Assembly: GCF_008297975.1 (NCBI RefSeq)
Contig: NZ_VLNY01000011.1
Span: 62,001-126,000, forward strand
Direction: 5' to 3'
Source: Antrihabitans cavernicola
GTDB taxonomy: Bacteria > Actinomycetota > Actinomycetes > Mycobacteriales > Mycobacteriaceae
Length of the DNA: 64,000 bases
The notes below the pieces were generated by a model. It had not been told where the DNA came from and searched no databases. It worked only from the letters and a program-made list of their open reading frames with translations. The translations under genes were made by a program, and so were the position numbers. Below are positions 1-64,000 of the stretch, in pieces. The first letter of the stretch is position 1. Each line of letters begins with the position of its first letter.

Positions 1-950
1 TGGTGCCCGCCGTGCTGCCGTCACGATTCAGCGAAGTCAACGGCGGCAAGAGCTGGGTGCGATTTCACGGATTCTCGGTGCAGCCAGGAGAGTTCGCAAA
101 GGTGCTGCTGCTGATCTTCGTCGCCGCCTACCTTGTGCAACACCGCGAGTTGTTCACCATCGCAGGCCGCCGCGTTCTGGGAATGACGTTCCCACGCCTG
201 CGCGATCTTGCCCCACTGCTGCTCGCCAGCGGTGTGGCGATCGTCGTGTTGGTCGTCGAAGAGAATCTGGGATTTTCGCTGCTGATCTTCGGAACGATTC
301 TCGCGATGATCTACATCGCGACCGACCGGGTTTCCTGGTTGGTCGTCGGTCTACTGATGTTCGCGGTCGGCTGCGTGATCGCCTACAACCTGTTTGCGCA
401 CGTTCGGGTTCGGGTCGACGTGTGGCGGGATCCGTTCTCGACGTACTACGGCAACGGCTATCAGATCGCACAGTCGTTGTTCGGCCTCGGCACCGGCGGC
501 ATGCTCGGCACCGGCCTCGGCGCAGGCCGACCGCAAGCTGTTCCGTTCGCGAAGACCGACTTCATCATCTCGACCATCGGCGAAGAACTGGGCTTGATCG
601 GATTGACCGCGGTCATCGTGCTGTTCCTGGTGATCACCATCCGTGGATTCAAAACCTCTCTGGCCGTGCATGATTCGTTCGGAACGCTGCTGACCGGCGG
701 TCTTGCGTTCTCCATCGGCTGGCAGCTCTTCGTCGTGGTCGGTGGCGTGACCAAGCTGATTCCGCTGACCGGTATCACCACGCCGTTCATGTCGTACGGC
801 GGATCGTCACTGCTCGCCAACTACATCGTCATCGCCATCCTGCTGCGCGTCTCCGACGAAGCGCGCACTCATCCGCCACCGGCGGTTCGCAAGCCGGTCC
901 ACCCGATATCCGAAGCAGAAACGCAGATAGTTCACAGGCCACTCACATGA
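1..950 (+). CDS. FtsW/RodA/SpoVE-family peptidoglycan polymerase, 3' part
   Basis: This is the C-terminal 315 residues of a SEDS-family protein; the N-terminus lies left of the window, and the GTG at position 3 is probably internal. SEDS proteins are polytopic membrane enzymes that polymerise lipid II glycan and work with a class B penicillin-binding protein. Visible features are many hydrophobic helices, the luminal loop around 'YGNGYQIAQSLFGLGTGG' and the C-terminal signature 'LTGITTPFMSYGGSS', which is closer to RodA than to FtsW. No penicillin-binding protein gene or pknAB follows, so it may be a paralogue outside the usual rodA-pbpA cluster. Confidence 0.85.
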   Translation, partial: VPAVLPSRFSEVNGGKSWVRFHGFSVQPGEFAKVLLLIFVAAYLVQHRELFTIAGRRVLGMTFPRLRDLAPLLLASGVAIVVLVVEENLGFSLLIFGTILAMIYIATDRVSWLVVGLLMFAVGCVIAYNLFAHVRVRVDVWRDPFSTYYGNGYQIAQSLFGLGTGGMLGTGLGAGRPQAVPFAKTDFIISTIGEELGLIGLTAVIVLFLVITIRGFKTSLAVHDSFGTLLTGGLAFSIGWQLFVVVGGVTKLIPLTGITTPFMSYGGSSLLANYIVIAILLRVSDEARTHPPPAVRKPVHPISEAETQIVHRPLT

Positions 951-1027
951 ACAGCGCCGAGATTCGACTCAGCGCGATCGACCGACCGTAGAAGACAACC
1001 GCACCCGATTCACCGGAGGATTCAGCA

Positions 1028-1492
1028 ATGGACAGCCAAACAGTCGACAACGCGTACTCGGCACTGCAGCAGCAATCGCAGCAGACCGCCGGGTTGTTGC
1101 AGGCGCTCGCGTCGAAGCTCGACGCCGCAGCGACATCAGGCGACCAGAATGCCCGCGGTTGGCAACTCGACCTCAGGGAGATTGCGTTGGCCATCCGTGA
1201 CGAGGAGGGCCAAGCAACTCAGTTGCTCCAGTCGATTCACACGCTGGTCGACAATCACGTCCAGCAGCAGGCGCCGGAGCCTGTTCAGTATCAGCAACCG
1301 GTGCAGCAGTATCAGCCGCAGCCGCAGTACGCACCGCAATTCCAGCAGAGCGGCTACGCACAGCCCGGCTACGGAGCAGGCGGCGGCGGAGCCCTGCACC
1401 GCTTCCTCGGCGGTGGTTTCGGCCAGGCCATGGCATCCGGCGCGGGTTTCGGCATCGGCGACGACCTGATCCAATCGATATTCAACAGGTGA
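1028..1492 (+). CDS. Gln/Pro-rich hypothetical protein
   Basis: A 154-residue protein with no family I recognise. Residues 1-80 look helical and contain Gln-rich stretches; 80-120 are low complexity, built from Q, P and Y repeats; 120-154 are Gly-rich, ending 'IGDDLIQSIFNR'. There is no signal peptide or membrane helix. A GGAGGA ribosome-binding site lies about 6 nt before the ATG at 1028, which supports the start. It follows the FtsW/RodA gene on the same strand after 77 bp. A scaffold or self-associating role is possible from composition alone, but the function is unknown. Confidence 0.75.
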   Translation: MDSQTVDNAYSALQQQSQQTAGLLQALASKLDAAATSGDQNARGWQLDLREIALAIRDEEGQATQLLQSIHTLVDNHVQQQAPEPVQYQQPVQQYQPQPQYAPQFQQSGYAQPGYGAGGGGALHRFLGGGFGQAMASGAGFGIGDDLIQSIFNR

Positions 1493-1514
1493 GCAACCGA
1501 TCTGGGCGGAGCGA

Positions 1515-2186
1515 TCAGCCGATTCCGAGACCGTGCGCATGCGCGATGGCCTGCGCTCTGTCACGAACCTGAAGCTTCGCGAAGATCGAATTGATATGGC
1601 TCTTGACCGTGCTGACGCCGACGAACAAGCGCTCCGCGATCTCGGAGTTGTTGAGCCCCTTGGCCATCAGCGTCAGCACGTCGAGTTCGCGGGCGCTCAG
1701 ACCTGAAACAGGTGGCGGCGCAGGGTTTGACAAGGCTGGGTTCGACAAGGCGGACACAATCCTGTTGCCCACCTCGGCGGCAAAGGTCGAATGTCCGCTG
1801 GCCACAGCACGCACCGCGGCCGCGATCTCACGCCTGCCCGCATCCTTGGTCAGATAGCCCCGGGCACCGGCTCGCAGCGCGCCCGCAATGGATTCGTCGT
1901 CCGCATAGGTCGTGAGTACCAGCACGGCGGTATCCGGGTGGTCGGCAGTGATCGCCTTCGTCGCCGCGACGCCGTCGACACCCGGCATCCGCAGATCCAT
2001 CAGCACCACCTGGGGATGCACGCGTTCGACGATGTCGATCACAGCGGCACCGTCGCGGGCCTCCCCCACCACCTCGATGTCGGGCAACAGCGACAACACC
2101 GTGGTGAGCCCTTCTCGAACGGTGGTCTGATCGTCGGCGACGACGACGGTGATCACCTGCGCGGAATCGCTATCTGCACTCGCCAC
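1515..2186 (-). CDS. NarL/LuxR-family response regulator
   Basis: A cytoplasmic two-component response regulator of 223 residues. The receiver domain (about 12-128) has the acidic pair D18-D19, phosphoacceptor D64 in 'VLMDLRMPG', the conserved Thr in 'VLTT' and Lys in 'YLTKDAG'. A LuxR/GerE helix-turn-helix covers about 160-220, with 'GLNNSEIAERLFVGVSTVKS'. Its start overlaps the 3' end of the upstream histidine kinase gene by 34 bp, so the two are translationally coupled and almost certainly cognate. The signal and targets cannot be read from the sequence. Confidence 0.95.
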   Translation of the reverse strand: MASADSDSAQVITVVVADDQTTVREGLTTVLSLLPDIEVVGEARDGAAVIDIVERVHPQVVLMDLRMPGVDGVAATKAITADHPDTAVLVLTTYADDESIAGALRAGARGYLTKDAGRREIAAAVRAVASGHSTFAAEVGNRIVSALSNPALSNPAPPPVSGLSARELDVLTLMAKGLNNSEIAERLFVGVSTVKSHINSIFAKLQVRDRAQAIAHAHGLGIG

Positions 2187-3307
2187 CGGTCACCGTCCTT
2201 TCCCGCATCCAGGGTCCCACCGAGCGCGACGATTCGCTCTCGCATCCCGAGCAAGCCGACGCCTGCCCCTGACACACCGAGAATCGCGGATTGCGCCGCG
2301 CGATCGTTGATCACGACCAATTCCGTTCGGTTCGGGTCTACCTGCAGCGTGACGGTCACCGGCGCTCCCTGAGCGTGCTTGCGGGCATTGGTCAGCGATT
2401 CCTGCAACACCCGGACAAGGGCGACGGATCCCTGCTGGTCGACACTGCTCGCGTCGCCCTCGATCGACACGCTAACCCGTTCACCCGCAGAGCGATGCTC
2501 GCCGGCAAGGCGCTCGATCTCGGCGGCCAGATCCACCCGATCGGCGCGCAGCGTGCCCACGACGTCGCGAGCATCGTTGAGCCCGGACACCGCGAGCGCG
2601 TGGGATGCCCGAACCCGTTGCGCCGCACCGTCGATGTCACCGGCTTCGATCAGCGCATCGGCCGCGTCGAGCTGCAGAACCAACCCGCCGAGCGTGTGCG
2701 CGAGGACGTCGTGAATGTCGCGCGCAATTCGTCCTCGCTCTGCCAGGGCGGCAGCACGGTCGCGCTCGGCTCGGATGACGCGCGTCTGCTCGACGAGACG
2801 CCGATTCTGTTCGGCGCTCACCCGAAACTGTCGTCGGCTCCACCCCATCAGAACCACGACGACGATCCCGCCGAGCGTGGAGATGATCGCAACGGCGTTG
2901 TCGCGGTGCAGGATCGACGACAACGTCGAGGTGATCGTTCCGACGGCGGTGACACCCACGCCGAACGCGAGCGGATACTCGAGCATCGCGATCGCGGCGA
3001 AAATGGCGGCCACCACGGAGATCGTCGCGATCGGTACCGGTCCGCAGATCAGTCCACCGAAGAGGGCCATCGCCACCAGGCAGCCCGCCTGCGCCCACGA
3101 CAGCCGATTCGGCAGCAGCGCCCACCCCAGCCAGCCGAGGCACGAAACGATCGTCGCCGCCCATACCCACACGCTCTCGCCGCGTGACTGCGACGTCAGA
3201 AACGGAAGCAGCACGGCAACCAGCCCGACCAGGCGAAGGAGCCTGGCCGAGCCGGCGGTCTGCAGGGGTGCCGCCGCGGCTACGGACACCGTGTCAGTGT
3301 GCCGCAC
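2153..3307 (-). CDS. Sensor histidine kinase, HisKA_3 (NarL) type
   Basis: A 384-residue membrane sensor kinase. Five or so hydrophobic helices fill residues 20-155, followed by a coiled segment and the dimerisation/phosphotransfer helix 'GRIARDIHDVLAHTLGG' with phospho-acceptor H199. The ATP-binding domain shows an N-box around 'ESLTNARKHA' and a G-box near 'GVGLLGMRERI'. There is no large extracellular domain, so the signal is probably sensed in or at the membrane. The GTG start at 3307 lies 14 bp inside the preceding membrane-protein gene. It forms an operon with that gene and the response regulator. Confidence 0.93.
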   Translation of the reverse strand: MRHTDTVSVAAAAPLQTAGSARLLRLVGLVAVLLPFLTSQSRGESVWVWAATIVSCLGWLGWALLPNRLSWAQAGCLVAMALFGGLICGPVPIATISVVAAIFAAIAMLEYPLAFGVGVTAVGTITSTLSSILHRDNAVAIISTLGGIVVVVLMGWSRRQFRVSAEQNRRLVEQTRVIRAERDRAAALAERGRIARDIHDVLAHTLGGLVLQLDAADALIEAGDIDGAAQRVRASHALAVSGLNDARDVVGTLRADRVDLAAEIERLAGEHRSAGERVSVSIEGDASSVDQQGSVALVRVLQESLTNARKHAQGAPVTVTLQVDPNRTELVVINDRAAQSAILGVSGAGVGLLGMRERIVALGGTLDAGKDGDRWRVQIAIPRR

Positions 3308-3797
3308 TCGATGTCAGTTGTGCTGGAAGTGTTTCCGCCCGCCGCGCGAGCACCGCGGTACGGCCCAGCCTGTTCAGCGCCAGCATCAACAGAATGACAC
3401 CGCCGGAGGCCACTACTTTCGCACCCATGTTCACGGCGGCCACGTCGAGCGCGATCCGGACCGCGATCAGCAGCAGCCACAACATCGAGCCGGCAGCTCC
3501 GGTGCGAGCGACCAGATCGCCGTGCTCGTTTCGGGCGAACTGCGACAGGCCACCCATCCACACGCCGACGATGACCGCCAGCGCACCTTCGACGACCAGA
3601 ACCGCGATCGCCAGCGGAGTGAATCCGGCTGCGGCGGTATCGGATTGGCCGATCGCCACCACGCCGATGATGCCGAGGATGATGGGCAGGCGCCACATCT
3701 TCCCGTGATCGACGACGCGCCATTGCGTCTGCCGCCACATGATGTAGCCGAGAACGAGGACGGCGATAACGATGTCGAGTGCGTACTGGGAAGTCAT
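3294..3797 (-). CDS. Multi-pass membrane protein upstream of a two-component system
   Basis: A membrane protein of about 167 residues with four or five predicted helices and few charged residues, first in an operon with the histidine kinase and response regulator. I take the ATG at 3797. The frame stays open to a GTG at 3836, but that lies inside the hairpin at 3833-3857, so the longer version is less likely. No family is recognised. Its coupling to the kinase gene suggests a co-sensor or the protein that the two-component system responds to, which is inference from position only. Confidence 0.75.
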   Translation of the reverse strand: MTSQYALDIVIAVLVLGYIMWRQTQWRVVDHGKMWRLPIILGIIGVVAIGQSDTAAAGFTPLAIAVLVVEGALAVIVGVWMGGLSQFARNEHGDLVARTGAAGSMLWLLLIAVRIALDVAAVNMGAKVVASGGVILLMLALNRLGRTAVLARRAETLPAQLTSSAAH

Positions 3798-3832
3798 GAC
3801 TCGACTCTGCGCGTCACGCAGAGCCGAGAACA

Positions 3833-3857
3833 CCACCCACGGGTGGACCGTGGGTGG
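3833..3857 (-). terminator. Hairpin after the citrate synthase/FKBP operon
   Basis: A perfect 10-bp inverted repeat (CCACCCACGG / CCGTGGGTGG) with a 5-nt loop lies 13 bp beyond the FKBP stop codon. There is no U-tract, which is common for actinobacterial terminators. It probably ends the gltA-FKBP transcript and also argues against the longer start of the next gene. Confidence 0.6.
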
Positions 3858-3869
3858 AACCTCGAGAGG

Positions 3870-4235
3870 TCAGCCCTCGCTGGCGTCGAGCAGATCGATG
3901 ATGAAGACCAGTGTCTTGCCCGACAGTCGGTGCCCCGCACCGGCGGGCCCGTAGGCCAGCTCCGGCGGAATCGTCAGCTGCCGACGGCCGCCCACCTTCA
4001 TGCCCGGAATGCCGTCCTGCCAGCCCTTGATCAGCCCACGCAGCGGAAACTCGATGGATTCGCCACGGCCCCACGAGGAGTCGAACTCTTCGCCCGTGTC
4101 GTACTCGACACCGACATAGTGCACCTCGACCTTGCCGCCGGGAACGGCCTCGGCGCCGTCGCCGATCACCAGATCCTTGATCACCAGATCGGTGGGCGCG
4201 GGTCCTTCTTGAAACTCGATCTCGGGCTTGGTCAT
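3870..4235 (-). CDS. FKBP-type peptidyl-prolyl cis-trans isomerase
   Basis: A small single-domain FKBP of 121 residues that accelerates prolyl isomerisation in folding proteins. It has the typical 'KVEVHYVGVEYDTGEEFDSS' strand/loop, 'PLRGLIKGWQDGIPGMKVGG' and the 'IPPELAYG' segment that shapes the active-site pocket. No signal peptide is seen, so it acts in the cytoplasm. The ATG at 4235 is preferred over the one at 4241, because AAGGG sits 6 nt before the former and directly abuts the latter. It lies 11 bp after citrate synthase in the same operon. Confidence 0.95.
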   Translation of the reverse strand: MTKPEIEFQEGPAPTDLVIKDLVIGDGAEAVPGGKVEVHYVGVEYDTGEEFDSSWGRGESIEFPLRGLIKGWQDGIPGMKVGGRRQLTIPPELAYGPAGAGHRLSGKTLVFIIDLLDASEG

Positions 4236-4246
4236 CGACATCCCTT

Positions 4247-5542
4247 TCAGCGGCCGGACAGGTCCGTGTACGCGCGTTCGGTGTATCCGGTGTAGATCTG
4301 GCGCGGACGGCCGATCTTCACCGGTTCGTTGTGCAGTTCTCGCCAATGCGCAATCCACCCGGGCAACCGGCCCATGGCGAAGAGCACCGTGAACATCCGC
4401 GTGGGGAATCCCATGGCGCGGTAGATGACTCCCGTGTAGAAGTCGACGTTCGGGTACAGCTTGCGCTCGACGAAGTAGTCGTCGGTGAGCGCACGCTCCT
4501 CCAAAGCCCGTGCGATATCGAGCAATTCGTCGTTGCCGCCGAGCTTCTCCAGGATGCCGTGCGCGGCTTCCTTGACGATCGCGGCACGCGGATCGTAGTT
4601 GCGGTAGACGCGGTGACCGAAGCCCATGAGCTTCACGCCGTCTTCCTTGTTCTTGACCTTCTTGATGAAGGAGTCGACGTCGCCGCCGTCGGCCTGGATC
4701 TTCTCCAGCATCTCCAGCACCGCCTGGTTCGCACCACCGTGCAGTGGCCCCCAGAGTGCGTTGATCCCGCCCGAAACCGAGGTGAACAGGTTGGCGTCCG
4801 ACGAGCCGACCAGGCGAACCGTGGACGTGGAGCAGTTCTGCTCGTGGTCGGCATGCAGGATCAGGAGCATGTCGAGCGCCTGCACGAACTCGGGGTCCAT
4901 GTCGTAGGGCTCCGCGGGGAAGCCGAACGTCATCCGCAGGAAGTTCTCGACCAGGTTCAACGAGTTGTCCGGGTACAGGAACGGCTGCCCCACCGACTTC
5001 TTGTACGCGTAGGCCGCGATGGTCGGCACCTTCGCGAGCAGTCGGATGGTCGAGAGCTCCACCTGGGCGTCGTCGTACGGATCCAGCGAGTCCTGGTAGT
5101 ACGCAGACAGGGCATTGATCGCGCTCGAGAGCACCGGCATCGGATGCGCGTTGCGAGGGAAGCCGTCGAAGAAGCGCTTCAGGTCCTCGTGAAGCAGCGT
5201 GTGGCGGCGGATCTTGTTGGTGAATTCTTCCAACTCGGTCGCCGTCGGCAGCTCACCGTAGATCAGCAGGTAGCTGACCTCCATGAAGGTCGACTTCTTC
5301 GCCAGCTGATCGATCGGGTAACCGCGGTAGCGCAGGATGCCCGCGTCACCGTCGATGTAGGTGATCGCCGACTTGGTCGACGCAGTATTCACGAAGCCGG
5401 GATCGAAGGTCGTGTAATCCGTTGTCGACAGGAACTTTCCGAGTTGTATCCCGTCGGTTCCCTCGGTCGCTTTCGCGATCGACATCGAGTACTCGCCACC
5501 GGGGTAGTGCAGAGTCGGATTGGCATCATTCTCAGCGGGCAC
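4247..5542 (-). CDS. gltA: Citrate synthase (type II, hexameric class)
   Basis: This enzyme condenses oxaloacetate and acetyl-CoA to citrate, the entry step of the TCA cycle. At 431 residues it matches the long bacterial form. Visible active-site motifs are 'LWGPLHGGANQAV' and 'GFGHRVYRNYDPRA', plus 'HADHEQNCSTSTVRLVGS'. An N-terminal extension of about 50 residues precedes the core, as in the Gram-negative and mycobacterial GltA2 types. The start is a GTG with a GAGAGGG box 7 nt upstream. An FKBP follows in the same transcript. A second, shorter citrate synthase is at 9680-10807. Confidence 0.96.
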   Translation of the reverse strand: MPAENDANPTLHYPGGEYSMSIAKATEGTDGIQLGKFLSTTDYTTFDPGFVNTASTKSAITYIDGDAGILRYRGYPIDQLAKKSTFMEVSYLLIYGELPTATELEEFTNKIRRHTLLHEDLKRFFDGFPRNAHPMPVLSSAINALSAYYQDSLDPYDDAQVELSTIRLLAKVPTIAAYAYKKSVGQPFLYPDNSLNLVENFLRMTFGFPAEPYDMDPEFVQALDMLLILHADHEQNCSTSTVRLVGSSDANLFTSVSGGINALWGPLHGGANQAVLEMLEKIQADGGDVDSFIKKVKNKEDGVKLMGFGHRVYRNYDPRAAIVKEAAHGILEKLGGNDELLDIARALEERALTDDYFVERKLYPNVDFYTGVIYRAMGFPTRMFTVLFAMGRLPGWIAHWRELHNEPVKIGRPRQIYTGYTERAYTDLSGR

Positions 5543-5613
5543 GAAGTATCCCTCTCAGGCTCGAGCAGCAGAACAAAAGATGAACAGGGCGAGCAAGTGC
5601 AGACGGTTAGACG

Positions 5614-6528
5614 CTAGTCGCCCGCCAGCTCTTTCGCCCAAGGAGGGTCCGCACCGGCCCGGGATACGGTCACCGCCGCGGCTCTCGCCGCGAACCGAAG
5701 TGCCTGTTCCCAATGCTGCGCGGAGCAGATGCGGATCTCGTCGGGATGCAGAAGATCGGCCTTGTCCAGCCAGTGGAGCAGTGCTCCGTGCACGGTGTCA
5801 CCAGCGCCGATCGTGTCCACGACGTCCGATCCCGCCACCGGAACCGTCACGTCGACGTCCGGTGTCCGCACCGACAGACCGTCCGCGCCGCGGGTCGTCA
5901 GGACCGCGCCGACGCCCTGTCGTAGCCAGTCGCTCTCGGTGCTGCCGTTGTCTGCGGCCAGCCAGTCGGCATCGTCGACGGAGACCTTCAGGATGTCGAC
6001 ATGCGGCAGCCAGCTGTCGAACCGGGCTCGGTAGGCCGCGGGATCGCTAATGGCCGCAGGTCGCACGTTGGGATCGAGCATCACGGCCTTTCCCGCCGCT
6101 CGCGACCGGATCATCAGGTTCTCGTAGACCGTCGCCCCCGGCTCGTAGAGCAGCGACAACGTGCCGAAGGACAGCGCGGTGACCGTATCGGGCAGTTGTC
6201 CGGGATCGGCGACCAACCGGTCGGCGGTGCCCTCGGCATAGAACGTGTACTGCGCTCCGCCGTCGTCGTCGATGGACGTCAGAGCCAAGGTGGTCGGCTC
6301 GGGCCCACGCTGGACCAGGGATGTGTCGACGCCGGAGTCCGACAAGCGGCGTAGCAATCGTTCGCCGAGCGGGTCGGTGGAGAGCCTCGACAGGAATCCC
6401 ACAGCACTGCCGAGCCTGCCGAGGGTCACGCCCACGTTGAACGGCCCGCCACCCAGCTTCGGGGCGAGCAGGCCGTCGTCCGTCGGGACCAGATCGACCA
6501 GCGCCTCGCCGCACACCAGCAGATTCAC
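5614..6528 (-). CDS. PfkB-family sugar kinase (fructokinase-like)
   Basis: A ribokinase-fold carbohydrate kinase of 304 residues that transfers the ATP gamma-phosphate to a sugar hydroxyl in the cytoplasm. The N-terminus has 'GEALVDLVP' and the substrate-side 'GGGPFNVGVTLGRLG'. The C-terminal PfkB signature is 'DVVDTIGAGDT', whose Asp is the catalytic base and whose GAG forms the anion hole. The closest recognisable group is bacterial fructokinases, though the exact sugar cannot be set from sequence. An aldose 1-epimerase gene starts the same operon 13 bp upstream, so the two likely process one sugar. Confidence 0.88.
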   Translation of the reverse strand: MNLLVCGEALVDLVPTDDGLLAPKLGGGPFNVGVTLGRLGSAVGFLSRLSTDPLGERLLRRLSDSGVDTSLVQRGPEPTTLALTSIDDDGGAQYTFYAEGTADRLVADPGQLPDTVTALSFGTLSLLYEPGATVYENLMIRSRAAGKAVMLDPNVRPAAISDPAAYRARFDSWLPHVDILKVSVDDADWLAADNGSTESDWLRQGVGAVLTTRGADGLSVRTPDVDVTVPVAGSDVVDTIGAGDTVHGALLHWLDKADLLHPDEIRICSAQHWEQALRFAARAAAVTVSRAGADPPWAKELAGD

Positions 6529-6541
6529 AGCCCCACCCCAC

Positions 6542-7513
6542 TCACAGCGTGGCCATTCCCCACTTCGCGCTCCAGGTCTGGCCTGGCTCGAGGACGATCT
6601 CGTCGATTCCGGAGTTGAATGCGTTGGGCGGGCACGTCATCGGCTCGATCGCCAGCGCGCGGCCGCGATCCGGGTAGCCCTGGTCGTGCTCGGGGTCCGC
6701 CGTGAACACCTGGATCCAGTTGAACTCTCGGCCGGTCCACAACACGGTTCCCGTGCCGTCGGGAGCGCGCAGGATGTGGCGCGCCTTGCCGTCGGGGTCG
6801 GCAACGATCGAGCCGAACGGCGTATCGAGCCACTGCCCCTTCAACGGCTGCGGCTTGGTGAAGTCGTATCGCGAATTCCACACCGGCAGACAGGGACCGA
6901 CGGGGAGCATCCGCTCCGGCTCCATCGGCTGCCACACGCCGGCCGTGAGTTGCAACGTGCAGTCGTCGAGCGGAACGTTGCCCGCGCGAACGAAGCTGTG
7001 TATGCCGAGACCGAACGGTGCAGGCACCACACCGGTGTTGGTGGCGGTGTGCGTCACGGTCAAACCGTCGTCGCCCACCTCGTGAGTCACGCTGAGCCGC
7101 ATCGGATACGGCCAGCCCTTGTGCAGGCCGACGTCGATCGACTGCTTGACGCGCGCGCTCTGATGTTCTTCGAGCCGCCAATCGCGTCGCCGCACCAATC
7201 CGTGAATCGCGTTGTTGCGCGCGGGTTCGGTGATCTCGAGCTGATGATCGATGCCGTCGAAATCGAAATGACCGTCGCGAATTCTGTTCGACCACGGTGC
7301 AAGGACAAGACCTGCCGACAACGGCGGTTTCGTTCCGGCGGGCCAAGATTCGGTGAGTGGGTAAGCAGCACCGTCGATCGTTCGTTCCAGCATGCGCAAG
7401 CCCGCACCGGTCGACACCACTTCGGCTCGGTAGTCGCCGAATTGAATTTGGAACGTACGCGCAGTCGACGTCCCGTCAGTCTCGTGACGCACCACGGGTT
7501 CGGTCATGCGCAC
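6542..7513 (-). CDS. Aldose 1-epimerase family protein (mutarotase)
   Basis: A GalM-like enzyme of 323 residues that interconverts alpha and beta anomers of sugars. Family features include 'LAPWSNRIRDG', 'NAIHGLVRRRDW' with the expected active-site His, 'GLGIHSF' with the second His, and a late acidic position near 'IEPMTCPPNAFN'. The GTG at 7513 has a GGAG box 7 nt upstream; an ATG at 7507 is the alternative. It is cotranscribed with the downstream PfkB kinase, so it probably supplies the anomer that the kinase uses. Confidence 0.9.
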   Translation of the reverse strand: MRMTEPVVRHETDGTSTARTFQIQFGDYRAEVVSTGAGLRMLERTIDGAAYPLTESWPAGTKPPLSAGLVLAPWSNRIRDGHFDFDGIDHQLEITEPARNNAIHGLVRRRDWRLEEHQSARVKQSIDVGLHKGWPYPMRLSVTHEVGDDGLTVTHTATNTGVVPAPFGLGIHSFVRAGNVPLDDCTLQLTAGVWQPMEPERMLPVGPCLPVWNSRYDFTKPQPLKGQWLDTPFGSIVADPDGKARHILRAPDGTGTVLWTGREFNWIQVFTADPEHDQGYPDRGRALAIEPMTCPPNAFNSGIDEIVLEPGQTWSAKWGMATL

Positions 7514-7545
7514 AAGTCTGCTCCGAACCCCTGCTTCTTGTCAGG

Positions 7546-8847
7546 TCAACCGACGCCACCGGCGGTTCGCGGCTCGTCCGGCGCCGCGGAACCGACGCGA
7601 TACCGCACGAACGCGGGAATCAGCGCGGCTGCAATCACCACCCCGACGACCACCAGAATGCCGCCGCCACCTGCGGCAACAGCAGTGCCGACCCCTGCGG
7701 CCGCGGTACCGTGAGCGAGATCACCGATGCGCGGGCCACCGGCGACCACGACCGTGAACACCCCCTGGAGCCGACCGCGCACTTCGTCGGTCGCCACCTG
7801 CTGCAGCATCGTCGTCCGGAACGCGGCGGAGATCATGTCGACGCCGCCACCGATTGCGAGGAACAGCAGAGCCAGCCACAGCCAGATCGTCGTCGCACCG
7901 CCACCCGCGAACCCGACCGCGATACCGAACCCAAGCATCGCGAGACCCCACAAGACGATGCACACGACGACCGCGAGGCCCTGCCTCCGAATACGCGGTA
8001 GCCAGCCGGAGAACACGCCACCGATCACCGCGCCCACCGACATCGCCGCGAACAGCAGGCCGAGCACCAGCCCGCCCTCGATCGGATCGCCGAACGATTC
8101 GTGCGCGATCTGCGGAAACAGCGCGCGCGGCATGCCGAACACCATCGCGATGATGTCCACGACGAACGAGGCGAGCAACACTCGTTGCGTCGCAAGGTAG
8201 ACGAAACCGTCGAGCACCTCGCGCAGTCCTGCTCGCCGCACGGCTCCGGTGGGCGGCAACGCGGGCAGCTTGAACACCGCCCACAGCGTCGCGAGCAGAG
8301 CGATCGAGTCGATCAAGTAGAGCGTTGCAAGACCGAGAGTGGGAATCAGAATGCCCGCGAGCAGCGGTCCCGCGATTGCCCCGAACTGAAAGATCGTCAT
8401 GCTCAACGAGTTCGCGGCGGCCAGCTGTTCAGGGGGCAGCAGCCGCGGCAGAATGGCCGTCCGCGTCGGTTGATTGATGGCGAAGAACGCCTGCTGGACT
8501 GCCAGCAGGATCAGCACGAGCCACACGTTTCGCATGCCGAGCGCCGCTTGAATCCAGAACAGCAACGACGTGATGCCCAGGCCGGCGCTGGTGATCATCA
8601 TCAACTTGCGACGGTCCATCACATCGGCCAGCGCACCACCCCACAGCCCGAACACGATCAGCGGCGCAAGCGCGAAAAGGCCTGCGAGCCCGACGTATCC
8701 GGAGTTTCGAGTGATCTCGAAGATCTGCTGCGGAACGGCGACGATGCTGAGCTGACCACCGATCACGGTGACGACGCTGGTGATCCACAGCCTACGAAAG
8801 TTCGGATTCTTCAGTGGTGTGGTGTCGGCGAGAATGCGAGCGTTCAC
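7546..8847 (-). CDS. MFS transporter, EntS/MFS_3 type
   Basis: A major facilitator of 433 residues with about 12 membrane helices. The loop 2-3 motif is '[17 protein letters not shown]'. Sequence style matches the MFS_3 group that includes the enterobactin exporter EntS and drug exporters, so export is more likely than import. The GTG start overlaps the pdxH stop in a GTGA 4-bp overlap, giving translational coupling. The frame remains open further upstream within pdxH, but that part is antisense-like low-quality sequence. The substrate is unknown. Confidence 0.87.
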
Positions 8848-9524
8848 GGCTGCAGCCGTTCGGTTCGCCACCCGCTGTCGGTCGCCGTCGTCCGAACCCT
8901 GTTGTGCAGGCGATTTTCCTTGCCCTGCCAGAACTCCACGGTGGCGGGTCGGAGCAGAAAGCCACCCCACTGCGGTGGTACCGGGATCTCGCCGGCGTCG
9001 CCGAAGCGCGCCGTCACATCGGCGAGGGCCCGCTCGAGGTCGGCTCTGGTGCCGATCGGGCGGGATTGTTGCGACGCCCAGGCGCCCAGCTGGGATCCGC
9101 GGGGCCTGCTCTGCCAGTACCGCTGCGTACGTTCCGACGACACCCGCTCGACCTCGCCGCGCAGGGTGATCTGTCGCGCTATCAGTGGCCAGCCGAACGT
9201 CGCGGACGCGTGCGGATTCGCCGTCAGTTGAGCAGCTTTGTCGGAGCCGTAGTTGGAGTAGAACACGATGCCGTCGGGCCCGATGTCCTTGCACAGAACG
9301 ACGCGGCTCGCAGGGTGACCGGCCGCGTCGACGGTGGCAAGAACCATGGCGTTCGGCTCCGCGACTCCGCCGTCGACAGCATCGCGCAGCCAGTGCCGCA
9401 TCAACGGTTCCCAGCCCTGGTCGAGCCACGATTCGTCCAGGTCGGAGCTACCGCCGTAGTTGACTCGCATCGCAGCGAGGTCGCTCCCGGAGAGGGAGTG
9501 TTCGGGACTCTGATCTGACGCCAC
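8844..9524 (-). CDS. pdxH: Pyridoxamine/pyridoxine 5'-phosphate oxidase
   Basis: An FMN enzyme that oxidises pyridoxamine or pyridoxine 5'-phosphate to pyridoxal 5'-phosphate, the last step of vitamin B6 salvage. Recognisable parts are 'MRVNYGG', '[20 protein letters not shown]', '[11 protein letters not shown]', '[13 protein letters not shown]' and the C-terminal '[16 protein letters not shown]'. I choose the GTG at 9524, giving 226 residues; the frame extends to 9566 without support. It is divergent from citA and coupled to the downstream MFS gene. Confidence 0.94.
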
Positions 9525-9679
9525 TGACCAAACGCTACCCCCGGGTAGGGCTCGCCTCGTCCGCACGGTTCGACAAGCTAAGGTTGCTGTGATTCGCCTC
9601 GTCCGACCGACGAATTGCAGTGGCCGTTGCCGCCCGGACCGGGCATGGCACGGCAGTAGCAGAGAGAGAGCTCACGATC

Positions 9680-10807
9680 ATGGCAGCGAGCGCGACAGTT
9701 CCCGAAGATTTTGTCAGCGGACTGGAAGGCGTACTCGCCTTCACGACCGATATCGCCGAGCCGGACAAGGACGGCGGCGCCCTGCGGTACCGCGGTGTCG
9801 ACATCGAAGAGCTGGTTGCGGCCAACGTCACGTTCGGTGACGTGTGGTCCCTGCTGGTCGACGGTCGCTTCGGCCACGGACTGCCGCCCGCCGAGCCGTT
9901 CCCGCTGCCCATCCACACCGGCGACGTCCGCGTCGACGTCCAGGCCGGCCTGGCCATGCTCGCACCTATCTGGGGCTACCAGCCGGTGCTCGACATCGAC
10001 GACGAGACCGCACGCGATCAGCTCGCCCGCGCGTCGGTGATGGCGTTGTCCTATGTGGCCCAGTCGGCCCGTGGCATCTACCAGCCTGCCGTACCGCAGC
10101 AGGTCATCGACGAATGTTCCACCGTCACAGCACGATTCATGACTCGCTGGAAGGGTGACCCGGACCCACGCCACACCGAGGCGATCGACGCCTACTGGGT
10201 CTCTGCCGCCGAGCATGGCATGAACGCGTCGACGTTCACCGCCCGCGTCATCGCCTCCACCGGCGCCGACGTCGCTGCGTCGCTTTCCGGTGCCATCGGC
10301 GCGATGTCCGGTCCGCTACACGGCGGTGCGCCTGCCCGCGTGCTGCCGATGATCGAAGAGGTCGAGAAGCACGACGACGCACGTGCGCTGGTCAAGGGCA
10401 TCCTCGACCGCAAAGAAAAGCTCATGGGCTTCGGCCACCGTGTCTACCGGGCCGAAGACCCCCGCGCCCGGGTGCTGCGTGCCACCGCCAAACGGCTCGA
10501 CGCGCCGCGCTTCGAGGTTGCCGCTGCGTTGGAGCAGGCCGCTCTCGCCGAGCTTCGAGAGCGCCGCCCGGACCGCGCGATCGAAACCAACGTCGAGTTC
10601 TGGGCAGCGGTCATTCTCGACTTCGCCGAGGTGCCCGCGCACATGATGCCGGCGATGTTCACCTGCGGCCGCACTGCGGGCTGGTGCGCCCACATCCTGG
10701 AGCAGAAGCGCTTGGGCAAGCTGGTTCGCCCGGCAGCGCTCTACACCGGACCGAGCCCGCGTGCGCCGAAGGACGTCGAAGGCTGGGATCAGCTCAGCCG
10801 GAGCTGA
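9680..10807 (+). CDS. citA: Citrate synthase, short form (CitA type)
   Basis: A second citrate synthase of 375 residues that lacks the N-terminal extension of GltA at 4247. It keeps 'GAMSGPLHGGAPARVLPM', 'LMGFGHRVYRAEDPRARV' and 'NVEFWAAVILDFAEVPAHMM'. This group corresponds to mycobacterial CitA and relates to 2-methylcitrate synthases, so propionyl-CoA as an alternative substrate is possible. The ATG at 9680 follows a GAGAGAG-rich stretch and sits at the point where family similarity begins; an upstream ATG at 9620 is not needed. Confidence 0.92.
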   Translation: MAASATVPEDFVSGLEGVLAFTTDIAEPDKDGGALRYRGVDIEELVAANVTFGDVWSLLVDGRFGHGLPPAEPFPLPIHTGDVRVDVQAGLAMLAPIWGYQPVLDIDDETARDQLARASVMALSYVAQSARGIYQPAVPQQVIDECSTVTARFMTRWKGDPDPRHTEAIDAYWVSAAEHGMNASTFTARVIASTGADVAASLSGAIGAMSGPLHGGAPARVLPMIEEVEKHDDARALVKGILDRKEKLMGFGHRVYRAEDPRARVLRATAKRLDAPRFEVAAALEQAALAELRERRPDRAIETNVEFWAAVILDFAEVPAHMMPAMFTCGRTAGWCAHILEQKRLGKLVRPAALYTGPSPRAPKDVEGWDQLSRS

Positions 10808-10840
10808 ATCAGGGCCGCAATCGCACCAACTAGACTCTGA

Positions 10841-12007
<1,167 letters not shown>

Positions 12008-12145
12008 GTCATGTATCCAGCGCAACTCGGCTGACTTTCTCATCGAGCGGCGACCGGCCGCGTGTCCTCCCCAGTCAAGATCACAAGTGCATTACTGTCG
12101 GTTGGACGGGCGGATATCGCGAGCCGGCGCGATAAGGAGGTCGAA

Positions 12146-13066
12146 GTGCGAGAACTGAGAGTGATCGGACTCGAGCCCAGCGGTACGCACCTTGTGTGCG
12201 CCGATTCCGAGACCGGCCAAAAGTTCCGGCTGCCAGCCGATGACAAGCTCCGCGCGGCTTCCCGCGGAGACATCGCACGCTTTGGTCAGATTGAGATCGA
12301 GATGGAAAGCACGCTACGGCCCAAGGACATCCAGGCTCGGATCCGCGCAGGCGCCTCGGTCGAACAGGTTGCCGCCGAATCCGGAATGGCGGCCAGCCGC
12401 GTCGAGCGGTTCGCCTATCCGGTTCTGCTCGAGCGATCCCGCGCCGCCGATCTTGCCCAGAAGGGTCATCCCGTTCGGGAGAACGGCCCTGCGGTCATGA
12501 CGCTCGCCGAGGTGGTGCAGCTTGCCTTCAAGGCTCGCGGACACAACTTCGAGCAGGCGGAGTGGGACGCGTGGAAGGACGACGACGGCCACTGGGTCGC
12601 GCAGTTGACCTGGAAGGCGGGCCGCAGCAACAACGCTGCCCACTGGACCTTCCTGCCCGACGCGCACGGTGGCACCGTCAGGGCAATGGACAAGGCCGCA
12701 ACGGATCTGGTGGATCCGGACTTCGGTCGTCCGCTGCGCGGCCTCGCGCCGGTCCCGATGGCGACGGTTGTCGACGGGGCCGCAGTCGACGCACCCGCGG
12801 CCGACGACACCCAGCACACTCTGGACGACTACTACAGCTCGGTGCCGAGCAACGCCCCGACGACCACCGAGCCAGAACGGGTGGAGCAGTCGGAGCCGGT
12901 GACCGCGACGGGCGAGACCGCACCGAGGTCCAGCTCCAGCGAGGCCGGCGAGTCGGCGGCACCGAAGCCGGCCCCCGCGCACCAGAACAGCAAGGACAAG
13001 CGCGGCAAACCGTCGATGCCGTCCTGGGAAGACGTGCTGCTCGGTGTTCGGAGCTCCGGGCACTAG
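12146..13066 (+). CDS. sepH: SepH-type cell division protein (DUF3071)
   Basis: An actinobacterial division protein. SepH is known to bind FtsZ and stimulate its assembly. The N-terminal domain (about 1-170) starts 'VRELRVIGLEPSGTHLVCAD' and includes a helix-turn-helix-like segment 'IRAGASVEQVAAESGMAASR'. A long Ala/Pro/Ser-rich disordered linker follows, and the C-terminal tail has the conserved 'KRGKPSMPSWEDVLLGVRS'. The GTG at 12146 with a perfect GGAGG 5 nt upstream fixes the start; the frame open from 12062 is not used. 306 residues. Confidence 0.93.
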   Translation: MRELRVIGLEPSGTHLVCADSETGQKFRLPADDKLRAASRGDIARFGQIEIEMESTLRPKDIQARIRAGASVEQVAAESGMAASRVERFAYPVLLERSRAADLAQKGHPVRENGPAVMTLAEVVQLAFKARGHNFEQAEWDAWKDDDGHWVAQLTWKAGRSNNAAHWTFLPDAHGGTVRAMDKAATDLVDPDFGRPLRGLAPVPMATVVDGAAVDAPAADDTQHTLDDYYSSVPSNAPTTTEPERVEQSEPVTATGETAPRSSSSEAGESAAPKPAPAHQNSKDKRGKPSMPSWEDVLLGVRSSGH

Positions 13067-13143
13067 CCTTGCTTCTGTTCTCCTAGTAGGGACAAAAGTC
13101 GTAGTCTTTTGCTTCGAGAACGGACGAAAGCGAGGTGTCGGCC

Positions 13144-13887
13144 GTGGCGGCCAAAGCATCAACGATCTGGTACGTGGACGCCCCGGACCCGCACGCGGTC
13201 CTTCGCGAGCATCCTGAGTCGGATCACGATGCGGCACAGGCGTTGGCGGGCAGGCTCTTTCCCGATCGGGTAGCGGTACCGACGAGCAGCGCCCCCATCT
13301 CCGCGGGCGCGGGCGTCGTCGCCAACGAGATCTTCATCGGCTGCTATCCGGGCGTCACGGTGGTCTGCAGTCCGCAGTTGGCGCTGCCGCGTCCCTCGGA
13401 GATTCCCGGTGGGTGGATCAGACCGCTGGCATCCGAGCAGACGTTTCTGATAGCTTTCGACGCCCGCCACGAATGGGGTGCGTTCGCGATCTGGGAACGC
13501 GGTGCGTTGCGGCGCTCGTTCAGCGCGACCAAGGTGCATATCCACGAGGACCTCGGCCTGCCGCTGGTGTGGGAACGGCCGTTCTGGGCGGGAGAATTTC
13601 CTATCGCCCATCCGCCCGGAGTACTCCCCGATCCGCAGTCGCTGCCCTTCGATCCGCAGCAGTTCGCCGATGCCGCCAATCGCAAATGGCTGACCTTCGG
13701 CTATCAGGGCGACCGCACAGGTGCTCTCGAACCATCGGCCATCGTGGTCACGGGCTTCGCGCTCTACAAGGAGGGCGAAGTTCCGACCGCGACGCCTGCC
13801 CGCCACCAGCAACAGCAACAGCAACACGTCGGAACCGACGAGGGTCGCGCCGCCAAGCGTAAATGGTTGCGCAGGAAGAACAGCTGA
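13144..13887 (+). CDS. DUF6928-like conserved actinobacterial protein
   Basis: A 247-residue cytoplasmic protein that I recognise as the DUF6928 type, with no known function. It starts 'AAKASTIWYVDAPDPHAVLR' and is rich in Trp and Pro through the core ('ARHEWGAFAIWERGALRRSF'). It ends in a run of six Gln and a basic tail ('KRKWLRRKNS'). The GTG at 13144 lies 8 nt after GAGG; a GTG at 13135 is the alternative. It is convergent with the DUF2537 gene, with no bases between the two stop codons. The upstream gap 13067-13143 holds a 6-bp inverted repeat but no gene. Confidence 0.7.
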   Translation: MAAKASTIWYVDAPDPHAVLREHPESDHDAAQALAGRLFPDRVAVPTSSAPISAGAGVVANEIFIGCYPGVTVVCSPQLALPRPSEIPGGWIRPLASEQTFLIAFDARHEWGAFAIWERGALRRSFSATKVHIHEDLGLPLVWERPFWAGEFPIAHPPGVLPDPQSLPFDPQQFADAANRKWLTFGYQGDRTGALEPSAIVVTGFALYKEGEVPTATPARHQQQQQQHVGTDEGRAAKRKWLRRKNS

Positions 13888-14187
13888 CTACAGCGCGCTG
13901 AGCAGCAGTGCGATCCAGCCCAGCAGCACGCCTGCGCTCACGCCGTAGATCACCCAGCGGATCGTCCTGGCGCGGCGCCACCGCCACAGCGTCGGCAACG
14001 CACCACCCACCGCCACCACGTTGATCCCTACCGCCAGAAACGGATTCACGCGCGCGAGCGCCAGTCCGAACGCGACGATGGCCGCAAGCATCAGGGCACC
14101 TGTCATCGTCGCGACGAGCAAACCCGTCGGCCACGGTGTCGGTTCCGACGAGTCGATGTCGACCGGATCGCCGAATAACTGCCTCAC
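13888..14187 (-). CDS. DUF2537 small membrane protein
   Basis: A 99-residue protein with three predicted membrane helices after a soluble N-terminus of about 20 residues ('RQLFGDPVDIDSSEPTPWP'). A short basic loop 'WRWRRARTIRW' separates the last two helices. Family and gene position match the small membrane protein that follows the rRNA methyltransferase gene in mycobacteria. The GTG at 14187 overlaps the methyltransferase stop in a GTGA 4-bp overlap, fixing the start and showing coupling. Function unknown. Confidence 0.85.
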   Translation of the reverse strand: MRQLFGDPVDIDSSEPTPWPTGLLVATMTGALMLAAIVAFGLALARVNPFLAVGINVVAVGGALPTLWRWRRARTIRWVIYGVSAGVLLGWIALLLSAL

Positions 14188-14990
14188 CCTTGCATCCTGA
14201 CACGTTCGTAGAACGCCATGGCGGCAGCGGTGGCGACATTGAGCGAATCGGTGCCGGGTGCCATCGGAATTCGGGCTCTGACATCCGTTGCGCGCATGGT
14301 GTGTTCGGCTAGACCAGGGCCCTCCGCGCCTAGCAGCAGCGCGACCCGCTCCCCCGTCATCGCCTGTGCCAACGGCACCGCGGTCGGGTTGGGCGTCAGT
14401 GCGATCACTTGAAATCCCTTCTGCCGGATCAGGTCCAGCCCGCGTGGCCAATCCGGGACGCGGGCAAACGGAACGCGGAGAACATGCCCCATCGAGACTC
14501 GAACCGCGCGCCGATACAGCGGATCGGCACACTTGTCGCCGAACAGCACTGCGTCGGCACCCAATCCGGCGGCGTTGCGAAACATGGAACCGAGATTCTC
14601 GTGATCGTTGACGCCTTCGAGTACGGCGACCGTACGCGCACCGTCGAGCACATCGTCGAGTTCCAGCGCCGGCGGGCGATGCGCGGCGGCGAGCACGCCG
14701 CGATTGAGATGAAAGCCCACCACATCGGCCATCACGTCCGCAGTGGTGCGATAGAACGGCACGTCGAGGTCGGCGATCGTGTCGAGCAGTTCGAGCCTGC
14801 GCCGTTCCACGCCGAGAAACGCGTGCGTCCGGAACCGCGACTGGACCAATCGCTCCGCGACCAGCACACCCTCGGCGATCACCAAACCCTTGCCGTCCGG
14901 TAGGTCCGGGCGCCGGTCGGACGAATTGAGATCGCGAAAATCGTCCAGGCGAGGATCGGCTGGATCAGCTATGTCGACAACGAAAGCCAC
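14184..14990 (-). CDS. TrmH/SpoU-family RNA 2'-O-methyltransferase
   Basis: A SPOUT-fold SAM-dependent RNA methyltransferase of 268 residues. Residues 1-100 form the substrate-binding N-domain ('GKGLVIAEGVLVAERLVQS'). The catalytic knot shows motif 1 'NDHENLGSMFRNAAGLGADA', motif 2 'ALLLGAEGPGL' and motif 3 'DSLNVATAAAMAFYER'. The RNA target is not readable, though rRNA is likely from the family. The GTG at 14990 is taken because the family N-terminus 'VAFVVDIADPADPRLDDF' begins there; a clear ribosome-binding site is not seen. It lies just after an MFS gene and overlaps DUF2537. Confidence 0.92.
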   Translation of the reverse strand: MAFVVDIADPADPRLDDFRDLNSSDRRPDLPDGKGLVIAEGVLVAERLVQSRFRTHAFLGVERRRLELLDTIADLDVPFYRTTADVMADVVGFHLNRGVLAAAHRPPALELDDVLDGARTVAVLEGVNDHENLGSMFRNAAGLGADAVLFGDKCADPLYRRAVRVSMGHVLRVPFARVPDWPRGLDLIRQKGFQVIALTPNPTAVPLAQAMTGERVALLLGAEGPGLAEHTMRATDVRARIPMAPGTDSLNVATAAAMAFYERVRMQG

Positions 14991-14994
14991 CCGA

Positions 14995-16230
14995 CTATCT
15001 TGCCGGTCGCTCCGGAAGTCGATGCAACCGCCGCAGGAACGCACCGCCGACCAGCGCCGCGACCAACGAGATCGCCCCACCAACGACCAGCGGTGCGCGC
15101 GGCGACGTGATGTCGGCCAGTTGCCCCAACAGCGGACTGCCCAATGGTGTTCCGCCCAGAAAGCACAGCATGTAGATGCCCATGACGCGGCCGCGCATGT
15201 CCGACGGCACCGACATCTGGAGGATGTTCATCGCCGACGTGGTGAAGGTGAGCACCGCGGCGCCGGTGGGAATCAAGGCGATCGCGACCAACGGATAGCT
15301 CGGCATGAAGCCGACGGCCATCTCCAGCGCGCCGAACGCCGTTGCCGCCCCGAGAAATACACCCAGCTGAGCTGGTCCGGTTCGACGCGCGGCAATCGTC
15401 GCGCCCGCGAGCGTTCCGATGGCCAGGGTGGTCGACAGCAAACCGTAGGCATCCGCGCCGCGTCCGAAGCTGTTGCGCGCCAGCACCGCCAGGCTGATCG
15501 GAAAGTTCAGGCCGAACGTCGAGACCATGAACACGGTTGCGAGGAGCACCCGCAGATCGGCGCGCTCCCACACGTAGCGGAATCCGGCCCTGATCTGTCC
15601 ACCTGCCTTTGCCGCGTGCTCGACGACGTTGAGCTTGCTTACGTCCATCCAGACCAGCGCGGCGATCACACAGGCGAACGACACGACGTTGATCAGGAAC
15701 ACCCACCCGGTGCCCACCAAGGTGATCAGCACACCCGAGATTGCAGGTCCCACGATGCGGGCAAGGTTGAACGTCATGGAGTTCAACGCAATTGCGTTGG
15801 ACAGCAGGTCTTTACCGACCATCTCGATGGTGAACGATTGCCGGACCGGCGCGTCGATCGCGGACGCACAACCCATCGCGAACGCCAGCAGATAGACGTG
15901 CCACAGCGCCACCACGCCACCGACGTCGAGCACACCGAGAACGAGCCCGGATGCCGCCATCGCGAGCTGCGTCATGATGAGAATTCGACGTTTGTCGTAG
16001 CGATCGGCGAGCACGCCGCCCCATACGGACAGCACCAGCGTCGGCCCGAATTGCAGTGCCATGACGATGCCTACCGCGAGGGCGTTCCCGTTGGAAAGGG
16101 TGAGCACCAACCAGTCCTGCGCCACCCGCTGCATCCAGGTGCCGATGAGTGAAACGATCTGACCGGACGCCCACAACCGATAGTTGCGCTCTCGCAGCGC
16201 TGCGAACATCGACACGGAGCGTTGGGGCAC
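14995..16230 (-). CDS. MFS transporter beside a MarR regulator
   Basis: A 12-helix major facilitator of about 411 residues, beginning 'FAALRERNYRLWASGQIVS' and with the loop motif 'SVWGGVLADRYDKRRILI'. It resembles the MFS_3 exporters, like the protein at 7546. Start candidates are GTG 16230, GTG 16215 and ATG 16209; the first gives the most room between the MarR stop (16257) and the start but no strong ribosome-binding site is seen. Cotranscription with the MarR regulator suggests that the regulator controls this efflux gene. Confidence 0.85.
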   Translation of the reverse strand: MPQRSVSMFAALRERNYRLWASGQIVSLIGTWMQRVAQDWLVLTLSNGNALAVGIVMALQFGPTLVLSVWGGVLADRYDKRRILIMTQLAMAASGLVLGVLDVGGVVALWHVYLLAFAMGCASAIDAPVRQSFTIEMVGKDLLSNAIALNSMTFNLARIVGPAISGVLITLVGTGWVFLINVVSFACVIAALVWMDVSKLNVVEHAAKAGGQIRAGFRYVWERADLRVLLATVFMVSTFGLNFPISLAVLARNSFGRGADAYGLLSTTLAIGTLAGATIAARRTGPAQLGVFLGAATAFGALEMAVGFMPSYPLVAIALIPTGAAVLTFTTSAMNILQMSVPSDMRGRVMGIYMLCFLGGTPLGSPLLGQLADITSPRAPLVVGGAISLVAALVGGAFLRRLHRLPERPAR

Positions 16231-16256
16231 AGACCCATAATGCCTTGGCGGGTCTG

Positions 16257-16691
16257 CTACTCCGAGTTGCTGACGATGTCCCTGATGATCACGACGGCGT
16301 CGCGCAAGGTCTCCAGTTGCTTCTTGTCGAGCGCAGTCAGCTGCTCGGTGATCCACTTCTCGCGAGCGCTCGTCTCGTCGGCGATGAGATCGCGACCCGA
16401 GTCGGACAGCGACACGATGATCTGACGACCGTCCGTGGGATGCGGGCTGCGTTCGACCATTCCGATGTCGGTCAACGACGCGATCACCCGCGTCATCGAC
16501 GGCGGCTGCACGCGCTCTTTGCCTGCGAGGGCGCCAGGTGTCATTGCGCCGTCGCGGCTCAGGGTGGCGAGCGCCGAGAGCTGAGTCAGCGACACCTTGG
16601 AATCGGCCCTGCGGCCGCGCAAGTGTCGCGCCAAACGAACGACGGCCAGCGAGAGATCACTGGCGAGCGCTCGTATTTCGGTGTTCGTCAC
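16257..16691 (-). CDS. MarR-family transcriptional regulator
   Basis: A winged-helix repressor of 144 residues. The DNA-binding part covers about 33-100 with 'LTQLSALATLSRDGAMTPG' and the wing 'VERSPHPTDGRQIIVSLSD'. N- and C-terminal helices form the dimer interface. A TATTGT -10 box lies at 16699-16704, exactly 7 nt before the GTG, so the mRNA is probably leaderless. It heads an operon with the MFS exporter gene and likely represses both when no ligand is bound. Confidence 0.9.
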   Translation of the reverse strand: MTNTEIRALASDLSLAVVRLARHLRGRRADSKVSLTQLSALATLSRDGAMTPGALAGKERVQPPSMTRVIASLTDIGMVERSPHPTDGRQIIVSLSDSGRDLIADETSAREKWITEQLTALDKKQLETLRDAVVIIRDIVSNSE

Positions 16692-16724
16692 GCCAGTAAC
16701 AATACGGCAACACCGCAGGTCCGG

Positions 16725-18194
16725 TTACGTAATCGCGTCGGTGATCGGGTCGATTGCGAAGTACGCCACAAATAGTGCCGCAACCACCCACAGCAGGGGG
16801 TGAACGTGCTTTGCGCGGCCCTTGCCGACTGCCAACACCACCCACGCGATGAAGCCGACACCGATGCCGTTGGCGATGGAGTAGGTGAACGGCATGACGA
16901 CGATGGTGAGGAACGCGGGAAGCGCAATCGAGAAGTCACCGAAATCGATGTCGCGCACCTGACCGATCATCAGCGCGCCCACCACCACGAGCGCAGGAGC
17001 CGCCGCTTCGATGGGCACCACCGAGTACAGCGGCGTCAGGAACATCGCGGCCAGGAACAGCACGCCGGTGACGATGTTGGCCAGGCCGGTGCGCGCGCCT
17101 TCCGCTATGCCGGAAGCGGATTCGACGAAAACCGTGTTCGACGACGAAGACGCGGCACCACCGACGACGGCGCCCGCACCCTCGACGACGAGCGCGCGGC
17201 CGATGTTCGGGAGGTTGCCCTTCGAGTCGGTGAGCCCTGCCTCCTTACCGAGCCCGGTCATGGTTCCCATGGCGTCGAAGAAGTTGGCAAGTACGAGCGT
17301 GAACACCAGCAAGCTCGCTGCCAGAGCACCGATCCGGGTGAATGCGCCGAACAGGCTGACGTCACCGACCAGCGAGAGGTCCGGGATCTGGAACAGGTCG
17401 GTCGGCAACGCGGGAACGCTGAGGTTCCACCCCTTCGGATTGACGCCCTTGGACGGCCCGACATCGGCGATCGCTTCGACGATCGCGGCGAAGATCGTGG
17501 TCACCACGATGCCGATCAGCAAGCCGCCGCGGACTTTACGAGCTACCAGCACACCCATCAGGAGCAGACCGAAGACGAAGATGACGGTCGGCCACGACGC
17601 GATGGAACCGTCGATACCGAGCCCGACGGGGACCGTCGTATGTGCCGCGTCGGGCAGCCTGCGGACGAATCCGGAGTCGACGAGACCGATGAGCGCGATG
17701 AACATTCCGATACCGGCCGCGATTGCGGCCTTCAATTCCGCTGGGACAGCATTGAATACGGCGGTTCGGAATCCGGTGACCGCCAGGAGCACGATGATGA
17801 TGCCGTCGATCACCACCAGACCCATGGCCTCCGGCCAGCTCACCTGCGGCGAAATCGTCACTGCCAGCAAGGTGTTGATGCCGAGCCCGGTCGCGATGGC
17901 GAACGGATAGTTGGCGACCAGACCGAAGATGATGCTCATGACGCCGGCTACCAGCGCCGTCACCGCCGCGACCTGAGTGACGGGCAGGATGTGGCCGAGC
18001 ACATCCTTTTTCGCAACGGCGTCGTCGGCGGAGAAGCTTCCGAGGATCAGCGGGTTGAGCACCACGATGTAGGCCATGGCGACGAACGTGACAAGGCCGC
18101 CACGCACTTCGGTCGCCACCGTCGAGCCACGTTCACCGATCTTGAAGTAACTGTCGAGCCAGGTGGAGTTTCCAGCCATCTCGCGCGTCCCCAT
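16725..18194 (-). CDS. NCS2-family purine permease (AzgA type)
   Basis: A membrane permease of 489 residues with roughly 14 helices. Family signs are 'GERGSTVATEVRGGLVTFVA', 'MAYIVVLNPLIL', 'GLGINTLLAVTISPQVSWPE', 'FFDAMGTMTGLGKEAGL' and 'GAASSSSNTVFVESASG'. AzgA-like members import adenine, guanine or hypoxanthine by proton symport, which is the likely role here. Start: ATG 18194, or ATG 18179 ('MAGNSTWLDSYF'), which is equally acceptable. It is divergent from the DUF2530 gene. Confidence 0.93.
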   Translation of the reverse strand: MGTREMAGNSTWLDSYFKIGERGSTVATEVRGGLVTFVAMAYIVVLNPLILGSFSADDAVAKKDVLGHILPVTQVAAVTALVAGVMSIIFGLVANYPFAIATGLGINTLLAVTISPQVSWPEAMGLVVIDGIIIVLLAVTGFRTAVFNAVPAELKAAIAAGIGMFIALIGLVDSGFVRRLPDAAHTTVPVGLGIDGSIASWPTVIFVFGLLLMGVLVARKVRGGLLIGIVVTTIFAAIVEAIADVGPSKGVNPKGWNLSVPALPTDLFQIPDLSLVGDVSLFGAFTRIGALAASLLVFTLVLANFFDAMGTMTGLGKEAGLTDSKGNLPNIGRALVVEGAGAVVGGAASSSSNTVFVESASGIAEGARTGLANIVTGVLFLAAMFLTPLYSVVPIEAAAPALVVVGALMIGQVRDIDFGDFSIALPAFLTIVVMPFTYSIANGIGVGFIAWVVLAVGKGRAKHVHPLLWVVAALFVAYFAIDPITDAIT

Positions 18195-18283
18195 CCGCCG
18201 AAGGTGCTTGCACGTGCGAGATTAAGCTACCGAGCCGCCGTCGGCGCACCGAGACGGGCAAAAGGCGTTGTAGCGTAGGCCGG

Positions 18284-18550
18284 GTGAGCACCCCGACACC
18301 CGCGGAACACCAGCCTGCCGTGCCCGAGATTCCGGCACGCTTCACCGATCCCCGCCCGGTGCTGATGATCGGGACCGTGTTGTTCGTGATCGCCACCGTC
18401 GTGGTGTTGCTCGCGGGCGATCGCTGGAACGACGCGTTGCCGACCTGCTACACGGGCATCGCCATCGGGGTGCTGGGATACAGCATCTTCTGGATCCAGC
18501 GCGGCGCAGCTCGCCGCGGCAGCAAAGGTGCGCAGCAGGGCTTGACTTAG
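18284..18550 (+). CDS. DUF2530 small membrane protein
   Basis: An 88-residue protein with two membrane helices (about 27-45 and 57-72) between a Pro-rich N-terminus and a basic tail. It matches the actinobacterial DUF2530 family in length and in the 'FWIQRGAARRG' end. A TAGCGT -10 box at 18271-18276 sits 7 nt before the GTG, so it is probably read from a leaderless mRNA. Function unknown. Confidence 0.85.
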   Translation: MSTPTPAEHQPAVPEIPARFTDPRPVLMIGTVLFVIATVVVLLAGDRWNDALPTCYTGIAIGVLGYSIFWIQRGAARRGSKGAQQGLT

Positions 18551-18562
18551 TGTCCCGAGTCG

Positions 18563-19195
18563 CTAGTCGGACCCGGTCGCCTGCGACGCGATGATGCTCG
18601 CGATCCTGTCCAGTTGGTCGTAGGCGGTCTCGTTGTCCTGATCGACCAACCACCGCAACACCAAGCCGTCGATCATCGACAGCATCAGTCGGCTCAGTAC
18701 CTCCACCGGGACAGCCCATTCGGTGGCGGTCAGCGACGCCGCACGGTCGAGCAGGTCGCGAACCGTCGCATCGTTGAATGTGTATTGTTCGCGGGCGATT
18801 TCGACCTTCTCCGGCGCATCGTCCGCTCGTAACGCGAACGTGGTCACCTCGTAGGTGAGCAGCTGCCGGTCCGGCGTCTGCTCCACGTTGTGCCACATGG
18901 CGCGCAGCGCGAGATTGGTGAAGGCACGCAGGGATTCGAGGCCGGTGCCGTGCCATTCGATGACCTCAGGATCGGAATCCACGGAATCGCGTAACTCGAT
19001 GGAGAGCGCCTTGACCAGTTCGGTCATCAGCGCGTCTTTGCTGTCGAAGCAATAGTGAACGACGCCGAGCGAGACCCCCGCAGCTTGTGCGACATCACGA
19101 GTGGTAACCGCTGCGACGCCTTTGCTTTCGGCCAAACCGATCGCCGCATCGATGAGATGAGCCCTGCGTTGCTCGATATTCAGTCTGGTCGGCAC
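18563..19195 (-). CDS. TetR-family regulator (BetI-like)
   Basis: A TetR repressor of about 210 residues. The N-terminal HTH reads 'VTTRDVAQAAGVSLGVVHYC', followed by 'FDSKDALMTELVKAL' and an all-helical ligand-binding domain. The GTG at 19195 lies 12 nt after AGGGA; a TTG at 19207 is too close to that box. A Crp-like palindrome (19221-19236) and two AGTCAAT direct repeats (19202-19208, 19225-19231) lie just upstream. No transporter or enzyme gene is coupled to it, so its targets are unclear. Confidence 0.88.
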   Translation of the reverse strand: MPTRLNIEQRRAHLIDAAIGLAESKGVAAVTTRDVAQAAGVSLGVVHYCFDSKDALMTELVKALSIELRDSVDSDPEVIEWHGTGLESLRAFTNLALRAMWHNVEQTPDRQLLTYEVTTFALRADDAPEKVEIAREQYTFNDATVRDLLDRAASLTATEWAVPVEVLSRLMLSMIDGLVLRWLVDQDNETAYDQLDRIASIIASQATGSD

Positions 19196-19220
19196 GGGTG
19201 CAGTCAATCCCTACTATTCG

Positions 19221-19236
19221 TGTGAGTCAATTCACC
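19221..19236. promoter_or_regulatory. Candidate Crp/GlxR-type site, one mismatch
   Basis: TGTGA-N6-TCACC matches nine of the ten conserved positions of the Crp/GlxR palindrome. It lies 26 bp upstream of the TetR start at 19195. One of a pair of AGTCAAT direct repeats overlaps it. Confidence 0.4.
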
Positions 19237-19267
19237 GCGCCGTAACTGGACGATCGACCAGAAGAAG

Positions 19268-19930
19268 TCAGAACACTCCCGGAATTTCGAGCGCCATTCG
19301 GACGTCGTCCGGCTTCCCCAGCGTCACGATGGCAATCCGAATCATGGTCGATCGTGCGTCCGCCGTGACATCCGCCGAGCCGCCCAACGCGACCACTCGG
19401 TAGACCAGGAACTCGCACGCATTGAGCAAAGCGTCGAGATCCAACGGGTTCGGAGCGTCACGCCCCAACTCGACGATCCGTCGGACGACGATGGTTCGAA
19501 TGTCGTCGATGGCCTTGGTTCGATGCGCCGACACCGGCGACGACCTGTCGTAGAGCTCGCTGAACAACGGACCCAACAACGGACCTCGCGCGTGCGCCCA
19601 GTCGATATAGGCGTCGATCACCGAGATCGCCATGGCGACGTCGTCACCAGCTGCCTCGATCGCCTTCGTCAGTCCCGCGACCAGCGCGCGATCGGACTCC
19701 TCCAGCAGCACGTTCAGCGGTTCCTCGGCGTTCGCGAAGTAGCGATAGAAAGTCGGCCGCGAGATGCCCGCACCGTCGAGTATCAGGGCAACGCTCAACC
19801 CGCGAGAGCCGTGCTTCGCAAAGACGTCGGCCGTGGCGCCGATGATGCGCGCCCGCACCTGCTCGGCTTCCTCGGCCGTCTGCGGGGGCCGTCCCCGCCG
19901 CGGCGATTGCTTGACATCGGTCACACCCAT
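19268..19930 (-). CDS. TetR-family regulator of the gabD2-like operon
   Basis: A TetR repressor of 220 residues with a basic N-terminal arm ('SPRRGRPPQTAEEAEQVRAR'), an HTH ('LSVALILDGAGISRPTFYRY') and a helical effector domain. It is divergent from the aldehyde dehydrogenase/SDR operon and separated from it by two perfect palindromes (19939-19956 and 19958-19971). This is the standard layout for an autoregulated repressor that also controls the neighbouring operon; the inducer is probably a substrate of that pathway. Confidence 0.9.
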   Translation of the reverse strand: MGVTDVKQSPRRGRPPQTAEEAEQVRARIIGATADVFAKHGSRGLSVALILDGAGISRPTFYRYFANAEEPLNVLLEESDRALVAGLTKAIEAAGDDVAMAISVIDAYIDWAHARGPLLGPLFSELYDRSSPVSAHRTKAIDDIRTIVVRRIVELGRDAPNPLDLDALLNACEFLVYRVVALGGSADVTADARSTMIRIAIVTLGKPDDVRMALEIPGVF

Positions 19931-19938
19931 GAGGTTAG

Positions 19939-19956
19939 GTTAACACCACTGTTAAC
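19939..19956. promoter_or_regulatory. Palindromic operator 1 (TetR/gabD2 intergenic)
   Basis: GTTAACA-CCAC-TGTTAAC is a perfect 7-bp inverted repeat with a 4-nt spacer, 8 bp upstream of the TetR ATG. Its size and position fit a TetR dimer site. Confidence 0.6.
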
Positions 19957-19957
19957 T

Positions 19958-19971
19958 GAACATCGATGTTC
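19958..19971. promoter_or_regulatory. Palindromic operator 2 (TetR/gabD2 intergenic)
   Basis: GAACATCGATGTTC is a perfect 14-bp palindrome one base beyond operator 1 and 24 bp before the TTG start of the dehydrogenase. Two adjoining palindromes suggest two repressor dimers or two different regulators. Confidence 0.6.
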
Positions 19972-19995
19972 GGTGAAATACGAGAGGCAACCGAC

Positions 19996-21588
19996 TTGAG
20001 CACCGCGACGCATACCTCGAAGACCCCGGCCGCCAGGGAACTCCCGCGCGCCCTCCCCGCCGACGTCGCGGATCGGCTCGCCAAGCGCGCCGTCGCAGGC
20101 GGCTCGCCCAGCGTCGAGGTCCACGCACCCGCCACCGGCGCGAAGATCGTCGATCTGCCGCAGTCGTCCGTCGCAGATGTCGAGGCCGCCTTTGCCACCG
20201 CGCGTGTCGCTCAGCAGGAATGGGCCGCACGCCCGATCGCCGAGCGCACCGCCGTGTTCAAGCGGTTTCACGACCTTCTCCTTACCGAGCAGTCCGACAT
20301 CCTCGACATCCTGCAGACCGAGACCGGCAAGTCGCGCCCGCACGCATTCGACGAGATCAGCGACGTTGCGGTGAACTCGCGCTACTACACGCGGATCGCC
20401 AAGTCCGTCCTCGACACACATGGTCGCCGCGGCGCGCTGCCGTTGCTGACCCAGGCGAGCGAGGTTCGTCGCCCCAAGGGCATCGTCGCCGTCATCTCCC
20501 CGTGGAACTACCCGCTGGCCCTCTCCGCGTCCGACGCGTTGCCTGCGATCATCGCCGGCAACGCCGTGATCTCACGTCCCGACAACCAGACCGCGTTGAC
20601 CGCGCTGTGGGCCAACGAACTTGCCGAACGAGCCGGCCTGCCCGCAGGCGTCTGGCAGATCGTCCTCGGTCGCGGCGCGACCATCGGCAGTGAGCTGATC
20701 GCCCGCGCCGACTACGTCGACTACACCGGCTCCACCGCGGTCGGCAGATCGATCGGCGAGCAGGCGGCCGCCCGGTTGATCGGTTGCTCGCTGGAACTCG
20801 GCGGCAAGAACCCGATGTTGGTTCTCGACGACGCCGACATCGACAAGACCGCCGACGGCGCCGTCCGCGCATGCTTCGCGTCCGCTGGTCAGCTGTGCGA
20901 ATCGATCGAACGAATCTACGTTCACACCGACGTCTACGACCGATTCGTCGCAGCCTTCGTCGAACGGGTCGAGAAGATCCGGCTGGGCGCGAACCTGGCG
21001 TTCGACAGCGACATGGGTTCGCTGACGTTCGAGCGTCAGCTCACCTCCATCACCGCACACGTCGAGGACGCGCGCGCGAAGGGTGCGACGGTACTCGCGG
21101 GCGGACGGCCCCGCCCCGACCTGGGCGCCTACTTCTACGAGCCGACGGTTCTCACGGGCGTCACCCGAGACTTGGACGTCTTCGCCGAGGAAACCTTCGG
21201 GCCTGTCGTCTCGATCTACCGCGCAACCTCCGACGACGACGCGATCGCTCAGGCCAACGACAGCGACTACGGTCTCAATGCCAGCGTCTGGAGCCGCAGC
21301 GTCAGCCGCGGCCGCTCGGTCGCAGCCCGCCTGAATGCCGGTTCGGTCAACGTCAACGAAGGCTTCATCGCCGCATGGGGCAGCGTCGACGCCTCGTCGG
21401 GTGGTCTCGGCGATTCGGGTTCCGGTCGCAGACACGGCAAGATCGGCATCCTCAAGTACACGGACACGCAGACCATCGCCGTGCAGCACCTACTGCCCAT
21501 CGCGCCGCTGCCCGGCATGTCCGACGAGACGTGGGCCAAGACGATGACCCTCGCCTTCCGCACGATGCGCCTGATCGGCCTGAAGTAA
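19996..21588 (+). CDS. gabD2: Succinate-semialdehyde dehydrogenase-like aldehyde dehydrogenase
   Basis: An NAD(P)-dependent aldehyde dehydrogenase of 530 residues, closest to actinobacterial GabD2, which oxidises succinate semialdehyde to succinate. It has 'GIVAVISPWNYPLALS', 'YVDYTGSTAVGRSIG', the catalytic Glu region 'LELGGKNPMLVLDDADID', the catalytic Cys in 'SAGQLCESIERIYV' and 'EETFGPVVSIYRA'. A TTG start at 19996 with GAGAGG 8 nt upstream is preferred over the ATG at 19966, which lies inside the operator palindrome. Other aldehydes are possible substrates. It is followed by an SDR gene after 35 bp. Confidence 0.85.
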   Translation: MSTATHTSKTPAARELPRALPADVADRLAKRAVAGGSPSVEVHAPATGAKIVDLPQSSVADVEAAFATARVAQQEWAARPIAERTAVFKRFHDLLLTEQSDILDILQTETGKSRPHAFDEISDVAVNSRYYTRIAKSVLDTHGRRGALPLLTQASEVRRPKGIVAVISPWNYPLALSASDALPAIIAGNAVISRPDNQTALTALWANELAERAGLPAGVWQIVLGRGATIGSELIARADYVDYTGSTAVGRSIGEQAAARLIGCSLELGGKNPMLVLDDADIDKTADGAVRACFASAGQLCESIERIYVHTDVYDRFVAAFVERVEKIRLGANLAFDSDMGSLTFERQLTSITAHVEDARAKGATVLAGGRPRPDLGAYFYEPTVLTGVTRDLDVFAEETFGPVVSIYRATSDDDAIAQANDSDYGLNASVWSRSVSRGRSVAARLNAGSVNVNEGFIAAWGSVDASSGGLGDSGSGRRHGKIGILKYTDTQTIAVQHLLPIAPLPGMSDETWAKTMTLAFRTMRLIGLK

Positions 21589-21623
21589 CCGAACACTCGA
21601 CAACGAAACGGATCAACAGAGCT

Positions 21624-22451
21624 ATGAAGAACGTCGCAGGTAAGAAAGTCCTCGTCACCGGTGCCGCCATGGGCCTGGGCAAATTGTTCGCCACCCGCGC
21701 GGTCGCCGAGGGCGCAGCCGACGTGGTGCTGTGGGACATCAACGAGCAGGCACTGAAGGAGACCGCCGCCGAGCTCGAGAAGCCAGGCGTCAACGTGCAC
21801 ACCTACGCGGTCGACGTGTCCGCACCGGACGCGATCGCCGAAGCAGCCGAGTTGGTGCGTAGCAGTGTCGGCAACATCGACGTGCTGTTCAACAACGCGG
21901 GCATCGTTCGCGGCAACGGCTACTTCTGGGATACCCAGAACCGCAAGGACATCGAGCAGACGATGGCGATCAACTCGCTCGCGCCGATGTACATCGCGCT
22001 GGAGTTCTTGCCGGGCATGATTGCGTCCGGCGAGGAGTCGCGCATCGTCAACATCGCGTCGTCGGCCGGCCTTGTCGCCAATCCGCGGATGAGCGTCTAT
22101 GCGGCGTCCAAGTGGGCCGCTGTCGGCTGGTCGGATTCGGTTCGTCTCGAATTGGAGCAGGCCGACCACGACAACGTCCGGATCACCACCGTCTGCCCCA
22201 CCTACATCAACACCGGCATGTTCGACGGCACCAAGAAGATCCTCTTCACCCCGGTGCTCGAGCAGGACGACGTCGTCGACGCAGCATGGAAAGAGATGAT
22301 CAAGGGCGGACCGTTCGTCATCCTCCCGTGGACCTCGCGCCTGAACAAGATTCTGGGCGGCGTGCTGCCGGTGAAGCTGCGCGACTCGTTCCTCAACCTC
22401 GTCGGCGTCTACCACTCCATGGAAGAGTTCACAGGTCGCGAGAAGAAGTAG
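21624..22451 (+). CDS. Short-chain dehydrogenase/reductase
   Basis: A classical SDR of 275 residues. The Rossmann motif is 'VTGAAMGLG', the structural motif 'NNAG', the catalytic Ser in 'NIASSAGLVANPRM' and the YxxxK in 'VYAASK'. The late 'PTYINTGMF' segment follows family norm. It is second in the operon with the aldehyde dehydrogenase under the same TetR, so it probably makes or consumes an aldehyde or ketone of the same pathway. Its stop is directly adjacent to that of the convergent GntR gene. Confidence 0.9.
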   Translation: MKNVAGKKVLVTGAAMGLGKLFATRAVAEGAADVVLWDINEQALKETAAELEKPGVNVHTYAVDVSAPDAIAEAAELVRSSVGNIDVLFNNAGIVRGNGYFWDTQNRKDIEQTMAINSLAPMYIALEFLPGMIASGEESRIVNIASSAGLVANPRMSVYAASKWAAVGWSDSVRLELEQADHDNVRITTVCPTYINTGMFDGTKKILFTPVLEQDDVVDAAWKEMIKGGPFVILPWTSRLNKILGGVLPVKLRDSFLNLVGVYHSMEEFTGREKK

Positions 22452-23150
22452 CTACCTGCCCGCAGCCGGGTAGGCGGCAAGAATCTGACGTTCGGCGTCG
22501 GCGAGGTATTGCGTGAGCATCTGCTCCGCCTCGCCGACGTTGCCGTTTCCGGCGGCGTCGTAGATGCGATGGTTTCGCTCCAGATAGGGCTGATGAAACC
22601 GGTGCGGATCCGCCATCACGTGAAAGACGAGTCGTAGCTCGTTCCACACGTCTGCCATCAACTGGTCGAGGCGAACGCTCCTGTTCAGTGCGGCGATCGC
22701 CTTGTGAAACGCAATGTCCGCGCTGCCGACTCCGGTCCAGTCTCCTTCTTGCGCAGCGGAATCCGCCGTATCGAGCGCCGTCGACAAGCCGCCGAGATCG
22801 GCGTCGTGCGAAAGATCACGCAAGGCGGCACGCTCGACGATTCGCCTGCAGCTGTAGAGATCCGCGACATCGACCGCCGTCGGGATTCGTACGAAGACTC
22901 CTCTGTTGAGCTCGTGCGTCGCGAGCCGCTCTTCGACCAGCGTGCGGAAAGCCTCACGAAGGGTATTGCGCGAAACCCCGAGGGCCGCGCAGATGTCCGG
23001 CTCCGACAAACGTGTTCCTGGAGCGAACGTCCCGTCAAGGATGCTGCGCCGCACGATGTCGGCAATTCGCTCGCTACGGCTGGCGCGATCCAGCTGATCT
23101 CGTTGGGCGGCGAGTGCGGTGTACGCATCCGGCGCTACAGGCGATGCCAT
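22452..23150 (-). CDS. GntR/FCD-family transcriptional regulator
   Basis: A FadR-subfamily regulator of 232 residues. The winged HTH covers about 25-90 ('LSEPDICAALGVSRNTLREA', 'FRTLVEERLATHELNRGVF'), and the FCD effector domain fills the rest with its metal-binding acidic and His positions ('AFHKAIAA', 'RNHRIYDA'). GGAGG 6 nt before the ATG at 23150 fixes the start. It is divergent from the MFS-DUF1445-pxpABC operon, whose promoter holds a palindrome between -35 and -10, so it very likely controls 5-oxoproline use. Confidence 0.92.
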   Translation of the reverse strand: MASPVAPDAYTALAAQRDQLDRASRSERIADIVRRSILDGTFAPGTRLSEPDICAALGVSRNTLREAFRTLVEERLATHELNRGVFVRIPTAVDVADLYSCRRIVERAALRDLSHDADLGGLSTALDTADSAAQEGDWTGVGSADIAFHKAIAALNRSVRLDQLMADVWNELRLVFHVMADPHRFHQPYLERNHRIYDAAGNGNVGEAEQMLTQYLADAERQILAAYPAAGR

Positions 23151-23229
23151 CCGTTGCCTCCCATTCGACGTGTCTTTCCTCGAGACTAGTCCGAGCCGAA
23201 CTTTTTGGGTCAACAATCCTCTGAGGGTA

Positions 23230-23258
23230 TTGCAGGATCGTTCAACGATTTGTATTCT
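23230..23258 (+). promoter_or_regulatory. Promoter with internal operator for the pxp operon
   Basis: A -35 TTGCAG (23230-23235) and -10 TATTCT (23253-23258) are 17 bp apart. Between them sits the 13-nt palindrome ATCGTTCAACGAT (23237-23249). A regulator bound there would block polymerase; the divergent GntR protein is the obvious candidate. Confidence 0.65.
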
Positions 23259-23303
23259 AATGAGACGTACGCCACACCCACGACGATCAAGGCGAGGTCT
23301 CCG

Positions 23304-24587
23304 ATGGACCGTTCGACAACACCGACCCTCGGCTCCGAACCCGACGAAGGGACCGAGGCGTTCGGCTGGATCCGCACCATGAGCGGGAAAGGCCGCCGCG
23401 CGTTTCTCGGCGCCTTCGGCGGCTACGGCCTCGACTCCTACGACTTCCAGGTGCTGCCCCTCGCACTCGGCGCCATTGCTTCGTACTTTGCGATCAGCAC
23501 CGGCGAAGCCGGGCTGCTGACGACGGTCACGCTCATCGTCTCCGCAGTCGGCGGCGCATTGGCCGGCGTGCTCGTCGACAAGATCGGACGGGTCCGCACG
23601 CTCCAGGTCACCGTCGCTACATACACGCTTTTCACGGTCCTGTGCGGATTCGCTCCGAACTTCGAAACGCTGCTGGTCTGCCGCGCGTTCCAAGGGCTTG
23701 GCTTCGGCGGCGAGTGGGCAGCGGGTGCGATTCTCGTCGCGGAATACGCCAATCCGAAGTATCGCGGACGCGCGGTCGCCTACGTCCAAAGCGCATGGGC
23801 GGTGGGCTGGGCACTGGCGGTCGTCGTCTACACGATCGTGTTCCAGGTCTTCAGTGAAGACTTCGCCTGGCGCGTCCTGTTCTGGACCGGCGCGCTGCCC
23901 GCTCTGCTGATCATCTGGGTTCGGCGCAACCTGACCGACACCGAAGCCGTCATCGAAAAGCGTGAAGCCGCAGGGAAAACGCGCGGATCGTTCACGGCGA
24001 TCTTCCGTCGCGACCTACTGCGGACCACCTTCTTCGCATCGTTGCTGGCCACCGGCGTGCAAGGCGGCTACTACACGCTGGCGACCTGGCTGCCCACCTA
24101 CCTGAAGAAGAGCCGTCAGCTCGATGTGGTCGGAACGGGCGGCTACCTGTTCATCCTGATCTCGGGTGCATTCCTCGGTTACGTCACCGGCGGCATTCTG
24201 TCCGACAAACTCGGCCGGAAGCGAACGATGCAGTTGTTCGCAGGCCTGTCCGTCGTCTTCATGGTCTGCTACACACAGGTTCCCGACGGCGCGAACACAG
24301 CCGTCATGCTGCTCGGCTTTCCGCTCGGCTTCTGCACCTCGGCAATCTTCTCCGGGTTCGGTTCGTTCCTTTCCGAGCTGTACCCGACCGAATTCCGTGG
24401 CACCGGACAGGGATTCACCTACAACTTCGGCCGCGCCGTCGGCGCCGTCTTCCCCACGGTCGTCGGTTTCCTCGCATCGACTGCGCTGGGCCTCGGTGGC
24501 GCGATGATGTTCGGCGCGTTCGGTTACGTGGTCGCGGTGATTGCGCTGTTCGGCTTGCCCGAGACCCGTGGCCAGGAACTTCGATGA
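23304..24587 (+). CDS. MFS transporter, sugar-phosphate/aromatic-acid symporter type
   Basis: A 12-helix importer-type major facilitator of 427 residues, with '[18 protein letters not shown]' in loop 2-3, '[20 protein letters not shown]' and '[15 protein letters not shown]' in the second half. GAGG 6 nt before the ATG at 23304 supports the start. It is first in the operon with DUF1445 and pxpABC and overlaps the next gene in ATGA, so uptake of 5-oxoproline, glutamate or a related acid is likely. Confidence 0.9.
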
Positions 24588-25375
24588 CGAATGTTGATCC
24601 GGCCGATGCCCGTGCGCAGTTTCGCGCAGGCACGGTCACGCCGACGGCGGGCTGGTCGCATGGCTACACCCAGACCAACTTGATTGCCGTGCCACAGGAT
24701 TGGGCGTACGAGTTTCTACTCTTCGCCCAACGCAACCCCAAGGCGTGTCCGGTCCTCGATGTCAGCGATACCGGTAGTCGGACAACGGTTCTCGCCGAGA
24801 ACGCCGATCTGGCTACCGATATCCCGCGGTATCGCATCTGGGAGAACGGCGAGCTGGTCGACGAACCGGCCGATGCGGCGCAGTTCTGGCGTGACGATCT
24901 GGTGGCATTTCAGATCGGGTGCTCGTTCACCTTCGAGTCGGCACTCGTCGATGCCGGCATTCCGCTGCGACACATCGAGCAGGGCACCAACGTGCCGATG
25001 TTCGTCACTCAGCGGATGTGCCGACCGGCGGGCAGGATCAGCGGGCCGCTCGTGGTGTCGATGCGACCGGTTCCCGGCGCGATGGTCGCGGCGGCGGTAT
25101 CGCTGTCGGAGCGCATGCCCGCCGTGCACGGCGCACCCGTGCACGTCGGCGATCCGACGTCGTTGATCGTCGGCAACATCGACGAACCGCAGTTCGGCGA
25201 CCCGGTAAAATTCGAGGCGGGCGATGTTCCGATGTTCTGGGCGTGTGGCGTCACGCCCCAGGCCGCGGTGATGGCATCGACACTCCCGTTTGCGATCACC
25301 CACGCGCCGGGGCACATGTTCATCACCGATGTTCCGGACAAGACCTACACGCTGGGAGGCGGCAGCAATGTCTGA
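24584..25375 (+). CDS. DUF1445 putative hydro-lyase / D-glutamate cyclase-like protein
   Basis: A 263-residue protein of the DUF1445 (YcsI) family. Family marks include '[19 protein letters not shown]', '[13 protein letters not shown]', 'YKT'-like positions replaced here by '[19 protein letters not shown]', and '[15 protein letters not shown]'. The DUF1445 domain of mammalian DGLUCY carries D-glutamate cyclase activity, producing 5-oxo-D-proline. Its place between an importer and pxpABC fits a step feeding 5-oxoproline degradation. It overlaps MFS by 4 bp and pxpA by 8 bp. Confidence 0.87.
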
Positions 25376-26135
25376 GCGCGAGAACGTGATCGATCTCAAC
25401 AGCGACCTCGGCGAGGGCTTCGGCGCCTGGTCCATGGGCGACGACGACGCACTGCTCGACATCATCACCAGCGCAAACATCGCGTGCGGATTCCACGCAG
25501 GCGATCCCGCGATCATGCGACGCACGTGCGATCGCGCGGTGTCTCGCTCGGTCACCATCGGCGCGCACATCTCCTATCAGGATCTGGCGGGTTTCGGGCG
25601 GCGAGCGTTGGCCGTAGAAGCAGCCCGGTTGCGCGACGAAACGCTGTATCAGATCGGCGCGCTCGACGGCATCGCCCGTGCCGCAGGAGGTCGCGTTCGC
25701 TACGTCAAACCGCATGGGGCGCTCTACCATTCGGGTTCTTCCGACGCCGAGGTCGCAACGGCGATCGTGACCGCGATGAGCGAGTTCGACGCCGGTCTCG
25801 GGTTGCTGGGGCCACTGGACTCGGAGTTGGAGGCTGCCGCAGGTCGTGCCGGAATCGCTTTCTACGGTGAAGGATTCGCCGACCGCGCCTACACACCCGA
25901 GTCGCGGTTGGTCGCGCGAAGCGCGGAAGGCGCAGTGCTCGCCGAATCGGCCGCGGTTGCGCAGGCGTTGGCAATCGCGCAATCCGGAACCGTCACCGCG
26001 GTCTCCGGTGTCGCTGTTCCGGTTCGCGCGCAGAGTATCTGCGTCCACGGCGACTCCCCGGGCGCAGTCGCGATGGCGCGGTCCGTTCGAGCCGCCATGC
26101 AGGACGCGGGCATCGCGCTCGCGGCATTCGCGTGA
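25368..26135 (+). CDS. pxpA: 5-oxoprolinase subunit A (LamB/YcsF family)
   Basis: Subunit A of the prokaryotic ATP-dependent 5-oxoprolinase, which opens 5-oxo-L-proline to glutamate. 255 residues with '[14 protein letters not shown]', '[16 protein letters not shown]', '[15 protein letters not shown]' and '[13 protein letters not shown]', all family signatures. A GGAGG box 8 nt before the ATG at 25368 fixes the start inside the DUF1445 3' end. It overlaps pxpB by GTGA. Confidence 0.95.
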
Positions 26136-26761
26136 ATACGATCCATCGCGCGGGCGATCGCGGGCTGCTGCTGGAACCCGACGATCGGGCGGACCTGGAT
26201 GCGGTGGTCCGAATGCTGCACAGCACGAATCTCGCAGGCGTAGCGGACATTCTGCCCGCTGCGCGCACGGTCTTCGTCAGTACGGAATCGAGCGCGGATC
26301 GGCTGCGGCTGCAACAGGAGCTTCGCGATCTGTGCGCCCATCTCGACCGCTCGCCCGCCGACTCGGCCGACACCGAACTGGTGACCATTGCGGTCCGCTA
26401 CGACGGCGACGATCTGGACGACGTGGCGCGATTGCTCGGCATCAGCGTCCGCGAGGTGATCGATGCGCACATCGGCTCCGAATGGTGTTGCAGCTTCGTG
26501 GGATTCGCTCCCGGATTCGGCTACCTGGAGTCGGCAGAGCGTCGGCTGACCGTGCCGCGTCGTACCCAGTCGCGCACTGCCGTGCCCGCCGGGTCGGTCG
26601 CACTCGCCGACGGCTACTCCGCCGTCTATCCCCGCCGATCTCCCGGCGGCTGGCAGATCATCGGCACGGCTGACGCGACGCTGTGGGATCTGGACCGACC
26701 CCACCCTGCACTCTTGCGTCCGGGCACCCGGGTCCGATTCACCGAAGCCGCGTCGTCATGA
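26132..26761 (+). CDS. pxpB: 5-oxoprolinase subunit B
   Basis: The KipI-like subunit of 5-oxoprolinase, 209 residues. Characteristic stretches are 'AGDRGLLLEPDD', 'TIAVRYDGDDLDDVARLLG', 'SFVGFAPGFGYLES', 'VPRRTQSRTAVPAGSVALAD' and 'SPGGWQIIGTAD'. It pairs with PxpC in the ATP-dependent carboxyl-activation half of the enzyme. GTG start within a GTGA overlap with pxpA, and ATGA overlap with pxpC. Confidence 0.95.
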   Translation: MNTIHRAGDRGLLLEPDDRADLDAVVRMLHSTNLAGVADILPAARTVFVSTESSADRLRLQQELRDLCAHLDRSPADSADTELVTIAVRYDGDDLDDVARLLGISVREVIDAHIGSEWCCSFVGFAPGFGYLESAERRLTVPRRTQSRTAVPAGSVALADGYSAVYPRRSPGGWQIIGTADATLWDLDRPHPALLRPGTRVRFTEAASS

Positions 26762-27618
26762 CCTTGCGGGTGCTCGCCACCGGGCCGCTGTGCACAGTTC
26801 AGGATCTCGGCAGATCGGGGTGGTTCGCGGACGGTGTCGGTGTGTCGGGAGCGGCTGATCGACGGTCGCTGGCGCTGGCAAATCGTTTGGTGGGCAACGA
26901 CGAAAGCGCTGCGGGTATCGAATGTCTGCTCGGCGGTCTCGAGCTGTCGGCGCTTGCTCCGGTAACAGTCGCAGTGACCGGTGCACCCGCATCCATCACG
27001 GTCGAGGGCACGCCCAACGGTCACGCGTCGGTGATCGATCTTGCCTGCGGACAGACAGTTCGGCTCGGCCTCGCCAGTGCCGGATTGCGCACCTACGTCG
27101 CCGTACGAGGTGGTATCGACGTGCCCGCCGTACTCGGCTCCCGCAGCTACGACACGCTGTCGGCGATCGGCCCCGCACCGCTGCAGGTCGGGCAGGAACT
27201 ACCGGTCGGACCCACTCCCGGTGGCTGGCCGATCATCGATCAGGCTCCCGTTGCCGCGATGACCTCCGATCCGGTAATCGCACGGGTCAGCTTCGGACCG
27301 CGCGACGAGTGGTTCGAGCAACCCCAGGATCTGCTGGACGGGTGGTGGGAGGTCAGCGATCGATCCGACCGTGTCGGGGCCAGATTGATTCGCCCCGAAC
27401 GGTTCCCGTCGCTGCGTCGCCGTGACGAGAGCGAACTCCCCAGCGAAGGAATTCCACTCGGTGCCGTCCAGGTACCACCGAGCGGCGAACCGGTGATCTT
27501 CCTTGCCGACCATCCGATCACCGGTGGCTATCCGGTGATCGGCGTCGTTGTCGACGCCGACATAGATCTGGTTGCGCAAGCGCGGCCGGGTCAGCAGATC
27601 AGGTTTGTCCGGGCTTGA
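26758..27618 (+). CDS. pxpC: 5-oxoprolinase subunit C
   Basis: The KipA-like biotin-dependent-carboxyltransferase-fold subunit, 286 residues. It shows 'GPLCTVQDLGRSGWFADGVG', 'SGAADRRSLALANRLVGN', 'GLRTYVAVRGGIDVPAVLGS' and the C-terminal 'PVIFLADHPITGGYPVIGVV'. The ATG at 26758 overlaps the pxpB stop by 4 bp, which fixes the start. It is the last gene of the operon; a hairpin follows 26 bp after the stop. Confidence 0.95.
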   Translation: MTLRVLATGPLCTVQDLGRSGWFADGVGVSGAADRRSLALANRLVGNDESAAGIECLLGGLELSALAPVTVAVTGAPASITVEGTPNGHASVIDLACGQTVRLGLASAGLRTYVAVRGGIDVPAVLGSRSYDTLSAIGPAPLQVGQELPVGPTPGGWPIIDQAPVAAMTSDPVIARVSFGPRDEWFEQPQDLLDGWWEVSDRSDRVGARLIRPERFPSLRRRDESELPSEGIPLGAVQVPPSGEPVIFLADHPITGGYPVIGVVVDADIDLVAQARPGQQIRFVRA

Positions 27619-27643
27619 TCAGTGCCGCTGAAATAGTGGTTTC

Positions 27644-27662
27644 CCTCCCGGTATCCGGGAGG
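27644..27662. terminator. Bidirectional hairpin after pxpC
   Basis: An 8-bp perfect stem (CCTCCCGG / CCGGGAGG) with a 3-nt loop lies between the convergent pxpC gene and hydrolase remnant. It can serve as a terminator for both strands; no U-tract is present. Confidence 0.55.
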
Positions 27663-27684
27663 AATACCGCGCAACCGGAACTGA

Positions 27685-28200
27685 TCAACGCGCGGCAAGG
27701 AACTCGACGAAGGCGGCGGTGAGTTCGGGCGCGACGAACGCGCTCCCGTGATCGCCGGGTACCCGAACGAACTGGGCATTCGGCAGGAGTGCGGCGAGCT
27801 GATCGGCGTCCGACCGTTCGTCGCGATCGCCGATCGCGACCAGTGTCGGCGTAGTGATTCGACGCAGGTCATCCTCGGACGTCGGAACGAGCGAGTCGAG
27901 CACATGCGACAGCGCTTCGGGGTCAACGCCATGCGCCGAAAGTCTGCGCATTCTTTCGTCGCGGAGCGCATCCGGGGTGAGTGCGCGTCGATTCGCACCA
28001 CCGCCTTGTGGGCCGGCCACTTTCGCCAGTCCTTGCCCGGCAACGATCGCGCGGCGCGGGTTGGCACCTCGTGCGAGCGAACTGATACCGCCGAACCCAG
28101 GCAGCAGAACAAGCGTTCGGCCGGAACCGATCTCGTTCCAGGCCAGTTCGACGCCGTCGCGCCCAGGAAACCCGCGCCCGGCAAACCGATGAGCACTCAC
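27685..28200 (-). pseudogene. Alpha/beta-hydrolase with internal in-frame deletion
   Basis: 171 residues, about 80 short of a typical alpha/beta-hydrolase. The N-terminal strand 'VELAWNEIGSGRTLVLLPG' and the C-terminal part with the catalytic Asp ('VAIGDRDERSD') and His ('VPGDHGSAF') are present. Near residue 40, 'LLPGFGG' runs straight into 'ISSLARGANPRRAIVAGQG', which in relatives follows the nucleophile elbow. The G-x-S-x-G Ser is therefore absent. The frame is intact, so a protein could be made, but it should lack hydrolase activity. Remnant or repurposed fold. Confidence 0.7.
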
Positions 28201-28254
28201 CTGCTCAGTGTGTCAGGTTGGTTGGCCTCGCGCGGTCGAGAGACTCGGCAACTC

Positions 28255-28767
28255 CTAACGCAACCCGCGAATCCACGCCATCGCCCATGCAACGCCGAGG
28301 GCCCAACCGACCAGCACGTCGGTCAACCAATGTGCGCCGAGGTAGACGCGGGACACGCCGTCGAGCGTGGTGATCGCACCGAGCAGGATGTACATCGGTA
28401 CAGGGTTTCTCGGCGGTCGCAATCGAAAGATCACCGCGCCGACCACGCAGACCAGCACCGCCGACAGCATCGCGTGCCCCGACGGCATCGCACTCGACGC
28501 CTCCTCGACCAGCCGCTGCGGAAACGGTGGCCGGTCGCGGCCGATCAACAACTTCACCAGGTTCATCACCAGCCAACCGGAGAGCATCGAGCCACCGACC
28601 AGCAGCGCGTCGAGTCGGTGGTTGCGCACCAACAACGCGAGGGTGAGCAGCGATGCGACCAGCGTCATCCCCACCACGCCACCGACATTCGTGACGAACA
28701 TGAAGCCATCTGTCAGCCACGGGGTTCGATGTGCGACCACCCAATCGAGCACGCGCTGATCCATCAT
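28255..28767 (-). CDS. PAP2-family membrane phosphatase
   Basis: A type 2 phosphatidic acid phosphatase-like protein of 170 residues with about five membrane helices. The three PAP2 motifs are all present: 'KLLIGRDRPP', 'PSGHAM' and 'SRVYLGAHWLTDVLVG'. Such enzymes dephosphorylate lipid phosphates or undecaprenyl pyrophosphate at the membrane. The ATG at 28767 overlaps the stop of the preceding Hsp90-like ATPase gene by ATGA, so it is the third coupled gene of that operon. Confidence 0.92.
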   Translation of the reverse strand: MMDQRVLDWVVAHRTPWLTDGFMFVTNVGGVVGMTLVASLLTLALLVRNHRLDALLVGGSMLSGWLVMNLVKLLIGRDRPPFPQRLVEEASSAMPSGHAMLSAVLVCVVGAVIFRLRPPRNPVPMYILLGAITTLDGVSRVYLGAHWLTDVLVGWALGVAWAMAWIRGLR

Positions 28768-31481
28768 CGGAAGTCCTCGGCTATGTGATCCAGACCGTCG
28801 TCGTCGCGCCACCACGACACCGACCGGTCGCCGCTCACTGCACCGCTCAAGCGCACCGTCAGGTCGTCGTGCACGGTGACCATCCCCGACGGCACCTCGA
28901 GGCCCATCGTGACGAATGCCGCTACGGCACCGGGCACCTCGCCCCACGTCGCGTTCCGCCCATGGCTGCGCACCTCGCCTCGAACGGCCTCTGATGCCAG
29001 CCGAATATCGAGCAAGTCGGCCAGCGCTGCCGCGGATTCGATGGTGCCGAGCACCGCGATGGTCTGCGGAACGACACGGCTCACCCATGGGTTGTCGACG
29101 ACCACGGCATCGGCGGGATCGGCCAGATCACCCGCGAGCGTACGGACGCGGTCCGGCGGCGCGACGTCGTTCGGAACCAGCACACCCTTTCGTACCGCAG
29201 TAGCGAGCATCGCGTGCACCCCGACAGCGACGCCCGGGGTCGGGGTGCGGTCCACATCGGCAAGCCGGTCCAGTAGCAGCTGTGCCACATCACCATCCAA
29301 CACAGCGGGATCCGCCAACGCCCCGCCGAGCGCATCGGCATCCGGGTGATCGAGCGGATCGAGCAATCCGGCGAATGCTGTCACGTCCGGGAGGCAATAG
29401 GAACCGAGGACGTGGCCGTCGATACGCGCGTACCTGCGCAGCCACCACGACGTGTAGCCGAGCCGATCCGCCAGCAGCGGCCGGATGTTCGGATCGTTCG
29501 CCAGCAGTGTCAACGCCTGCGGCCAACGATCGTCGTCGACCAGGTCCAAATCGCGAACCGCCGCAAAGTCTTCCGGATCTTCGGGTAGCGCGTTCCACCA
29601 GTCGTGCTCGGCGTCGAGATCGTGGTCCGCTCCGGTGGGCATGCTGTCGCGCACGACGGTGAACCCCGAGCCGACGCCGATTGCCCGGAGTGCGATACCA
29701 CCGAAGCGCTCGACCAGCCCCGAATCGACTGTGCCGAAGGGCGAATCGTCGATCAGCACGGTCGCCAGCGGCGCGTCAGGGAGCAGTAGCTCGTCGGCCG
29801 AACGCAGGTCTCCGGCGTCGTCGGGCAGCGGCAGCAGACCGAGCCAGGACGGCAGCCGATCGGGGTCGGTGATGTGCGCGGCGACGGTCAGAACAGCTTC
29901 GACCAGCTCGGACAGGTCGTCGTCGCTGTCTTCGATTGCTGCTTGCAGCGCCGGATCGGACAACAGATCCAGTGCCGCAGCCTGTTTCGCGCCCAACCGC
30001 TCCAGCAGCGGGTGGACCGCACCGGGATGCACCAGCCTCGCCCAGTGCACGGGAACGTCGCCGGTAGCCACGAGATCGGTCGCGATGACGGTGGTTCGCG
30101 GTCCCGTGACGAGTCGACCATCGGCCAGTGGCACCGGTAGTGCACCTAGTTCCTGCGCGGCAACGTTATCGACCGCCAACGGTTCCAGCGCGCCGTAGAG
30201 CCGCTGCCACCACTCGGACGGCCTCTCGATACCGCTCAGCGCCTCCGCAACGCGGGCGAGTCCGATTCTGTGCACGTCCAGTTGGGCAAGAGCGCTGGCA
30301 TGCCGATTTCCGGACAGCTCGGGGACCACGAGGTTCGGGACGATGTCGCCCAGCAACTCGGCCAATTCCACCGACAGGCCGGGCAGCACCGTTGCGCTGG
30401 TCGGCACGGCATTGTTGTCCCCCGCCACCGGGAGCCACGAGTTCTCCTGGAGCTCCCGCAGGATCGCCTCGCGAAGCACGCTGTCCACTTCACTACGTGC
30501 GAAGCCGGGATCTGGCACCAATGCGAGCCGGCTCACGACCGGCACCGCGGCCGCGAATTTCGCATAGCCGCTTGCCAATTCGTCCACGCGGGCGCCCGGG
30601 AGAACTCGCCGACGGTCCGGCTGCATGTCGACGGACGCGATGACGATGGCCGGCAACGACAACTCTTCGTCGGATCGAGTCGGGGCCCGCAGCACATCCG
30701 CTGCAACCGGCCTGCCAATGCCACCGACGACCGGGAGCAGCCACCGAGCGCGTGGCGTCGAATATTGCCACCAGATGCGATCACCGATCGACACCTCGGT
30801 CACTCCATCCGGCATCGCGCGCTCGGTTCGGATCCGCTCGGTTCGGACCACAGCGTCGCCTGATACCCGAATCGATTCCAGTGCAGGCAATTCCAGCAGC
30901 AGATCGATGGATTCGATCACCATCGATGCCAGCAAGGTCGCAGCGTCGACATCGTCGCGCAACCGCAACACGACTTCGGTGTCCCATCCCGCTGCGGGCT
31001 TCTCGGCGATCGGCCACACCAACCGCAAGACGGGGACAGACTCTGCGCCGATCGACTTGTCTGCCAGCGTCTTCCGCGTCTCGGCCGCCGAGAACCGGAT
31101 GGATCCCGACGTGGAGCGCACCTCTACTTCGTCACTCACCGACAAGACCGCGCTGAAGCCGACGCCGAACTGCCCGACGCCGCCGACCTTGCTCGAGGCC
31201 CGCAATGCGGACAGCGCTTGCACGCCTTGGTAATTCAGCGGTGAGCCGGTATTGGCGATGTGCAGCTCACGATCGTCGAGCCAGACGGCGACCCGCCCTG
31301 CCGAGCCTGCGGCGTCGGCGGCGTTCTGCGCCAGTTCGGTGAGTACACGATCTCGATAGCCCGCCCGAACCAGATCAGCTTCTGCTGCGGCGTCTTCGCG
31401 CAACCGTGTCGGCGAACTTTCCCACGCGAGCAGCAGCGCGGAACGCAGGTCGGCTGTGCCGAACGGATCGGCTACGTCGAT
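28764..31481 (-). CDS. Large Hsp90/sacsin-like ATP-binding protein
   Basis: A protein of about 905 residues. The N-terminal 200 residues form a GHKL/Bergerat ATPase resembling the sacsin N-domain, with N-box 'LTELAQNAADAAG', 'IANTGSPLNYQGVQALSALR' and the glycine-rich lid 'GVGQFGVGFSAVLSVSDEVE'. The rest is a long alpha/beta region without a domain I can name. Similarity starts at 'ADPFGTADLRSALLLAW', yet there is no ATG, GTG or TTG in frame nearby. The ATC at 31481 has AGGA 6 nt upstream and is used provisionally. It overlaps DUF3027 by 10 bp and PAP2 by 4 bp. A chaperone-like role is inference. Confidence 0.85.
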   Translation of the reverse strand: MDVADPFGTADLRSALLLAWESSPTRLREDAAAEADLVRAGYRDRVLTELAQNAADAAGSAGRVAVWLDDRELHIANTGSPLNYQGVQALSALRASSKVGGVGQFGVGFSAVLSVSDEVEVRSTSGSIRFSAAETRKTLADKSIGAESVPVLRLVWPIAEKPAAGWDTEVVLRLRDDVDAATLLASMVIESIDLLLELPALESIRVSGDAVVRTERIRTERAMPDGVTEVSIGDRIWWQYSTPRARWLLPVVGGIGRPVAADVLRAPTRSDEELSLPAIVIASVDMQPDRRRVLPGARVDELASGYAKFAAAVPVVSRLALVPDPGFARSEVDSVLREAILRELQENSWLPVAGDNNAVPTSATVLPGLSVELAELLGDIVPNLVVPELSGNRHASALAQLDVHRIGLARVAEALSGIERPSEWWQRLYGALEPLAVDNVAAQELGALPVPLADGRLVTGPRTTVIATDLVATGDVPVHWARLVHPGAVHPLLERLGAKQAAALDLLSDPALQAAIEDSDDDLSELVEAVLTVAAHITDPDRLPSWLGLLPLPDDAGDLRSADELLLPDAPLATVLIDDSPFGTVDSGLVERFGGIALRAIGVGSGFTVVRDSMPTGADHDLDAEHDWWNALPEDPEDFAAVRDLDLVDDDRWPQALTLLANDPNIRPLLADRLGYTSWWLRRYARIDGHVLGSYCLPDVTAFAGLLDPLDHPDADALGGALADPAVLDGDVAQLLLDRLADVDRTPTPGVAVGVHAMLATAVRKGVLVPNDVAPPDRVRTLAGDLADPADAVVVDNPWVSRVVPQTIAVLGTIESAAALADLLDIRLASEAVRGEVRSHGRNATWGEVPGAVAAFVTMGLEVPSGMVTVHDDLTVRLSGAVSGDRSVSWWRDDDGLDHIAEDFR

Positions 31482-32281
31482 GCGACGTCCTGTTCGGGTT
31501 CGGACTCGCTCTGCTCCTGCGGCTTCAGCTCGGCCGTCGGGATCACCTCGACAGCGGCGTCGTCGAACGCATCGTACGCCGGCGAGCCCGCACCGGTGGG
31601 CAACGTGGTGTCCGAGTGTGCGCCGCAACCGTACTCGGCATGTACGACTCGCCCGTCGGCAGCAAGCTCGTTGCCACACACACCGAAGGCCGCATGCAGC
31701 GACCCGGCGATCGGCAGAAAGAATCCGCAGAGCACGCAGGTGGACGGAGCGGCCTTCGCCATTTCCGAATCGGGACCGAAATCGCCGTCGAACCAACGCT
31801 GGGCGGCATCTTCACGACCGTCGAGGCTCATCACCTTCGTCCGACCGAGACCGATCTCGAGCGCGACGTCGTCGACCTCGGGATCGCCGTTCGCGACGTA
31901 GCCGGGCACCAGCCGCGGGTCGTCGGCAACGGGCGCCAACAGATCGCCGGGCGACAGGTCGCCTGGGCGGACACGCTCTTCCCACGGCACCCACACCGGG
32001 GCCACGAGTGCGTCGGGTCCCGGCAACAGGACCGACTCGCTGACGGTCACGTGATCCGATTCCGGATCGGCAGCAAGCACGACGGCCCACTGCCAGCCGC
32101 CGTACCCGGGCAGAGTCGCCTCGAAGCGGTGCGTTGCTGCGGCATCATCGTCCGCGGTGACACCGAGATGACGACCGACTCCGCCGTCTCCGCCCTCGTC
32201 GAGCGCGGCGCGCGCGACATCGACGGCCTGGGCCAGAATCGGGCGCACTTCGGACAGCTGGGGGGAAGAAGCGACGCTCAC
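31472..32281 (-). CDS. DUF3027 protein with a Cys cluster
   Basis: A conserved actinobacterial protein of 269 residues, first gene of the operon with the sacsin-like ATPase and PAP2. The core contains 'ATLPGYGGWQWAVVLAADPE' and 'ALVAPVWVPWEERVRPGDLS'. Cys182, Cys185, Cys202 and Cys219 ('CVLCG', 'CGNE', 'YGCGAH') could hold a zinc ion. The tail is acidic and ends 'QSESEPEQDVAST'. The GTG at 32281 is chosen since the frame upstream is shadow sequence; the glutaminyl cyclase gene is divergent, 59 bp away. Function unknown. Confidence 0.85.
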   Translation of the reverse strand: MSVASSPQLSEVRPILAQAVDVARAALDEGGDGGVGRHLGVTADDDAAATHRFEATLPGYGGWQWAVVLAADPESDHVTVSESVLLPGPDALVAPVWVPWEERVRPGDLSPGDLLAPVADDPRLVPGYVANGDPEVDDVALEIGLGRTKVMSLDGREDAAQRWFDGDFGPDSEMAKAAPSTCVLCGFFLPIAGSLHAAFGVCGNELAADGRVVHAEYGCGAHSDTTLPTGAGSPAYDAFDDAAVEVIPTAELKPQEQSESEPEQDVAST

Positions 32282-32340
32282 ACCGTCATTTTGCCGTATC
32301 GCTGCCGATCCGTGGTCGAGTGGGCTGACATGCTGGGCCG

Positions 32341-33120
32341 ATGCGCGTGCTGCGGGTGCTGTCGACGATCGTCGTCGTGGGTGCGTCCGTCGCTGCGTGC
32401 GACACCGATTCGGCTGGGCCGCCACACTTGCGCGTCGAGATCGTCGACACCCGTCCACACGATGTGACCGCCTTCACCGAGGGCTTCGAGGTTGCGGGCG
32501 ACCGCCTGCTGGAGGGCACCGGCATGAGCGGGGCGTCGCAACTACGAGCCAGCGACCTGGCAACCGGAACCGAACTGACCCGCGTCGACCTCCCGATCCC
32601 CCTGTTCGGTGAGGGCATCACCGATACCGGGTCCCGAATCTGGCAGCTCACCTGGCGTGACGGTATTGCCATCGAACGCGACACGGTGACGCTCGTCGAG
32701 CGGCGGCGGGTGCCCTACCAGGGCGAGGGGTGGGGGCTCTGCGCGCAAACCGATCGACTGGTGATGAGCAACGGCACGGCAACGCTCACCTTCCGCGACC
32801 CGACGACCTTCGCGAAAACCGGGAGCATCGATGTGACCGGCTTTCCCGGCGCCCAACTCAACGAACTCGACTGCGCGGACGACGGAACCGTGTACGCGAA
32901 CGCGTGGCCGACCGACACGATTCTGCGCATCGATCCTCGTTCCGGTCGCGTCACCGGGCAGATCGACGCGAGCGGATTGTTGGATCGGCCGGACGTGTCG
33001 CAGACCCAACGCGACCGTGCCGACGTGGAAAACGGCATCGCCCATCTGCCCGGCACCGACCGATTTCTGATCACCGGCAAGTACTGGCCGCTGACATTCG
33101 ACGTGCGGTTCGTGGAATGA
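32341..33120 (+). CDS. Glutaminyl-peptide cyclotransferase, lipoprotein
   Basis: A plant/bacterial-type glutaminyl cyclase (five-bladed propeller), 259 residues, which converts N-terminal Gln of peptides to pyroglutamate. A signal peptide ends in the lipobox 'VAAC' (Cys20), so it is a membrane-anchored exported protein. Family motifs are 'TAFTEGFEV', 'LLEGTGMSG', 'LTWRDGIAI', 'YQGEGWGLC', 'LNELDCADDGTVYANAW' and 'NGIAHLPGTDRFLITGKYW'. It is divergent from DUF3027 and followed by an MFS gene on the same strand. Its product class, pyroglutamyl peptides, is a potential source for the 5-oxoproline pathway nearby. Confidence 0.92.
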   Translation: MRVLRVLSTIVVVGASVAACDTDSAGPPHLRVEIVDTRPHDVTAFTEGFEVAGDRLLEGTGMSGASQLRASDLATGTELTRVDLPIPLFGEGITDTGSRIWQLTWRDGIAIERDTVTLVERRRVPYQGEGWGLCAQTDRLVMSNGTATLTFRDPTTFAKTGSIDVTGFPGAQLNELDCADDGTVYANAWPTDTILRIDPRSGRVTGQIDASGLLDRPDVSQTQRDRADVENGIAHLPGTDRFLITGKYWPLTFDVRFVE

Positions 33121-33172
33121 CTGTGGCCAGCCGTGTCGTCTTTTGTCGGCGATCTAGGACAGAATTGACCCC

Positions 33173-34873
33173 GTGACCGATCACTACGAGCCGGAAGACC
33201 GTCTGCGTGACGGCCGACGCCGCGCTGATCACGATCGGGCCGGCGGATGGGCGTCTTCGGAGCATCCCGATTTGCAACATCCCGGATATGACAACTACCC
33301 GCCACGGCACGTCCCGACACGCAGGCAGCCGCTACCGCCTTTGCACCCGGTGGACGGGGACCGATCGCACCAGCCACCCCAATCCGACGAGCCACCACCG
33401 CCCCAGTCCGGGGCGCGTCGAATGCCGCGGAAGATGACGGTCACGCGCGTCGCGGCGTTGCGCGGACGCGAACTCACCGGACGCGGTATCGCGACGTTCC
33501 AGCGCGCTGCGAAGGCGGACGGCGCAGACAAGTCGGGCCTCACCGCGCTCACCTACGCGACCATGGCCAACTTCGCGACCGACGCGGCTCTCGTTGTGGC
33601 GCTGTCCAATACGCTTTTCTTCTCCGCTGCGACCGGTGAAAGCAAGACGAAGGTTGCGCTGTACCTGGTCATCACCATCGCACCGTTCGCGGTGATCGCA
33701 CCGCTGATCGGCCCCCTGTTGGATCGGCTGCAGCACGGCCGTCGAATAGCGCTCGCCGCATCGTTCGTCGCGCGCGCGGTGCTGGCCGTGCTGCTGGTGT
33801 TCAACTTCGACAGCTGGGCCCTGTATCCGGCTGCCCTCGGCATGCTGGTGATGAGCAAGTCGTTCGCGGTGTTGAAGAGTGCGGTGACCCCACGCGTGCT
33901 GCCGCCGGACATCGACCTGGTCCGTGTCAATTCGCGACTCACGGTCTTCGGACTGCTCGGCGGGTCGATAGCCGCGGGTGGTGTGGCAGCGGCGGTTGCC
34001 GCCCTCTCCGGTTCGACCGGCGTGTTGTGGCTGACAGCCGCGTTCAGCGTCGGCGGCGCGGTCCTGTGCCTGCGGATTCCGTCGTGGGTGGAGGTCACGG
34101 AGGGCGAGGTTCCCGCCACGCTGAGCTATCACGGCGACGACGCCCACACCGTAGTGATCGACAAGGATCGCAAGACGACGGTCAAGCCGAACAAACGCCG
34201 CCAGCCTCTCGGCCGTGCGGTCGTGACCGGATTGTGGGGCAACAGCACGATTCGCGTGCTCACCGGATTTCTGACGTTGTACGTGGCCTTCGTCGCCAAG
34301 TCGCGCACCGAACACGAGGCGCTGGTACAGGCCGCGATGCTCGGCATGGTCGGCGCTGCCGCCGCCATCGGCAACTTCGCGGGCAATGCGGCGGGAGCGC
34401 GCCTGCAACTCGGGCGCCCGTCGCTGCTGGTGCTGCGCTGCACCATCGCAGTGACGATCGTCGCGGTGATCGCTGCTGTCGCCGACAGTTTGATAGCAGC
34501 GGCGATTGCCGCCTTGGTCGCATCCGGATCGAGTGCGCTGGCGAAGGTGTCGCTCGACGCCTCGATCCAGGACGACCTGCCGCCCGAATCGATAGCGTCC
34601 GGGTTCGGACGCTCGGAGACAGCACTGCAGCTGAGCTGGGTCGTCGGCGGCGCGATGGGCGTCCTGCTACCGACCGAATACTGGATCGGCTTCACCGCGG
34701 TTTCCGCTGTGCTGGCCCTCGGTCTGGTGCAGACGTTCCTCAGCTACCGTGGTCACTCGCTGCTTCCCGGCCTCGGCGGCAACCGGCCGAATCACGCCGG
34801 GCAGGAAGTCTCGAGCGACCAGTACGTGCAGCAGACCGGATTCCAACAACCGACAGGACACCCAAGCCCGTGA
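33173..34873 (+). CDS. Large MFS-like membrane protein with disordered N-terminus
   Basis: A 566-residue membrane protein. The first 90 residues are hydrophilic, Pro/Arg/His-rich and probably cytoplasmic and disordered. Twelve or so helices follow ('ALTYATMANFATDAALVVA', 'PFAVIAPLIGPLLDRLQHGR', 'QLSWVVGGAMGVLLPTEYW'), then a short polar tail. It corresponds in position and coupling to a conserved mycobacterial membrane protein next to a DUF2771 gene. The GTG at 33173 gives the start; the last 4 bp overlap DUF2771 (GTGA). Substrate unknown. Confidence 0.87.
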   Translation: MTDHYEPEDRLRDGRRRADHDRAGGWASSEHPDLQHPGYDNYPPRHVPTRRQPLPPLHPVDGDRSHQPPQSDEPPPPQSGARRMPRKMTVTRVAALRGRELTGRGIATFQRAAKADGADKSGLTALTYATMANFATDAALVVALSNTLFFSAATGESKTKVALYLVITIAPFAVIAPLIGPLLDRLQHGRRIALAASFVARAVLAVLLVFNFDSWALYPAALGMLVMSKSFAVLKSAVTPRVLPPDIDLVRVNSRLTVFGLLGGSIAAGGVAAAVAALSGSTGVLWLTAAFSVGGAVLCLRIPSWVEVTEGEVPATLSYHGDDAHTVVIDKDRKTTVKPNKRRQPLGRAVVTGLWGNSTIRVLTGFLTLYVAFVAKSRTEHEALVQAAMLGMVGAAAAIGNFAGNAAGARLQLGRPSLLVLRCTIAVTIVAVIAAVADSLIAAAIAALVASGSSALAKVSLDASIQDDLPPESIASGFGRSETALQLSWVVGGAMGVLLPTEYWIGFTAVSAVLALGLVQTFLSYRGHSLLPGLGGNRPNHAGQEVSSDQYVQQTGFQQPTGHPSP

Positions 34874-35370
34874 AACTGCAGCCGAAGACCGTCAAGATCC
34901 TGGCCGGCCTCGGCGCATTGGTATTGGTGGTCGTGATCGGGCTTGTCGCGGTGCTCTATGTCGCGATCCGCGACAAGGGACCCAAGCAGCCTTCCGTGAT
35001 CGCCTACTCGCACGGCAAGTCGATCGATGTGAAACCACTGGAGTACTGCAGCGTCACACTGCAGGACTGCACCCAGGGCCCGATCGCCCAGCTCGAGGTC
35101 CCCGGAACCGATCCGCTGCAGCTCTCGCTTCCGGACGACATCTCCGCAGCACCGTGGCGGCTGGTGATGATCTTCGAGAAGCCAGACGGCACCCTGGTTC
35201 CGCAGGAGCGCTACTTCAAGAAAGACGAAGTAGCTGCTGTCACCGTGCAATCGGAAGAAAGCCCGAAGCTGCGGCTCAACGGTGTCGAAATTCAGCTGCC
35301 GTCGGCGGTGGTGGACGAAAACGGCCTACCGAAGGCGCACGCGATCTGGTCGATCAAGACCAGGGGTTAG
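34870..35370 (+). CDS. DUF2771 exported or membrane-anchored protein
   Basis: A 166-residue actinobacterial protein with one N-terminal hydrophobic helix (about 9-33), acting as signal anchor, and an exported beta-rich domain. Two Cys ('[13 protein letters not shown]') lie seven apart and may form a disulfide. The GTG overlaps the MFS stop by 4 bp, so the two are coupled and probably work together at the membrane. The stop overlaps the stop of the convergent cspB gene. Confidence 0.85.
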
Positions 35371-35783
35371 TTGTCGAGCTCGCGGGCAACCGCGCGCACG
35401 ACCTCCGAGATGCGTTGTGCGGTCTTGCGGTCCGGGTACTTGCCCTTGCGCAGGTCGGGCTGAACGGTCGCCTCGAGCAGCGTGATCATGTCCTCGACCA
35501 TGCCGTGCAGTTCGTCCGGCGTGTGCTTGCGCGCAACCGGTTCCTTGCGCGCAGAGCCACCGGAGCGCTGCACGGACGGAGCAGGCTCGAGCACCTTCAC
35601 GCTCAGCGCCTGCGGGCCGCGGCGACCCGCAGCCATACCGAATTCGACGCGCTGCCCGGGCTTGAGTGCCTCGACACCATCGGGCAACGCCGACGAACGG
35701 ACGTAGACATCCTCACCCTCGTCCTGCGAGAGGAAGCCGAAACCCTTGTCGACGTCGTACCACTTCACCTTGCCGGTCGGCAC
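35367..35783 (-). CDS. cspB: Cold-shock-domain protein with C-terminal extension
   Basis: An RNA/ssDNA-binding cold-shock protein of 138 residues. The OB-fold domain is residues 1-66 with '[17 protein letters not shown]' (RNP1) and '[13 protein letters not shown]' (RNP2-like). A C-terminal region of about 70 residues, partly basic then helical ('[20 protein letters not shown]'), makes it the longer actinobacterial type. The GTG at 35783 matches the family start (P-T-G-K-V-K-W); in-frame GTG 35792 and TTG 35825 are alternatives. Confidence 0.92.
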
Positions 35784-35956
35784 CGCATTCACCCGTTCGT
35801 TTCTTGCCACACTTGGCTGATCCAAGCTGGTCGTGAGCGTTGGATATTTTCCAAAGCAAACGCGCCCCGCATGACGCAGGACGCGAAGTCCGAAGTCTAC
35901 CCCGCCGCACAGTGCACCGGCATCCCAGTTTCGGCGGGCCCAGTACCGTTGATCTC

Positions 35957-36175
35957 GTGCCCGAGAATTCCACCCGCGAGCCGGGAAAGAAGTTGCTCTA
36001 CGTTGCGACAGCGTTGTTTGCGGTCGGATTGCTGGCGATCGTGGCGATTTTCGTCATCGCCGCCGTCAGCGACACCGAACCGGGCATCGTTTTCTATCTG
36101 ATCGCCTTGGCGGCACCGATCGGCTTCCTCCTGGCCATCTTCTCGGCACTCAGGTCGGGTCGGCGCGTCAGGTAG
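35957..36175 (+). CDS. Small two-helix membrane protein
   Basis: A 72-residue protein with two membrane helices ('[20 protein letters not shown]' and '[20 protein letters not shown]') and a basic tail 'RSGRRVR'. No family name is known to me. A TACCGT -10 box at 35944-35949 lies 7 nt before the GTG at 35957, implying a leaderless mRNA and supporting this start over the longer frame. It sits between cspB (divergent) and the rpfA regulatory region. Confidence 0.7.
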
Positions 36176-36244
36176 TCCCGCACCGGATCGAGCGAGGTGC
36201 GCGCCGGTATCGGTCGAATCGTGCAAATCATTCCGTTGCCCAAC

Positions 36245-36260
36245 TGTGATCTTCGTCACA
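36245..36260. promoter_or_regulatory. Perfect Crp/GlxR-type cAMP receptor site
   Basis: TGTGA-TCTTCG-TCACA matches the Crp/GlxR palindrome at all ten conserved positions. It lies about 415 bp before the rpfA start and upstream of its riboswitch. rpf genes are known targets of the cAMP receptor proteins of M. tuberculosis and C. glutamicum, so this is very likely functional. Confidence 0.8.
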
Positions 36261-36494
36261 TAACAGCTTGGTCACGGAACGGCAACGGGCTGAGACCGAG
36301 CGCGACACACCGTATCTAGCTGGGACAAGGCCGAAACCCTTCCGATTTGCTGGCAAATTGTGTTAGCGCGCGTGGCGGTTACCAAAAAGTGATTTTTGAT
36401 CACAGACGTCGTACGGTCATGACCGGCCGGAAGTTCGGCCACACTCCGGCCCGCCGCACCAAACCCCGTCCCGTGGGAACCGGAACCCCGACGA

Positions 36495-36660
36495 AACACC
36501 CAGGGACGGGGGCGGGGGACCCACGTCCCCCTTTGGGACAACCGGAAGTGTTCGCGGGGAATCCTTCCTTGGGGTGAAGCCAGACACGCTCCCGCCAAGA
36601 GCGTTGAGGCCGGGCGACCTCTCAGCCCGAACCCGACAGCTGACCTCGTAGGTGCGAGCG
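36495..36660 (+). ncRNA. ydaO/yuaA c-di-AMP riboswitch upstream of rpfA
   Basis: The 5' leader of rpfA carries the conserved blocks of the ydaO riboswitch: 'GACGGGGGCGGGGGACCCA' (36505-36523), 'CCTTGGGGTGAAGCC' (36567-36581) and 'CCCGAACCCGACAGCTGACC' (36626-36645), then 'TCGTAGG'. The class binds cyclic di-AMP and turns off expression of cell-wall lytic genes. The ribosome-binding site (GAGAGGA, 36661-36667) lies just after. The 36176-36494 stretch holds the Crp site and a GTGAT/ATCAC repeat but no gene. Confidence 0.88.
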
Positions 36661-36676
36661 GAGAGGAACTACAAGC

Positions 36677-37315
36677 ATGAGCGGACGTCATCGTAAACAG
36701 ACCACCACCGGCCGTACTGTTGCCAAGGTCGCCGTAACCGGCGCCATCATCGGTACTGCGGGTGTCGCATTCACCGGCACGGCAAGCGCAGCCCCCGATT
36801 CCGACTGGGACAAGTTGGCGCAGTGCGAGTCCACAGGCAACTGGGGCATCGACACCGGCAACGGCTTCCAGGGCGGACTGCAGTTCTCCCCCAGCACGTG
36901 GACCGGCTACGGCGGCGGCCAGTACGCCGCCACCGCCAACAACGCCAGCCGCGATCAGCAGATCGCTGTCGCCGAAAAGGTTCTGGCAGCACAGGGTTGG
37001 GGCGCATGGCCGTCCTGCTCTGCGCAGCTCGGACTGTCCAGCGGCCCCACCGAGCGCAGCGCGCCGTCGGCCCCGAAGGTCGAGCAGTGGATCCCGACTC
37101 CGTCCGCACCGCAGGCAGCACCGCAGGTCGCTGCAAGCTCCGATGCCAGCCTGATGGTCTTCGGTGCCGCGGACAACGCAATCCGAGCAGTCCAGGCCGA
37201 CGGCCTGCAGATCGCACCGCAGCTCATGGACGCGTACAACGGCGCCAAGGCAGCCGGCGTGGATCCGCAGATCGCCGCGTTCTACCAGGCGAACAAGGGT
37301 CTGATCGGCCGCTAG
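36677..37315 (+). CDS. rpfA: Resuscitation-promoting factor RpfA
   Basis: A secreted peptidoglycan-cleaving transglycosylase of 212 residues that promotes regrowth of dormant cells. The signal peptide ends around 'GTASA' (residue 38). The lysozyme-like Rpf domain (about 40-117) has the catalytic Glu51 in '[10 protein letters not shown]', then '[20 protein letters not shown]' and the closing 'AWPSCSA'. The rest is a Pro/Ala-rich linker and a small helical C-terminal part. No LysM domain is present. Control appears dual: a Crp/GlxR site and a c-di-AMP riboswitch upstream. A strong terminator follows. Confidence 0.96.
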
Positions 37316-37332
37316 CCGATTCCCGCGAACAC

Positions 37333-37370
37333 ACGAAGGCCCCGCATCGGAAACGATGCGGGGCCTTCGT
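37333..37370 (+). terminator. Strong intrinsic-type terminator after rpfA
   Basis: A perfect 17-bp stem with a GAAA tetraloop (arms 37333-37349 and 37354-37370) begins 17 bp after the rpfA stop. There is no long U-tract. It can also act for the convergent small gene at 37383-37571. Confidence 0.88.
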
Positions 37371-37382
37371 CGTGAGAGGAAG

Positions 37383-37571
37383 CTAGCGGTTGATCACCGT
37401 GTACGGGTGAACGTACGGAAGCTGATCGGCAGGCAACGGAAATTCCGTTTCCTCACCGAACGGTGACAGACCGCCAGCGCGGGTGGACGACAACTCCGTG
37501 ACAGCGTGATCCCCGTGCTCCAACTGCGGCCACCCGGGGTCGACGTAGCCCTTCTTCGATTTATTAACCAC
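37383..37571 (-). CDS. Small conserved hypothetical protein
   Basis: A 62-residue soluble protein, '[20 protein letters not shown]' at the N-terminus and '[17 protein letters not shown]' at the C-terminus, with no signal or membrane helix. Non-random composition (aromatic and Pro positions, no shadow-like Arg bias) argues that it is real. It is divergent from the helicase-associated gene and convergent with rpfA. The same divergent arrangement is found, as I recall, for Rv0863/Rv0862c in M. tuberculosis. The start is GTG 37571. Function unknown. Confidence 0.65.
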
Positions 37572-37631
37572 GGGCCTATTTTGACACCGACCTTCGCCTG
37601 CGTACAGAGCAGGTATCTAGTCTTGAGTGCG

Positions 37632-39923
37632 ATGACAGCCACCGACGACGCCGAGGACGATTCCGAGAGCACGAGCCTTTCGCAGTGGCTGGCCTCGCGA
37701 TCGGATGGTGAACTGCTCGAGCTGCTGCGCCTGCGCCCCGATCTGACCATTCCGCTACCCGCAACGATGGACGTTCTCGCAGGCCGCGCCGAACAGCGGG
37801 CGTCGGTCATGCGCGCCGCGGACGAACTCAACACCCTCGCCCTCGCGGTCATCGAAGCCCTCGCGCTCAGTGGCGCGCACACCGACGCGGTGCGACGCGA
37901 CGAGATTGCCGACATGCTGCGCGGCCGCGCGCCCGCCAAGGCCGTGACCGCGGCATTCGAACAACTTCGGGCGCGCGCTCTGATCTGGGGCAACAAACGG
38001 CTGCGACTACTTCCGACGGCTGTCGATGTGGTGCCGTGGCCGGTCGGACGCTCACTGGAGCCCGTCGAGCCGATGTCCGAGGAGCAGATCGACGCCGGCC
38101 TGGCGATGATCACGCCTGCCGAACAGTCGCTGATCGAGCGCCTCGCCCATACTTCGCCGATCGGACGCACGCGCGACGCCGCGCCGGGAACCCCCGCCGA
38201 TCGCCCCGTCCAACGCCTGCTGGCCGCCGGGCTGTTGATCTGGGTCGACGAGCAGACAGTCGAGCTACCGCATCAGGTCGGACAGCTGCTGCGCGGCGAG
38301 CCCGTCGCAGATCCGGCGATACTGTCGTCGCCCGAGGTCAAAGGCGTCAAGCACAAGCTGGCCGAGGTCAACGGTGCCGCGGCAGGCGAGGCACTGGAAC
38401 TGCTCCGCCATTGCGGCGGCATCCTCGAGGCGCTGGGCGACTCGCCTGCCCCTGCATTGCGTGCGGGCGGCATGGGTGTTCGCGAGCTGCGACGCGTCGG
38501 GAAGCGGCTCGGCATCGACGAACCGCGGGTCAGCTTGCTTGTCGAACTCCTCGCCGCGGCCGGGCTCCTTGTCAGCGGACGTCCAGACCCGTCACCGCCG
38601 ACGGACGCGGTGGAGGACTACTGGGCCCCGACGACGGTCGCAGACGCCTGGCTCGATGCACCGCCGTCCCGCCGCTGGGCGGTCCTGGCCGGTGCGTGGA
38701 TCGACCTGGCGCGTAGGCCGTCGCTCATCGGGTTGCGCGACGCGAACGACAAGCCCATCGCCGCGTTGTCCGACGAAGTCCGCAGTGCTGTCGCCCCGCG
38801 CGACCGGCGTCTGGTGCTGTCCGTGATCGCGGAATTGGGCACGGGTGAGTCCACGGATGCGTCGACGATCTCGCGCGCGCTGGCCTGGCGACGGCCGCGT
38901 TGGGCCCATCGTTTCAATCACGGAGCCGTGCAGCACACGCTGTCCGAGGCCGAGTCGATCGGCGTGATCGGTCGCGGTGCGCTCAGCTCGCCAGGTCGAG
39001 CCCTGCTGCACGGCGGCGACGCCGAAGCCGAGATGGACTCGGCGCTACCGCCACCCGTCGACTACGTGTTGGTGCAGGCAGACCTCACGGTGATCGCACC
39101 CGGACCGTTGACACCGGAGCTGCTGAGCAAGATCGTGCGAGTCGCCGATGTCGAATCCGCCGGTGGCGCAACGGTGTATCGGATCAGCGAGACCAGCGTG
39201 CGACGCGCGCTGGACTCCGGGCTCACCGCCTCGGAACTCCACTCGTTGTTCGAGATCCACTCGCGCACGTCGATCCCGCAGTCGTTGACGTATTTGATCG
39301 ACGACGTGTCCCGCCGTCACGGTCAGCTGCGTGCCGGGGTCGCCGAGTCGTTCATCCGTTGCGACGACCCCGCTCTGCTTGCGCAGGTGCTGGCGTCGCC
39401 GGTCGCGGAGAAGCTCGCGCTGCGCTCGCTCGCGCCGACGGTGGCCATCTCCCAGGCGACGTTGCACGACGTCCTCAACGAGCTGCGCGCTGCCGGCTTC
39501 GCGCCTGCGGGTGAGGACTCGTCGGGAACCATCGTGGAACTGCGGCAGCGCGGCGCACGCATCGCTGCACGGCGTATCCGTCCGCAGCTACGAGTGCCCG
39601 CGATGCCCAGCGACGAGCAGCTCGTGAGCCTGATCGGCGAACTACGGGCCGGCGAGCGGGCAGCTCGGGCCAACCGCGGGGCGCCGGTGCGTTACAACGG
39701 CTCGCGCGCCACCGGTGCGGCCACGATTGCACTGCTGCAACTGGCGGTGCGCGTGCGGCGCAGCGTGAGCATCGGTTATGTCGATGCCGCGGGTACGGCC
39801 ACCGAGCGGATCGTGGAGCCGATCCGCGTCGGCGGCGGTCAGCTGGAGGCTCTAGACCCCGCAACAGGTGCGATCCGCAACTTCACGCTGCATCGGATAG
39901 CAGCGGTCGCGCTGGTCGAGTAG
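37632..39923 (+). CDS. Helicase-associated (Helicase_C_3) protein with WYL-like end
   Basis: A 763-residue actinobacterial protein with no Walker motifs. The middle and C-terminal regions resemble the Helicase_C_3/XPB-associated family ('DYVLVQADLTVIAPGPLTPE'). The end ('SIGYVDAAGTATERIVEPIR', 'LHRIAAVALV') looks like a WYL-type ligand fold. In M. tuberculosis the homologous gene lies directly next to the XPB helicase; here the XPB gene is 4.2 kb downstream on the same strand. A shared DNA-repair role is inference. The ATG at 37632 is used; TTG 37623 is possible. Confidence 0.88.
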   Translation: MTATDDAEDDSESTSLSQWLASRSDGELLELLRLRPDLTIPLPATMDVLAGRAEQRASVMRAADELNTLALAVIEALALSGAHTDAVRRDEIADMLRGRAPAKAVTAAFEQLRARALIWGNKRLRLLPTAVDVVPWPVGRSLEPVEPMSEEQIDAGLAMITPAEQSLIERLAHTSPIGRTRDAAPGTPADRPVQRLLAAGLLIWVDEQTVELPHQVGQLLRGEPVADPAILSSPEVKGVKHKLAEVNGAAAGEALELLRHCGGILEALGDSPAPALRAGGMGVRELRRVGKRLGIDEPRVSLLVELLAAAGLLVSGRPDPSPPTDAVEDYWAPTTVADAWLDAPPSRRWAVLAGAWIDLARRPSLIGLRDANDKPIAALSDEVRSAVAPRDRRLVLSVIAELGTGESTDASTISRALAWRRPRWAHRFNHGAVQHTLSEAESIGVIGRGALSSPGRALLHGGDAEAEMDSALPPPVDYVLVQADLTVIAPGPLTPELLSKIVRVADVESAGGATVYRISETSVRRALDSGLTASELHSLFEIHSRTSIPQSLTYLIDDVSRRHGQLRAGVAESFIRCDDPALLAQVLASPVAEKLALRSLAPTVAISQATLHDVLNELRAAGFAPAGEDSSGTIVELRQRGARIAARRIRPQLRVPAMPSDEQLVSLIGELRAGERAARANRGAPVRYNGSRATGAATIALLQLAVRVRRSVSIGYVDAAGTATERIVEPIRVGGGQLEALDPATGAIRNFTLHRIAAVALVE

Positions 39924-39926
39924 GAC

Positions 39927-40490
39927 TCACCATTCGCTGCGAACAGCCCGCTCCGACACCGGAACCGCGGTGGACGTACCGACCGTGAACTGGTTCTCCG
40001 GGCGAGGCAGCCCGTAGTGTCCACGCAGTGTGGTCTCGGTGTACTCGGTACGCGGCAAGCCACGCTCCTGCAGGATCGGAACGACGCTGTCCACGAACTT
40101 CTTCAGCCCGGACGGCAGCGCAGGCATGATGTTGAAGCCGTCGGCCGCACCGTTGTGGAACCAGTACTCGATGGTGTCCGCCACCTGCACCGGCGTGCCG
40201 GCGAAGGTGCGATGTCCACGACCCCCACCCAGGCGCCCGATCAACTGGCGCACGGTGAGCTTCTCGCGGCGGGCAAGCTCGACGATCAGGGTGTAGCGGC
40301 TCTTCGCGCCTTCGATCTCGTGCTCGGACGATCCGGCCTACACGAGCAGCGGGTAGCCCTGCGGCGATCGCGGAACGTTCAGCGGGCCTGCGACTTTGAA
40401 GTATTCGCACTCGTGCTCGATGGCGTGCACCTTGCTGGAATCGCCGTGGATCGCTGCGTCCTTGTCGGCGACGATCGCGTCGTCTTCCCA
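39927..40490 (-). pseudogene. LLM-class monooxygenase remnant (NtaA/SnaA/DszA type)
   Basis: This is the C-terminal third of a flavin-dependent LLM monooxygenase. The recognisable sequence starts abruptly at 'WEDDAIVADKDAAIHGD', continues through 'GPLNVPRSPQGYPLLV' and then meets an in-frame TAG (40338-40340) where relatives have Gln ('LLVQAGSSE'). The same frame continues 'AGSSEHEIEGAKSRY', 'FAGTPVQVADTIEYWF' and the normal C-terminus. The N-terminal two thirds are absent. Truncation plus nonsense codon make it a pseudogene. Confidence 0.85.
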
Positions 40491-40601
40491 GGGGGAAGCG
40501 GTAAAGCACAATGGGCGGCTTAACGAACACGTCCTAGTTGGACCGCCTGGCCAGCGAAGACAGGTGACCGGATGGATCGATATGAGCGCGGTCATGCCGG
40601 T

Positions 40602-41231
40602 TCAGATGTGTTTGCTTGTCGTGGTGGGCAGCGGAGCACCGACCAATGTTTCCAACCCATGAACGAGCTGATCGGTTGGCAGAAGCGGGTCAACGACGCG
40701 TTGCAGGGAAATGCCCAGGATCAGCCCGAGCAGCAGCACGGCGGTGCCATCCCAGTCGGCGTCGGTTTTGAACGCGCCCTGCTCGGCCGCTACGCGCACA
40801 GACGCGGCGAGCTGGGCACGCATGCGCGCATAGCGTTGTGATAGCAGGGGTCGTAGCTCGTCCCGCGTGGCCATGACAACGGACAATTCGAGTTCGAATC
40901 GGGCCCACTGCCGGTCCCCGATAGTGCGCTGCACCCAATCGCGCAGGATCACCATCCACGCCTGGACGGACGGGCCGGCTTCGGCCAGCACTCCGAGCAC
41001 GCGCAGAGTCTCGCGCTGGTAGAGCTCTTCAATGGCAGCGCTCGCCAGTTCGGGTTTCCCGCCGAAATTGGAGTACACCGCGCCTGTCGAGTAACCGGCC
41101 GCGTCCGCGATCTGCTCGAGTGAGCAGGCGTTGTAGCCGTGCTCGAGGAACATCGAAACCGCAGCATCCAGGACGCGGCGATGGGTGCGCTCCTTGCTTT
41201 CAGCGCGGGAAACACGGGCCACGGCAAACAT
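40602..41231 (-). CDS. TetR-family regulator of the monooxygenase island
   Basis: A TetR repressor of about 209 residues with HTH 'CSLEQIADAAGYSTGAVYSN' and a helical C-domain ('TAVLLLGLILGISLQRVVDP'). The ATG at 41231 has AAGG 5 nt upstream; an ATG at 41258 is the alternative. It is divergent from the BVMO-SDR operon, with a partly palindromic AT-rich site at 41267-41288 in between, so it most likely represses that operon. Confidence 0.9.
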   Translation of the reverse strand: MFAVARVSRAESKERTHRRVLDAAVSMFLEHGYNACSLEQIADAAGYSTGAVYSNFGGKPELASAAIEELYQRETLRVLGVLAEAGPSVQAWMVILRDWVQRTIGDRQWARFELELSVVMATRDELRPLLSQRYARMRAQLAASVRVAAEQGAFKTDADWDGTAVLLLGLILGISLQRVVDPLLPTDQLVHGLETLVGAPLPTTTSKHI

Positions 41232-41266
41232 CGTAGCCTTGCGCGAAATGGCACCCATCTGAATAA

Positions 41267-41288
41267 TCCAATTATCGTAATTCTTGGA
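41267..41288. promoter_or_regulatory. Candidate TetR operator in the BVMO promoter region
   Basis: An AT-rich stretch holds the perfect repeat AATTA-TCG-TAATT (41270-41282), enclosed by TCCAA and TTGGA arms (41267-41271 and 41284-41288), between the divergent TetR and monooxygenase genes. Position and symmetry suit a TetR dimer. Confidence 0.45.
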
Positions 41289-41305
41289 CTATCTAAAGGG
41301 GCCCC

Positions 41306-42838
41306 GTGACGCCACGCACACAGGATCGGATTGCGGACAGTGGAGAGCGGGTCTATCACACGGTCGTGATCGGTGCGGGACTCGCCGGGCTGGCTGCGGC
41401 GTACAAGCTCGACCGGGCCGGGTTCACCGACTTCGTTGTGCTGGAGAAGGCCGATCGGGTCGGGGGCACCTGGCGCGACAACACTTATCCCGGTTGTGGC
41501 GTTGACATCCCGTCGCCGGTGTACTCGTTCTCGTTCAATCCGAATCCGGACTGGGCGCACAATTTCGCGAGCCAGCCCGAGATTTTGGCTTACATCGAGC
41601 AGACGGTCGCCGAATTCGGCCTCGACCGCTACGTCAGCTTCGGTACCGAAGCCATCGAGGCGACCTGGTCCGATGAGCGGCGCCGGTGGCTACTGAACAC
41701 CACGCAGGGCCGCTACGTTGCCCAGTTTCTGATCGGCGCTGCGGGTCCGATCACTGAACCGCGGCTTCCCGAGGTCGAGGGTTTGGACCGGTTTACCGGA
41801 GAAGTGTTCCACTCCGCTCGGTGGAACCACGACTACGACCTGACCGGCAAGCGGGTCGCGGTCATCGGCACCGGCGCTTCCGCCGTGCAATTCATTCCCG
41901 AAATTGCACCCCACGTGGCGCAACTGCATGTGCTGCAGCGCACCGCATCCTGGGTGGTACCCCGCCTGGACATCCCGTTCCCGACGCCCGCACGGGCGCT
42001 GTTTCGGTGGATGCCTGGAACCCAACGTGCCGTCCGGTTCGGTCTCGATAGCATCCTGCGCAGCCTCAGCGCGGCGATGCAACACGAGCGTGCCGCACGA
42101 CTGCTGAACCCGATCGGTCTGGCACACCTGTATGCCCAAGTGCGCGACCCTGAACTGCGCGCCGCGTTGACGCCGCTGTTCACCATGGGATGCAAGCGGC
42201 TACTGCTGTCCAACACGTACCTGCCCGCGTTAGCTCGGGACAACGTCGAACTCATCCCGCACGCCTTGACCCGCATCACAGAGCGAGGTGTGGTGGCCGC
42301 AGACGGCAGTGAGCGTGTGGTCGACGCCATCATCTTCGGTACCGGATTCGACGTCAGCCATCCGCCGATCGCCGGACGCGTTCGCGGGGCCGACGGCCGA
42401 CTGCTGTCTGAGCGCTGGGCTAAAAGTCCCGAGGCTTATTTGGCCACCACCGCCCCGGGCGTGCCGAACCTCTTCATCCTGCTCGGCCCCAACATTCTGG
42501 TGTACAACTCGTTCCTCGACCTGGCCGAGCGTCAACTCGACTACATCGTCGACGCGCTCACCACCGCTCTCGAGCGTGGCATCGAGACGATCGAGATCCC
42601 AGAGGCCGTGACACGCGCCTTCAACGACAAGGTCCAGCACGCGCTCAGTCGCACCGTCTTCAACAACGGTGGCTGCGCCAGCTACTACCTCGACGAGAAC
42701 GGCCGCAACTTCGCGGCGTGGCCGTGGTCGACGACCCGGTTACGCAAGACATTGTCCCGCTTCGACATCGAGAACTACACCCAGACGCAGAGTGCAGCGG
42801 AACCCGCCGGGCACGCCCACGACCTCGCCACCCGATAA
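41306..42838 (+). CDS. Flavin-containing (Baeyer-Villiger-type) monooxygenase
   Basis: A class B flavoprotein monooxygenase of 510 residues using FAD and NADPH to insert oxygen next to a ketone or at a heteroatom. It has the FAD motif 'VVIGAGLAGLAAAYKL' (about 20-35), the BVMO fingerprint 'FTGEVFHSARWNHD', the NADPH motif 'VAVIGTGASAVQFIPE' and 'DAIIFGTGFD'. The GTG at 41306 follows AAAGGGG. It forms an operon with an SDR 24 bp downstream, which could make the ketone substrate from an alcohol. Substrate unknown. Confidence 0.93.
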   Translation: MTPRTQDRIADSGERVYHTVVIGAGLAGLAAAYKLDRAGFTDFVVLEKADRVGGTWRDNTYPGCGVDIPSPVYSFSFNPNPDWAHNFASQPEILAYIEQTVAEFGLDRYVSFGTEAIEATWSDERRRWLLNTTQGRYVAQFLIGAAGPITEPRLPEVEGLDRFTGEVFHSARWNHDYDLTGKRVAVIGTGASAVQFIPEIAPHVAQLHVLQRTASWVVPRLDIPFPTPARALFRWMPGTQRAVRFGLDSILRSLSAAMQHERAARLLNPIGLAHLYAQVRDPELRAALTPLFTMGCKRLLLSNTYLPALARDNVELIPHALTRITERGVVAADGSERVVDAIIFGTGFDVSHPPIAGRVRGADGRLLSERWAKSPEAYLATTAPGVPNLFILLGPNILVYNSFLDLAERQLDYIVDALTTALERGIETIEIPEAVTRAFNDKVQHALSRTVFNNGGCASYYLDENGRNFAAWPWSTTRLRKTLSRFDIENYTQTQSAAEPAGHAHDLATR

Positions 42839-42862
42839 CAAACCGAACCGGAGATCCAACAA

Positions 42863-43717
42863 GTGACCAATTCATCACTGCAGGGCCGAGTCGTGCTGAT
42901 CACCGGTGCCGCCCGCGGTATCGGTCTCGCCACCGCCGAAGCATTCGCCGCCTCCGGCGCAACGGTCGCGATCGGCGACATCGATGGCGACCTAGCAAGC
43001 CGCAGCGCCGCCGCACTGGCTGCGCGTACCGATGCGACGGTGGTCGGTGTGCGGGTCGATGTCACCGACCGCGAATCATTTGCCGGGTTCTTCGCCGAAG
43101 CCGAGACACTGGTGGGGGCGGCCGACATCCTGATCAACAATGCCGGCATCATGCCCACGGGGTACTTCGTCGATGAATCTCCCGGACTCACCGATCGGCA
43201 GATCGACATCAATGTCCGCGGGGTGACGAACGGATCCCGCCTGGCTGCAACCCGGTTTCTCGAACGCGGGACAGGTCATATTGTCAACATTGCCTCGGTA
43301 GCGGCCATCACCGCCGAGGCAGGTCTTGCGACCTACTGCGGCACGAAGCATTTTGTTCTCGGATTCACCGAGGCGCTGCGCCGCGAACTGCACCCCCATG
43401 GTGTCGGTGTCACCGTTGTCCTTCCGGGTTTCATCAACACTGAACTGTCCGCAGGGACGGTCGTGCCGCGATGGGCCCACGCTCTGGCCTGCCGAGAACC
43501 AGAGGATGTAGCGGCGGGCATTGTGGCAGCAGTCCGCGCAGACTCCTCACGGGTGACCGTTCCCGCATCGCTCGGCCTTCTGATCAAGTCGATGGCACTG
43601 CTGCCAGAACGTGCCAGTCACGCCATACAACACGCGCTCAATTTCGACACGACAATGACCGGTGCGGATCCAGAGCAACGCGCGGCTTACCACCGCCGTA
43701 TTACCGGAACACAATAG
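42863..43717 (+). CDS. Short-chain dehydrogenase/reductase beside the BVMO
   Basis: A classical SDR of 284 residues: 'LITGAARGIGLATAEAF', 'ILINNAGIMPTG', catalytic Ser in 'NIASVAAITAEAGLA' and Y-C-G-T-K for YxxxK. The C-terminal 60 residues are longer than the minimal fold and may bind the substrate. The GTG at 42863 has GGAG 9 nt upstream. Alcohol dehydrogenase plus BVMO is a common pair for ring or chain cleavage of alcohols and ketones. Confidence 0.92.
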   Translation: MTNSSLQGRVVLITGAARGIGLATAEAFAASGATVAIGDIDGDLASRSAAALAARTDATVVGVRVDVTDRESFAGFFAEAETLVGAADILINNAGIMPTGYFVDESPGLTDRQIDINVRGVTNGSRLAATRFLERGTGHIVNIASVAAITAEAGLATYCGTKHFVLGFTEALRRELHPHGVGVTVVLPGFINTELSAGTVVPRWAHALACREPEDVAAGIVAAVRADSSRVTVPASLGLLIKSMALLPERASHAIQHALNFDTTMTGADPEQRAAYHRRITGTQ

Positions 43718-44168
43718 GCATCAGAGGGTCCTGTAGCAGACTGGCATTTTGCCCACAGGACGGACTCGATTTTCGCCGAACCCAACACGCGCGATGACTA
43801 CGGCACCATTCGCATACGCTTGCCGAGCTGTATCGCGTGTTCGCGGGTCGCGTCACCCCTTATTAGTGCTCGAACTCCATGCCTAAGTCTGGACGGCGCA
43901 AAGTTCCGATAGGTTCCTCAAGACCAAATCTGCAGGTCGGCTCTGGTTCGTGCCGACGATCCGGTGGCGGTGATCGCGGGCCACCATGTGACCGAAGAAC
44001 TCTGGCACGAACATCGTTCGAACTCCACCCCGGCCGGTCGGACGAGCAGTGTTGACCGCTGCAGTGAGGTGAGTCCCTGGACTCAAAAAACGCGCACGGG
44101 CGGCGAAGCCGCAACTCGTGGACAATGGACAGGCTGGGTACTTCCGGCACGCACCACGAGGAGGCTCT
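43718..44168. other. Gene-free region at the right side of the island
   Basis: No convincing gene is seen in these 451 bp. A nested hairpin (GTCCTGT/ACAGGAC at 43728-43761, with an inner GGC-ATTTT-GCC) just after the SDR may be its terminator. The rest has stop-rich frames on both strands and may be decayed sequence left by the insertion. Confidence 0.5.
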
Positions 44169-45827
44169 GTGACCGACGGACCATTGATCGTCCAGTCCGA
44201 CAAGACGCTGCTGCTCGAGATCGATCACGATCTCGCCCAGGCGGCACGGCAGGCGATCGCGCCGTTCGCGGAGCTCGAACGTGCGCCGGAGCACGTGCAC
44301 ACCTATCGCGTCACCCCGCTCGCCCTGTGGAACGCCCGCGCGGCAGGCCACGATGCCGAGCAGGTGGTCGACGCCCTTGTCACCTACTCCCGGTACGCGG
44401 TTCCGCAGCCGCTGCTGGTCGACATCGTCGACACCATGGCGCGCTACGGGCGGCTGCAGCTGGTGAAGAGCCCGGTGCACGGCCTCACCCTGGTCAGCCT
44501 GGACCGCGCCGTTCTCGAAGAGGTGCTCCGGCACAAGAAGATCGCACCGATGCTCGGCGCGCGCATCGACGACGACACCGTCCTGGTCCATCCCAGCGAA
44601 CGCGGCCGCGTCAAGCAGATGCTGCTGAAGATCGGCTGGCCCGCCGAGGATCTCGCAGGCTACGTCGACGGCGAGGCACACCCGATCGAGCTCGACTTCG
44701 GCCCCGACAACTGGGAGCTGCGCGATTACCAGGAGATGGCCGCCGACTCGTTCTGGGCGGGCGGATCCGGCGTGGTCGTACTCCCCTGCGGCGCGGGCAA
44801 GACCATGGTCGGTGCGGCGGCGATGGCGAAGGCGAAGGCAACCACGCTGATCCTGGTCACCAACACGGTCGCCGGTCGGCAATGGAAGCGCGAGCTGATC
44901 GCCCGTACCTCGCTGACCGAGGAAGAGATCGGCGAATACTCCGGTGAGCGCAAGGAGATTCGCCCCGTCACCATCGCGACGTATCAGGTGATCACCCGCC
45001 GCACCAAGGGCGAGTACAAGCATCTGGAGCTCTTCGACTCCCGCGACTGGGGCCTGGTCATCTACGACGAGGTGCATCTTCTGCCCGCGCCGGTCTTCCG
45101 GATGACAGCCGACCTGCAATCGCGTCGTCGGCTCGGCCTCACCGCCACTCTGGTGCGCGAGGACGGTCGCGAAGGCGACGTGTTCTCACTCATCGGACCC
45201 AAGCGCTACGACGCACCCTGGAAGGACATCGAGGCACAGGGCTGGATCGCCCCCGCAGATTGCGTCGAGGTCCGCGTCACGCTCACCGATGCCGAGCGCA
45301 TGTCCTACGCCGTCGCCGAACCGGAGGAGCGCTACAAGCTGTGCTCCACCGCACGAACCAAGGTGGCGGTGGTCAAATCGATTCTGGATCGGCACAAGGG
45401 TGCACCAGCGCTGGTGATCGGCGCCTACCTGGATCAGCTCGACCAACTCGGCGAGGCCTTGAACGCTCCGATCATTCAGGGTTCGACCAAGACCAAGGAG
45501 CGCGAGTTGCTGTTCGACTCGTTCCGCAACGGCGAGATTCCGGTGTTGGTGGTCAGCAAGGTCGCGAACTTCTCGATCGACCTACCGGAGGCATCGGTCG
45601 CCGTCCAGGTGTCCGGCACGTTCGGTTCCCGGCAGGAAGAGGCGCAGCGCCTCGGTCGGCTGCTGCGGCCGAAACACGATGGCGGACAAGCACATTTCTA
45701 TTCCGTCGTCGCCCGGGACACGCTCGACGCCGAGTACGCGGCACACCGTCAGCGCTTCCTTGCCGAGCAGGGCTACGCGTATCGGATCACCGACGCCGAC
45801 GACCTGCTGGGTCCGGCAATCGGCTAG
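44169..45827 (+). CDS. XPB/ERCC3-type DNA repair helicase
   Basis: A superfamily 2 helicase of 552 residues, homologous to archaeal and eukaryotic XPB. The N-terminal 170 residues include the damage-recognition-like region. Motifs: Walker A 'LPCGAGKT' (K211), DEVH box 'VIYDEVH' (300-303), 'GLTATLVRED' with the R-E-D element, and C-terminal 'ERELLFDSFRNGEIPVLVVS' and 'EEAQRLGRLLRP'. Actinobacterial XPB unwinds 3'-5' in vitro; its pathway is unsettled. The GTG at 44169 has GGAGG 4 nt upstream. Its stop overlaps that of the convergent cutinase-like gene. Confidence 0.95.
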   Translation: MTDGPLIVQSDKTLLLEIDHDLAQAARQAIAPFAELERAPEHVHTYRVTPLALWNARAAGHDAEQVVDALVTYSRYAVPQPLLVDIVDTMARYGRLQLVKSPVHGLTLVSLDRAVLEEVLRHKKIAPMLGARIDDDTVLVHPSERGRVKQMLLKIGWPAEDLAGYVDGEAHPIELDFGPDNWELRDYQEMAADSFWAGGSGVVVLPCGAGKTMVGAAAMAKAKATTLILVTNTVAGRQWKRELIARTSLTEEEIGEYSGERKEIRPVTIATYQVITRRTKGEYKHLELFDSRDWGLVIYDEVHLLPAPVFRMTADLQSRRRLGLTATLVREDGREGDVFSLIGPKRYDAPWKDIEAQGWIAPADCVEVRVTLTDAERMSYAVAEPEERYKLCSTARTKVAVVKSILDRHKGAPALVIGAYLDQLDQLGEALNAPIIQGSTKTKERELLFDSFRNGEIPVLVVSKVANFSIDLPEASVAVQVSGTFGSRQEEAQRLGRLLRPKHDGGQAHFYSVVARDTLDAEYAAHRQRFLAEQGYAYRITDADDLLGPAIG

Positions 45828-46650
45828 GCGGCCATGATCTCGCGTGCCATCCACTGCGTTGCTGTGACGCCGGGAATCACCTCGTACTCGTCGTAATGGG
45901 TGTGCACGCCTGATCGCAGATAGTGCTCGATGAGGCGCACGGTGTTGCCGACCCTGCCGAGCGGACACCACCCAGACCCGACGACAGCTCGGGAAACATC
46001 GAACCCTTCGGCCGCAGCTGCACCTTCTCGATCGCATGCTGTATCGACCGCACGGGATGTCGGCTGGTGATCTGCGACGTCAGGTCGGACACGAGATTCA
46101 ACACCGAGGTGGTCGGATCGGTGGAGCAGATGACATCGCCGGGTGCGCAGAACGTCGAAACGACGCCGCGCAACGAACCCCACGACCCGCGCGGCCCCGA
46201 GATGCCCTCGCCACCGGCATCGGGGCCGACGATTTCGCCACGATTCCGATGCGGATCGGAGAACAGGCCGACGGCAACGATCCGCGCTGTGGTGTGACCG
46301 AACAGACTCGTCGCATGCCCCACGGTGTGGCACACGTCGCCGACGATCGCCGCACCTTGCGAGTAGCCAAGTAGGGCAACGGCTCCCGCCGTGTCGTCGA
46401 GGGTCTCCCACAGTGCCGTCCACAGGCGCGCCCGACCGATGGCGGCGCTGTCGTCGTAGCAGGTCGGCGCACCGTATTCGGCCGGGTACGGGATCCACCG
46501 AGCGGTCCACGAATCGTCGAGTCGATCCGTCACGTCGGCCAGCAGGCCGCGAACCCGGCTTCCATCGTCGTCCGGGCCGCACTCCCCGGTTCCGCCGACC
46601 ACCAGGACCGTCTTGTTCGGCTCCATGACCTCACAACGAGAGAGCACCAT
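45824..46650 (-). pseudogene. Frameshifted cutinase/LysB-like esterase
   Basis: A serine-esterase gene split over two frames. The first frame (from ATG 46650, with AGGA 7 nt upstream) gives 'KTVLVVGGTGECGPDDDG', the nucleophile 'LLGYSQGAA' and the Asp region 'APGDVICSTD', and loses similarity after 'KGSMFPELSS'. The second frame resumes as 'NTVRLIEHYLRSGVHTHYDE' with the probable catalytic His and ends 'WMAREIMAA' at 45824. The shift falls at about 45945-46005. There is no signal peptide, so it resembles phage lysin B mycolate esterases or cytoplasmic cutinase-like proteins. Confidence 0.72.
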
Positions 46651-46728
46651 GTGCCGTTCCTGATTTGTCGATATTTCAACGACAAAAACCTAAGTGGAGG
46701 AAACGTCTCCGTGTGCTAGGAATAGGAC

Positions 46729-47400
46729 GTGCGACGCTTCGAATTCCCCGTCGATTCCGCCCACGCGAAGGCGGTCAACGAGGCGGTCGCCGATGTCCGA
46801 CGCGTGCGGGTGGTCGGCATCATCGCCGTCATCCTTCTCACGCTGCTGGCCGCGTGGTTGTTCTGGCTGCACCACGCGTGGTCGTACCTGCTCGCGGTCG
46901 CGCCGACGATCGGCGCGGCGACGGCACTGTGGGTCGCCATCCACGCACCCAGTCGGGTGGGCAGCTTGGAAAAGCTCTACGCGGAAGGCGCTTTGGTGCC
47001 TGCCATCGTCGCGGACATTCGTGCGCAAGGGGTCACCCTGCTCGCGCTGATCGACGTTTCGCGACCCACCACGAACGGCACCCGCTACGCATTGGTCGCC
47101 AGGAACGTCCACACGCTCCCCGGCCATGAGATCAAGCAAGGCGAACGCATACCAGCCATTGCCGTGGTCGGCGATCGCGACAAGCCCGCCGGCGACATGT
47201 GGCAACTGGCGAATGCCATGCCCATCGCGTGGGGAACCACCGACGCCACCGTGATCGACCGCGCGATCACCCATATCTCGGATGTCGAATGGGATGTTCT
47301 CGCAACGAAAGTCGACCGGTCGAACAAGGCCTTGTCCTCGAAGGAACAACGCGTGCTGCTCGATCCGCACGAGCTTCCCGACGAGCTGCGCAACCCGTAA
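46729..47400 (+). CDS. Two-helix membrane protein, probably DUF3239
   Basis: A 223-residue protein with two close membrane helices (about 25-47 and 50-70) and a soluble C-terminal domain of 150 residues ('GDMWQLANAMPIAWGTTDA', 'VIDRAITHISDVEWDVLA'). The closing 'SSKEQRVLLDPHELPDEL' is typical of what I recall as DUF3239. The GTG at 46729 has AGGA 7 nt upstream. It precedes a LysE-type exporter by 9 bp. Function unknown. Confidence 0.7.
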   Translation: MRRFEFPVDSAHAKAVNEAVADVRRVRVVGIIAVILLTLLAAWLFWLHHAWSYLLAVAPTIGAATALWVAIHAPSRVGSLEKLYAEGALVPAIVADIRAQGVTLLALIDVSRPTTNGTRYALVARNVHTLPGHEIKQGERIPAIAVVGDRDKPAGDMWQLANAMPIAWGTTDATVIDRAITHISDVEWDVLATKVDRSNKALSSKEQRVLLDPHELPDELRNP

Positions 47401-47409
47401 GCTGGCGCG

Positions 47410-48048
47410 ATGGTCTCTACCGGTCATCTCCTCGCCTTCGCCGCCGCGGCGTTCGTACTCATCGTGATCCCCGGACCCAGCGTGCTGTTCGCCGTCGGCC
47501 GCGCCTTGGCGTTGGGCCGACGCCCCGCGCTACTCACCGTGCTCGGCAATGCCATCGGCACCATGGTTCCGCTGCTCGCCGTCACGGTCGGTCTCGGTGC
47601 GGTGGTCGCGGCTTCCGCCGTGGCACTGATGGTGATCAAGTTCGTCGGCGCGCTCTACCTCGTCTACCTGGGAGTCCAGGCGATTCGGCATCGAACCTCG
47701 TTGGCGGCCGCACTGAACGCCACGGTGGATCCGGTGTCCGATCGACGTGCATTGCGGCAGGGCTTCGTCGTCGGCATGACCAACCCCAAGGCCATCGTCT
47801 TCTTCGCCGCCGTCCTGCCGCAATTCGCGGAACCTGCAGCGGGATCGGTCGCGTTGCAGTTTCTGATCCTGGGTCTGGTGTTCCTGGTGATCGCGGTGCT
47901 CTCCGATTCCAGTTGGGCACTGCTCGCCGGGACCGCACGCGCCTGGTTCGCGCGATCGCCGAGGCGGCTGGAGGCCGTCGGTGGCGTCGGTGGACTGATG
48001 ATCATCGGAGTCGGCGCAACCGTTGCGGTGAGCGGCTCGGCTAACTGA
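47410..48048 (+). CDS. LysE/RhtB-family exporter
   Basis: A six-helix amino acid or metabolite exporter of 212 residues. Family marks are 'FVLIVIPGPSVLFAVGRALA', 'GNAIGTMVPLLAVTVGLG', 'KFVGALYLVYLGVQAIR' and 'GFVVGMTNPKAIVFFAAVLP'. A TAAGCT box at 47398-47403, 6 nt before the ATG, overlaps the previous stop codon and could give its own leaderless transcript. The stop runs 8 bp into the convergent gene. Confidence 0.92.
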   Translation: MVSTGHLLAFAAAAFVLIVIPGPSVLFAVGRALALGRRPALLTVLGNAIGTMVPLLAVTVGLGAVVAASAVALMVIKFVGALYLVYLGVQAIRHRTSLAAALNATVDPVSDRRALRQGFVVGMTNPKAIVFFAAVLPQFAEPAAGSVALQFLILGLVFLVIAVLSDSSWALLAGTARAWFARSPRRLEAVGGVGGLMIIGVGATVAVSGSAN

Positions 48049-48901
48049 GGTCCTCGAGTATCGCCTGCACCTTGGCAGACCAACTTTGAGCGCGCCGCAG
48101 TTCCTTGTCGGCCTTCTTCGCGTCATCGGCCGCGGCCTTCTGCGCGCTGCGGGCGAATTGTGCTTCCTGCTCGGCACGTTCGAGATCCGCACGCAGGTCG
48201 GTGATGTGTTCTTCGAGATCGGTGAGCCGCGTCTGGGCGTCGTCGACCTCCGCCTGAGCCGACTCCCTTGCGGCCGTTGCCTCTTCGACCGCCTCGGTGG
48301 CCTCGTCGAGTTCTGCCTTCGCAGCGGCGATCAACGCCGAGCGGTCGTTCTTCTTCTTTTTGGGCACCGCTTCAGGTTCAGGTACCGGCTCTGGCTGATC
48401 CGCAACGGCGGCGAGACCGGTCGGTCCGAAGCCGCTGTAGTTGGCCGCAGTCACCAACCTGCCGAGCCGAACCTGCTCGGACACAGTCGGATCCGCCAGA
48501 GCCGCGTGCAGCGTCTGCCCTACCTCGCGGACCATGTCCTCGGTGATCGGCCGGTCGCGATCGGCGGCGAAACTGCCCGCCTTCTTCGCCAGCGCCCGCA
48601 CCAGTTGTTGCCGTTGAGCAGAGAGCCGCCGCAAGTCGGCGCCGGACAGATGCCGTTGTGCATCCCGCAGTGCCCCAGCCAGTTCCAGCAACGCATCGAT
48701 TTCGTCGGGAAGCTCGCGGGAAAGCAGATTCACCACCCACGCCACCGTCGTCGGCTTGCGGAGCTTGCCGATCGCCGCAGCCAGCGCCTTGTCCCCCGCC
48801 GCCCGCGCTTCGGTGACCTTGGCGGTGCGTACCTCGACGAACTCCGACGGGTCGACGCTGTACAGCTCGTCCGCTACGCCGTCGAGGTCCACGCCAGTCA
48901 T
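48041..48901 (-). CDS. Hypothetical protein with C-terminal coiled coil
   Basis: A 286-residue cytoplasmic protein. The N-terminal half is alpha-helical ('KLRKPTTVAWVVNLLSRELP', 'LSAQRQQLVRALAKKAG'). A linker with a Pro/Glu stretch and 'KKKKN' follows, then a long, highly charged coiled coil (about 190-280) rich in Ala, Glu, Lys and Arg. No family name is known to me. Start ATG 48901, or GTG 48892 with AGG 9 nt upstream. It follows a GNAT gene after 4 bp. A scaffolding or DNA-associated role is possible but not shown. Confidence 0.75.
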   Translation of the reverse strand: MTGVDLDGVADELYSVDPSEFVEVRTAKVTEARAAGDKALAAAIGKLRKPTTVAWVVNLLSRELPDEIDALLELAGALRDAQRHLSGADLRRLSAQRQQLVRALAKKAGSFAADRDRPITEDMVREVGQTLHAALADPTVSEQVRLGRLVTAANYSGFGPTGLAAVADQPEPVPEPEAVPKKKKNDRSALIAAAKAELDEATEAVEEATAARESAQAEVDDAQTRLTDLEEHITDLRADLERAEQEAQFARSAQKAAADDAKKADKELRRAQSWSAKVQAILEDLS

Positions 48902-48905
48902 CCTG

Positions 48906-49466
48906 TCACCGAATAGGCCATTCCTCGGCCTGCGCCGCAGAATCCGTTCGGAGCCGACCCGCAACCCAGGCGTCGCGACGCACGCCGCGCTGAACGCCCA
49001 GCCGCAGCGTGCCTTCGAATCGAAATGCGCAGCGACGAGCGACGACAGCAGAACCTACGTTGCCGACGAACGCTCGCCACTCGATGCGCTCCAACGACAT
49101 TCCGTCGGCGCGAAAGCCGTAGTCGCACACCAGCCGCACCGCGGCGGTCATGGTGCCCCGCCCCCGCATGGTCGGCGCCAGCCAGTACCCGATCTCGGCG
49201 CACCACTCGCCACGATCGATCAGTCCCGCCATGCCGACCAACTCGCCGCTCGTCGACGTACGAATTCCCCACGTCGGACTGCATTCCCGCCAACCGGCTT
49301 CGGTTCTGTCGAGGAAGGCCTGCGCATCCGCACGCGTGTACGGCGATGGCAGCGTCGTCCACTCAGCCACCTCGGGGTCCTGACAATGCTGCGCGATCGC
49401 ATCGATGTCACCGACGTCGGGCGCCGACAACCACACGGTCCCATCGGAAAGCGAAACGACGTTCAT
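48906..49466 (-). CDS. GNAT acetyltransferase, RimJ type
   Basis: An acetyl-CoA-dependent N-acetyltransferase of 186 residues. It has the RimJ/RimL-like 'LVGMAGLIDRGEWCAEIGYW' and the acetyl-CoA loop 'APTMRGRGTMTAAVRLV', then 'LERIEWRAFVGNVGSAVVAR'. GAGG 7 nt before the ATG fixes the start. Members acetylate ribosomal protein N-termini or small amines; the substrate here is unknown. It is followed by the coiled-coil protein gene in the same direction. Confidence 0.9.
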   Translation of the reverse strand: MNVVSLSDGTVWLSAPDVGDIDAIAQHCQDPEVAEWTTLPSPYTRADAQAFLDRTEAGWRECSPTWGIRTSTSGELVGMAGLIDRGEWCAEIGYWLAPTMRGRGTMTAAVRLVCDYGFRADGMSLERIEWRAFVGNVGSAVVARRCAFRFEGTLRLGVQRGVRRDAWVAGRLRTDSAAQAEEWPIR

Positions 49467-49475
49467 CTGGTCACC

Positions 49476-50465
49476 TCAGGACAGTGCGGGGAGCACCTCG
49501 CGCTCGAAAAGTTCGATGCCCGAGGTGTCGTAGGCGGCTTCGGGGAAGTTCGCGATGCCGTAGCCCAGGCCCAGCTTGCGAATCGCCTGGATGTTCTCGA
49601 CGATCTGCTCCGGGGTACCGACGCCTGCGGTGCCCTTCAGGCTGTCCACCATACCGTCGGCGTTGGTTTGGGGAACGTACTTGCTGATTCGCGCACGCAA
49701 TGCCTCGATCTTGTCGGTCACCTCGGCCTCGGTGGGCGCGATCACGATGTTGAAATTCGACGACCGCGTGATCGCATCGAAGTCGGTGCCGACGTCGGCG
49801 CAGTGCTGCTTCAGCAGGTCGGACTTGCGGGTGAAAGTCTCTGCGTCACCGGCAAAGTTGGTGTAGCTCGCATACTTTGCTGCGATCCGCAGCGTGACCT
49901 TCTCACCGCCACCGGCGATCCAGATCGGAATTCCGCCCTCCTGCAACGGAAGTGGCCAACACCGTGCACCGTCGACCTGGTAGTACTTGCCGTCGAGGGT
50001 GGCCGAACCGGTGGTCCATGCCTGCTCGAGAATCTGTACGCCCTCGTCCAGGCGCCCCAAACGCTCACCGGCGGAGGGAAATCCATAGCCATAGGCGCGC
50101 CACTCGTGCTCGTACCACCCGCCACCGATGCCCATCTCGACGCGACCGCCGGAGATCAGGTCGACCGTTGCCGCTACCTTCGCCAGGTAGGAGGGATTGC
50201 GGTAACTCATCGCCGTACACATCTGGCCGAGCCGAATTCGCGACGTCACCGCACCGAACGCCGACATCAACGTCCAGGCTTCGTGTGTCGCTTCCTCGGT
50301 CGGCGCGGGCACGGTGTGGAAATGGTCGTAGACCCAGAGTGATTCCCACGCCGCGACCTTGTCGGCGCGTTTCGCGAGATCGCGCATCACACCCCACTGA
50401 TCGGCGGGCGGAATGCCGGTCAGATCGAGTCGCCAGCCTTGCGGAATGAACAGTCCGAATCGCAT
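49476..50465 (-). CDS. LLM-class F420-dependent oxidoreductase
   Basis: A luciferase-like TIM-barrel oxidoreductase of 329 residues, of the type that uses coenzyme F420 in actinobacteria. It starts 'MRFGLFIPQGWRLDLTG', has 'ESLWVYDHFHTVPAPTEEAT', 'IRLGQMCTAMSYRNPSYLAK', 'RVEMGIGGGWYEHEW' and 'IPIWIAGGGEKVTLRIAAKY'. The ATG at 50465 matches the family N-terminus; the frame open to 50552 overlaps the divergent dapC start region. Substrate unknown. Confidence 0.9.
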   Translation of the reverse strand: MRFGLFIPQGWRLDLTGIPPADQWGVMRDLAKRADKVAAWESLWVYDHFHTVPAPTEEATHEAWTLMSAFGAVTSRIRLGQMCTAMSYRNPSYLAKVAATVDLISGGRVEMGIGGGWYEHEWRAYGYGFPSAGERLGRLDEGVQILEQAWTTGSATLDGKYYQVDGARCWPLPLQEGGIPIWIAGGGEKVTLRIAAKYASYTNFAGDAETFTRKSDLLKQHCADVGTDFDAITRSSNFNIVIAPTEAEVTDKIEALRARISKYVPQTNADGMVDSLKGTAGVGTPEQIVENIQAIRKLGLGYGIANFPEAAYDTSGIELFEREVLPALS

Positions 50466-50510
50466 GAAGTCGACACTACTCACCCGCCGCGGGTGGCATA
50501 CGCTGCGAAC

Positions 50511-51698
50511 ATGACCGAGAGAGCGAAATCTCGCACGGTAGCGCGGATGCAACCCTTTGCATCGACGATTTTCGCGGAGATGACCGAGCTGGCGGTTCGA
50601 TACGACGCCGCCAATCTCGGCCAGGGGTTCCCCGATTCGGATGGCCCGCCCGCGATGCTGGAGGCGGCCCGCCGCGCGATCGCCGACGGTATCAACCAGT
50701 ATCCACCCGGTCGCGGAATGCCGGTGCTGCGGAATGCGATTGCGGCGGATCGGGCACGACGCTACAGCTCGCGGTACGACCCCGAGAATCAGGTGTTGGT
50801 GACTGTCGGCGCCACCGAGGCGATCAGCGCCGCGATCCTGGGTCTCGTGGAGCCGGGCGAGGAAGTGGTGTTGATCGAGCCGTACTACGACTCGTATGCG
50901 GCATCGGTCGCGCTTGCCGGTGCGGTGCGACGCACGGCGACACTGACGACCGACGGCAACGGTTTCGCGTTGGATATCGACAGTGTGCGTGCGGTGATCG
51001 GCCCGAAGACCAAGATGATCGTCGTCAACTCACCGCACAATCCGACGGGTGCCGTTCTGACCCGCGACGAATTGGCGGCTGTGGCCGAAATCGCCTGCGA
51101 ACACGACTTACTCGTTCTCACCGACGAGGTCTACGAACATCTGGCGTTCGACGACCACCAGCACCTCTCGATCGCGGACTTCCCAGGAATGTACGAGCGC
51201 ACGGTGGTGGTGTCGAGCGCTGCCAAATCGTTCAGCGTGACCGGTTGGAAAACCGGATGGGCCTGCGGGCCTGCCGATCTGATCGACGGCGTGCGGGCCG
51301 CAAAGCAGTTCATGACCTTCGTCGCCGGTGGCCCGTTTCAGCCTGCCGTTGCCTATGCGCTCGAACATGAGCAGAACTGGGTGAAGGGACTGCGACATCA
51401 GCTGCAGGACAAGCGCTTACGCCTATCCACCGCCTTGGCCGACGCGGGATTCGGCGTCAAGCGCAGCGACGGCGGCTACTTCGTGTGCACCGACATCACA
51501 CCGTTGGGCGAGACTGACGCTATCGCGTTCTGCCGGTCCCTGCCTGAGCGTGTCGGCGTCGCGGCGGTCCCGGTCAGTGTGTTCGCCGACTCGGCCGATC
51601 GGTGGAATCACCTGGTGCGCTTCACGTTCTGCAAGCGCGACCAGACGCTCGATGCCGGTACCGCCGGCCTGCACCGCCTTCAGGCAACCGCAGGCTGA
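50511..51698 (+). CDS. dapC: PLP aminotransferase, DapC type
   Basis: A class I/II aminotransferase of 395 residues. In mycobacteria this locus encodes N-succinyldiaminopimelate aminotransferase of lysine and peptidoglycan synthesis. It has 'NLGQGFPDSDGPPAML', 'INQYPPGRGMPVLRNAIA', 'VTVGATEAISAAILGL', 'VNSPHNPTGAVL', 'LTDEVYEHLAFD' and the PLP Lys in 'SSAAKSFSVTGWKTGWA'. A TACGCT box at 50499-50504 is 6 nt before the ATG, suggesting a leaderless mRNA. A methionine/kynurenine-type role is an alternative. Confidence 0.85.
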   Translation: MTERAKSRTVARMQPFASTIFAEMTELAVRYDAANLGQGFPDSDGPPAMLEAARRAIADGINQYPPGRGMPVLRNAIAADRARRYSSRYDPENQVLVTVGATEAISAAILGLVEPGEEVVLIEPYYDSYAASVALAGAVRRTATLTTDGNGFALDIDSVRAVIGPKTKMIVVNSPHNPTGAVLTRDELAAVAEIACEHDLLVLTDEVYEHLAFDDHQHLSIADFPGMYERTVVVSSAAKSFSVTGWKTGWACGPADLIDGVRAAKQFMTFVAGGPFQPAVAYALEHEQNWVKGLRHQLQDKRLRLSTALADAGFGVKRSDGGYFVCTDITPLGETDAIAFCRSLPERVGVAAVPVSVFADSADRWNHLVRFTFCKRDQTLDAGTAGLHRLQATAG

Positions 51699-52355
51699 GC
51701 CCGGTCCGTCGCAAGTTTCACCGCAAGCGCGCCCAGCACGGTCCCCATCGCAAAGCGCTGCACGCGCAGCCACACCGGTTTGCGCGCAAGGAATGCCGCG
51801 ATCGAACCGGCGCAGATCACGATCGCACCGTTCACCGCCAACGCCACCGAAATCTGCACAGCCCCGAGCGTCAGGCTTTGCAGCCACACCTTGCCCGCCG
51901 ACAGATCGATGAACTGCGGGATCAGCGCGATATAGAGAATCGCGATCTTGGGATTGAGCAAGTTGGTTACCAATCCCATCGTGAACAGCTTGCGGTTGGA
52001 ATCGGCGGGCAGCGCCTGCGGCGCGAACACCGAGATCCCGCCCGGACGCAAGGCTTGCCATGCCAGATACAGCAGGTAACGCCGCCCCGGCGAGTTTCAC
52101 TGCAACGTAGAGCAGCGGTACCGCCGCAAAGACGGCGGAAAGACCCGCACTCGCCGCCACCAGGTAGACCAGGAATCCGACGCCGACGCCACAGAGCGAC
52201 ACCAGTCCGGCCCGACGCCCCTGGGTGATGCTGCGCGACACCAGATAGATCATGTTCGGGCCAGGCGTCAGAACCAGCCCCAACGCGATGGCTGCCACTC
52301 CCGCTATTGCTCCAGTTTCGATCACGATATCCAGGCTGACACGAAATTCGAGCAT
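51680..52355 (-). pseudogene. LysE-family exporter gene interrupted by a frameshift
   Basis: Both halves of a LysE/RhtB exporter are present in different frames. The first frame, from ATG 52355, gives 'LGLVLTPGPNMIYLVSRSIT' and 'LLYVAVKLAGAA', then turns to non-homologous sequence. Removing one A/T pair at 52078-52079 restores 'YLLYLAWQALRPGG', and the second frame continues with 'LVTNLLNPKIAILYIALIPQ' to the normal end. It is either a recent pseudogene or a base-call error. The 3' end overlaps convergent dapC by 19 bp. Confidence 0.85.
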
Positions 52356-52475
52356 CGTCGCGTGCCAGTTCGATAGCGCTGGCCTGCTGGTTTTCCGCGT
52401 CGATTGCAGGGTATGTCGAGCCGTGTGTACGTTCGAAAACAGTGTAATAGCATATTCGAAAGGGTGATCGACACA

Positions 52476-53384
52476 ATGCACGCCTCCACGGTCGTCGACA
52501 ACTATGCGACCCGCAACGGCGACAAATGCACAAAAATTGCGCGGCACGATCCAGTGGTGTGGCGACCCGAATATCCCGGTCCACTCACCGCTCCCGATTT
52601 GGTCCGCTACGAGGACAAAGGCTTCCACAACATCCACGATGCGCTGAGCGTCAGCGAGATCGCGAGTTGCTACAACGAGATCAGCCGCCTGGCTAATTCC
52701 GTTGATTTGCAAGATGATCCGCGCATCGTTCGCGAGAAGTCGTCCGGCGAGGTGCGCACGATCTTCGACGTGCACCTCCTCAGCGAAGTGGTCGCGTCCA
52801 TCGCGCGGCGGCCGGATTTCCTTGCGCTGGCCCGCCAAATTCTGGGCACCAATGCGTATATCCATCAGAGTCGGCTGAATTTCAAACCTGGATTTACCGG
52901 CGGCCCTTTCTATTGGCACTCGGATTTCGAAACCTGGCATGCCGAAGACGGAATGCCGACACCTCGCGCAGTGAGTATTTCCTTGGCATTGACGCCGAAT
53001 TACGAGGTGAACGGTGGTTTGATGATATTGCCGGGATCACACCGAACCTTCGTCGCCTGCGCAGGCGAAACGCCGTCGGACTACTACAAGCAATCGCTGG
53101 TCAACGACATTCCGGAGACCGGGACACCGGATCACGCAACCTTGACGTCGATGGCCGACGAGTTCGGTATCGAGCAGATGGTCGGGCCCGCCGGCTCGGC
53201 GACGCTTTTCGATTCCAACTGCATGCACGGGTCCAACGGCAACATCACGCCGTACGCGCGCTCCAACCTGTTCATCGTCTTCAACAGCGTGGACAACAGC
53301 CTCGAGGAACCGTTCTCGGCGCCATCGTCGCGGCCGGAATTCCTGGCCAAACACGATTTCACGGCGCTGCAGCCAGCGTTTTAG
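52476..53384 (+). CDS. ectD: Ectoine hydroxylase (Fe(II)/2-oxoglutarate dioxygenase)
   Basis: A PhyH-superfamily enzyme of 302 residues that converts ectoine to 5-hydroxyectoine, a compatible solute. The EctD signature is very clear: 'NFKPGFTGGPFYWHSDFETW' with Fe ligands His and Asp of H-S-D, then 'LMILPGSHRTFVACAGETPS', 'GPAGSATLFDSNCMHGSNGN' with the third Fe ligand His, and 'RSNLFIVFNSVDN'. Start ATG 52476. No ectABC genes are adjacent, so ectoine must come from elsewhere. Two sampled 60-bp rows (52861, 52981) are 50% GC, well below the flanking genes. Confidence 0.92.
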   Translation: MHASTVVDNYATRNGDKCTKIARHDPVVWRPEYPGPLTAPDLVRYEDKGFHNIHDALSVSEIASCYNEISRLANSVDLQDDPRIVREKSSGEVRTIFDVHLLSEVVASIARRPDFLALARQILGTNAYIHQSRLNFKPGFTGGPFYWHSDFETWHAEDGMPTPRAVSISLALTPNYEVNGGLMILPGSHRTFVACAGETPSDYYKQSLVNDIPETGTPDHATLTSMADEFGIEQMVGPAGSATLFDSNCMHGSNGNITPYARSNLFIVFNSVDNSLEEPFSAPSSRPEFLAKHDFTALQPAF

Positions 53385-53411
53385 TCCGAGGGTTCCGGTA
53401 CTATCGAACGC

Positions 53412-54059
53412 ATGTTCGCAGTACATCAAGCCTCGTTGTTCGACGTACCACTGTTAGACGACGCGACCGACGGCCTGGCAATCGGCGCGCTCGACGGCTC
53501 GGTCCAACGAACGGTGCTGGAGCACGGGGCGTGGGTCGATCACCGTCCAGGCTGGTTCACGGGCTCCGACCAGCTGTTCACCGAGCTACTGGACTCGGTT
53601 CCGTGGCGGTCCGAACGCCGCGCGATGTACGACCGCGTCGTCGACGTGCCCAGGTTGCAGTGTTTCTTTCGCGACGGTGAGGAGCTGCCGAGCCCACATC
53701 TGGTGACCGCCCGCCGCGACCTGGACCGTTACTACTTCGACGAGCTCCGTGAGCCGTTCACCACCGCCGGGCTCTGCTACTACCGCGACGGCGCCGACAG
53801 CGTCGCGTGGCATGGCGACAACATCGGCCGGAGCCGAACGCAGGACACCATGGTGGCGATCCTCTCGCTCGGCGATGCGCGTCCACTACTGCTCCGACCC
53901 CGTGGTGGCGGTGCTTCGCTACGGTTTTCGGTCGGGCACGGCGACCTGCTGGTGATGGGCGGATCCTGTCAGCGGACGTGGGAGCACGCGGTTCCCAAGT
54001 CCAGTCGGCCGGTCGGACCGCGGATCAGCGTGCAGTTTCGACCGCACGACGTGCGCTGA
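53412..54059 (+). CDS. alkB: AlkB-like 2-oxoglutarate dioxygenase (alkylation repair)
   Basis: A Fe(II)/2-oxoglutarate-dependent demethylase of 215 residues in the AlkB family, which removes methyl groups from damaged bases. It has 'LCYYRDGADSVAWHGDNIG' (Fe ligands His and Asp in W-H-G-D), 'HGDLLVMGGSCQRTWEHAVP' (third His) and the 2-oxoglutarate Arg pair in 'GPRISVQFR'. A TACTAT box at 53399-53404 is 7 nt before the ATG, suggesting leaderless transcription independent of ectD. Its 3' end overlaps convergent DAHP synthase by 35 bp. Confidence 0.92.
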   Translation: MFAVHQASLFDVPLLDDATDGLAIGALDGSVQRTVLEHGAWVDHRPGWFTGSDQLFTELLDSVPWRSERRAMYDRVVDVPRLQCFFRDGEELPSPHLVTARRDLDRYYFDELREPFTTAGLCYYRDGADSVAWHGDNIGRSRTQDTMVAILSLGDARPLLLRPRGGGASLRFSVGHGDLLVMGGSCQRTWEHAVPKSSRPVGPRISVQFRPHDVR

Positions 54060-55140
54060 CCGCGTCCGCCAACCGATCCAACTGGGCCGCGGTGGTGGTC
54101 CAATCGAGGCAGGCATCGGTGATGGATTTGCCGTAGACGAGTTCGTCGGATTTGCCGAGCGTCAAATCTTGGCGACCCGCCTCGATGAAACTCTCCAGCA
54201 TCACGCCGACGATGTTGTCGTCACCCGCTGCGATCCGGTCGGCAAGCTCGTCGACGACGATCACCTGGCGGTTGTGATCCTTACTGCTGTTGCCGTGGCT
54301 GGCGTCGATCACTACGCGCTCGGGCAGTCCGGCCTTGGCGAGCCGGGCCATCGTGTCGGCGACCGTGGCCGCGTCGTAGTTGGGGCCCGAGCTGCCGCCG
54401 CGCAGGATCACGTGGCAGTCCGGATTGCCCGTCGTGCGGATCAGCGCGGAACGACCGTCGAGGTCCGTGCCCGGGAATACATGGCTGGCACCCGCAGCGC
54501 GGGCGCCGTCGACCGCCACCTGCACGTCGCCGTCGGTGCCGTTCTTGATGCCGACCGGCATGGACAGCGCGCTGCTGAGCTGGCGGTGCACCTGGCTCGC
54601 GGCCGTGCGCGCGCCGATGGCGCCGTAACTGACCAGGTCGGCGATGTACTGCGGGGTGATCGGGTCGAGGAACTCGCACGCGACCGGCAAACCCTTCGCC
54701 GAAATATCAACCAGCAGTTGACGTCCCAGGCCGAGTCCGGTGTTCACATCGAAGGTGCCGTCGAGGTGCGGATCGTTGATCAGGCCCTTCCAGCCCAGCG
54801 TGGTGCGCGGCTTCTCGAAGTACACGCGCATCACGATGTGCAGACGGTCGTCGAGTTCGGCAGCCTTCGCGGCGAGCCGATCGGCGTAGTCGAGGGCAGC
54901 GGCAGTGTCGTGCACCGAGCACGGTCCGACGATCACCATCAGCCGATCGTCGCCACCGTCGAGCACCTCGACGGTGGCCTTGCGGCCTGCACGGACGATG
55001 TCGAGCGCAGCGTCGCTGGGCGCATGGGTACGGCGAACGTCCATCGGCGACAGCAGCGGGCTGACGCTGATGGTCCGCTGATTGTCCAGATCGGTAGCCG
55101 TGGGTTGATCCAAAGCAGATTGTTCCAAAGCGGTGCTCAC
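54025..55140 (-). CDS. aroG: DAHP synthase, class I (AroF/G/H type)
   Basis: 3-deoxy-D-arabino-heptulosonate 7-phosphate synthase, first enzyme of aromatic amino acid synthesis, condensing phosphoenolpyruvate and erythrose 4-phosphate. 371 residues with 'RLMVIVGPCSVHD', 'MRVYFEKPRTTLGWKG', 'GARTAASQVHRQLSSALSMP', 'GIKNGTDGD', 'LRGGSSGPNYD' and 'DASHGNSSKDHNRQ'. The GTG start has AAGGA 8 nt upstream. A Tyr-Phe-Trp-Phe leader peptide and competing hairpins precede it, so it is very likely controlled by ribosome-mediated attenuation. Confidence 0.95.
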   Translation of the reverse strand: MSTALEQSALDQPTATDLDNQRTISVSPLLSPMDVRRTHAPSDAALDIVRAGRKATVEVLDGGDDRLMVIVGPCSVHDTAAALDYADRLAAKAAELDDRLHIVMRVYFEKPRTTLGWKGLINDPHLDGTFDVNTGLGLGRQLLVDISAKGLPVACEFLDPITPQYIADLVSYGAIGARTAASQVHRQLSSALSMPVGIKNGTDGDVQVAVDGARAAGASHVFPGTDLDGRSALIRTTGNPDCHVILRGGSSGPNYDAATVADTMARLAKAGLPERVVIDASHGNSSKDHNRQVIVVDELADRIAAGDDNIVGVMLESFIEAGRQDLTLGKSDELVYGKSITDACLDWTTTAAQLDRLADAVSARRAVETAR

Positions 55141-55188
55141 AAGGGGTTTCCTTTTCTCAGGCCGACCCGCAAGAAGTGAGATACCCAG

Positions 55189-55210
55189 CGAGCCGGTTGG
55201 TTCCGGCTCG
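55189..55210 (-). promoter_or_regulatory. Attenuator hairpin (3:4) of the DAHP synthase leader
   Basis: A perfect 8-bp stem CGAGCCGG/CCGGCTCG with a 6-nt loop lies between the leader peptide and aroG. Its 5' arm is part of 55203-55215, which can instead pair with leader codons 11-15 (55248-55260). No U-tract follows, so the mechanism may be factor-dependent or translational. Confidence 0.6.
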
Positions 55211-55221
55211 GGGTGAAGAAG

Positions 55222-55290
55222 TCAGCGCAGGTTCACGCAGACCGACCCACCCGGGGCCGGAGAGCTAAACCAGAAATACGTGCGCTGCAT
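55222..55290 (-). CDS. Aromatic leader peptide of DAHP synthase
   Basis: A 22-codon open frame upstream of aroG encoding 'MQRTYFWFSSPAPGG' and then 'SVCVNLR'. Four consecutive aromatic codons (Tyr5, Phe6, Trp7, Phe8) can stall ribosomes when aromatic aminoacyl-tRNAs are scarce. A TACAGT -10 box (plus-strand 55298-55303) lies 7 nt before the ATG, so the transcript probably begins at the leader start codon. It is too short for routine gene calling. A comparable leader upstream of aroF is, to my recollection, known in Corynebacterium. Confidence 0.8.
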   Translation of the reverse strand: MQRTYFWFSSPAPGGSVCVNLR

Positions 55291-55382
55291 GGCGACGACT
55301 GTACCAGCCGCCTCCGCGCACCCCAGTTTCGCTCCGCACACCCCGAATTCCGGTGCGCGGGTCGTAACTCGAGTGCGAGAGG

Positions 55383-56294
55383 TCAGATCCGAGCACGACC
55401 GCGGGCAATAGCCCGGTCGAACCGGCGACGCAGGTCCTGCGGTTCGTCGAGATCCGACCAGGTCCATCGGACCATCTCCCACCCCGCGTCGCGGAGCGCA
55501 TCTTCACGTCGTTTCTCCTCGAAGACGGCATCACCGGCCGTTCGGCCGGGACGAAGAAGCCGCCCGTACTTGATCCGTCCATCGAATTCACCGAGGACGC
55601 CGAACTCAGGAAAGCTGAAGTCGGCACGCCCCAGTAGCAGGCCATCGGCTGAAAAGACCTGATGCTGCAGCTCCGGTGTAGGCAAACCGATGCGACTGAG
55701 CAGCACTCGACTTCGTGATTCGCCTACGCTCTCGCTTCGTCCGTCGAGAAAAGCACACACCCGACGGGCAGCGGGGAGCCCGGGCCACCCGCTCATAGTG
55801 GCGATCACCGCGGCAGGGTCGATGCCGTAGTAGGTGCGCACGGCTGCGTCACCGATCACCACTGACTGCTCGAAATCCTCGGTTCGACCGACATCGACTA
55901 CGGTGCGTTGCGGCGAGGTCACCGTCAGGTCGCCGATCGTCGTGCAGTCCGCGGCATCGAGCGGCGACGCGTGCAAGTGCCGAGCCTGGGTTATGCGGCC
56001 GCCACTGCTCGATGCGCGCGTGAGGTGGACTCGCCGCAGGTCGACGTTCCACAGCGGCAGGCCCAAGAGGGCCGCGGCCGATACGTGACTGATCGCGATA
56101 TTCGCGTTGTGTGCGGCGGCAGTCGACCTGATTCGCAGCAGATAGCGATCTTGGGCAGACAATTCCGCGAAACCGGCGCCCGCCGCATAGGTTCCGGGCC
56201 GAACGCGCACCAGCGCACCCGACTTGCATTGCCGACCCAACTCGTCGTCGGTGTGTCCCTCTGCCAAGGCTTTCTGCCGTCGAATCAGTTCCAT
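55383..56294 (-). CDS. DUF559-like / AbiEi-type domain protein
   Basis: A 303-residue cytoplasmic protein. The N-terminal 90 residues resemble the AbiEi antitoxin-type winged helix found in many actinobacterial proteins ('LVRVRPGTYAAGAGF', 'ISHVSAAALLGLPLWN'). The C-terminal 100 residues look like a DUF559/Vsr-type restriction-endonuclease fold ('LLLGRADFSFPEFGVLGEFD', then 'EEKRREDALRDAGWEMVRW'), with D, E and E-x-K-like positions. AGGA 7 nt before the ATG at 56294 fixes the start. No partner gene is present, so a toxin-antitoxin role is uncertain. Confidence 0.75.
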   Translation of the reverse strand: MELIRRQKALAEGHTDDELGRQCKSGALVRVRPGTYAAGAGFAELSAQDRYLLRIRSTAAAHNANIAISHVSAAALLGLPLWNVDLRRVHLTRASSSGGRITQARHLHASPLDAADCTTIGDLTVTSPQRTVVDVGRTEDFEQSVVIGDAAVRTYYGIDPAAVIATMSGWPGLPAARRVCAFLDGRSESVGESRSRVLLSRIGLPTPELQHQVFSADGLLLGRADFSFPEFGVLGEFDGRIKYGRLLRPGRTAGDAVFEEKRREDALRDAGWEMVRWTWSDLDEPQDLRRRFDRAIARGRARI

Positions 56295-56452
56295 ACGTGA
56301 ATCCTGCTGGGCCCAGTCCTCCGCAACAGGCCACACATTCGGATTGTGGATGGATCAAGGGCTGTGCAGAAGTACGGGTCACCCGTACTACTGCTCATGC
56401 ACGGGGATTTTTGGATGCGTGAGCAGGAAAGGGAGTGCGTCGCCAATTTATA

Positions 56453-56481
56453 TTGCACACAACCTAGTTGTGCGCTACATT
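56453..56481 (+). promoter_or_regulatory. ohrR-ohr promoter with overlapping palindromic operator
   Basis: -35 TTGCAC (56453-56458) and -10 TACATT (56476-56481) are 17 bp apart. The inverted repeat CACAAC-CTA-GTTGTG (56458-56472) fills the spacer and is the likely OhrR site. The ATG follows the -10 by 6 nt, so the mRNA should be leaderless. Confidence 0.75.
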
Positions 56482-56487
56482 GAGTCC

Positions 56488-56937
56488 ATGGCCAACGACC
56501 TCGCACTCGACAAGCAGCTGTGCTTTGCGCTGTATGCCGCGTCGCGGGCTACGACTGCCGTTTATCGCCCCATCCTGGACCGGCTTGGACTCACCTATCC
56601 GCAATATCTGGTGATGCTGGTGCTCTGGGAGCGCGATGGCCGTGGCGTCAGCGAAATCTGCGCCGAACTTGCTCTCGATACCGGGACACTGTCGCCGCTG
56701 CTCAAGCGACTCGGCGCCCTGGGCCTGGTGGAACGACGCCGACTCGCAGCCGATGAGCGGCGCGTCGAAATTGTCCTGACCCAGGCAGGCAAGGAACTGA
56801 AGGCCGAGGCAAACGCGATTCCGCGCACAATCCTCGACGCCACCCAAATGTCCGACGAGGAACTTGCCGCACTGCGCAAAGTCCTTGTGCGGCTGTCCGA
56901 TTCACTGCACTCGTACTCAACGGAGGAAACCCTGTGA
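56488..56937 (+). CDS. ohrR: OhrR, organic peroxide-sensing MarR repressor
   Basis: A 149-residue MarR-family repressor that loses DNA binding when its reactive cysteine is oxidised by organic hydroperoxides. Cys12 in 'LDKQLCFALYAASRATTAVY' is at the conserved sensing position. The winged HTH contains 'VSEICAELALDTGTLSPLLK' and 'LVERRRLAADERRVEIVLT'. It is cotranscribed with ohr (GTGA overlap) from a promoter that contains its probable operator, so it is autoregulated. Confidence 0.95.
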   Translation: MANDLALDKQLCFALYAASRATTAVYRPILDRLGLTYPQYLVMLVLWERDGRGVSEICAELALDTGTLSPLLKRLGALGLVERRRLAADERRVEIVLTQAGKELKAEANAIPRTILDATQMSDEELAALRKVLVRLSDSLHSYSTEETL

Positions 56938-57356
56938 AGATTCTCTACACGGCAGAAGCACTCGCAACCGGCGGCGGTCGCGACGGGCACGCTCGCAGCA
57001 CCGACGGCAAGATCGACGTCGAACTCGCGACGCCGAAGGAAATGGGCGGCAACGGGCAGGGCACCAACCCCGAGCAGCTTTTCGCCGCAGGCTATGCCGC
57101 GTGCTTCCACTCGGCACTACGACTGGTCGGCCAGCGCGACAAGGCCAACGTCAACGACTCCGCCGTCGGCGCCAAGGTCGGCATCGGCCCCAACGACGCC
57201 GGTGGCTTCGGCCTCGAGGTCACCCTCGAAGTGTCGCTGCCTCACCTCTCCCGCGAGGAAGCACAGGCGCTGGCCGACAAGGCCCATCAGGTGTGCCCGT
57301 ACTCCAACGCGACCCGCGGCAACATCGACGTGACGGTCACCGTCGCGGAGGACTGA
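56934..57356 (+). CDS. ohr: Organic hydroperoxide resistance protein
   Basis: An Ohr/OsmC thiol peroxidase of 140 residues that reduces organic hydroperoxides. Catalytic Cys57 lies in 'AAGYAACFHSAL' and resolving Cys121 in 'AHQVCPYSNATRGN'; Arg20 region 'GHARSTDGKIDVEL' matches the family. The GTG start overlaps the ohrR stop by 4 bp. It is convergent with an SDR gene, 3 bp away. Confidence 0.96.
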   Translation: MKILYTAEALATGGGRDGHARSTDGKIDVELATPKEMGGNGQGTNPEQLFAAGYAACFHSALRLVGQRDKANVNDSAVGAKVGIGPNDAGGFGLEVTLEVSLPHLSREEAQALADKAHQVCPYSNATRGNIDVTVTVAED

Positions 57357-57359
57357 CCC

Positions 57360-58253
57360 TCAGAAGGAGTAGCTCACTCCGGTGAGCTGCTCCGAGAGCG
57401 CCCACAACTTGCCGGCCATCTCGACGTCCCGCGACTTCTTGTTCGACTTGTTGGTCGTCGGGTGGCCGCGCAGGTTGCCGAGCCCGTCGGGCCCGATGAA
57501 CTGCCCGCCTTCGGCGGCAGGCGATGTGGCCGCGTACAGCTCCGGTAGCGCGCCCATCTCGGCTTTCTGCGCAATCACCTTGTTGCCGATGGCCATCACC
57601 CGATCCATGATCGATTCGGTGTGCGACTGCAAGTTGGTTGCCGCGTAACCCGGATGTGCCGCAAGCGATTTGACCGGCGATCCCGCAGCCTCCAGCCGCC
57701 GCTGCAGTTCGTACGCGAACAGCAGATTGGCCAACTTCGATTGACCGTAGGCGGTCCAACTCTCGTAACGACGATGCTCGTAGTTGAGGTCGTCGATGCC
57801 GATCGAGCCGATCGCGTGCACGCCGCTCGACATCGTGACGACTCGATCCGCAATGCGATCGAGCAGTAGGCCGGTCAGCGCGAAATGCCCGAGATGGTTT
57901 GTGCCGATTTGCATCTCGAAGCCGTCGGCGGTCTTGCGCTTCGGTACCGCCATCACGCCGGCGTTGTTGATCAGCACGTCGACCTTGTCGACGGCAGCCG
58001 CGAACGACCGCACCGACGACAGGTCCGCGAGATCGAGTTCGCGCACTTCGGCACCGTCGCCGATGGTGTCCGCAACCGCCTTGCCCTTCGTGGTGTTGCG
58101 GCACGCCAACACCACGTGCGCGTTCTTTCGGACGAGCGCACGTGCGGCCATCTCACCGAGACCGCTGTTCGCGCCGGTGACGATGACGGTTCGCCCCGCC
58201 TGATCGGGGATGTCCTGCTCGGTCCAGTGCGACGACGTGGCGTTTGCGGTCAT
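57360..58253 (-). CDS. Short-chain dehydrogenase, retinol dehydrogenase-like
   Basis: An SDR of 297 residues close to the retinol dehydrogenase/protochlorophyllide reductase-like group common in actinobacteria. It has 'IVTGANSGLGEMAARALVRK', 'LINNAGVMAVP', 'QIGTNHLGHFALTGLLLDR', the catalytic Ser in 'VVTMSSGVHAIG' and the YxxxK in 'AYGQSKLANLLFAYEL'. It is divergent from the siderophore-binding lipoprotein across the iron-box region. Substrate unknown. Confidence 0.92.
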   Translation of the reverse strand: MTANATSSHWTEQDIPDQAGRTVIVTGANSGLGEMAARALVRKNAHVVLACRNTTKGKAVADTIGDGAEVRELDLADLSSVRSFAAAVDKVDVLINNAGVMAVPKRKTADGFEMQIGTNHLGHFALTGLLLDRIADRVVTMSSGVHAIGSIGIDDLNYEHRRYESWTAYGQSKLANLLFAYELQRRLEAAGSPVKSLAAHPGYAATNLQSHTESIMDRVMAIGNKVIAQKAEMGALPELYAATSPAAEGGQFIGPDGLGNLRGHPTTNKSNKKSRDVEMAGKLWALSEQLTGVSYSF

Positions 58254-58297
58254 CAGCGAAGTCTAGCGAGCAGTGCCTCGCCGCTCTACGTCAATAA

Positions 58298-58336
58298 TTA
58301 GCCTAGCCTTGGCAAACTCAGGTAAGGCTATGCAAA
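58298..58336. promoter_or_regulatory. Two tandem DtxR/IdeR-like iron boxes
   Basis: Two 19-bp stretches (58298-58316 and 58318-58336) match the DtxR/IdeR consensus at about 12-13 of 19 positions each by eye. They also contain the inverted arms TAGCCTT and AAGGCTA. They lie 32-70 bp before the siderophore-binding protein start. Confidence 0.55.
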
Positions 58337-58368
58337 GATAAAGCTCTACGTTCACCCGAGGAGTCAGA

Positions 58369-59361
58369 GTGAGAACACGTACAACAAACACCCGCGGCGT
58401 CCGGCGGTGCGCCCTTGCCCTGCTGGCAACCGTCGCCGTACTCGCGCCCGCCGCCTGCGGAAGTGACAGCACCGACGCCAAACAAGAGTCCACGGAGACG
58501 GTGTCGATCAAGCACTCGCTCGGGACGACGAACATCGAGGGCACGCCGCAACGGGTCGTCACGATCGGTAGCCAGTGGCTCGACGCGGCTCAGGCTTTGG
58601 GTGTCAAGCCGGTCGGCTACGTCGACACCGTCTCGGCCATGAGCGGCGGTACCCCCGCCCCTTGGGAGCCTGCATCGCTGAAGGAATCGAAGGCGCTTGA
58701 CGCACAGGGCGATCTGGTCGAGCAGGTAGCGGCTCTGAACCCGGATCTGATCCTGGTGCCGGGCTTCCTCGTCGACCAGGCCACCTACGACAAGCTCACC
58801 AAGCTCGCGCCGACCATCGCCAACGTCGGTTCCGGCGCCGTGGAGGCGTGGGACCAGCAGGTCGACGTGCTGGGCAAGGTGCTGCACAAGCCCGACGAGG
58901 CGAAAAAGGTGGTGGACGACGTCAACGGCAAGATCGAAGCCGTCGGCACGCGCTACCCCGGCCTGAAGGGCAAGAGCTTCCTGACGTCCTTCCTGTCGAC
59001 GCCGACGCAGCTAATGGTTCTCGCGGATCCGAAGGACGGATCGAGCACGATCTTCACCCGACTCGGCATGGTCGCACCGCAGAACCTGGTCGATCAGGCC
59101 GCTGCGACCGGTGGTCGTCTCGCGCTCTCGCCCGAGCGGGTCGGCGACCTGACGTCGGATCTTCTGGTCGCAACCGCGGCTCCCGGTATGGAGGAGACGT
59201 TCAAGCAGCTCCCCGGCTACGCAACGCTGCCCGCAGTGCAGAAGAACAGCGTCGCGTTCCTCGACATCGCATCCGGCTCCGGCCTGAACACGCCGAGCGC
59301 GCTGTCTGTGCCGTACCTGCTCGACAAGCTCGACCCGGCATTCGCCAACGCGGCGAAGTAG
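58369..59361 (+). CDS. Iron-siderophore ABC transporter substrate-binding lipoprotein
   Basis: A FecB/FepB-type periplasmic-binding lipoprotein of 330 residues. The signal peptide ends 'LAPAACGS', with the lipidated Cys at about 35. The binding domain has 'GTPQRVVTIGSQWLDAAQAL', 'VAALNPDLILVPGFLVD' and 'PYLLDKLDPAFANAAK'. The two iron boxes upstream point to repression by an IdeR/DtxR protein under iron sufficiency. No permease or ATPase genes are adjacent; it would need to share those from another locus. A hairpin follows the stop. Confidence 0.9.
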   Translation: MRTRTTNTRGVRRCALALLATVAVLAPAACGSDSTDAKQESTETVSIKHSLGTTNIEGTPQRVVTIGSQWLDAAQALGVKPVGYVDTVSAMSGGTPAPWEPASLKESKALDAQGDLVEQVAALNPDLILVPGFLVDQATYDKLTKLAPTIANVGSGAVEAWDQQVDVLGKVLHKPDEAKKVVDDVNGKIEAVGTRYPGLKGKSFLTSFLSTPTQLMVLADPKDGSSTIFTRLGMVAPQNLVDQAAATGGRLALSPERVGDLTSDLLVATAAPGMEETFKQLPGYATLPAVQKNSVAFLDIASGSGLNTPSALSVPYLLDKLDPAFANAAK

Positions 59362-59378
59362 TCGAACTACACAGACGG

Positions 59379-59410
59379 CGGTGGCGCTCGCATCGCGCGG
59401 GCGCCACCGC
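59379..59410 (+). terminator. Hairpin after the siderophore-binding gene
   Basis: A perfect 10-bp stem (GCGGTGGCGC / GCGCCACCGC) with a 12-nt loop lies 17 bp after the stop codon. No U-tract. Confidence 0.65.
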
Positions 59411-59506
59411 TTGCGTTCGTCAGACGTACGCAGATCGTGCTGATTAAGAATGATTACGAGGAACGCATAGCTGCACCCCTCCTGACGTTGGGATATCCTT
59501 CGCGCC

Positions 59507-61120
59507 GTGACGCTCGATACCGGTTCTGCCTTTGCCGGATTTACGATCGACCGGCTTCTCGGAACTGGCAGTATGGGAGCGGTCTACTTAGTCACGCGTC
59601 CAGGTCGGTCCGAGCCAGAAGCTCTCAAACTTCTGGACGGCGGTGACGTCGACAGTTCGGTTTTTCGTGCTCGCTTCGAACGTGAAGCCGATCTGGCACG
59701 GCGAATCGGCCATCCGAACATCGTTCCCGTGCTCGACCGCGGCGCCGACCACGATCAGCTTTGGTTGGCGACCGAATACATCGATGGGCCCGACGCTTCT
59801 CGACTGACCGGAACCGAACTCTCCCCGCAGCGTGCGGTTGCCATCATCGCCGACGCGGCGCGGGGCATCGACTACGCGCATTCGCGCGGCCTGCTGCATC
59901 GCGACATCAAGCCTGCGAACATTCTGATCGGCGACGATCGCGCCTTGGTCACCGACTTCGGCATTGCGCATTCGATGGACGACGCGCGCTACGCCCACGG
60001 TGGCGAGACCCCCGCCGCCCTCGCGTACACGGCACCGGAACAGCTGGAGGGGCACGCCGTCGATCACCGCGCCGACGTGTACGCGCTCGGCTGCGTGCTA
60101 TACGAATTACTCACCGACACAGTGCCTTTCCCTCGGTGGAATCCGCTCGCGATGGTGAACGCGCACATGACCGAGCCACCACCGCATCCCACCGACATGG
60201 TCTCGACTCTGCCTCCCGCCATGAACGACGTAATCGTCCGGGCCTTGGCGAAGTATCCGTCCGAGCGTTTCAACAGCTGTACCGAACTTGCCGATGCTGC
60301 TGCGGCGGCGTTGCGCGAGAACGACTCTCCGGACGTCGACTTCGGTTCGCCGGAGCCGCCCCACTCTCGGCGACCGATAGTGCTGGCGTTGATCGCAGCA
60401 GTTGCGATTGTCGCGATTGCCGCAGGCGTCGTCTTCGCGACCCGGCCACCCAGCGGTGAGCAACCAGCCGCAGCGCAGCCGACGTCGAGTCAAGCCACGC
60501 AAGGTGCCGCAGCTCCGGCCTTCACGGCCACGAATCAACGCGTGCAAGGCCGTACCGGCGTTGGGAGTTACGACGTCACGATCCCTCAGGTCGCCGGCCA
60601 GAATGCAGCAGCCGCAACAGCATTCAATGACGCCATCCGATCGTCGTTGAAGAATCAGGCAGGTGTCGCGGCTCCGGCACAGTTCACGTTGTCCGGAAAT
60701 CGCAGCTCGGTCGTGCACGCCAGTGACCACGTGATCAGCGGATTGCTGCTGACAGACTGGAATTCCGCAGGGGCGCAGCCCACTTCGCTGATCGCGACGA
60801 CCGTGATCGATGCCGATACGGCCAAGCCGATCACGCTCGACAGTCTGTTTACGAACACTTACGCAGGCCTGCAGCGGCTTTCCGCGCGCGCAGCCGAACT
60901 GCTCCCGGCAACGAAGGCGGGTACGGGCTTCCTGCGAGCCGGGATCGCCCCCACAACACCCAACTTCACCAACTGGCTGGCAACGCCCGCGGGGATGTCG
61001 ATACGTTTCGACCAAGGACAAGTTGCCTCGCCCGACAGCGGTTTGATCGACATCACGATTCCGTGGTCGGTTCTCGCCGACGTGATGGATCCTGCGTTGG
61101 TCCCTATCGTGAGCAGCTGA
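59507..61120 (+). CDS. Receptor-type Ser/Thr protein kinase with exported RsiV-like domain
   Basis: A membrane kinase of 537 residues. The cytoplasmic kinase domain (about 11-270) has G-loop 'LLGTGSMGAVY', ATP Lys41, 'HRDIKPAN' (131-138), 'DFG' (150-152) and 'APE' (176-178). A single membrane helix lies near 290-310. The exported C-domain of about 200 residues resembles the DUF3298/RsiV fold ('YDVTIPQVAGQNAAAATAFN', 'FDQGQVASPDSGLIDITIPW'). TATCCT at 59494-59499 is 7 nt before the GTG, so it is probably leaderless. An epimerase gene follows by 1 bp. Confidence 0.92.
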   Translation: MTLDTGSAFAGFTIDRLLGTGSMGAVYLVTRPGRSEPEALKLLDGGDVDSSVFRARFEREADLARRIGHPNIVPVLDRGADHDQLWLATEYIDGPDASRLTGTELSPQRAVAIIADAARGIDYAHSRGLLHRDIKPANILIGDDRALVTDFGIAHSMDDARYAHGGETPAALAYTAPEQLEGHAVDHRADVYALGCVLYELLTDTVPFPRWNPLAMVNAHMTEPPPHPTDMVSTLPPAMNDVIVRALAKYPSERFNSCTELADAAAAALRENDSPDVDFGSPEPPHSRRPIVLALIAAVAIVAIAAGVVFATRPPSGEQPAAAQPTSSQATQGAAAPAFTATNQRVQGRTGVGSYDVTIPQVAGQNAAAATAFNDAIRSSLKNQAGVAAPAQFTLSGNRSSVVHASDHVISGLLLTDWNSAGAQPTSLIATTVIDADTAKPITLDSLFTNTYAGLQRLSARAAELLPATKAGTGFLRAGIAPTTPNFTNWLATPAGMSIRFDQGQVASPDSGLIDITIPWSVLADVMDPALVPIVSS

Positions 61121-61121
61121 C

Positions 61122-62111
61122 GTGCGCGTATTGATCACCGGTGGAACGGGATTCGTCGGCGCATGGAGCGCGAAGGCGATCGCCGACGCGGGTCACGATG
61201 TGCGATTCTTCGTCCGCAACCCTCATCGGCTGACCACCAGCGCTGCGAAGATCGGCGTCGACACCAGCGACTACGCGATAGGTGACATCACCGATCGCGC
61301 GTCGGTCATCACCGCACTCGATGGGTGCGATGCAGTCCTGCACGCTGCCGCCCTCGTCGCGACCGACACGAAACACGCCGAGCAGATGCTGGCTACCAAT
61401 ATCGAAGGCGCACGCAATGTTCTGGGCACTGCAGCACGGCTGGGCCTCGACCCGATCATCCACGTTTCGAGCTTCAGCGCACTGTTCACGCCGGACCTGG
61501 ACATGCTCACGACCGACCTGCCGGTGATCGGCGGCAAGGACGCGTACGGCCAGTCGAAGGCGCAGGTCGAGCTGTACGCGCGGGGGATGCAGGACGGTGG
61601 AGCACCGGTGAACATCACCTATCCGGGGATGGTGCTCGGCCCACCCGCGGGAGATCAGTTCGGCGAGGCTGCCGAAGGGGTGCAGGCGGCATTGCAGATG
61701 GGCCTGCTCCCCGGGCGAAATGCGGCGTGGACATTGGTCGACGTGCGCGATCTCGCGGCTGTGCATCTGGGGCTGATCGAACGCGGCAAAGGCGCACGGC
61801 GATACATGGCGGGTGGCACACGCGTGCCCTTGCCCGAGCTCGCGAGCATGCTCGGTGACGCCAGTGGCAAAGCGCTGCACGTACTTCCGGTGCCGGACAC
61901 TGTTCTCCGGGGTGTCGGCAAGCTGGTCGATCAGTTCGATCGGTTCCTGCCGTTCGACACCCCGATCACCGAAGCCGCCATGCAGTACTACACGCAGATG
62001 CCGCCTGCCGACGACAGTCCCAGCGAACGCGAGCTCGGCGTCACCTATCGCGATCCGCGAGAAACCCTGGCGGACACGGTGGCCGGGTTGCGCGCGGTCG
62101 GCAGGCTCTGA
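61122..62111 (+). CDS. NAD(P)-dependent epimerase/dehydratase family protein
   Basis: An extended SDR of 329 residues. It has the Rossmann motif 'VLITGGTGFVG' (3-13), 'LDGCDAVLHAAAL', catalytic-type Ser/Tyr region 'IHVSSFSAL' and 'DAYGQSKAQVE' (YxxxK), and 'NITYPGMVLGPPAGD'. It resembles dihydroflavonol reductase-like and 3beta-HSD-like reductases rather than sugar epimerases. The GTG directly follows the kinase stop, so the two are cotranscribed. Confidence 0.9.
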   Translation: MRVLITGGTGFVGAWSAKAIADAGHDVRFFVRNPHRLTTSAAKIGVDTSDYAIGDITDRASVITALDGCDAVLHAAALVATDTKHAEQMLATNIEGARNVLGTAARLGLDPIIHVSSFSALFTPDLDMLTTDLPVIGGKDAYGQSKAQVELYARGMQDGGAPVNITYPGMVLGPPAGDQFGEAAEGVQAALQMGLLPGRNAAWTLVDVRDLAAVHLGLIERGKGARRYMAGGTRVPLPELASMLGDASGKALHVLPVPDTVLRGVGKLVDQFDRFLPFDTPITEAAMQYYTQMPPADDSPSERELGVTYRDPRETLADTVAGLRAVGRL

Positions 62112-62129
62112 CTTCCGACCGCGCGACCG

Positions 62130-64000
62130 TCACGCGGCGTCTCTCGGCAACCCCAACATTCGCTCGCCGATCACGTTGAGCTGCACCTCCGTGGTGCCGC
62201 CGTAGATCGTGGTCGCCCGACCTGCGATCAACTGTTCCATCGCTTTGTCGCTCGGCTGCCCTGGAATGCTCACTGCCCCTGCGGCTCCGAGTTCCGCGAC
62301 CACGAACTCGGCGATCGATTGACCCAACTGCATGCCCAGGAGTTTGCCCACGCTCGACGTGGTGCCCACGTCGATTCCGGAAAGCTGCTTCAACACGACC
62401 CGCGCACCGATCACGTCGATCGCCTGACTCTCGGCGACCAACTCGCCCAATCGATGTCGTGCCATCGGCGACAGGTCGCGTCCCTGCGCGAATTGCAGCA
62501 GGTCCTTGTCCGTCGCATATGCTTCCATCTTCTGGCTCAGCGCAACCCGTTCTCCCGCAAGGGTTGTCCGAGCGACGTTCCAGCCGTCGTCGACCTCGCC
62601 GACCACGTTCTCGTCGGGTATGAACACCTCGTCGAGGAATACCTCGTTGAAGAGAGCCGATCCAGTCATCTCTCGCAACGGCCGCACCGTGACACCCGGT
62701 GTCGACATGTCCAGGACGAAATACGTGATCCCCTGGTGCTTCGGCTTGCTCGTATCCGTCCGCGCGATGAGCATGGCCCAGTCCGCGAACTGCGCGACCG
62801 TCGTCCAGATCTTCTGCCCGGTGACCTTCCAACCGCCGTCCACCTTCTCCGCCTTGGTGGTCAGCGACGCCAGATCCGAACCCGCGCCGGGCTCGCTGAA
62901 CAGCTGGCACCACACCAGCTCACCCTGCAACGTCGGCACCGCTAGGTCCCGCTTCTGCTGTTCGGTGCCGTGTGCCACGACGGCCTGTACCGCCCAGCCA
63001 CCCATCAGCAGCTGCGGCATCGCAATGCCCGCTGTCTTCACCTCTTGGGCGATGACGATCTGCTCCAACGGAGATGCACTGCGCCCGTATGGCTTCGGCA
63101 GGTGCGGCTGTACCCACCCGCCGTCGCCCAATGCGATCAGCTGATCGTCCTCGTCCAGTTCGACGAGCGGTGCAAGCTCGGCGGCGACCTGTGTCCGGAG
63201 CGCGGCGGCCTCGTCGGGAAGCTCCAACTCCGACGCCCTCGTGACGCCTGCCAACGCGCGGTCGGCAACCCGGCCCGCCCGCTCCTCCCTGGTACCGAGG
63301 ACACTCCGAATTGCCAGCGCACGCCGGTAGTACAGATGCGCATCGTGCTCCCACGTGAAGCCGATCCCGCCGTGCACCTGAATGCAGTCCTGCGCGCACT
63401 CGACGGCGGCGTCGGGCACGATGACGGCCGCGATGTCCGCCGCGTAATCCGCTGTCGCGTCGCCCTTGTCGATGGCACTGGCGGCGTCCCAGAGCACCGC
63501 ACGCGCCTGTTCCAACGCGATGCCCATCCTGGCGCACTTGTGCTTGACACCCTGGAACTGGCCGATCGGGCGGCCGAACTGAATGCGCGTCTTCGCGTAC
63601 TCGGCTGCCGTGGAAACACACCACGACATGACGCCGATAGCCTCGGCGCCGAGCACGACGGCCGCGATCGACCGGATCCGCTCTTCCGCAATGGAATCCA
63701 AAAGTCGATCCGCGCCGACATGCACATCGTCGACATCGATACGCGCGGAACGACGCAGCAGGTCGATGCTGTCCTGCGCAGTGGTGCGCACGTCGGACTT
63801 CTCGACGACCAGCCATCGGACATCGCCGTCCACCCGCACGGGCAGAAGCAGCACGTCGGCATGCTCGCCGCCGATGACGGCGTCGGTCGCTCCCGAGACT
63901 CGATAACCGTCCTCGTCTCGTGTTGCGTTCAGCGGATCACCGAGAGCTACTGCGCCGGTGCGGCTTCCGTCGATCAGCGCGGGTAGCACCTCGATGCCGA
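62130..64000 (-). CDS. Two-domain acyl-CoA dehydrogenase (FadE), 5' part outside
   Basis: An acyl-CoA dehydrogenase with two fused flavoprotein folds; its start lies right of the window and 620 or more residues are visible. The first, incomplete fold ends with 'AEYAKTRIQFGRPIGQFQGV' and 'IQVHGGIGFTWEHDAHLYYR'. The second has 'WCQLFSEPGAGSDLASLTTK', 'GQKIWTTVAQFADWAMLIAR' and 'TTIYGGTTEVQLNVIGERML'. Such fused forms occur in actinobacterial fatty acid or sterol side-chain oxidation. It is convergent with the epimerase gene, 18 bp away. Confidence 0.93.
   Translation of the reverse strand, partial: GIEVLPALIDGSRTGAVALGDPLNATRDEDGYRVSGATDAVIGGEHADVLLLPVRVDGDVRWLVVEKSDVRTTAQDSIDLLRRSARIDVDDVHVGADRLLDSIAEERIRSIAAVVLGAEAIGVMSWCVSTAAEYAKTRIQFGRPIGQFQGVKHKCARMGIALEQARAVLWDAASAIDKGDATADYAADIAAVIVPDAAVECAQDCIQVHGGIGFTWEHDAHLYYRRALAIRSVLGTREERAGRVADRALAGVTRASELELPDEAAALRTQVAAELAPLVELDEDDQLIALGDGGWVQPHLPKPYGRSASPLEQIVIAQEVKTAGIAMPQLLMGGWAVQAVVAHGTEQQKRDLAVPTLQGELVWCQLFSEPGAGSDLASLTTKAEKVDGGWKVTGQKIWTTVAQFADWAMLIARTDTSKPKHQGITYFVLDMSTPGVTVRPLREMTGSALFNEVFLDEVFIPDENVVGEVDDGWNVARTTLAGERVALSQKMEAYATDKDLLQFAQGRDLSPMARHRLGELVAESQAIDVIGARVVLKQLSGIDVGTTSSVGKLLGMQLGQSIAEFVVAELGAAGAVSIPGQPSDKAMEQLIAGRATTIYGGTTEVQLNVIGERMLGLPRDAA

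Follow-up and report, generated by a model that had tools for sequence, protein, structure and literature searches.

The window, by which we mean the whole stretch of 64,000 nucleotides from Antrihabitans cavernicola that was analysed, carried a class I DAHP synthase gene on its reverse strand, recognized by the profile matches NF009395 (482.2 bits) and TIGR00034 (472.1 bits), and a short ORF with a run of aromatic codons upstream of it. The features of this region were as follows.

54025..55140, reverse strand: class I DAHP synthase gene, GTG start at 55140
55222..55290, reverse strand: leader ORF of 22 sense codons and TGA, peptide MQRTYFWFSSPAPGGSVCVNLR and stop
55267..55278, reverse strand: candidate sensor codons 5-8, Tyr5 Phe6 Trp7 Phe8 (TAT TTC TGG TTT)
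55298..55303, reverse strand: -10 box TACAGT, ending 7 nt before the leader ATG

An ORF with codons for the end products of the pathway was thus located directly upstream of a biosynthetic gene, the arrangement by which attenuators are recognized, with a spacing of 81 nt between the leader ORF and the GTG of DAHP synthase. As the -10 box lies so close to the leader ATG, the transcript of the window probably begins at or next to this ATG. The DAHP synthase gene looked monocistronic, because the next long ORF past it (53412-54059, forward strand) was convergent. The genome also encoded a class II DAHP synthase and a second DAHP synthase (L002, C5:38183-39235) that was 77% identical to that of the window and lacked an aromatic leader; by eye, an isopentenyl-diphosphate isomerase-like ORF and a large ATPase-type regulator-like ORF were its neighbours. 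Elsewhere in the window, the gene of the ectoine hydroxylase ThpD (TIGR02408, 379.6 bits) was found at 52404-53384 and a c-di-AMP riboswitch (RF00379, 59.3 bits) at 36487-36670, both on the forward strand.

The search of Rfam 15 over the leader region gave no match at the gathering level, and at E <=5 over 54900-55500 the sole match (14.8 bits, gathering threshold 70) was on the opposite strand. The leader-peptide profile searches at E <=10, with four peptides in NCBIfam and three in Pfam, returned no match.

The aromatic leader was found to be widely conserved. With a loose criterion for an aromatic ORF (at least three aromatic residues within five codons, upstream of DAHP synthase), one was present in 26 of the 29 actinobacterial loci with names; of 205 further loci of the class, a set that includes the window, its own paralogue and some duplicates, 188 had one. 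Among named loci from other phyla the count was 34 of 51, several of them chance-like. When the upstream stretches of the actinobacterial loci were block-shuffled, such an ORF appeared in 53 of 702 (7.5%). This rate is the one argument for a chance ORF without any role, a reading that is hardly credible against the conservation of the leader in 119 distinct relatives and the codon-level selection described below. The leader is real and in all likelihood functional.

A parser for the architecture of the window accepted 133 of 285 DAHP synthase loci; the others had different architectures, came from other phyla or failed to parse. After L232 was dropped for having no start codon, 132 parsed 5' regions were left, 119 of them distinct; the 5' regions of a genus-mate (G002, locus L004) and of Antrihabitans stalactiti (L034) were identical to that of the window. 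Tests that depend on segment D, defined below, were made with 107 sequences, with 117 (before representatives were picked) or with all 119, and in the set of 43 representatives used for later fold and pair-count analyses L233 and L244 were removed and L155 and L153 added. The pattern TAYTTYTGGTTYASNNNNCCGGCC gave one match per genome in 73 of 201 family genomes and none in the reversed control; 30 of the 73 matches were fetched as loci, and all 30 had a DAHP synthase match.

Among the 119 distinct relatives, the distance from the first base of TANNNT to the assigned leader start was 12-14 nt in 101 hits and 22-23 nt in 19 more; the longer distance would fit a start assignment at a closer in-frame GTG. 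The interval 4-16 nt ahead of the assigned start contained no SD-like motif in any of the 119. With a -10 box just upstream and no SD motif, the leader mRNA would be leaderless. At the other end, the leader closed almost universally on CGC-TGA (of the 119 leader ends, 116 were covered, and 115 of these read GCGCTGA), possibly as part of a small stop-codon hairpin.

Several of these points had been anticipated in a preliminary description of the region, made from the letters alone. It had given the 22-codon leader with Tyr-Phe-Trp-Phe at codons 5-8 with exact coordinates and codons, and the TACAGT 7 nt before the ATG is present at 55303-55298. The proposal of an apparently leaderless aromatic leader before a class I DAHP synthase agreed with the TANNNT positions and the missing SD motif in the relatives, and the suggested check for conserved aromatic codons held in the named Rhodococcus and Nocardia loci. 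It had called the sensing of three aromatic amino acids in one short run, without a U-tract terminator, unusual; a mixed aromatic run proved common, being present in most of the actinobacterial DAHP synthase loci examined and in several proteobacterial ones.

The RNA between the sensor codons and the start codon could be divided into the following segments.

55254..55261, reverse strand: A1, UCCGGCCC (GCCGGCCC in most relatives), able to pair with D, B or A2
55246..55252, reverse strand: A2, GGGUGGG, able to pair with B5
55211..55216, reverse strand: B5, UCACCC, partner of A2 (also given as CCACCC)
55203..55210, reverse strand: B, CGAGCCGG, 5' arm of a near-invariant hairpin
55189..55196, reverse strand: C, CCGGCUCG, 3' arm of the hairpin, complementary to D, core word CCGGCUC
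55162..55168, reverse strand: D, GGGUCGG, partner common to A1, C and the SD region
55144..55155, reverse strand: E, the SD region, AAAAGGAAACCC, able to pair with D and its 3' flank

Codon usage in the leader was compared with a background of 46 long high-GC3 ORFs of the window. The Tyr position used TAT in 112 of 114 relatives (0.16 of the Tyr codons in the background) and the last Phe used TTT in 113 of 119 (0.09 of the Phe codons). The Ala of the leader was GCC in all 119 (background 0.35), and its second Gly was GGG in 114 of 119 (0.11). At the junction of A1 and A2 the codon varied (CCG in 60, CTG in 25 and CGG in 23 of 119), mostly at the single base between the two segments. Because the codon choice was fixed while the residue spanning A1/A2 varied, the selection was on nucleotides and not on the peptide; around A1-A2, it looks to be the RNA that is conserved. 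Together with the -10 box, the codon conservation would give indirect support to translation of the leader and to ribosome stalling when amino acids are limiting. A sequence-specific arrest peptide, in which the residues of the peptide would be the sensor in place of codons or RNA, would explain the conserved residues P-A-x-G-G. It is nevertheless a very improbable reading, as conservation extended to the choice among synonymous codons, and the residue across A1/A2 could be Pro, Leu, Arg or others, in a manner that matches the RNA pairing.

In the window, the B:C hairpin (55210-55189) was a perfect 8-bp stem with a 6-nt loop, and 55260-55248 could pair with 55215-55203 at 11 of 13 positions (A:B). 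Both pairings had been given exactly in the preliminary description, which was also correct that the window has no U-tract terminator: no U-tract follows 55189, where trp-type attenuators have their intrinsic terminator. Over the 43 sequences, six of the seven core pairs of B:C were kept in all 43 and the seventh in 42, the remaining sequence having a gap there; the outer pair varied, and compensatory changes in the core pairs were not found. The D word showed 7/7 complementarity to C in 107 of 119 relatives, in four sequence variants, and in 3.2% of shuffles. The A1:D cells were 95.9% paired over the 43 sequences with covariation absent. Such invariance of A1, B, C and D would fit arms that serve several partners, which is an argument and not a proof.

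Clear covariation was detected between D and the SD region. Over 33 representatives, the hairpin of each sequence with its own partner was at -13.53, compared with -11.22 (sd 0.40) for permuted partners, and none of 20000 permutations was as stable (773 of 5000 for the control window of the test); over 43 representatives the result was z -8.5 and 0 of 10000. These results demonstrated that D and E have coevolved. When the stretch from D to the start was folded by itself, half or more of the SD was paired in 95 of 107 relatives. The D:E hairpin of the window itself, at -8.1 kcal/mol, was tied weakest among the 33 representatives.

The permutation tests of the other pairings were mostly not significant, namely those of A2:B5 (1323 of 10000), full A:B (671 of 10000), C:D (7803 of 10000), B:C and A2b:C. 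Variants of A2:B5 that look compensatory (GGGAUGG:CCAUCCC) were found in L042 and L155. The A1:D test was marginal (488 of 10000), A1:B was lower (136 of 10000), and a signal for B5:gap (49 of 10000) came without explanation. RNAalifold of the 43 sequences gave B:C, a mixed A1:A2/A1:D helix and the stop-codon hairpin; the covariation term was small (-0.39). Invariance and complementarity, with clear covariation absent, are thus what would speak for A1:D and C:D.

The folding of the RNA downstream of a ribosome was then predicted at equilibrium with an assumed ribosome edge. For the RNA of the window ending at the start codon, the probability of B:C was 0.98 with the ribosome at the stop, 0.64 at Tyr5 and 0.07 at Phe6. 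At Phe6, D:C reached 0.93 and E was open at 0.65, compared with 0.36 at the stop; D:E was about 0 in every state, and the difference at the GUG (0.75 and 0.70) was not real. In the minimum-energy folds at Tyr5 and Phe6, A:B replaced B:C, also when the coding sequence was included. With the coding sequence, the GUG was unpaired at 0.24-0.59 at Tyr5 versus 0.01-0.13 at the stop; Phe6, Trp7 and Phe8 resembled the stop, so that only Tyr5 clearly opened the GUG, and SD openness was 0.38-0.49 in all states.

The first scoring over the 119 relatives, by SD openness at a Trp7 stall, showed a mean change of 0.02, with an increase above 0.1 in 17 and a decrease below -0.1 in eight. The effect appeared when the partners of D and the stall positions Tyr5 and Phe6 were scored instead; these positions were chosen after seeing the data, and a null with shuffled A served as the check. 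For RNA ending at the start codon, the mean D:E over the 119 was 0.64 at the stop, 0.19 at Tyr5, 0.21 at Phe6, 0.49 at Trp7 and 0.62 at Phe8. At Tyr5 and Phe6, D was mainly paired with A1 (0.57) or C (0.14-0.15), and B:C stayed at 0.76-0.88 in all five states (Tyr5 0.77, stop 0.85). With 20 nt of coding sequence, D:E was 0.64 at the stop, 0.31 at Tyr5 and 0.34 at Phe6, B:C was 0.94 at the stop and 0.71 at Tyr5, and the ribosome-binding site, counting changes above 0.05, opened in 69 relatives and closed in five at Tyr5 (67 and six at Phe6).

The 43 representatives, also with 20 nt of coding sequence, gave D:E values of 0.56 at the stop, 0.34 at Tyr5 and 0.36 at Phe6, with a decrease of more than 0.2 at Tyr5 in 17 and an increase in three. 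The ribosome-binding site opened in 19, closed in three and was unchanged in 21 at Tyr5, leaving 24 of the 43 without an opening above 0.05, and opened in 19 and closed in four at Phe6. When A1-A2 was shuffled, the stall effect was gone, with D:E at Tyr5 of 0.59, or 0.54 with 20 nt of coding sequence. A stall at Tyr5 or Phe6 is accordingly predicted to take D from E when averaged over the relatives; the direction of the switch is supported over the family, and the prediction specific to the window is weak.

The stems and the switch logic of the preliminary description fared unevenly in these analyses. Strong covariation was seen in D:E over the SD, a pairing it had not noticed, and the seven core pairs of B:C, one of its stems, showed no compensation. 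The proposed 2:3 versus 3:4 alternative appeared in the window, where B:C is predicted to fall from 0.98 to 0.07 at Phe6, and not as a general rule, as B:C mostly persisted over the 119 relatives. The 2:3 pairing is still part of the picture, because B:C dropped from 0.92 at the stop to 0.68 at Tyr5 in the 43 representatives and A1:B rose to 0.25. The equilibrium 2:3 versus 3:4 switch as the general mechanism was dropped on the family folds; the window shows it at Phe6. Sensing of three amino acids was not borne out by the model: with the ribosome edge that was assumed, the ribosome-binding site hardly responded on average to stalls at Trp7 and Phe8, although an edge placed 3-4 nt shorter would bring Trp7 in.

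An aromatic attenuator before DAHP synthase is thus well supported. We consider that it is a ribosome-mediated attenuator of class I DAHP synthase with translation initiation as its main output, at a probability of roughly 0.6. Transcription would start from the leader ATG, judging from the position of the -10 box, and the mRNA would open with the leader peptide. When Tyr- and Phe-tRNA, the putative signals counted here, are plentiful, the ribosome would reach the leader stop and cover A1 and A2; B:C would form, D would pair with E, and the SD would be sequestered in the hairpin, giving low expression. A ribosome waiting at the aromatic codons would leave A1 free. The free A1 would capture D, with A2:B5 and B:C as the junction, or alternatively C would capture D when A pairs with all of B. 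In either case E would be released and DAHP synthase translated.

Aromatic leaders of other architectures were found before DAHP synthase genes elsewhere. Other Actinobacteria (Streptomyces, Mycobacterium, Dietzia, Micromonospora and others) had WYWRF-, AYWRF- or SYRWF-like leaders, and in 31 representatives the 3' part of the leader covaried with the 50 nt after the stop (z -7.5, 0 of 5000). Under a strict test, 22 of 87 distinct entries had a U-tailed hairpin following the leader; among the 87 were 13 leftovers of the window architecture and a few chance ORFs. A second actinobacterial architecture consisted of an AYWRF, FYWF, WYTRF, RYPYF or SYRWF leader with a U-tailed hairpin (L045, L049, L056, L075, L117, L121, L124, L126-L129, L159, L160 and L162-L165 are examples); there the leader pairing and the U-tailed hairpin did not overlap, and a later segment was complementary to B by eye.

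Aromatic leaders were also present in Proteobacteria such as Bradyrhizobium, Cupriavidus, Xanthomonas and Devosia. The loci with mixed aromatic leaders in this phylum were L053, L055, L058, L061, L066, L068, L088, L093, L097, L100, L104 and L110, most of them with a textbook terminator CCGCCAG...CUGGCGG and a U-run; the 5' arm of this terminator seemed, by eye, able to pair with a word in the leader (GCUGGCGG is an example). Many non-actinobacterial leader loci contained both GCUGGCGG and CCGCCAGC. By a loose test, 26 of 51 non-actinobacterial loci combined an aromatic ORF with a U-tailed hairpin after it; the test includes some spurious matches and misses L055 and L066, whose terminators are visible. 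Covariation between leader and downstream RNA in the non-actinobacterial loci was not significant (1492 of 5000, 24 representatives).

These terminators bear on classical transcription attenuation, in which B:C, extended by ACCC:GGGU, would be a U-less terminator, A:B the antiterminator, and a stall would lead to read-through. The window offers points for it in the 11 of 13 A:B positions, the B:C value of 0.07 at Phe6 and the A:B pairing of its Tyr5 and Phe6 minimum-energy folds. One relative of the window architecture (L013:1338-1476) had a clear U-tract of seven U directly after B:C, and the leader/post-stop covariation of other Actinobacteria, some with a separate U-tailed hairpin, and the textbook terminators in many of the Proteobacteria examined point the same way. 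Nevertheless, a U-tailed stem was found in only three of 111 same-architecture relatives, of which only L013 was convincing, B:C was predicted to persist mostly in both states over the 119 relatives, and the coevolved SD hairpin would be left unexplained. The aroR leader of Corynebacterium glutamicum is placed on both sides in the available portions of the literature, being described as transcriptional in one paper (PMC11802643) and as a translational regulatory leader in another (PMC7356990). We regard transcription attenuation as unlikely in the window, though by no means negligible. Mixed control, in which repression by D:E would bare the mRNA and Rho or decay would lower the transcript so that both readouts move, is arrived at by inference; it is compatible with the D:E evidence and with the transcript-level reports for C. 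glutamicum, as far as the accessible text of these gives them, and we judge it decidedly improbable.

Returning to control of translation initiation as the preferred reading, the relatives may be read as one old kind of attenuator with a shifted output. We propose tentatively, and would not bet on it at even odds, that in Nocardia, Rhodococcus, Antrihabitans and Amycolatopsis an ancestral aromatic terminator-attenuator became a ribosome-gated RNA relay, in which a G+C-rich word and its complement recur as A1, A2, B, C and D and the position of the ribosome assigns D to the leader (A1 or C) or to the SD region, with the same kind of leader serving other outputs across Actinobacteria and several proteobacterial lineages. 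If so, attenuation may have changed its output from transcription to translation among the relatives, which would then form a natural series. All aromatic amino acids and many natural products are made by way of DAHP synthase, and the leader would be a very widespread actinobacterial control element that is largely uncatalogued, given the absent Rfam match and the statement in the available part of a 2005 study (PMC1262725) that conserved RNA structures were not seen before actinobacterial Phe or Tyr operons. It would also be a practical target, as the aroR leader has already been replaced in a C. glutamicum production strain, according to the accessible part of PMC7356990.

Among known systems, the E. 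coli trp-type attenuators combine stalling codons in a leader peptide with alternative RNA pairings. The window shares both features, but it has no terminator U-tract, and B:C was not predicted to be the main alternative over the relatives. The actinobacterial attenuators described in 2005 and 2021 (PMC1262725, PMC8079986) resemble the window, in the text available, in that they have leader peptides, of which several are leaderless and some lack a U-tract; for the 2021 paper, this text names no leaders other than those of leu, trp, ala, ilv, met and thr. DAHP synthase terms were absent from PMC2965389 and PMC4833913, and a description of the window leader in Rhodococcus, Nocardia, Amycolatopsis or Streptomyces was not found in a literature search that covered few subscription journals. 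The mycobacterial polycysteine leaderless short ORFs (Canestrari et al. 2020, cited on the subject of translation attenuation in the available text of PMC13236596) are likewise actinobacterial leaderless sensor ORFs with proposed control of downstream translation; they differ in their cysteine codons and in the genes concerned. In Acholeplasma, the uORFC-13-1 motif (PMC8632094, available portion) likewise places a candidate upstream ORF, with one or more Phe codons, ahead of aroF, but it belongs to another phylum and has an adjacent intrinsic terminator and its own ribosome-binding site.

The direct precedent is the aroR leader of C. glutamicum aroF (Neshat et al. 2014; PMC11802643, PMC4046766, PMC7356990), and the kind of attenuator was therefore already known; this related corynebacterial leader had been named in the preliminary description and is attested in the available text of PMC4046766 and PMC11802643. 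Both are short aromatic leaders before DAHP synthase in Actinobacteria for which ribosome-mediated attenuation is proposed. The aroR run is Phe-Tyr-Phe, compared with Tyr-Phe-Trp-Phe in the window, and aroR is reported, in the accessible descriptions, to respond to Phe but not to Tyr. The window is further set apart by its lack of a U-tract and by relatives with a coevolved SD hairpin, a contrast that is drawn, as is that between the two runs, with published descriptions of aroR.
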